Notes under the pieces: model-generated
What the model was told of the DNA's origin: nothing
Databases searched by the model: none
What the model saw: only the letters and a program-made list of their open reading frames with translations
Translations under genes and position numbers: made by a program
Shown: positions 1 through 21,798 of the stretch, one piece after another
Layout: each line of letters opens with the position of its first letter
Numbering within the stretch: position 1 is the first letter of the stretch
Virus record (IMG/VR): IMGVR_UViG_3300008116_000909
Location: 1-21,798 of that record
Source of the DNA: a virus
Length of the DNA stretch: 21,798 nucleotides
Direction: 5' to 3' (one strand)

Positions 1-174
1 AATAGTACAGTACTTGCTGGAAACGCAGGAAATGCTGGATCAGCACCAGGCGGTGGTGGTGGAGGCGCTGGTGGTGCAAGCAGTGGCAATACAGCATTTA
101 ATAATAGTAATATTGCAGCCGCAGTACGTGCTGGTGCTTCAGGAGGAGCAGGAGCAATCTTGCTATATAGTTAA
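1..174 (+). CDS. Glycine-rich tail-fibre/adhesin protein, C-terminal end (partial)
   Basis: The reading frame is open from the first base of the window and ends with TAA at 172-174, so only the last 57 residues are visible. They are dominated by Gly, Ala, Ser and Asn, with a GGGGGGAGGA run and a GASGGAGA run, ending in a short hydrophobic ILLYS tail. Glycine-rich C-termini of this kind are common on phage tail fibres and adhesins, where they can form surface-exposed polyglycine structures. The following small fibre-associated genes and the fibre block further on support this reading. The N-terminus and full length are outside the window, so the exact fibre class cannot be told. Confidence 0.6.
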   Translation, partial: NSTVLAGNAGNAGSAPGGGGGGAGGASSGNTAFNNSNIAAAVRAGASGGAGAILLYS

Positions 175-176
175 AA

Positions 177-356
177 ATGTGGGCAATGTTAGATATAGAT
201 AACAAAACAGTTATTGCTGCTATTCCACCAGATGTATCTGAAGAAGACTTACTTAAAGAAGCAAATGGTAGAACGCTTATTAAAATGACTTTAGAAAATA
301 GTCCTGCTTGGATAGGGGCTAAATATATTAATGGAAAATTTGTAGAAAAGGAATAA
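177..356 (+). CDS. Small tail-fibre-associated protein (59 aa), unknown function
   Basis: ATG at 177 lies two bases after the stop of the glycine-rich fibre gene; the frame runs to TAA at 354-356. The protein starts MWAMLDIDNKTVIAAIPP and ends with a WIGAKYINGKF motif. No signal peptide or membrane helix is visible. Its end resembles the IGWFYNGISF motif of the next small protein, so the two may be distant relatives or may share a fibre-contact element. Small proteins of this size directly after fibre genes often act as fibre chaperones or attached subunits, but I cannot assign a specific role. The tight spacing implies co-transcription with the upstream fibre gene. Confidence 0.6.
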   Translation: MWAMLDIDNKTVIAAIPPDVSEEDLLKEANGRTLIKMTLENSPAWIGAKYINGKFVEKE

Positions 357-360
357 ATCA

Positions 361-564
361 ATGGCTAATTATGCTGTAATTAAAGATGGAATAGTTACTA
401 ATGTAATTATTGCTGAGTCACAAGAGATTGCAGAATTAGTAACAGGAAGAATTTGTGTAGAATACACAGATGAAAACCCTGCTACTATAGGTTGGTTTTA
501 TAATGGAATAAGTTTTATTGCTCCAGTAATTGAAGAGCCTACGGAACAAACCCCAACAGAATAA
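361..564 (+). CDS. Small tail-fibre-associated protein (67 aa)
   Basis: The ATG follows the previous stop by four bases, with AAAAGGA as ribosome-binding sequence about 9 bases upstream. The protein begins MANYAVIKDGIVTNVIIAE and carries CVEYTDENPATIGWFYNGI at residues 32-50, then an acidic Pro/Thr/Glu tail. The pattern of a short beta-rich 'xYAVIxxGxVxNVI' start and an 'IGWxYxGxxF' element is one I associate with small proteins beside phage tail fibres, probably fibre chaperones or minor fibre subunits. It is the last + strand gene before the bidirectional terminator. Function is inferred from position and motif only. Confidence 0.6.
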   Translation: MANYAVIKDGIVTNVIIAESQEIAELVTGRICVEYTDENPATIGWFYNGISFIAPVIEEPTEQTPTE

Positions 565-581
565 TTAATATAAAAAAAATA

Positions 582-607
582 ACCCCCTAGGTTTTATCCC
601 AGGGGGT
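582..607. terminator. Bidirectional intrinsic terminator
   Basis: ACCCCCTAGG at 582-591 pairs with CCCAGGGGGT at 598-607, a 10-bp stem with a single A-C mismatch and loop TTTTAT. It is followed by ATTTTTATTTT on the + strand and preceded by TATAAAAAAAATA, which gives a U-tract for minus-strand transcripts. It lies exactly between two converging genes, so it can end both transcripts. Confidence 0.9.
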
Positions 608-624
608 ATTTTTATTTTCCCAAA

Positions 625-1179
625 TTATTGATTAGGGAATTTATTTAGCCATTTGTTTATGGCACCTGTATTATGAGATGACCAGGAACTCCAATCAATA
701 CCGCCTTTTGTCATGCGGTATGCAATTTGAGCACTTACAACTGGACTAAATAATTCAGCATTTAAATCAAGATCAAACTTATCCAGTCTGTCTGGACCTA
801 AAGCCCCAAGCATATTAATCTGAAAGATACCATAAGAGGAATCTCCAGTCTTGGTGTTTCCGTTGAAGGCAAATGGTCGTCCGTTGGACTCAGCCTTAGC
901 AACTGCCCAAGCAGTTCTTAAAGCCTTTCCTTCAAACCCTACTGCCTTAAGTAATTCAACCAACTGGCTGTCAGTCAAACTTGTCGCATTTTCATACTTG
1001 TTTAGTATTTTTTCATTTTTATCCTCAGAAAGCAGAAAAGCCACCGGATGGGTGGCAAGCAAATTCAGCCCCTGTTTAGATAAATTGTTTTGATCAGCAT
1101 GAGAAGGTATAGACCCTAAAATAGAGACTAATACAAACACAGTACTGAACATCCCCACAAGCATTTTATGTTTTGTCAA
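625..1179 (-). CDS. Secreted lysozyme-like / lytic transglycosylase (cell-wall hydrolase)
   Basis: The start is TTG at 1179-1177, chosen because AGGAGG (1190-1185) lies five bases upstream; the first ATG (1164) would be about 20 bases away. Residues 1-28 form a Sec signal peptide: KHK at the N-terminus, a hydrophobic stretch, and a likely cleavage after SHA (residue 28). The domain at about 70-184 has the lysozyme-superfamily pattern: AVAKAESNGRP with probable catalytic Glu97, then GDSSYGIFQINMLG, and a W-xx-W segment near the C-terminus. It should cut peptidoglycan glycan strands outside the membrane, for lysis or entry. It is the only gene on this strand, with its own promoter. No holin sits beside it; the signal peptide may remove that need. 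Confidence 0.85.
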   Translation of the reverse strand: MTKHKMLVGMFSTVFVLVSILGSIPSHADQNNLSKQGLNLLATHPVAFLLSEDKNEKILNKYENATSLTDSQLVELLKAVGFEGKALRTAWAVAKAESNGRPFAFNGNTKTGDSSYGIFQINMLGALGPDRLDKFDLDLNAELFSPVVSAQIAYRMTKGGIDWSSWSSHNTGAINKWLNKFPNQ

Positions 1180-1200
1180 GTTTTCCTCCTAAAATGCAAA

Positions 1201-1230
1201 AACACCATAAACTATGGTGTTCTTAACACC
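1201..1230 (-). repeat. Three-arm inverted repeat at the lysozyme promoter
   Basis: AACACCATA (1201-1209) and TATGGTGTT (1213-1221) are perfect 9-bp arms around AAC. The second arm also pairs with a third arm: GGTGTT (1216-1221), CTT, AACACC (1225-1230). The two pairings exclude each other. On the minus strand the element begins around the expected transcription start, and the 9-bp hairpin is followed by TTTTT. It may be an operator or a leader hairpin. Confidence 0.55.
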
Positions 1231-1231
1231 T

Positions 1232-1261
1232 AGTATAACACAAAAAAATATATTTTGTCAA
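1232..1261 (-). promoter_or_regulatory. Near-consensus sigma70-type promoter for the lysozyme gene
   Basis: Read on the minus strand, TTGACA (1261-1256) and TATACT (1237-1232) are separated by 18 bp, and TGT precedes the -10, making it extended. The expected start is near 1225, about 45 bases before the TTG start codon. It is the best -35/-10 pair I can see in the window. Confidence 0.85.
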
Positions 1262-1272
1262 CTGTTTGGAGA

Positions 1273-1281
1273 TGCTATAAT
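1273..1281 (+). promoter_or_regulatory. Extended -10 promoter, probably leaderless
   Basis: TGCTATAAT ends nine bases before the ATG at 1291, so transcription should begin at or next to the start codon. No Shine-Dalgarno sequence is present. A second TATAAT overlaps at 1281-1286. The -35 zone overlaps that of the divergent lysozyme promoter. Confidence 0.7.
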
Positions 1282-1290
1282 ATAATAACT

Positions 1291-1833
1291 ATGGCGTCTG
1301 GCGAAACCACAATTTATGATTTACCATATCCAGTTAATTCTGATCCAGTAGATGTTGCTGGGGATATTCAGTCATTAGCAGAGCGTATTGAGGTTATTTT
1401 ACCTACAATTGGTTTACCATATCACACTATTGAAGTTACAAATGATAGCGGTGTAACAATAAATAAAGCAGATCCTGTTTATATTTCTTCATATAATTCT
1501 ACAAGTGGAAAACCAGAAGTTACAAAATCTCAAGCAAGTAATTTAGCAACATTTCCTGTAATTGGATTAGCACAATCTGCAATTGGAAATGGTAGTGATG
1601 GAGTTGTAGTTATATCTGGTGTATTTACTGGAGTTGATACTTCTACATATACCGTTGGAGATACACTATATGTTGGTTCAAGTGGTGGACTAACAGCAAC
1701 ACAGCCAATTACTGCTACAACAAACTCTGGTGTAGTTGGTGTTGTTTCAAAAGCAAATCTTAATGGAACTATTCTTGTAGGATCATTTAAAGGCAACGGC
1801 ACATGGGGATCAATGAAAGCAGGGTTAGCATAA
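1291..1833 (+). CDS. Tail-fibre/baseplate-type structural protein (180 aa)
   Basis: The start is ATG 1291 (MASGETTIYDLPYPVNSDPVD). An upstream in-frame TTG at 1255 exists, but it lies before the promoter's -10 and is unlikely. Residues 1-45 look like the short N-terminal attachment region of phage fibre proteins (DLPYP, then DIQSLAERIE). The rest is beta-rich and Gly/Thr/Val-rich, with a TVGDTLYVGSSGGLT element near residue 128 and VVGVV-NGTILVGSF towards the end. This is a pattern seen in fibre proteins where small beta modules present a surface. The stop overlaps the next start (TAATG), giving translational coupling. Exact role unknown. Confidence 0.6.
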   Translation: MASGETTIYDLPYPVNSDPVDVAGDIQSLAERIEVILPTIGLPYHTIEVTNDSGVTINKADPVYISSYNSTSGKPEVTKSQASNLATFPVIGLAQSAIGNGSDGVVVISGVFTGVDTSTYTVGDTLYVGSSGGLTATQPITATTNSGVVGVVSKANLNGTILVGSFKGNGTWGSMKAGLA

Positions 1834-2216
1834 TGGCACAATATAGAGGTTATGGATCTCAATCATATTCAGTTGGTTATGAACCACCAACTGTAACTTG
1901 GACAGTTGTAAAAGGCGACACAGCCTCATTTAGAGTTTATGTAACAGATAATGATAAAAATCCATTAGATATTGCAGAGTGGACAATTGAAATGGATATT
2001 GTTCCACCTAATACAAGTGTTCCAGTTGTAGAATTATCTCCTGGAGCAACACCAGATGATGGTCCTGGAGAATTTACAGTTTCTTTAACTGCTGTAGAAT
2101 CAGCATTGCTTAGTACAGGAGATCGCTTTGATATTCAAATGTCAACTACCTCTCCCGCCTCAGTTTGGACGGTAGCACAGGGTACTATGACAATGATTGA
2201 TAGCGTTACTGAATAA
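1833..2216 (+). CDS. Baseplate/fibre protein with BppU-like N-terminal fold (127 aa)
   Basis: ATG 1833 overlaps the previous TAA as TAATG; a farther in-frame ATG at 1803 lies inside the upstream gene and is less likely. After a Tyr/Gly/Ser-rich start (QYRGYGSQSYSVGYEPP), residues 27-125 read as one beta-sandwich domain: VVKGDTASFRVYVTD, IAEWTIEMDI, GPGEFTVSLT, DRFDIQMST, TVAQGTMTMID. This matches the general plan of BppU-N-type domains of lower-baseplate proteins ('forcing' of strain followed by strand-turn repeats). It is likely a structural adaptor of the fibre complex. The stop again overlaps the next start (TAATG). Identification is by pattern only. Confidence 0.55.
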   Translation: MAQYRGYGSQSYSVGYEPPTVTWTVVKGDTASFRVYVTDNDKNPLDIAEWTIEMDIVPPNTSVPVVELSPGATPDDGPGEFTVSLTAVESALLSTGDRFDIQMSTTSPASVWTVAQGTMTMIDSVTE

Positions 2217-2443
2217 TGCCAATAGTACAATTCAATACAATAGATAATCCTATATCTGAGATTATTTCTACAGACCAATGTTGTGATACAGCATATGAAA
2301 CATTATCTAATGTTTTATGTGATGTTGCAACAGTTATGCCATTTAGAGTAAGATTTCAAACAATTGATATTGGTGGATATTCTCCTTCAAATCCCGCCCC
2401 AATTGGCATAGCAGTCATAGGTTTTAATAACTACATTTTATGA
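2216..2443 (+). CDS. Small conserved-looking fibre-block protein (75 aa), unknown function
   Basis: ATG 2216 is coupled to the preceding gene through TAATG. The protein contains a CCDTAYETLSNVLCDVA segment (three Cys at residues 22, 23 and 35) and a compact C-terminal half, MPFRVRFQTIDIGGYSPSN then PAPIGIAVIGFNNYIL, that ends in a hydrophobic strand. No signal peptide is present. Its position inside the fibre operon implies a virion or assembly role. Its TGA stop doubles as the TG of the next promoter (TGATATAAT), so its 3' end is constrained by two functions. I do not recognise a named family. Confidence 0.6.
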   Translation: MPIVQFNTIDNPISEIISTDQCCDTAYETLSNVLCDVATVMPFRVRFQTIDIGGYSPSNPAPIGIAVIGFNNYIL

Positions 2444-2449
2444 TATAAT
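2441..2449 (+). promoter_or_regulatory. Extended -10 promoter embedded in a stop codon, leaderless
   Basis: TGATATAAT begins with the TGA stop of the upstream gene and ends seven bases before ATG 2457. That spacing puts the expected transcription start at the A of the start codon. No ribosome-binding sequence is present. Confidence 0.75.
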
Positions 2450-2456
2450 CACTAAT

Positions 2457-2894
2457 ATGGCAATCCTACCCATAAATCAATTAAAATCAAAGTTTGAGAC
2501 TGGCGATAGACCTAATGGGCAGGACTATGCAGATCTTATTGATACTACTTCATACCGTGCAGATTCTTTGGGAGGGGACGGAAATAACTCCGTAACAATC
2601 AACGGTATAGAATCAGCAACAGTATTTGACACAATAGATACATCTATCTGGAGAACTATAAAGTATATGATTCAATTATCACATGCTGGTTCTAGTTCTT
2701 ATAGAAGTACTGAAATAAACCTTGTTTTTGATGGCACTAATCAAAATATTACAGAATTTGCCTCAGTTGCTAACACTGGCAATAATGTAGGTAATATCAC
2801 TGCCAGTTTAAATTCTGGTACAATTAGCATGACGGTGACACCAACACTAACGCCGATGACCTTGCGGTACTACCGTACAGGTTTGAAAGCATGA
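2457..2894 (+). CDS. Short tail-fibre-type structural protein (145 aa)
   Basis: The N-terminus (INQLKSKFETGDRPNGQDYADLID, residues about 6-29) matches the 'F-x-TGD-P-x-DF-x-DLID' attachment motif often seen at the start of phage fibre proteins. Residues about 55-145 form a beta-rich domain (TSIWRTIKYMIQLSHAG, STEINLVFDGTN, ITEFASVANTG, ISMTVTPT, LRYYRTGLKA). It aligns by eye with the last 85 residues of the 862-residue fibre that follows. The two genes are therefore partial paralogues; this one looks like a head-to-cap version without the repeat shaft. Translation probably starts at the very 5' end of the mRNA. Confidence 0.65.
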   Translation: MAILPINQLKSKFETGDRPNGQDYADLIDTTSYRADSLGGDGNNSVTINGIESATVFDTIDTSIWRTIKYMIQLSHAGSSSYRSTEINLVFDGTNQNITEFASVANTGNNVGNITASLNSGTISMTVTPTLTPMTLRYYRTGLKA

Positions 2895-2911
2895 CCCATA
2901 AGGAGTAAAGA

Positions 2912-5500
2912 ATGGCTACAGTCGACAAAGCCTTCCGAATTAAAAACGGGCTGGTAGTAGAAGGATCATCTGCTACCGTTAATGGCTCTAACGTTTTAAC
3001 AGAGGCAAGCACAGAATTCCTGCAAGATACAACTGCAGCGATGTTTACAAACGGTACCCAAACAGGTATCACATTTACATATAATGATTCAACAGGTGTA
3101 ATTGATGCTGCTGTATCTGCAACACCAACATTTTCAGATAGAATTATTTTTGAGGGTGCAACCCCAGATGATTTTGAGACAACACTCCTTGTCACAGAGC
3201 CAACACAAGATGTAACTGTAACACTTCCAAATGCAACAACAACTCTTGTTGGTAAAGATACTACAGATACATTTACAAATAAAACATTTAATACAGGTGC
3301 AACAGGAAACGTATTACAGATTCAAGGAAATGGAATTTCTTCATACTCTGGTTCTGGTAACATAGTAATTCTACAAAATACACCTACACTTTCTGGTCCA
3401 TTTATTAATACTTCACTTAATATTAATGGAGGAACAACTGGACATACAACAATTGTTGCAGCAAACACAGCAAGTGGTACACTTACACTTCCTGCAGCAA
3501 CAGGTACAGTCGCTCTTACTTCTGATATCCCATCACTAACTGGATATGTGACAGAGACTGGTACACAAACTCTTTCAAATAAAACAATTTCTGGTACATC
3601 TAACACACTAACAAACATTGCTAATACTTCTTTAACAAATTCATCTGTTACAGTAAACGGATCAGCAATTTCACTAGGTGGATCTGCAACAATTACTGCA
3701 GTAAATCCAAATGCTTTGACAATTGGTACAGGCTTGTCTGGAACATCTTATGATGGTTCTTCAGCAGTTACAGTTGCAATCGACTCAACTGTAGCAACAA
3801 CAAGCGGTACTCAAACATTAACTAATAAAACAATTAGTTCTACAAGCAATACAATTTCAGTAACTTCTGGAAATGTTACAGATTTTACAGAGGCTTCTGT
3901 AGACGCAGTAGCAGCAGCAATTGCCGCTGGTACACAAACAAATATTACAATTACTTATAATGATGAGGCAGGATCGCTTTCATTTAATGCATCAGGTGGA
4001 GTTTCAAGTATTGCAGGAACTGCAAATCAAATTACTGCATCAACTTCAACAGGAGCAGTAACACTTTCACTTCCAAATGCGGTAACATTCCCAGGAACTG
4101 TTACTCTTAATGCAGATCCAGTAAATAATCTTGAAGCAGCAACAAAACAATATGTTGACGCAGTTGCACAAGGATTAAACGTACATGCTGCTTCTCGTGT
4201 AGCAACAACTGGCAACGTAGATCTTTCAACTGCTCTTGAAGCAGGAGATACAGTAGATGGCGTAACACTTGTTGCTGGTGACCGTGTTCTTGTTAAATCA
4301 CAGTCAACAACTTCACAAAACGGTATCTATGTAGTTCAAGCATCTGGTGCCGCAGTTCGTGCAACAGACTTTGATACACCAACAGAAATTGTACCAGGAG
4401 ACTTTACATTCGTTACTTCTGGTAGCACATATTCAAATACAGGATGGGTGCAAACAGCAATAGTAACAACTGTTGGAACAAGCCCAATTATATTTGAACA
4501 GTTCTCTGGTGCTGGTACATATCAAGCAGGTAACGGTTTAACTTTAACTGGTAACTCATTTAGCATTAATACTGGTATTACAGCAGATCTTACAACTGCT
4601 CAAACACTAACAAATAAAACTTTAACAAGCCCATCTGTATCTGGATTATATTTATCAGACGGAGGTTTTGTTGTAGAAGGTGTCGCTAATGAGTATGAAA
4701 CAACAGTTTCATTCACAAGCCCAACAGAAGATCGTACTATTACATTTAAAGATGAAACTGGTACAGTAGCATTTACATCAGATGTTGAATCTGCAGTAGA
4801 CGCATTTGGTAACGCAGTAACTGGCGGTACAGGAATCAGTGCTTCATATGCAGGAACATCAAATATTTTAACAATCACAAATACAGATCTTGGTTCTTCA
4901 CAAAACATTTTCAAGAATGTTGTTGTAGGAGCCACAACAATTGTTGCAGATCAAAATGATGACACTCTTACATTTACTGCAGGATCTGGAATTGGATTAA
5001 CCGCAGCATCAACATCAGATACAATTACAATTGATAACACTGGTGTTCTTTCAATTACTGGCACAGCCGACCAGATTATTGCAAGTGCTTCAACTGGTGC
5101 AATAACTCTTTCTTTACCACAAAGCATCGGCACAACATCTAGCCCATCATTTGCAAGCGTTGGTGCTGGATATATCTCACTAACAGATGCACTTATCGGA
5201 ACTGCTACAACCAGCATCTCTGGCACAAGCGCAACAGTAGTTGATTCTTGGGCGGTATCAGCATTTAGATCTGCAAAATATATCGTACAAATGCGTAATG
5301 GAGATGACATTGAAGTTCTAGAAGTTCTAGTAACTGTAGATGCAAATAACAATGTTTATCTAACAGAATATGCAGATGTTCAGAGCAATGCTCAAATTGG
5401 TACAACAAATGCAGACTACTCAGGCGGAGATGTTCGTCTATTAGTTACATCAACAAATGGTACATCAGTAAAGGTCCACAGAACGCTAATCGAAGCGTAA
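2912..5500 (+). CDS. Long tail-fibre protein with TNKT repeats (862 aa)
   Basis: ATG 2912 is preceded by AAGGAG at 2899-2904. The N-terminus MATVDKAFRIKNGLVVEG is a fibre attachment motif shared with the next gene. Shaft repeats of the TQTLTNKT type occur at residues 122, 222, 304 and 567, with EGATPDDFETT and EGVANEYETT modules and two GTA-QI-AS-STGA-TLSLP modules. Residues about 402-533 are a widespread phage domain: EAATKQYVDAV, DGVTLVAGDRVLVK, TSQNGIYVV, ATDFDTP, GWVQT, PIIFEQFSGAG. The last 85 residues are the cap domain also present in the preceding gene. The protein is Thr/Ser/Gly/Ala-rich and has few charged residues. It probably trimerises into a fibre for host recognition. Confidence 0.85.
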   Translation: MATVDKAFRIKNGLVVEGSSATVNGSNVLTEASTEFLQDTTAAMFTNGTQTGITFTYNDSTGVIDAAVSATPTFSDRIIFEGATPDDFETTLLVTEPTQDVTVTLPNATTTLVGKDTTDTFTNKTFNTGATGNVLQIQGNGISSYSGSGNIVILQNTPTLSGPFINTSLNINGGTTGHTTIVAANTASGTLTLPAATGTVALTSDIPSLTGYVTETGTQTLSNKTISGTSNTLTNIANTSLTNSSVTVNGSAISLGGSATITAVNPNALTIGTGLSGTSYDGSSAVTVAIDSTVATTSGTQTLTNKTISSTSNTISVTSGNVTDFTEASVDAVAAAIAAGTQTNITITYNDEAGSLSFNASGGVSSIAGTANQITASTSTGAVTLSLPNAVTFPGTVTLNADPVNNLEAATKQYVDAVAQGLNVHAASRVATTGNVDLSTALEAGDTVDGVTLVAGDRVLVKSQSTTSQNGIYVVQASGAAVRATDFDTPTEIVPGDFTFVTSGSTYSNTGWVQTAIVTTVGTSPIIFEQFSGAGTYQAGNGLTLTGNSFSINTGITADLTTAQTLTNKTLTSPSVSGLYLSDGGFVVEGVANEYETTVSFTSPTEDRTITFKDETGTVAFTSDVESAVDAFGNAVTGGTGISASYAGTSNILTITNTDLGSSQNIFKNVVVGATTIVADQNDDTLTFTAGSGIGLTAASTSDTITIDNTGVLSITGTADQIIASASTGAITLSLPQSIGTTSSPSFASVGAGYISLTDALIGTATTSISGTSATVVDSWAVSAFRSAKYIVQMRNGDDIEVLEVLVTVDANNNVYLTEYADVQSNAQIGTTNADYSGGDVRLLVTSTNGTSVKVHRTLIEA

Positions 5501-5529
5501 AGTGAACCACGAAGGGACAGTGAACTTCA

Positions 5530-5928
5530 GTGGCAACAACTAATAAAGACTTTGTAGTAAAACAAGGACTCAAGGTTGCTACTGGAGTTACATTCCCAGA
5601 TAATTCAGTTCAAACTACAGCATTCACTGGCAGTGCAATATCTGTAGGTAGTACATTTCCAGTTAGCCCATCAAACGGGGCAATGCATTTAGATACAAAT
5701 ACAAATCGTATTTATTATTACTATAATTCTACTTGGTATGCTATGGCTAATTATGATGATACATCTTCTGTAACAGATCATAATCATAATGCAGAGGGAT
5801 TTGTTGAAGATATTTATCAATATCAGGGAAATGGTCCAGTAGGTCCATGGCTAGGAACATCTTTAGACGGTGGAACTCCTTCAACAACATCATTTACATC
5901 AGTAATTGATGGAGGAAGTGCAGCATGA
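5530..5928 (+). CDS. Short tail-fibre protein (132 aa)
   Basis: The start is GTG at 5530, the only start that gives MATTNKDFVVKQGLKVATG, which aligns with the N-terminus of the preceding fibre (MATVDKAFRIKNGLVVEG). A TGA lies nine bases upstream in frame. A weak GAAGGGA at 5511-5517 is the only ribosome-binding candidate. Residues 20-34 (TFPDNSVQTTAF) are a common fibre motif, followed by a PSNGAMHLDTNTNRIYYYY segment typical of trimer-forming 'label' domains, then a short His/Asn-rich DHNHN segment near residue 83. It likely forms a small fibre or a tip subunit beside the 862-residue fibre. Confidence 0.65.
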   Translation: MATTNKDFVVKQGLKVATGVTFPDNSVQTTAFTGSAISVGSTFPVSPSNGAMHLDTNTNRIYYYYNSTWYAMANYDDTSSVTDHNHNAEGFVEDIYQYQGNGPVGPWLGTSLDGGTPSTTSFTSVIDGGSAA

Positions 5929-5935
5929 CAAAGTT

Positions 5936-5944
5936 TGATATAAT
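5936..5944 (+). promoter_or_regulatory. Extended -10 promoter with short leader
   Basis: TGATATAAT lies after the stop of the upstream fibre gene. The start codon at 5967 follows after a leader of about 16 bases that contains a clear GGAGG ribosome-binding site (5956-5960). No convincing -35 element is present. Confidence 0.7.
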
Positions 5945-5966
5945 TAAAGAAGTTCGGAGGTAAGTC

Positions 5967-7082
5967 ATGGCTGTTAGAATTCAAATGCGTAGGGGTACAA
6001 CCACGCAATGGAATAACGCCGATCCAACACTTAATGAAGGTGAAATTGGATATAACACTACTCTTGGAGCCTTTAAAATTGGCGATGGTAGCACAATATG
6101 GTCTGAACTAGATTATTACCAAACAGCCGCTAGTATTACTCCTCAAGAAATTAATGCTATTGATATTTCTGAAAAAGGTGCAGCAAATGGTGTTGCAGAA
6201 CTTGATGCAAGTAAAGATGTTATAACAGCAAGTAAGGTTATTTTTGAAGGTGCTACTGCAGATGCATATGAAACATATATTCAAGTTGGAGCAGAGCCAG
6301 CAGTAGCAGATATAACTCTTACACTGCCAACTGTATCTGGTACATTAATATCTAGTGCAGATACAGGCACAGTAACTAATACAATGCTTGCAGGATCTAT
6401 TGCAAATGAAAAACTTACAAACTCTTCTATTACTATTAATGGTTCAGCAGTATCTCTTGGTGGCTCTATTACTCTGCCAGGGGACATTGAAGGTGTTACT
6501 GCAGGAACAGGATTAAGTGGTGGAGGTACAAGCGGTACCGTAACTCTTTCTATTGATACTACAATTACAGCAGATCTTTCTACGGCTCAAACATTAACGA
6601 ATAAAACATTAACAAGTCCTGCTATTGGAACATCGCTAACAACAGCAAGCACATCTTTTGATTTGTTAAACACTACAGCAACTACTATTAATCTTGGTGG
6701 TGCTGCTACAGTAATTTCAATTGGATCAACAAGCGGTACAACAACAGTAAATAATAATTTAACAATTACTGGCGACTTAACAGTAAATGGCACAACTACT
6801 ACTATTGATACCCAAACTCTACAGGTAGAAGATAAGAATGTTATTCTTGCCTATGGAAATACATCAGATGCAGGAGCAGATGGTGGCGGTATTACGTTGC
6901 TTGGTACTACAAATAAAACATTCAATTGGGTAGATGCAACAGATGCATGGACTTCTTCTGAACATATGAACTTAGCATCTGGAAAGTCTTATAAGATTAA
7001 TAATACTGCAATATCTGCAGCACTTCCTGCTTTAACATGGGGAGAAGTTAAAAACGGTAAGTCTGGTCTAGTAATTAGTTAG
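5967..7082 (+). CDS. Tail-fibre protein with Mtd-like N-terminal domain (371 aa)
   Basis: GGAGG at 5956-5960 supports ATG 5967. Residues 1-51 (RIQMRRGTTTQW, NPxL-type DPTLNEGEIGYN, FKIGDGSTIWSELDYY) match the small N-terminal domain found in the Bordetella phage major tropism determinant and many fibres. The middle shares about 75 residues of modules with the 862-residue fibre (LTNSSITINGSAVSLGG, TAQTLTNKTLTSP near residue 211). The last third has the cyanophage-type segment NLTITGDLTVNGTTTTIDTQ and LQVEDKNVILAYG, then GGGITLLGTTNKTFNWVDA. No lectin variable region or reverse transcriptase is present, so a diversity-generating system is not supported. A host-recognition fibre role is likely. 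Confidence 0.8.
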   Translation: MAVRIQMRRGTTTQWNNADPTLNEGEIGYNTTLGAFKIGDGSTIWSELDYYQTAASITPQEINAIDISEKGAANGVAELDASKDVITASKVIFEGATADAYETYIQVGAEPAVADITLTLPTVSGTLISSADTGTVTNTMLAGSIANEKLTNSSITINGSAVSLGGSITLPGDIEGVTAGTGLSGGGTSGTVTLSIDTTITADLSTAQTLTNKTLTSPAIGTSLTTASTSFDLLNTTATTINLGGAATVISIGSTSGTTTVNNNLTITGDLTVNGTTTTIDTQTLQVEDKNVILAYGNTSDAGADGGGITLLGTTNKTFNWVDATDAWTSSEHMNLASGKSYKINNTAISAALPALTWGEVKNGKSGLVIS

Positions 7083-7085
7083 ACT

Positions 7086-7209
7086 ACTTTACAAAAACAA
7101 AAGCACTAAACCTTAACTTTATATTTAAACTTTACAAAACAATTATAAATCAAGGTTTTTTGTAATAAAATTTTGTGCTATACTTGGAGTACTTTACAAT
7201 TTGTAAAGT
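7086..7209 (+). promoter_or_regulatory. Repeated ACTTTACAA sites and 19-bp palindromic operator upstream of nrdJ
   Basis: ACTTTACAA occurs directly three times, at 7086-7094, 7129-7137 and 7191-7199. The third copy is followed by T and the exact reverse complement TTGTAAAGT (7201-7209), forming a 19-bp palindrome. The palindrome starts seven bases after the -10 at 7179-7184, so it covers the expected transcription start. That is the usual place for a repressor operator; it could also fold at the mRNA 5' end. The half-site does not match the NrdR box as I know it. This accounts for most of the 163-base gap between genes. Confidence 0.6.
7176..7184 (+). promoter_or_regulatory. Extended -10 promoter of the nrdJ cassette
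   Basis: TGCTATACT has the TG extension shared with the other promoters of this window. The expected start is near 7191, leaving a leader of about 55 bases before ATG 7246. That leader is too short for a cobalamin riboswitch but includes the palindrome at 7191-7209. Confidence 0.7.
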
Positions 7210-7245
7210 TCTAATTATATTTTTAGTGAGAGGTTTTAATTTTAA

Positions 7246-9273
7246 ATGTCAGATGTATTTTCTTTTAGGCTTTTGGAAGAATTTGTTAACAAATATAAGG
7301 ATATTGAGCCTCCTTTTGGTTTTACCGACGCAGGTGGAAACTCATTAGGAGAGATAACCTTTATTCGTACTTATTCACGGGTTAAAGAAGACGGTACAAA
7401 AGAACGCTGGCATGAAGTATGTAAGCGTGTAATTGAAGGCATGTATTCAGTACAGAAAAATCACGCTAAAGAAAACAGACTTCCTTGGAATGATAATAAG
7501 GCTCAAAAATCTGCACAAGAAGCCTATGACCGTATGTTTAATCTTAAGTGGACTCCGCCAGGACGTGGGCTATGGGCTTTTGGTACCCCTATGACCATGG
7601 AGAGGCGCAATTCAGCAGCCTTACAGAACTGCGCTATGGTTTCTACTAGGGACATCGATAGAAACGATCCTGGTGCCCTTTTTGGCTGGGTTATGGATGC
7701 TCTAATGCTCGGGGTAGGAGTAGGATTTGACACCCTAGGTCAAGAAAAAGAAATGGAAATATATCCAAATCTTACTGAAGAAATAACATATGAAATACCA
7801 GATACAAGAGAAGGCTGGGTAGAGTCTGTAAGATTATTGTTAAACTCTTATTTAAAACAAAATCAGGCTAAAGTCATTTTTGATTATTCTAAGATTAGAC
7901 CAATGGGTGCACCAATTAAAGGTTTTGGTGGAACAGCATCTGGACCAGAGCCACTTATTAAATTACATGAAACTATTCGTAAAGTAATTGGAAATAGATC
8001 TGGTGAAACATTAGATTCTCGTGCAATTGTAGATATTATTAATCTTATTGGCACTTGTGTTGTAGCAGGAAATGTTCGTCGTTCTGCTACTCTTGCACTT
8101 GGCGCACCAGAAGATAAAGATTTTATTAATTTAAAAAACTCAGAGGTATTTCCTGATAGAAACTCATTTGATCCAGAAAATCCTGGATGGGCATGGATGA
8201 GCAATAATTCTATTGCTGCAGAAGTAGGAACAAAATATGAAGACTACGTTAATTTAATTGCAGACAATGGAGAGCCAGGTTTTATTTGGCTTGATGTTGC
8301 TCGTAATTATGGTCGTCTTGCAGATCCTGCAGATGGAAAAGATTATCGTGTAATGGGATTTAATCCATGTGCAGAACAACCATTAGAATCTTACGAACTT
8401 TGTACTTTGGTAGAGGTTCATTTAAATCGTCATGAATCTAAAGAAGATTTCTTGCGTACACTAAAGTTTGCATATCTATACGGTAAAGCAGTTACTCTTG
8501 TTCCAACACACTGGCAAATTACAAATGGAATTATGCAACGTAATCGCCGCATTGGAACATCGCTTACTGGAATTGCATCATTTGCAGATCAAAAGGGGCT
8601 ACCAGCAGTTCGTGAATGGATGGACGAAGGATATAAAACAATTCGTAAATATGATCACTCTTACTCTGAGTGGTTATGTGTTCGTGAATCAGTTCGTGTA
8701 ACAACAGTAAAGCCATCAGGGTCGGTATCTCTTTTGTCTGGAGCAACTCCAGGAGTTCACTGGGGTCCAGGAGGAAACTTCTTCCTTCGTGCAATTCGCT
8801 TTGGAAATCAAGACCCAATGATTAGTTTGTTCAAAGCAGCAGGGTATAAAATGGAAGCAGATCTAGTATCTGCTAATACAACTGTAGTATATTTCCCAGT
8901 ACATTCTGGACATGCAAGATCAGAGAAAGATGTAACATTATTTGAAAAGATTGGTCTTGCTGCTACTACTCAAAAGTATTGGTCTGATAATGGAGTTTCT
9001 GTTACCCTTTCATTTGACAAAGAAAAAGAAACAGAACATATTGCTCCAGCACTTCATATGTATGAAGGTCAGTTGAAGGCAGTATCATTTTTGCCTATGG
9101 GCAATAAAACATATCCACAGCAACCATATACTCAGATAACAAAAGATGAATATAACTCTTATGTTGGTGAGATTAAAAAAATTAATTGGTCTGCTATTTA
9201 TGACGGGGTAGATAATTTAGAAGCAGAAGGCGAAGCATACTGTACAACAGATACTTGTATGGTTAAAATTTAA
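7246..9273 (+). CDS. nrdJ: Adenosylcobalamin-dependent ribonucleoside-triphosphate reductase (class II)
   Basis: This 675-residue enzyme reduces ribonucleoside triphosphates to dNTPs using a radical generated from coenzyme B12. The key residues of the monomeric Lactobacillus-type family are all visible: Cys129 (NCA motif) and Cys386 as the redox pair, and N373-P-C375-A-E377 with Cys375 as the thiyl-radical site. Cys375 and Cys386 are 11 residues apart, as in the L. leichmannii enzyme (408/419). The C-terminal CTTDTC pair (Cys666, Cys671) passes electrons from thioredoxin. No ATP-cone is seen. The protein is somewhat shorter than the L. leichmannii enzyme (about 739). The start has only a weak GAGAGG about 12 bases upstream. 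It heads a four-gene cassette that also encodes the enzyme making its cofactor. GC content falls sharply near 7740 within the gene. Confidence 0.95.
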   Translation: MSDVFSFRLLEEFVNKYKDIEPPFGFTDAGGNSLGEITFIRTYSRVKEDGTKERWHEVCKRVIEGMYSVQKNHAKENRLPWNDNKAQKSAQEAYDRMFNLKWTPPGRGLWAFGTPMTMERRNSAALQNCAMVSTRDIDRNDPGALFGWVMDALMLGVGVGFDTLGQEKEMEIYPNLTEEITYEIPDTREGWVESVRLLLNSYLKQNQAKVIFDYSKIRPMGAPIKGFGGTASGPEPLIKLHETIRKVIGNRSGETLDSRAIVDIINLIGTCVVAGNVRRSATLALGAPEDKDFINLKNSEVFPDRNSFDPENPGWAWMSNNSIAAEVGTKYEDYVNLIADNGEPGFIWLDVARNYGRLADPADGKDYRVMGFNPCAEQPLESYELCTLVEVHLNRHESKEDFLRTLKFAYLYGKAVTLVPTHWQITNGIMQRNRRIGTSLTGIASFADQKGLPAVREWMDEGYKTIRKYDHSYSEWLCVRESVRVTTVKPSGSVSLLSGATPGVHWGPGGNFFLRAIRFGNQDPMISLFKAAGYKMEADLVSANTTVVYFPVHSGHARSEKDVTLFEKIGLAATTQKYWSDNGVSVTLSFDKEKETEHIAPALHMYEGQLKAVSFLPMGNKTYPQQPYTQITKDEYNSYVGEIKKINWSAIYDGVDNLEAEGEAYCTTDTCMVKI

Positions 9274-9284
9274 TAGGGGGTAAA

Positions 9285-9737
9285 ATGAAAAAAATATTTG
9301 CAATTGCAATAAGCATTGGTCTACTAATAGGTGGTATATCATTTATCACTACATATGAAAAAGGATGCGTTAATGTTTATGTTGATTATGGAACATTAGA
9401 TAATAAATCAAAACATACAACTTGTATAGGTGTTCACGATAAATCAAATGCTTTGACTATTTTAAAGAAAGCAAACTATAAAATACAGGGAACAATAAAA
9501 TATGGAGATGCAGTTGTATGTAGGGTTAATAATTTGCCAGATCCATCAGTTGAAACTTGTGAAACTATGCCACCAGCAGACGCATACTGGGCTGTAATAG
9601 TAAAGAAAAAACAAGTTGTGCCATTTCCTATTAATGAGTGGGGTTGGGCACAAAAAGGAATAAATGAAACATATCTATACGCTGGAGATTCTATCGGTCT
9701 TGTCTGGGCTGATAACGGAAAGGTTATATTTCCATGA
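9285..9737 (+). CDS. Membrane-anchored or secreted transcobalamin-C-like (DUF4430-type) protein, putative B12 capture
   Basis: AGGGGG at 9275-9280 precedes ATG 9285, 11 bases after nrdJ. Residues 1-23 are a KK-led hydrophobic helix, either a signal peptide or an anchor; no lipobox is present. The exported part has four cysteines (28, 47, 79, 92), enough for two disulfides. It shows the DUF4430 pattern: a SNALTILKKANY helix, VVCRVNNLPD, ADAYWAVIV, WGWAQKGI, and YLYAGDSIGLVW near the C-terminus. This domain is known from the C-terminal part of vertebrate B12 carriers (intrinsic factor, transcobalamin) and from bacterial surface proteins. Lying between a B12 enzyme and a B12 adenosyltransferase, it may bind cobalamin at the cell surface. 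Family resemblance is by eye; the function is a hypothesis. Confidence 0.65.
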   Translation: MKKIFAIAISIGLLIGGISFITTYEKGCVNVYVDYGTLDNKSKHTTCIGVHDKSNALTILKKANYKIQGTIKYGDAVVCRVNNLPDPSVETCETMPPADAYWAVIVKKKQVVPFPINEWGWAQKGINETYLYAGDSIGLVWADNGKVIFP

Positions 9738-9895
9738 AAGTTGCTTATAAAAAAATAGATAATATTATAGAGTTACCAGTAAAAAAACAAAACGATATAA
9801 CAAAAAATATTTTGCAACTAACAATAACTCTTGCTGCACTTTATATAGCCAATAAAATTGGTATTGATATTTGGCGATCTTTGACTGGACACTAA
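9734..9895 (+). CDS. Small single-helix membrane protein (53 aa), unknown function
   Basis: ATG 9734 overlaps the preceding stop as ATGA, and the TAA at 9893-9895 overlaps the next start as TAATG, so it is locked between two genes of the cassette. The protein has a Lys-rich N-terminal half (MKVAYKKIDNIIELPVKKQ) and one probable membrane helix at about residues 25-43 (ILQLTITLAALYIANKIGI), ending DIWRSLTGH. By the positive-inside rule the N-terminus should be cytoplasmic. Its tight coupling suggests work with the surface protein before it or the adenosyltransferase after it, for instance as a membrane tether. I recognise no family; a holin is possible but unsupported by context. Confidence 0.6.
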   Translation: MKVAYKKIDNIIELPVKKQNDITKNILQLTITLAALYIANKIGIDIWRSLTGH

Positions 9896-10389
9896 TGGTA
9901 CATTTAACTCGTATTTATACAAAAACAGGGGATGATGGAAAAACATCAACTGCTAACAATGAAAGAATAGATAAGGCTAGCGATTTAATAGAAGCAATCG
10001 GAGCAGTAGATGAAGCAAACTCTGCTATAGGTATGGCAAGTGAATTTTATAATGATATTATTGATAGAATACAAAACGACTTGTTTGACCTAGGAGCAGA
10101 ACTTTCTGGCGCTACAACAATAACAATATCTGAAGAAAGAATTGTTTACTTAGAAAATGTTATCGATGATTATAACGAATTCTTAGAACCACTACACTCA
10201 TTTGTACTACCTACTGGGTCATTGCATAACGCAAGAACCATAGTTAGAAGAGCAGAGCGTCAAGTGTGGAGGGTAGAAGGAATTAACCCAAATATTCCCA
10301 AGTATCTTAATAGGCTATCAGACCTACTATTTGTTATGGCAAGATACCACAATAAGGGTAATGAAAAGTTGTGGGTTCCTAAAAATTAA
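9895..10389 (+). CDS. pduO: PduO-type ATP:cob(I)alamin adenosyltransferase
   Basis: This enzyme transfers the adenosyl group of ATP to cob(I)alamin, making adenosylcobalamin, the cofactor that the class II reductase of this cassette requires. The 164-residue length fits the family. Visible motifs are RIYTKTGDDGKT at residues 6-17 (ATP site), GAVDEANSAIG at 36-46, FVLPTGSLHNARTIVRRAER at 103-122 with Arg118, Arg119 and Arg122, and YLNRLSDLLFVMAR at 137-150 with Asn139, Arg140 and Asp143. All belong to the conserved active-site set of the PduO/MMAB family. The start ATG 9895 overlaps the previous stop (TAATG); an in-frame TTG at 9871 lies inside the preceding gene and is rejected. The protein should act in the cytoplasm as a trimer. 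Confidence 0.93.
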   Translation: MVHLTRIYTKTGDDGKTSTANNERIDKASDLIEAIGAVDEANSAIGMASEFYNDIIDRIQNDLFDLGAELSGATTITISEERIVYLENVIDDYNEFLEPLHSFVLPTGSLHNARTIVRRAERQVWRVEGINPNIPKYLNRLSDLLFVMARYHNKGNEKLWVPKN

Positions 10390-10397
10390 ACCTTCCC

Positions 10398-10406
10398 TGC
10401 TATAAT
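10398..10406 (+). promoter_or_regulatory. Extended -10 promoter
   Basis: TGCTATAAT lies nine bases after the adenosyltransferase stop codon and ends 17 bases before ATG 10424. The short leader carries an AGGAGA ribosome-binding site (10415-10420) very close to the start. It separates the next gene from the B12 cassette in transcription. Confidence 0.7.
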
Positions 10407-10423
10407 AAGGTTATAGGAGAAAT

Positions 10424-11140
10424 ATGTCCATACCCTCTAATTTATATGCAGAAAAGATATATGCCGAGCAGCCACAAATTCTGTGGTCTTTAGATGATCA
10501 GGCTGATTATATTTCTCTAATTACAGAGGCACAAAGAGACATTTCTGACTCTTGGACATTAACAGACTGTACTGCTACAACATCAGGTATAGATTTAAAT
10601 CAACCATTTGAAGATAGTGTTTTAAATGCAATAGAGGGAGATGTTCCAGCAACCAGTTCTCTCACTATTCAGTGTGTTAGTGCAGACTTGGTTAATTTTA
10701 CAGATTTAAACTCTACCCTTGGATCTTTTAGTGTAGGTGCATATTTTTATTCAGACAGCGGGTATTTAAACCAGGTACAAATAGGATATGAATATACAGA
10801 TACAACTACATCTACAATTATTCAAGAACTAGAAACATTTAATACTTCTATATTTCAGGCATGGAGTTTTGTTTCTGGAACATTTGATATTCCTAATGAA
10901 AATACAGATCTTAGAGTTGTTATAAAATTTATATATACAGATGGTGGGTCAACTTCTTCTGATTATAGATTTTATGTTAATGGAATAAGTTTGGGTCAAT
11001 GGTCTGAAGAGTTTAATGCATGCCACTTCTCTTGGAGTTACTCCAATTGCTTTGCCATCAACAATTGCTTTAACTGTAGATGGTGCTGTACAAGCAGATC
11101 CTTACGGATTAGGTGGAGACACAGGATATTATTTAGTTGA
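10424..11140 (+). CDS. Large virion lectin-like protein, 5' part (broken by 4-bp duplication)
   Basis: The first about 197 residues are coherent: MSIPSNLYAEKIYAEQPQIL, WSLDDQADYISLI, then a beta-sandwich-like region (LGSFSVGAYFYSDSGY, FNTSIFQAWSFVSGTFDIPN, LRVVIKFIYTDG, YRFYVNGISLGQWSEEFN). From residue 198 the frame turns into a Cys/Trp-rich tail of about 40 residues that looks like shifted-frame noise and ends at 11140. The natural continuation is found in the +1 frame from 11016. Removing one copy of the tandem ATGC at 11016-11023 yields EEFN-ATSLGVTP and a single protein of 1206 residues. This part looks like the N-terminal attachment and carbohydrate-binding-like region of a large tail-associated protein. 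Confidence 0.7.
   Translation: MSIPSNLYAEKIYAEQPQILWSLDDQADYISLITEAQRDISDSWTLTDCTATTSGIDLNQPFEDSVLNAIEGDVPATSSLTIQCVSADLVNFTDLNSTLGSFSVGAYFYSDSGYLNQVQIGYEYTDTTTSTIIQELETFNTSIFQAWSFVSGTFDIPNENTDLRVVIKFIYTDGGSTSSDYRFYVNGISLGQWSEEFNACHFSWSYSNCFAINNCFNCRWCCTSRSLRIRWRHRILFS
11016..11023 (+). repeat. Tandem ATGC duplication causing a frameshift
   Basis: ATGC at 11016-11019 is repeated at 11020-11023. Deleting one copy joins the two halves of the lectin-like gene in one frame with a sensible junction (TTT AAT GCC ACT). It may be a real mutation, a strain polymorphism or an assembly error. Confidence 0.75.
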
Positions 11141-14048
11141 TAATAATGCTCTTGTTGCAAGAAATAGCGGAGTACCAATGGTATTTGGTGCAAGCGGTAT
11201 AACAAGACTTACTCCAAATAATGGCGGTAAGCCATCGTTAATATTACCTGGCGAAGGATTTTTAAATGAATTAGGAAAATATAAAGATTATACAATAGAG
11301 TTTTGGCTTCGTGTTAACTCGGATGCTTATACTCCAAGAAGAATATTTGGACCAATAGCATCATCAGATGGACTATATGTAGAGTCTGGATTTATAACTA
11401 TGGTCATTGGTAAACAGTTTGCTTCTCATTTTGTTGGTGAATGGTTTAGACCAATGCTTGTTCATTTTAGAATTATTAGAAATAACGCAACACTTTTAAT
11501 TAATGGTGAAGAAGTAATTAACCTTCCAATTGATACAGACAGCCTATCTTTACCAGCACAACTAGATAATACTGGAGATAGCCAAGACTGGATTGGATTT
11601 TATGCCTACGAAGATGTGTCTCCAATAGAAATAGATTGCGTTGCAATTTATCCATATTCTGTTGCAATCAACGTTGCTAAGCGTAGATGGGTATATGGTC
11701 AAGGAGTAGTTTCTCCAGAAGCAATTAACTCAGCATACGGAGGAACGCAAGCATTTATAGATTACCCATTTGCGGACTATACTGGAAACTATAACTATCC
11801 AGACTTTGCACAATGGGAACAGGGAAACTTTGATAATCTATCAACAACAAATACAGCATTAACAACTCCAGACTATCAACTACCAGATATATTTTTAAGT
11901 AGCAAGACTCTACAAGAACTTTATGACGATAATCAAGAAATTCAAGATCCACTCGATAGTACTTTTATAACCTTTAGACCAAATGTTGGATGGAATTCAG
12001 AAGACTGTTATTTTAACTTTCCAAGATTTAATATATTAAACGATGATATTCATACATTTTACGGAGTATTTAGTTCAGATGATCTATTAACAGAAGAAAC
12101 ACTATTTAAAGTATATAACAGACTTACAGGTAATTACTTTGCAATTCGTAAAGATTTAGATGAAATTCACTACTATTTATATTTTAATGGGGAAGAAGAA
12201 GAGATATATACAACAGACATAATTGTGTCTGATGAAAAATATGCTGCAGGAGTAAAGATTGATTTTTTGGTTTCTTTCTTTGGAGGAAATGTAGCGTCAT
12301 TCTTTGGAAATCGTAATGGGCTAGAGATGTATGTTGCAGGGGATGAAACAAATACTTATCAATTCACTGGCAAAGTATACTCAGTAGGTTTATGCACAGC
12401 ATATAATGCAACAGAAGTAGCAGATCATTTTGAAGAAAATGGAACAGCAATTCTGGATAGTTATCTAGCAACTGGGTCAGAAGAGTCTGAAAATGCTAAA
12501 GCGCTGCTTGCTCATACGGCAAGTTATACTCTTTTGCCATCAGAAGCATATGATACATATTTCTTAGATATCGGAGTTTCTGGGTATTGGGAAGACTACC
12601 TGCCTCTATCTTATTTTGCACAGTTTGTAACAAACGATGTTGGTAACACATATTATGATCTTGATTTCTTACAATATAATTTAGGATATCCATCTCCAAC
12701 TAAACTAAAAGAATATGAACAAGTAGGATCTTGGACATATGAAGAACTTAAAGAAGAGTATTCACATCCAGTTCAAGAAACATATTTGCAGTTAGACAAT
12801 AGCATATTTACTGGCTGGAACAACTATCAGGATATGGCTGAAAAGGCTATTAAATATTATGAGTATGATACAACAGATGCAGTAATTAGAAGTTATGTTA
12901 CCTTGCAGTATATTCAAGAAGGTGCAAACCAGCCTATATCAAACTTTACCAACTATGTTCCTCCAAAAGAAGATAAGATTATTAATATTGATGACTATCC
13001 AAATTGGCTTACTACAAAATTTGAAGTTGTTGATAATACATTAATTTATCCAACTAAAACTGTTGACTTTAATGATTTGGCAATTGTATATCATTTAAAC
13101 TTTAACATTCGTGGTATTTTGAGAAAGCCGATTCGTTTACGTAGACTAGAGTGGGCATCTCAGGCATTTAATGATAATTCATTTAATCCAGTTGGTACAA
13201 GATTTGGTGTTGATATGTTCCCATATACTCGTGCTGGTATTTATTATGATTACAAAGCGCAAAACCCTTTTAGTATTTATAAAGGAAGTACCCCATACCT
13301 TTATCTAAATAGAACATCTGGTGTAGAAGTTCGTGGAAGTTTTGATCCTTTTGTTTCTAGAGGATTGGCTATTCCAGTTAATCCAAATCTAGCAAGCAAC
13401 TATCGTGTTAGTGCTATGCAGATATGGATGAGATATGATCAAGAACAATTTCCTATAACTCCAACAGAAATATTTGAGGTAGTTTATAAGGGAGATACAA
13501 TTAAGTTTTATATTGTTGCGGATAATCCAGATGCCACTAGAGCCAGGGTATATGCAAAAAGTTTAACTACCGACCAACCATTTAATGGACTATCATATTT
13601 TATAAACGGATCTCTTGTTAGAGAACCAGTTTTTACAATAAAAGAATGGTCAGTTCTTGGAATAGCATTTGCATCAGCCCTTAATTTTGATTTATTTATT
13701 GGTGGCATTAATTTAACTGGTCCACTGGTTTATAATAATATTGCGTTTTATCAAGCAAATAATTTGCAACAGGTTCAAAGCACCCTCACCAGACCTTGGC
13801 TTAGAGTAGAATCTGACGGGGTAACAAACTTTGACTGGGAGTATTGGTTAAATAGTTTTACATGGGAGGGCGTACTAGTCATTGCCTCTACAGATATTTA
13901 TGGCGTAAGTCCAGCAGAAGTATACAAGACGTATATAGGAACTAATAAAATAATCATTGATGATGATGAAGGTATGATTTTTGATGCTGAAAAGATGAAA
14001 ATATACAATGACACAACATGGACTATTAGGGTGGGTTCAGCGGTATAA
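11016..14048 (+). CDS. Large virion lectin-like (LamG/concanavalin-type) protein, 3' part
   Basis: The 1010-residue frame carries the main body of the protein begun at 10424. Residues 28-60 (DPYGLGGDTGYYLVDNNALV, VPMVFGASGITRL) lead into a probable LamG/concanavalin-like domain at about 85-215: KYKDYTIEFWLRVNS, RRIFGPIASSDGLYV, MLVHFRIIRNNATLLINGE, DWIGFYAYED, IDCVAIYPYSV. A second such unit is suggested near 820-930 (MQIWMRYDQ, VYKGDTIKFYIV, FTIKEWSVLGIAF, LVYNNIAFYQ). The rest is Tyr/Asp/Asn-rich without named motifs. Independent initiation at ATG 11016 is conceivable (GAAGAG upstream), but a fused reading frame is more likely. It is probably a tail or fibre protein that binds surface glycans. 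Confidence 0.75.
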   Translation: MHATSLGVTPIALPSTIALTVDGAVQADPYGLGGDTGYYLVDNNALVARNSGVPMVFGASGITRLTPNNGGKPSLILPGEGFLNELGKYKDYTIEFWLRVNSDAYTPRRIFGPIASSDGLYVESGFITMVIGKQFASHFVGEWFRPMLVHFRIIRNNATLLINGEEVINLPIDTDSLSLPAQLDNTGDSQDWIGFYAYEDVSPIEIDCVAIYPYSVAINVAKRRWVYGQGVVSPEAINSAYGGTQAFIDYPFADYTGNYNYPDFAQWEQGNFDNLSTTNTALTTPDYQLPDIFLSSKTLQELYDDNQEIQDPLDSTFITFRPNVGWNSEDCYFNFPRFNILNDDIHTFYGVFSSDDLLTEETLFKVYNRLTGNYFAIRKDLDEIHYYLYFNGEEEEIYTTDIIVSDEKYAAGVKIDFLVSFFGGNVASFFGNRNGLEMYVAGDETNTYQFTGKVYSVGLCTAYNATEVADHFEENGTAILDSYLATGSEESENAKALLAHTASYTLLPSEAYDTYFLDIGVSGYWEDYLPLSYFAQFVTNDVGNTYYDLDFLQYNLGYPSPTKLKEYEQVGSWTYEELKEEYSHPVQETYLQLDNSIFTGWNNYQDMAEKAIKYYEYDTTDAVIRSYVTLQYIQEGANQPISNFTNYVPPKEDKIINIDDYPNWLTTKFEVVDNTLIYPTKTVDFNDLAIVYHLNFNIRGILRKPIRLRRLEWASQAFNDNSFNPVGTRFGVDMFPYTRAGIYYDYKAQNPFSIYKGSTPYLYLNRTSGVEVRGSFDPFVSRGLAIPVNPNLASNYRVSAMQIWMRYDQEQFPITPTEIFEVVYKGDTIKFYIVADNPDATRARVYAKSLTTDQPFNGLSYFINGSLVREPVFTIKEWSVLGIAFASALNFDLFIGGINLTGPLVYNNIAFYQANNLQQVQSTLTRPWLRVESDGVTNFDWEYWLNSFTWEGVLVIASTDIYGVSPAEVYKTYIGTNKIIIDDDEGMIFDAEKMKIYNDTTWTIRVGSAV

Positions 14049-14050
14049 TC

Positions 14051-14059
14051 TGGTATACT
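14051..14059 (+). promoter_or_regulatory. Extended -10 promoter, leaderless
   Basis: TGGTATACT ends seven bases before ATG 14067, the same spacing as at 2441-2449, so transcription is expected to start at the initiator codon. No ribosome-binding site is present. A further TATAAT at 14044-14049 lacks the TG extension. Confidence 0.7.
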
Positions 14060-14066
14060 TTGGTAT

Positions 14067-14462
14067 ATGAATCCATTAATTAGTCAAAAAACTGGTAAAC
14101 CTATTGTAAATAATGTAAGAAGAAAAGTCATAGATAAACACTATGACTGGGGTTTGTATGTTTATAAGAAATCTAATGGAAAATGGTTTACTGATGGAGA
14201 GGGCAATGTTTTAAATATTCCATCAATGAAAGGTGATATTGCCCAAATTGCAAAATTAAAAGAGGCTGCAATTTATCATGGTGACCCAGGTGACGGGAAT
14301 GCAATTTTTGTTCCTGGATTAACAAGAATTAGTGATGAAGAATATAGTGAGCAGTTAGATCGTATGAAGAATGGATTAATTCCTTCTATGAACGATTTGG
14401 GGGCATGGAAAGCAGCACAAGATACGCTAAACACACATGGAAGAGAAGCATACGACTCATGA
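14067..14462 (+). CDS. Conserved-looking pre-portal protein (131 aa), unknown function
   Basis: The protein begins MNPLISQKTGKPIVNNVRRK and continues with HYDWGLYVYKKSNGKWFTDG, then EGNVLNIPSMKGDIAQIAKL, an IFVPGLTRISDEEYSEQLDRM segment and LIPSMNDLGAWKAAQDTL. It is soluble, mixed alpha/beta, and has no signal peptide. It sits where a terminase gene often precedes the portal, but it lacks Walker motifs and is far too short for a large terminase. The stop overlaps the portal start (ATGA), so the two are translationally coupled. A small connector or packaging-related role is possible, but I do not recognise the family. Its mRNA probably has no leader. Confidence 0.6.
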   Translation: MNPLISQKTGKPIVNNVRRKVIDKHYDWGLYVYKKSNGKWFTDGEGNVLNIPSMKGDIAQIAKLKEAAIYHGDPGDGNAIFVPGLTRISDEEYSEQLDRMKNGLIPSMNDLGAWKAAQDTLNTHGREAYDS

Positions 14463-16084
14463 GCAACGATTACGATTTTATTCAGGCTAGTTTAAAAACT
14501 CAGGATGAACCTGACAATATTTTTAAAGCACAAGATCCATTTGCAAAAGACTGGGGAATCTTAAAAGAGTATTCTGGTTTAGATCAAAACTTTAAGCGCA
14601 GAACATCAAGAAACGTTTCTAAAGTTTATGGCTATAACGCTGTAGAACCTTCTGCTAGATATTTAGAAAATGCTAATGCAATCCCAATGGGACAAGACGG
14701 TAGTGGATCAAAACAAATTAATCCTGGCACGGTATATAGAAATGGTTATGGACTATTTGATGTAATTACACCACCATACAACATGTATGAGTTAGCAAGT
14801 TATTATGATACATCTTTTGCTAACCATGCTGCAATTGACGCAAAGGTAGAAAATGTTGTAGGTCTTGGATATCGTTTTGATATTACTGACAGAACAATGT
14901 TAAGGTTTGAAAGCAATTCAGATGAGGGTGCAGTAGAAAGAGCACGTCGTCGAATTGAAAGAATGAAGTTAGAAATTCGTGAATGGCTTGAGTCACTAAA
15001 TGATGATGACTCATTCACAAACACAATGGAAAAAGTTTATACTGACTTACAGGCTACTGGAAATGGATTCCTTGAAATAGGTAGAACAGTTTCTGGTGAA
15101 GTAGGATATGTTGGACATATTCCATCTACAACTGTTCGTGTTCGTCGTTTACGTGATGGCTTTGTTCAAATTATTGGTCAAAAGGTTGTTTATTTTAGAA
15201 ATTTCGGGGCAACAAATGTAAACCCAATGACGACAGACACAAGACCAAATGAGATTATTCACATTAAAGAATATTCTCCATTAAATACATATTATGGAAT
15301 TCCAGATATTATTTCAGCAGTATCTTCATTAATTGGAGATTCACTTGCCGCTCAGTACAATATTGATTACTTCCAAAACAAGGGTGCCCCAAGATATATC
15401 ATTACAGTCAAGGGTGCTAAGTTATCTGCTGATGCTGAAGATAAAATGTTTAGATTCTTACAAACTGGTTTAAGAGGTCAGAACCATAGAACTCTTTACA
15501 TCCCACTTCCTGGAGATACAGATAACAATAAAGTAGAGTTTAGGATGGATCCAATTGAGGCATCTGTTCAAGAGGCTTCATTTGAAAAGTATCGTAAACA
15601 AAATCGTGATGATATTTTGGTAGCACATCAAGTGCCAATTTCTAAACTAGGTGGATCCGACTCTGCTGCAATTGCTGCTGCTATGTCACAGGATCGTACA
15701 TTCAAAGAGCAGGTAGCCAGACCAGCACAGGCTCAATTAGAAAAAATGGTCAATAAAATTATTAAAGAAAAAACAGATATTCTTGAACTTAAGTTTAATG
15801 AGATGACTCTAACAGATGAAATTGCTCAGTCTCAAATTATTGAAAGATATGTAAAGACTCAGGTCATTACTCCAGACGAGGCTCGTGAAATGCTAGACCT
15901 TCCTCCAAGACCAGATGGCGATGGAAATTCTCCATTTATTATGAGTCCAAGACAAGCAACTGATGCTAGGGCAAACTTAGCGGGGAACCGTCAAAGAGAT
16001 GCCGAAAGAGCAAATAACGTATCTGATTCTCCTGCCACCATTGATGGAAGAAATCCACAAGGTGAAGGCAGAGCGTCTCAATAA
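14459..16084 (+). CDS. Phage portal protein (541 aa)
   Basis: The start chosen is ATG 14459 (MSNDYDFIQASLK), overlapping the previous TGA as ATGA; the in-frame ATG at 14405 lies inside the preceding gene. The sequence follows the HK97/PBSX-type portal plan: an early MYELASYYDTSFANHAAIDAK segment, LQATGNGFLEIGR, VGHIPSTTVRVRR, PNEIIHIKEYSPLNTYYG, IPDIISAVSSLIGDSLAAQY, then DYFQNKGAPRYIITVKG, QVPISKLGGSDSA and an RPAQAQLEKMVNKI helix. The last 70 residues are polar and probably disordered. Twelve copies should form the ring through which DNA enters the capsid. The protease-scaffold and major capsid genes follow directly. Confidence 0.9.
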   Translation: MSNDYDFIQASLKTQDEPDNIFKAQDPFAKDWGILKEYSGLDQNFKRRTSRNVSKVYGYNAVEPSARYLENANAIPMGQDGSGSKQINPGTVYRNGYGLFDVITPPYNMYELASYYDTSFANHAAIDAKVENVVGLGYRFDITDRTMLRFESNSDEGAVERARRRIERMKLEIREWLESLNDDDSFTNTMEKVYTDLQATGNGFLEIGRTVSGEVGYVGHIPSTTVRVRRLRDGFVQIIGQKVVYFRNFGATNVNPMTTDTRPNEIIHIKEYSPLNTYYGIPDIISAVSSLIGDSLAAQYNIDYFQNKGAPRYIITVKGAKLSADAEDKMFRFLQTGLRGQNHRTLYIPLPGDTDNNKVEFRMDPIEASVQEASFEKYRKQNRDDILVAHQVPISKLGGSDSAAIAAAMSQDRTFKEQVARPAQAQLEKMVNKIIKEKTDILELKFNEMTLTDEIAQSQIIERYVKTQVITPDEAREMLDLPPRPDGDGNSPFIMSPRQATDARANLAGNRQRDAERANNVSDSPATIDGRNPQGEGRASQ

Positions 16085-16106
16085 TTGAGAAAACATTATA
16101 AAGGAA

Positions 16107-16115
16107 TGATATAAT
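16107..16115 (+). promoter_or_regulatory. Extended -10 promoter for the capsid unit, near leaderless
   Basis: TGATATAAT ends nine bases before ATG 16125 and no ribosome-binding sequence intervenes. A TTGAGA at 16085-16090, 19 bp upstream of the -10, is a possible weak -35. It would drive protease-scaffold and capsid expression up to the terminator at 18630-18660. Confidence 0.7.
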
Positions 16116-16124
16116 TAATCTGCC

Positions 16125-17444
16125 ATGACTATAAATAAAGCACACTGGATTACTGATGGCGACAATGTTCGCTTTTCTATGCCTATCGGAAAGATCGATA
16201 AAGAGCGTAGAATTGTTTCTGGTTTTGCAACACTTGATAATATTGATAAGCAAAATGATATTGTAACAGCAGAAGCAAGTTTAGAGGCATTTAAAAAATT
16301 CCGTGGCAATTTACGTGAAATGCACCAACCAACTGCTGTTGGTAAGGTGGTCTCTTTTAAAGAGGATCGTTATTTTGATCCAAAAGTTAGAAAATTTTAT
16401 AGCGGGGTATATGTATCAGCCTATGTTTCTAAAGGAGCACAAGATACTTGGGAAAAAGTTCTTGATGGTACATTAACAGGTTTCTCCATAGGTGGAAATA
16501 TTACAAAGTCAATGGACTCCTATGATGAGGAAATGAAGAAAGCAGTAAGAATAGTAAAAGAATATGAGTTACACGAATTGTCACTTGTTGATAACCCAGC
16601 AAATCAATTTGCCAATGTTCTTTCTATTGAGAAAGGACAACTAGGCGGGTTCCTTGCTAAAACCGTAGTTGATACAGTTTATTGGTGTAACACAGACGAC
16701 ATTGTTCGTCTTTCAAAAGATTCTGATGAGTCATGCCCAACATGTAGTGTGTCAATGAAAAACATTGGCTTTGTTGAAGATCAGAATGATATTGAAACAG
16801 TAAAGTTCTTAGTTGATAGTGCAAAAGGCATTAGGACAATTAAGATGACAAAGGAGGAAAATCCTATGACAGAAGAGACAATGGCTGTTGAAGAGACTTT
16901 AGAAAAGTCCGATACAGCAGTAGTTGAAAATGTTGAGGTTGCTCCAGAGGCTCCAGCACAAGATGCTGTAGCAGATGCTCCTGCAGTTGCTGATGAAGTG
17001 GCGGCAGAAGCACCAGTAGCAGAGGCAGTGGCAGAAGCAGAAGCACCAGTTGCAGACGCTCCTGTTGCTGAAGAGACAGAGAAAGCAGTAGATGCAGTTG
17101 TTGATACAGCAGCATCAATTGCAAAGTCTGTTTCAGAAATTAATGACTCTCTAACTAATGCCTTGAGCAATCTTGCAGAAACAGTAAAGGCTATGCAAGC
17201 CAATGTTGATGCAATAACAAAGTCCCTTGAAACAGTTACAGGTGAAGTAAAGTCTGTAGCAAATGAGGTAAGCCAAGTAAAGGGTACTTTTAATGAGTTT
17301 GGAAAGCGAGTAGATCTTGTTGAAAAAGATACGGCTTTCCGCAAGTCTGGCGATCTAGGCGAGATCGTGCAGGAGCCTGTACAACAGGTTCAAAAATCCC
17401 TATGGGGCGGACGTTTCCTCAAAAATGCCGACCTATTTAACTAA
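16125..17444 (+). CDS. XkdF-like prohead protease fused to scaffold (439 aa)
   Basis: Residues 1-170 are a prohead-protease domain of the XkdF type: RRIVSGFATLDNIDKQNDIV, HQPTAVGKVVS with probable catalytic His67, TLTGFSIGGN with Ser121, and YELHELSLVDNPAN at 147-160. A three-cysteine segment follows (Cys188, CPTC at 204-207), which may bind a metal. From about residue 248 the protein becomes an Ala/Val/Glu/Pro-rich stretch (about 260-330) and then a coiled-coil-like region (about 330-400), typical of a scaffold. The protease should cleave scaffold and capsid N-termini during head maturation. A strong internal ribosome site before Met248 suggests a second product from the same frame. Confidence 0.88.
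   Translation: MTINKAHWITDGDNVRFSMPIGKIDKERRIVSGFATLDNIDKQNDIVTAEASLEAFKKFRGNLREMHQPTAVGKVVSFKEDRYFDPKVRKFYSGVYVSAYVSKGAQDTWEKVLDGTLTGFSIGGNITKSMDSYDEEMKKAVRIVKEYELHELSLVDNPANQFANVLSIEKGQLGGFLAKTVVDTVYWCNTDDIVRLSKDSDESCPTCSVSMKNIGFVEDQNDIETVKFLVDSAKGIRTIKMTKEENPMTEETMAVEETLEKSDTAVVENVEVAPEAPAQDAVADAPAVADEVAAEAPVAEAVAEAEAPVADAPVAEETEKAVDAVVDTAASIAKSVSEINDSLTNALSNLAETVKAMQANVDAITKSLETVTGEVKSVANEVSQVKGTFNEFGKRVDLVEKDTAFRKSGDLGEIVQEPVQQVQKSLWGGRFLKNADLFN
16851..16868 (+). promoter_or_regulatory. Internal ribosome-binding site inside the protease-scaffold gene
   Basis: AAGGAGG at 16851-16857 is followed after eight bases (AAAATCCT) by an in-frame ATG at 16866. This is a textbook spacing and as strong as most real starts in the window. 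It lies exactly at the junction of the protease and scaffold parts. Confidence 0.65.
16866..17444 (+). CDS. Probable nested scaffolding protein (192 aa)
   Basis: This in-frame product would start at Met248 of the protease-scaffold gene, directed by the AAGGAGG described separately. It would contain only the acidic Ala/Val/Glu-rich segment and the coiled-coil-like region, ending KSLWGGRFLKNADLFN. Phage lambda makes its scaffold Nu3 from an internal start in the protease gene C in the same way, which supplies many scaffold copies per protease. The sequence supports the start well; whether it is used is an inference. Confidence 0.6.
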   Translation: MTEETMAVEETLEKSDTAVVENVEVAPEAPAQDAVADAPAVADEVAAEAPVAEAVAEAEAPVADAPVAEETEKAVDAVVDTAASIAKSVSEINDSLTNALSNLAETVKAMQANVDAITKSLETVTGEVKSVANEVSQVKGTFNEFGKRVDLVEKDTAFRKSGDLGEIVQEPVQQVQKSLWGGRFLKNADLFN

Positions 17445-17469
17445 CATAAATCACTAGGAGGTGAACAAT

Positions 17470-18609
17470 ATGTCGGAACAAGAAATCGTAAAAAACTACC
17501 CAGGTGCTCCAACCGTAAGCCACCAACACGCAGGTGATGGTGCCTTTGCATCAGGTGATATTGGAGGCGCAACAGCGACCAACCCAACAACATCTGATAT
17601 TGGTGCAAACCTAGGTAACATTGCTACTCCTGAATGGGGTTCTACAACTGGCGCAAACGCAGTAAATCCTACTGGTACACCAGGTGGTATCCTACTTCCT
17701 GAGCAGGCTCGCCGCTTCATCGACTACGTGTGGGATGCAACAGTTCTCGCCAAAGATGGTCGTAGAGTTACAATGCGAGCAAACACCATGGAACTTGAGA
17801 AAGTTAACGTTGGTGAGCGTGTAATCCGTGCTGCTGCACAAGCAAGCAATGATTATACAAACGCTGGTGCAACATTTACTAAAGTAGAACTTACAACCAA
17901 GAAGATTCGTCTTGATTGGGAAGTATCAACTGAAGCACTAGAAGACAATATTGAAGGAGGTGCGTTGGAAGATCATCTAGTTCGCTTGATGACCAATGCA
18001 TTTGCTAATGATATTGAAGACCTTGCTATTAATGGCGATGGTACAACCGGAAACTTCCTTTCAATCATGGAAGGTTTTGTTTACAAGGTTGAAAACGACG
18101 GAGATGCACATGAGGCATCCGTTACAGTAACAGACAACAACTGGACAACAGAGGTAATGCAGGATATTATCCTTGCAATGCCACGTAAGTATCGTGCCCT
18201 AAAGCAGAACCTAAAGTTCTACGCAGGTACTGATGCTTTTGCTGGTATCGTCAAGAACAACGGTACACTCGCTGATGCTATTGCTGAAGCGTTTGCACCA
18301 CGTACTGGTGGTACAGAGCGTAACCGTCAGTCATACCTAGACGGCGTTGGACAGACATTCGGTGGAGCACGTACAACTCGTGTTCTAGGAATTGATGTTA
18401 TGGAAGTACCTTACTACCCAGCAGACTATGTCGACTTGACATTCCCTGCTAACCGTGTATGGGGTTTCCAGAGAGATATTACTGTAAACCGTGAGTACAA
18501 GCCAAAGAAAGATACAATTGAGTACACAGTATTTGTACGCTTTGGTATCCAATGGGAAGAACTAGATGCAGTTGCTTATGCAGATGCAGCAGTTGACCCA
18601 ACCGCATAG
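17470..18609 (+). CDS. Major capsid protein, HK97-like fold (379 aa)
   Basis: AGGAGGTGA at 17456-17464, the strongest ribosome-binding site in the window, points to ATG 17470 with eight-base spacing after AGGAGG; the GTG at 17461 is part of that site. After a Gly/Ala/Thr-rich N-arm of about 70 residues, the HK97-type sequence begins: GGILLPEQARRFIDYVWDAT, the E-loop region, KKIRLDWEVSTEALEDNIEG with the long spine helix, DIEDLAINGDGT, and a C-terminal AFAGIV to RVLGIDVMEVPYYP A-domain, ending GFQRDITVNREYKP. GC and C-ending codons are higher than in neighbouring genes, as expected for strong expression. Residues 10-32 recur in the small protein downstream. Confidence 0.92.
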   Translation: MSEQEIVKNYPGAPTVSHQHAGDGAFASGDIGGATATNPTTSDIGANLGNIATPEWGSTTGANAVNPTGTPGGILLPEQARRFIDYVWDATVLAKDGRRVTMRANTMELEKVNVGERVIRAAAQASNDYTNAGATFTKVELTTKKIRLDWEVSTEALEDNIEGGALEDHLVRLMTNAFANDIEDLAINGDGTTGNFLSIMEGFVYKVENDGDAHEASVTVTDNNWTTEVMQDIILAMPRKYRALKQNLKFYAGTDAFAGIVKNNGTLADAIAEAFAPRTGGTERNRQSYLDGVGQTFGGARTTRVLGIDVMEVPYYPADYVDLTFPANRVWGFQRDITVNREYKPKKDTIEYTVFVRFGIQWEELDAVAYADAAVDPTA

Positions 18610-18629
18610 TTTGTAAAAACTATTAATAT

Positions 18630-18660
18630 AGGGAGGGCAGCGTAAAAACTGCCCTCCTTA
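18630..18660 (+). terminator. Hairpin terminator after the capsid gene (probably partial)
   Basis: GGAGGGCAG (18632-18640) pairs perfectly with CTGCCCTCC (18649-18657) around an eight-base loop, and can be extended by wobble and A-T pairs. The following tract TTATTCATT is only moderately T-rich, so some read-through to the next gene is likely, giving a step-down after the capsid gene. Confidence 0.75.
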
Positions 18661-18676
18661 TTCATTAGGAGATTAA

Positions 18677-18889
18677 ATGTCATATCCAGGAAGTCCAACA
18701 GTTCCACATCAACATAGTGGTGATGGAGCAATTGCTGCTGGAGGCATAGGAACTGTTATTAGTGGACCAAATGGAATTATTACAGAAAGATTTGCTATGG
18801 GATGTATTCCTACAGCAAATTTTGGAGAAAATATAATAATAAGCGGAACTCCAGCGGGTATTAGAAAACCACAAACTTTATATAAATAG
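18677..18889 (+). CDS. Small protein sharing the capsid N-terminal HQH motif (70 aa)
   Basis: AGGAG at 18667-18671 precedes ATG 18677 by five bases, and the gene starts just after the capsid terminator. Residues 3-25 (YPGSPTVPHQHSGDGAIAAG onward) match residues 10-32 of the major capsid protein at 17 of 23 positions. The rest (GIITERFAMGCIPTANFGEN, ISGTPAGIRKP) is Gly/Ile-rich and beta-like. HxH motifs in trimeric phage proteins can bind metal ions. The protein may be a capsid decoration or accessory subunit made from the same element as the capsid N-arm. No named family is recognised. Confidence 0.65.
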   Translation: MSYPGSPTVPHQHSGDGAIAAGGIGTVISGPNGIITERFAMGCIPTANFGENIIISGTPAGIRKPQTLYK

Positions 18890-18896
18890 TCAATTC

Positions 18897-18905
18897 TGAT
18901 ATAAT
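18897..18905 (+). promoter_or_regulatory. Extended -10 promoter for the connector genes
   Basis: TGATATAAT lies just after the stop at 18887-18889 and ends 15 bases before ATG 18921. The short leader contains GGAGG (18912-18916), four bases from the start codon. It restarts transcription downstream of the capsid terminator. Confidence 0.7.
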
Positions 18906-18920
18906 AGCAGTGGAGGAATT

Positions 18921-19280
18921 ATGTCAACAACAAAAGAAGTAATAGAAGAATTTTCAAAGAAAAGCATTGCTGAACTACAAGAGTATGCTGAAAAAAATAA
19001 TATTGATATAGTTGGATCAAATACTGAAAAAGAACTTTTAGAAGCAATTTTACCTTTTATTCCAAGAGAAGATGATATAGCAGAAAAGAAAGCAAGAGCA
19101 GAATCTGCCAAAGATAAAGTGGCAGTTTTTTCAAAAGGTAATATTTTTTGGAGTGGTGTGGGGAGCCTTACAAAAGGTTATAATATTGTAACAAAGGAGG
19201 CATCCGTTAAGTGGCTAACAAAGAAATCTGTGCGTGAAGCAACACCGCAAGAGGTAGCCAAACACTACGGTAAAATTTAA
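18921..19280 (+). CDS. Post-capsid protein with HeH/SAP-like N-terminal domain (119 aa)
   Basis: GGAGG at 18912-18916 supports ATG 18921. Residues 5-50 (EVIEEFSKKSIAELQEYAEK, NIDIVGSNTEKELLEAILPF) have the helix-extended-loop-helix pattern of HeH/LEM/SAP-like domains often seen in small head proteins next to capsid genes. A charged helix (about 50-68) links to a C-terminal domain: KVAVFSKGNIFWSGVGSLTK, GYNIVTKEASVKWLTKKSVR, EATPQEVAKHYGKI. The stop overlaps the next start (TAATG). A role in head completion or the capsid-connector interface is likely from position, not from recognised catalytic residues. Confidence 0.65.
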   Translation: MSTTKEVIEEFSKKSIAELQEYAEKNNIDIVGSNTEKELLEAILPFIPREDDIAEKKARAESAKDKVAVFSKGNIFWSGVGSLTKGYNIVTKEASVKWLTKKSVREATPQEVAKHYGKI

Positions 19281-20272
19281 TGCAAATACTACGCTTACCA
19301 CCATATCCACTTTCAATATCTTATGATGTTCCACTGCCAGATACTGACTATATATTAATTATTCAAGATAGTTCTAGAAATGTAGTAGAGGTAGAAGAGA
19401 CTATTACATCAACCGCCAGTGCAAAAATAGAGTATACGCTTCCTTCACTTTTTAACTCATATGATGAGTCATATTATTTAGCAATTTACGAATCAGTTGA
19501 TGGTGAACAAGCAGACATAGTTGTTGAAGATAATCTAGAAATTATGCGACCATACGCAGATCCAACAAAGTTAGCGCAAACATATGGAGATGGTACTGCC
19601 ACAGAGATATCTAAATATACTCAGTGGGAAGGTTTAGCAAGAGCAATTATTGATTCCATCGTACCTGGCGGATTTTATTATGAGCGTTCTTGGTATGAGA
19701 CAAATGGAAACGGTTCAGATTATATGCCTATCTGGGATCGTGTTTATAAAATCTTAAAGGCATATGAAAACAATGAACTTGTCTGGGATTATAATGATAG
19801 TCCACAAGCACAAGGCGATGGACAATGGAATTATTTATTAACAAAAGATAAAACTTCAATAATTAAAGAGTGGACTCAGCAAATGACAGACTCTTATATT
19901 AGACAAATTGGAACACCACAAGGTGTACCACTTGGAGAGTCAGACTCAATATATTTATACGATACAGAAGACAGCCCCGTGACATTGGCAGTAAAACCAG
20001 GTGTTACATTTCCACAAACATTTAACTATTTGTTTTCACTAGAAACGGGATATAAGGTTGTTCCTTATGATATTTATGACGCAACATTAATGCTTATTGA
20101 TGATATTAAATGCGGAAGAATGGAATACCATAAGAGATACATTACTAACTACTCTACTGATCAATATAAGATTCAGATTGATAAATCCGCTTTAGATGGC
20201 ACTGGAAATATTTTAGTAGATAAAATCCTAGAAAAGTATATTACAAATTTTGGTACTCCAGGAGTTTTATAA
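19280..20272 (+). CDS. Head-tail connector / adaptor-type protein (330 aa)
   Basis: ATG 19280 is coupled to the preceding gene by TAATG, and its own stop is coupled to the next by TAATG. The first about 95 residues form a beta-rich domain (LPLPDTDYILIIQDSSRNVV type, IEYTLPSLF, YYLAIYESVDG, IVVEDNLEIMRPYADP). The rest is mostly helical and Tyr/Trp-rich: LARAIIDSIVPGGFYYERSW, YMPIWDRVYKILKAYENNE, then WTQQMTDSYIRQIG and FPQTFNYLFSLETGYKVVPY. The position between capsid and head-closure genes is where adaptor (head-completion) proteins sit. The length is greater than a typical gp15/gp6-like adaptor, so the N-terminal domain may be an extra module. Confidence 0.6.
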   Translation: MQILRLPPYPLSISYDVPLPDTDYILIIQDSSRNVVEVEETITSTASAKIEYTLPSLFNSYDESYYLAIYESVDGEQADIVVEDNLEIMRPYADPTKLAQTYGDGTATEISKYTQWEGLARAIIDSIVPGGFYYERSWYETNGNGSDYMPIWDRVYKILKAYENNELVWDYNDSPQAQGDGQWNYLLTKDKTSIIKEWTQQMTDSYIRQIGTPQGVPLGESDSIYLYDTEDSPVTLAVKPGVTFPQTFNYLFSLETGYKVVPYDIYDATLMLIDDIKCGRMEYHKRYITNYSTDQYKIQIDKSALDGTGNILVDKILEKYITNFGTPGVL

Positions 20273-20718
20273 TGGATGCCTGCGAAGTAGATTTTTTATA
20301 CCCAATGAAAGCAGATATCTACTATCCAATTATTAGTCAAAATCAATATGGACAGCCAAATAAAAATTGGGTTTTTGATAGAACTGTAACCTGTAATGCA
20401 ACCCCAGTTGGTGGTGCGGGTACAGAAGAAATCAAGCCCGAAGTATTTTTACAATACAAAGATAAACTAGTAGCAAGAACAAAGTCTGATTTAAGAATAT
20501 CCAGTACTGATCAATTAAATGCAGAAACTAATATATTAATTACTAATATTCGTAGTAGCAATGACTTACTTATCTATAAAGAAACTGCTGGTCCAAGAGC
20601 AGGTAGGGGAACAATATATGAAATTGGAACGCTAGAACCTTTTATTGGTCCATTTAATGATATAGAATATTATAAAATGTTATGGCGCAGGTCTGAGAAT
20701 CAGGATGTTCAAGACTAA
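20272..20718 (+). CDS. Head-closure (stopper-type) protein (148 aa)
   Basis: The start overlaps the previous stop (TAATG), and its stop overlaps the next start the same way. The protein is beta-rich and matches the plan of SPP1 gp16-like head-closure proteins: an N-terminal strand MKADIYYPIISQNQYGQPNK, WVFDRTVTCNATPVGG, a central LVARTKSDLRIS, ILITNIRSSNDLLIYKETAG, and a C-terminal TIYEIGTLEPFIGPFNDIEY strand. Such proteins form the ring below the adaptor that keeps DNA in the head. The order adaptor, closure, tail-completion supports the call more than the sequence does. Confidence 0.6.
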   Translation: MDACEVDFLYPMKADIYYPIISQNQYGQPNKNWVFDRTVTCNATPVGGAGTEEIKPEVFLQYKDKLVARTKSDLRISSTDQLNAETNILITNIRSSNDLLIYKETAGPRAGRGTIYEIGTLEPFIGPFNDIEYYKMLWRRSENQDVQD

Positions 20719-21392
20719 TGAGAGTATCTTTAAACACCAATAATTTTGAAAAACAAATAATGAATATTGTTCAGTACTCTACTGGATTTATTGATGGTGC
20801 ACAAAAAGGTAAAAAAATATTTTTAGATAATATGGGTAAGGGTGTTGTTTATGCATTAAGCAGATATGTTGATGTAGAAGCAAGAGCAAATCCATCTGCC
20901 CTTCACCATGTTTATGAGTGGTATCAGGTAGGTAGCCCATCTGCAAGATTATTTGATATTAACTACACAGTAAGTAATGTTGGTTTGACATTAAATTCTA
21001 AGTTTAAACAATCAAGAACAATAAAAGAAGATGGCACAGTTCCTTTTTATAACAAGGCTTATATTATGGAAAACGGTATTCCAGTTCTAATCAAACCAAA
21101 AAGATCAGCACTTCGTTTTACCGCAGGAGGTCAAGAAATATTTACACGTAAACCAGTAAATGTTCGTAATCCTGGAGGAGAAGATGTGCAAGGATCTTTT
21201 GAAAGAACTTTTGATGAGTTTATGAGAAACTATTTTACTCAAGGATTTTTAAGAGCAAGTGGAATATTTGACTATATTCAAAATCCTAGAATATACAAAA
21301 AGAATTTTGCTGCTGGAGCCAAGGGTGGTAAAAGTGTTGGAGTCAGCACTGGATTTAAATGGATAGCAAACGCAAAGGTTGAGGTAGAATAG
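20718..21392 (+). CDS. Tail-completion / HK97 gp10-like minor protein (224 aa)
   Basis: ATG 20718 overlaps the preceding TAA (TAATG). The sequence starts with strand SLNTNNFEKQIMNIVQYSTG and a helix FIDGAQKGKKIFLDNMGKGV, a pattern seen in HK97 gp10/tail-completion proteins, then YVDVEARANPSALHHVYEWY, TLNSKFKQSRTIKEDG, VPFYNKAYIMENGIPVLIKP, and a Gly/Lys-rich C-terminus (KNFAAGAKGGKSVGVS). It lies where tail-completion proteins usually lie, after the head-closure gene. No membrane helix or catalytic motif is visible. Family assignment is tentative. Confidence 0.55.
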   Translation: MRVSLNTNNFEKQIMNIVQYSTGFIDGAQKGKKIFLDNMGKGVVYALSRYVDVEARANPSALHHVYEWYQVGSPSARLFDINYTVSNVGLTLNSKFKQSRTIKEDGTVPFYNKAYIMENGIPVLIKPKRSALRFTAGGQEIFTRKPVNVRNPGGEDVQGSFERTFDEFMRNYFTQGFLRASGIFDYIQNPRIYKKNFAAGAKGGKSVGVSTGFKWIANAKVEVE

Positions 21393-21396
21393 TACT

Positions 21397-21798
21397 ATGT
21401 TTACAGTAAATGACACAGCCTTTCCTCCATATTATGTAAATAAGTACATAAACGCCCAACTTACAGATTTTGGTATTTTAAGCGGGTATGAACAAATGAT
21501 TCCAATCTTTCCTACTAGTCCTACCAATATTGAAGATGTATTTAAAAACTATATAGGTGCACCAGGAGTTGGCGACCCATTATTAATCCAATATGAAAGA
21601 CTTGTAAGGTTTAGAGTAGGTCCATTCTATCCAAGAAAACGTGAGCAATTAATATATTATTTATATTGCACAGACCTAAGCAAAGTATCTGATGCCCATA
21701 GAATTATTACAGACTGTATGGATCGTGAAGATGCATCAGCCCAAGATTTAAATAAGTGGGTGGGAGAACACCCAGAAGCATTTCCTGGTGGACGTAAT
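21397..21798 (+). CDS. Tail-terminator-type or minor tail protein, N-terminal part (partial)
   Basis: ATG 21397 lies four bases after the preceding stop and the frame stays open to the end of the window, giving at least 134 residues. It starts MFTVNDTAFPPYYVNKYINA, with YEQMIPIFPTSPTNIEDVFK, then VGDPLLIQYERLVRFRVGPF and REQLIYYLYCTDLSKVSDAH, IITDCMDREDASAQDLNKWV. The strand-helix mix and the position after head-closure and tail-completion genes fit a tail-terminator or neck protein. The C-terminus is missing, so the call is weak. No ribosome-binding site is obvious; TAGAAT six bases upstream lacks the TG seen in the other promoters. Confidence 0.55.
   Translation, partial: MFTVNDTAFPPYYVNKYINAQLTDFGILSGYEQMIPIFPTSPTNIEDVFKNYIGAPGVGDPLLIQYERLVRFRVGPFYPRKREQLIYYLYCTDLSKVSDAHRIITDCMDREDASAQDLNKWVGEHPEAFPGGRN

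Follow-up and report, generated by a model that had tools for sequence, protein, structure and literature searches.

Many phages encode class II ribonucleotide reductases, and the dependence of these enzymes on a scarce vitamin has been discussed as a drawback. In cells, such a reductase gene can stand together with genes for the supply of its cofactor, as in the nrdJ-cbrS-cbrT-pduO cluster of Lactobacillus delbrueckii with ECF-CbrT (PMC5997447). In marine cyanobacteria and the phages that infect them, no B12 transporter genes are known (PMC6370689). The only related record found in the literature on phage-encoded B12 uptake and adenosyltransferases was a list of viral AMGs that includes cobA-type genes (PMC11183165), and no description of the module reported here, or of its B12-capture part, was found. 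We analyzed a window of 21,798 nucleotides, the whole stretch examined of the virus record IMGVR_UViG_3300008116_000909, which carries a cassette with the same four-gene logic as the L. delbrueckii cluster: the reductase first, PduO last, and putative B12-uptake genes between them.

Results

The cassette consists of four genes on the + strand. The junctions read by the sequence-only reading were present in the DNA: an 11-base gap between genes 1 and 2, an ATGA overlap at 9734-9737, and a TAATG overlap at 9893-9897. The promoters that the same reading had placed before and after the cassette did not stand out, as a sigma-70 scan gave 9 sites in the region compared with 14.4 expected from shuffled sequences. 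No cobalamin riboswitch was matched in Rfam up to E 1 in positions 7000-10500 of the window, and none was found in 8 related phage loci. Upstream of nrdJ, a perfect palindrome of 19 bp, ACTTTACAATTTGTAAAGT (7191..7209, no strand assigned), is a possible operator that is unlikely to occur by chance (0.05 matches expected when up to 3 mismatches are allowed). Only 2 of 197 nrdJ loci had retained it ahead of the gene, and it was ruled out as a conserved element, being lineage-specific.

Gene 1 (nrdJ, 7246..9273, 675 aa) is, by its family matches, a monomeric class II, adenosylcobalamin-dependent ribonucleoside-triphosphate reductase. It scored 374.6 bits against TIGR02505 (RTPR), over the curated cut-off of 340.05, and 498 bits against phrog_367, and also matched PF21995 and PF17975. 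It aligned along its length, in three stretches, with the L. leichmannii RTPR (1l1l), in which Cys 129, 375, 386, 666, and 671 of gene 1, the catalytic and redox cysteines, were conserved together with the NPCxE motif. The class and the catalytic cysteines given by the sequence-only reading were thus confirmed.

Gene 4 (9895..10389, + strand, 164 aa) is likewise assigned as a PduO-type ATP:cob(I)alamin adenosyltransferase, again as that reading had proposed. It passed the curated cut-offs of both PF01923 (E 3.7e-48, 164.3 bits against 24) and TIGR00636 (E 3.2e-45, 153.9 bits against 108.45), and its best PDB match was the M. tuberculosis enzyme (2g2d/6wgs). The motifs TRIYTKTGDDG, DEAN, ARTIVRRAER, and YLNRLSDLLF were present. 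The ATP- and corrinoid-site residues D39, R114/R118/R119, N139, D143, and F146 were invariant when gene 4 was aligned to a cellular homologue and to copies from other phages. Its loops are shorter than those of cellular copies. PduO matches among the phage records were fragments or prophage-like (Listeria, Acinetobacter, and similar) and were set aside as lying outside this group.

Gene 2 (9285..9737, + strand, 150 aa) has a hydrophobic segment at residues 4-22 following MKK, consistent with a membrane-anchored exported protein, and four invariant cysteines (28, 47, 79, and 92; alignment A1). No match was obtained in Pfam up to E 1, including DUF4430 (PF14478), in NCBIfam up to E 0.1, including the SCO2322 family NF040672 (cut-off 85), in PDB sequences searched with phmmer, or in 50,697 phage records. 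An A1 profile gave a few weak matches in PDB (best E 0.002); these were built up from repeats, no single stretch of which was significant, belonged to unrelated proteins, and were rejected. Fold comparison was the sole route that linked gene 2 to DUF4430 and transcobalamin, all sequence routes having failed. An AF2 model (pLDDT 83) was compared using Foldseek, and the top 14 matches were all transcobalamin (TC), intrinsic factor (IF), or DUF4430 structures, with a probability of 1.0. VIA comparison with the beta domain of TC, IF, and haptocorrin and with a bacterial DUF4430 protein gave Z scores of 10.8-11.6, the best match covering 95 residues at 2.8 A, and the next fold scored Z 6.3. The modeled fold therefore matches the TC/IF/haptocorrin beta domain and DUF4430 far above all other folds. 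The DUF4430-like nature claimed for this protein stood at the level of the fold, where the structure model agreed with it, but not at the level of sequence. The TC-beta domain binds cobalamin in B12 carriers, and the beta domain entry 5np4 contains bound cyanocobalamin. These results suggest that gene 2 encodes a putative extracellular cobalamin-capture domain.

Gene 3 (9734..9895, + strand, 53 aa) was correctly read as a one-helix membrane protein, with a single predicted helix at residues 22-51. It ends in W-R-S-x-x-G-H, and alignment A3 showed a conserved C-terminal ending of W-R-x-x-x-G-[H/C], in which W47 and R48 are invariant and G52 is nearly so.

We tabulated the co-occurrence of the two middle genes with each other and with PduO. 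Among 81 distinct loci, gene 3 followed gene 2 in essentially all, and gene 4 was nearby in 79. Gene 4 was found without genes 2-3 in L073-L079. Collinear close relatives matched the window on both flanks and lacked exactly genes 2-3-4 (9270..10396, + strand). In L203, window positions 7030-9269 corresponded to 5784-8024 and positions 10397-13570 to 8032-11189, with 7 bases between them; the same empty site was seen in L204, L206, L207, L208, and others. The locus thus comprises a core nrdJ and a three-gene accessory module gained or lost as a block. Genes 2-3-4 were absent from 72 of the 74 nearest nrdJ loci with room for them, including relatives up to 96% identical in nrdJ, which indicates that the module is dispensable. 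The four genes are therefore not the fixed set described by the sequence-only reading; nrdJ mostly occurs without the others, whereas genes 2-3-4 cohere and do not occur in random combinations.

The slot that separates nrdJ from the tail gene also holds unrelated cargo, namely a Trp-halogenase-like gene in L247 and a 2OG-Fe(II) oxygenase gene in L262. Together with the many nrdJ loci lacking the module and the occurrence of genes 2-3-4 away from nrdJ, this would fit a B12 module that hitch-hiked into the slot by chance and serves other B12 enzymes of the host, not the phage reductase. However, the module has class II reductases from at least two divergent lineages as its neighbours, and two gene orders occur. 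A divergent reductase of 28% identity is accompanied by genes 2-3 in L086 and by genes 2-3-4 in L410, and the order gene 1-gene 4-gene 2-gene 3 is joined with NrdH in L130 and L131. Phages with a non-adjacent module often have a class II reductase elsewhere on the contig, as seen in several lineages. We consider chance hitch-hiking unlikely.

Homologues of genes 2 and 3 were also found in cells. In three actinobacterial genomes of approximately 1.2 Mb, a gene 2-gene 3 pair stands behind an AdoCbl/Cobalamin riboswitch (59.7, 61.1, and 38.0 bits). A gene 3 profile search across the whole host genomes missed these open reading frames; they were located by position and then ranked with a phage-only gene 3 model, which placed the three 1-3 of 384. 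Gene 3 is therefore a constant partner of gene 2 in phages and putative hosts, not filler. The hosts are most likely small-genome freshwater actinobacteria of the Nanopelagicales type. Only a class II reductase was found in two host-like genomes (G126 and G156), so that their dNTP synthesis depends on B12. Searches of the three host-like genomes for ECF (PF02361, PF12822) and BtuC-type (PF01032) components found none; a weak CbiQ match in G229 was judged by eye from its sequence to be an FtsW/RodA-type protein and was discarded.

In each of eleven further actinobacteria (all 9 that were sampled, plus 2 Aeromicrobium), gene 2 adjoins EcfT/EcfA/EcfS genes. The Aeromicrobium homologue has 37-38% identity to gene 2 and stands behind a cobalamin riboswitch in both (L137 and L138). 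It possibly belongs to the SCO2322 family, NF040672, against which it scored E 0.026 and 14.9 bits, under the cut-off. The riboswitch and ECF context of the cellular homologues supports a putative role of gene 2 in B12 uptake. A fold match does not prove a ligand, sequence profiles fall short of DUF4430 and transcobalamin, and a beta-grasp-like fold such as DUF4430 may serve several ligands; gene 2 might then bind something other than cobalamin, leaving only gene 4 tied to the reductase. Control of the homologues by cobalamin riboswitches in Aeromicrobium and the three host-like genomes, as well as the cobalamin binding of the matched carrier domain, makes this improbable, slightly more so than hitch-hiking. 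Least likely of all is superinfection exclusion, in which genes 2-3 would mimic or cover a host surface B12-capture protein used as receptor by competing phages: B12 receptors do serve phages in other bacteria, the hosts have a homologous surface pair, and gene 2 diverges fast (54% identity where gene 4 has 90%), but the two genes constantly stand with class II reductases and an enzyme that activates B12, and an operon with two consecutive B12 functions is better explained by supply.

Discussion

We propose that capture by gene 2, hand-over by gene 3, and activation by gene 4 probably supply B12 to gene 1. Phages of small-genome freshwater actinobacteria would make dNTPs with an AdoCbl-dependent reductase, behind which some of them carry a portable three-gene B12-supply module. 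The N-terminal helix of gene 2 would display the protein outside the cytoplasmic membrane, where its transcobalamin-beta-like domain may capture cobalamin. Gene 3, with its C-terminus probably outside as well, may help to pass the corrinoid on to a transporter in the host membrane, and gene 4 would adenosylate the imported cobalamin as cofactor for gene 1 during infection. AdoCbl would shut off the host pair through its riboswitch; the phage copies have none and should stay on. This capture-activation-use logic is well supported by the fold of gene 2, the cellular riboswitch and ECF context, and the retention of the module beside class II reductases, and we infer that the module benefits the phage. 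The sequence-only reading had gone further, to dNTP synthesis that does not depend on the cofactor level of the host. That part does not hold, as neither EcfT, EcfA, nor a multi-helix S-component of the CbrT type is among the four genes; a module without a transporter cannot free the phage from host uptake or external B12.

A more far-reaching version, which we regard as doubtful and offer tentatively, is that genes 2 and 3 form a minimal, so far undescribed system for B12 uptake in streamlined actinobacteria, taken over by their phages and working without ECF or BtuCDF. The corrin would lie between the transcobalamin-beta-like domain on one side and the exposed C-terminus of gene 3 on the other, the terminal His/Cys coordinating cobalt, and the phage copy would escape AdoCbl-riboswitch control. 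A portable capture and activation module would mean that viruses manage the supply of a cofactor and do more than borrow enzymes. It also points to a two-protein B12-capture unit, so far unrecognised, in bacteria that are probably among the most abundant in fresh water.

The reductases of Mycobacterium phage Gaia and Actinomycetia phage DSL-LC01 (61% identity) are of the same type as gene 1, but no PduO or TC-beta gene is annotated within several kb of their nrdJ. Gene 2 shares its modeled fold with the TC, IF, and haptocorrin beta domain and DUF4430; unlike the vertebrate carriers, it lacks an alpha domain and is predicted to be membrane-anchored, and its sequence shows no detectable resemblance to the members in Pfam or PDB. 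The Aeromicrobium operon includes EcfT, EcfA, and EcfS with no gene 3 noted, whereas the phage cassette has no ECF genes. The Nanopelagicales-type pair is common to the putative hosts and the phage, and only the former have the upstream riboswitch. BtuM (PMC6072759), a small B12 membrane component that works without an ECF module, uses Cys as cobalt ligand, which sets a precedent for the His or Cys conserved at the end of gene 3; however, BtuM is a multi-helix protein of the S-component type and gene 3 has one helix, with no homology shown between them. The L. delbrueckii cluster is cellular, and its CbrT acts as an ECF S-component together with an ECF module; the phage instead has a one-helix gene 3 and a TC-beta-like gene 2. 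Since the cellular nrdJ-cbrS-cbrT-pduO cluster is known, the phage cassette is a new, phage-borne variant of that logic.

Gene layout in the window

The window is an IMG/VR virus record of 21.8 kb. Genes for tail-fibre-like and structural proteins lie ahead of a four-gene stretch, and genes for portal, head protease and head-type structural proteins follow it. An ORF and sequence check confirmed the four plus-strand genes and their junctions as described in an earlier sequence-only reading, which had proposed a four-gene cassette for B12 capture, activation and use. Gene 1 (nrdJ, 7246-9273) encodes a monomeric RTPR-type class II reductase. Gene 4 (pduO, 9895-10389) encodes a PduO-type adenosyltransferase with invariant active-site motifs, whose nearest PDB entry is the M. 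tuberculosis enzyme. Its relatives form two groups, a host-like one (loci L083, L096, L130 and L131; 60-76% identity to cellular PduO) and a derived phage group, to which the window's gene 4 belongs.

A perfect 19-bp palindrome ahead of nrdJ (7191-7209) was kept at one other locus only (L214). A lysozyme-like SLT_3 protein with a signal-like N-terminus is encoded at 625-1179 on the minus strand, opposite to the structural genes. The large gene downstream of the four genes lies in two frames (10424-11140 and 11016-14048), and its counterpart in L203, L228 and L262 is a single ORF of about 1,000-1,260 aa; the split probably reflects a frameshift or a mistake in the assembly of the window's record. 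In phage contigs L363, L364 and L365, one in-frame stop (TAA or TAG) lies inside an otherwise nearly full-length class II reductase match.

Genes 2-4 form an accessory block

In scans of viral contigs, relatives numbered at least 600 for gene 1 and 163 for gene 4; for gene 2, a first scan gave 54 and a later one 200. For 81 different gene-2 sequences the contig ran far enough downstream to look for gene 3. The model called gene 3 in 78 of them; the other three showed the same C-terminus on inspection, so gene 3 was counted in 81/81. Gene 4 was nearby in 79/81, and gene 1 adjoined in 52 of the 69 loci that were not truncated. However, 72 of the 74 nearest nrdJ loci with downstream room lacked the module. 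Several of these were collinear with the window on both flanks and missed exactly 9270-10396 (window 7030-9269 and 10397-13570 correspond to L203 5784-8024 and 8032-11189). Thus, genes 2-3-4 do keep company, but as an accessory block of three genes added to a core nrdJ.

In other contigs, the slot that follows nrdJ and precedes the tail gene held a Trp-halogenase-like gene (L247, 2052-3242) and a 2OG-Fe(II) oxygenase gene (L262, 8031-8552). Such varied single genes suggest a cargo hot spot. In L267, a single gene of unknown type occupies the slot (8041-8640).

In independent combinations, genes 2 and 3 were also found behind a divergent reductase with 28% identity to gene 1 (L086-L091; in L086 the best match was RTPR, 290.8 bits, below the cut-off), and L410 carries genes 2-3-4 with a reductase similar to the L086 type in length and N-terminus. 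The order was nrdJ-pduO-gene 2-gene 3 in L130, L131, L283-L285 and L291, followed by NrdH in L130 and L131, and pduO-gene 2-gene 3 in L127. In L082, L093, L094, L096, L097, L109 and L117 the module was not adjacent to the phrog_367 reductase, which was encoded at another place on the contig. Two such reductases were checked, and RTPR was the best match of both, with scores (300.9 and 334.2 bits) a little under the cut-off.

Gene 2 has a predicted transcobalamin-like fold and gene 3 is its constant partner

Gene 2 (9285-9737) had no sequence-family match apart from a marginal one to phrog_3787, of unknown function. Four cysteines were invariant in an alignment of 19 sequences. The top 14 Foldseek rows for its AlphaFold2 model (pLDDT 83) were transcobalamin, intrinsic factor and the DUF4430-type protein RUMGNA_00854. 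In the VIA comparison, these three and haptocorrin gave Z 10.8-11.6, and the next fold 6.3. Therefore, the earlier description of gene 2 as DUF4430-like was right at the fold level, but not at the level of Pfam sequence.

Gene 3 (9734-9895), anonymous in that reading, is recognised here as the constant partner protein of gene 2. Across phages it encodes 41-56 aa with one helix and an almost invariant C-terminus, W-R-x-x-x-G-[H/C]. Positive charge on the N-terminal side of most sequences suggests an N-in/C-out orientation, in which the conserved end would lie on the same side of the membrane as gene 2.

Cellular homologues

A genome scan revealed gene 2 homologues in Aeromicrobium (37-38%), last in an operon of EcfT (PF02361), a duplicated ATPase, an S-component (PF12822) and gene 2, behind a cobalamin riboswitch (40.9 and 38.3 bits). 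Gene 2 matches occurred in 57/395 sampled genomes of the same class. EcfT/EcfA/EcfS adjoined gene 2 in 9/9 further loci examined, where no riboswitch reached the gathering score.

Matches were strongest (E 1e-47 to 1e-50) in three genomes of ~1.2 Mb with 41-44% GC in the local regions, consistent with Nanopelagicales. In these, an AdoCbl or Cobalamin riboswitch (59.7, 61.1 and 38.0 bits) precedes a solitary gene 2, and the next ORF encodes a one-helix protein of 53-56 aa ending WRLWGAC or WRYWGGHY. A gene 3 model built from phages only placed these three host-like ORFs at ranks 1-3 of 384 (E 2.4e-5, 0.007 and 0.022). The genomes' own PduO showed 55-58% identity to gene 4 within the matched segments. 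A search of these genomes for ECF and BtuC-type components found none. Class II NrdJ was the only reductase detected in two; in the third (G229), a second cobalamin riboswitch precedes genes for an additional, class Ib reductase, nrdHIE (locus L200, 2812-5581, minus strand), an arrangement that is likely a B12-dependent switch between reductase classes. B-vitamin dependencies, B12 included, which partner organisms could meet, are reported for Ca. Planktophila (PMC7527133).

Proposed role and comparison with known systems

Most likely, gene 2 would capture cobalamin outside the membrane and gene 3 would act as its partner in a putative hand-over. A host transporter would then most likely import the cobalamin, gene 4 would adenosylate it and gene 1 would use the product, to the presumed benefit of the phage. 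A riboswitch was sought in the phage cassette and was absent from phage copies of the module, which should therefore escape AdoCbl repression. The cassette is real and conserved, and the B12 proposal stands in part, with its unit redefined and gene 3 added as a constant partner.

In our literature search, no paper was found that describes a transcobalamin-like protein for B12 capture encoded by a phage. B12 transporters are not known from marine cyanobacteria or from the phages that infect them (PMC6370689). In BtuM, a small B12 membrane protein, the cobalt is ligated by Cys (PMC6072759). L. delbrueckii carries nrdJ-cbrS-cbrT-pduO, with an ECF transporter whose role in B12 uptake is proven (PMC5997447); the logic of the module is therefore already known in cells, and the module is a new phage-borne version of a known cellular arrangement.
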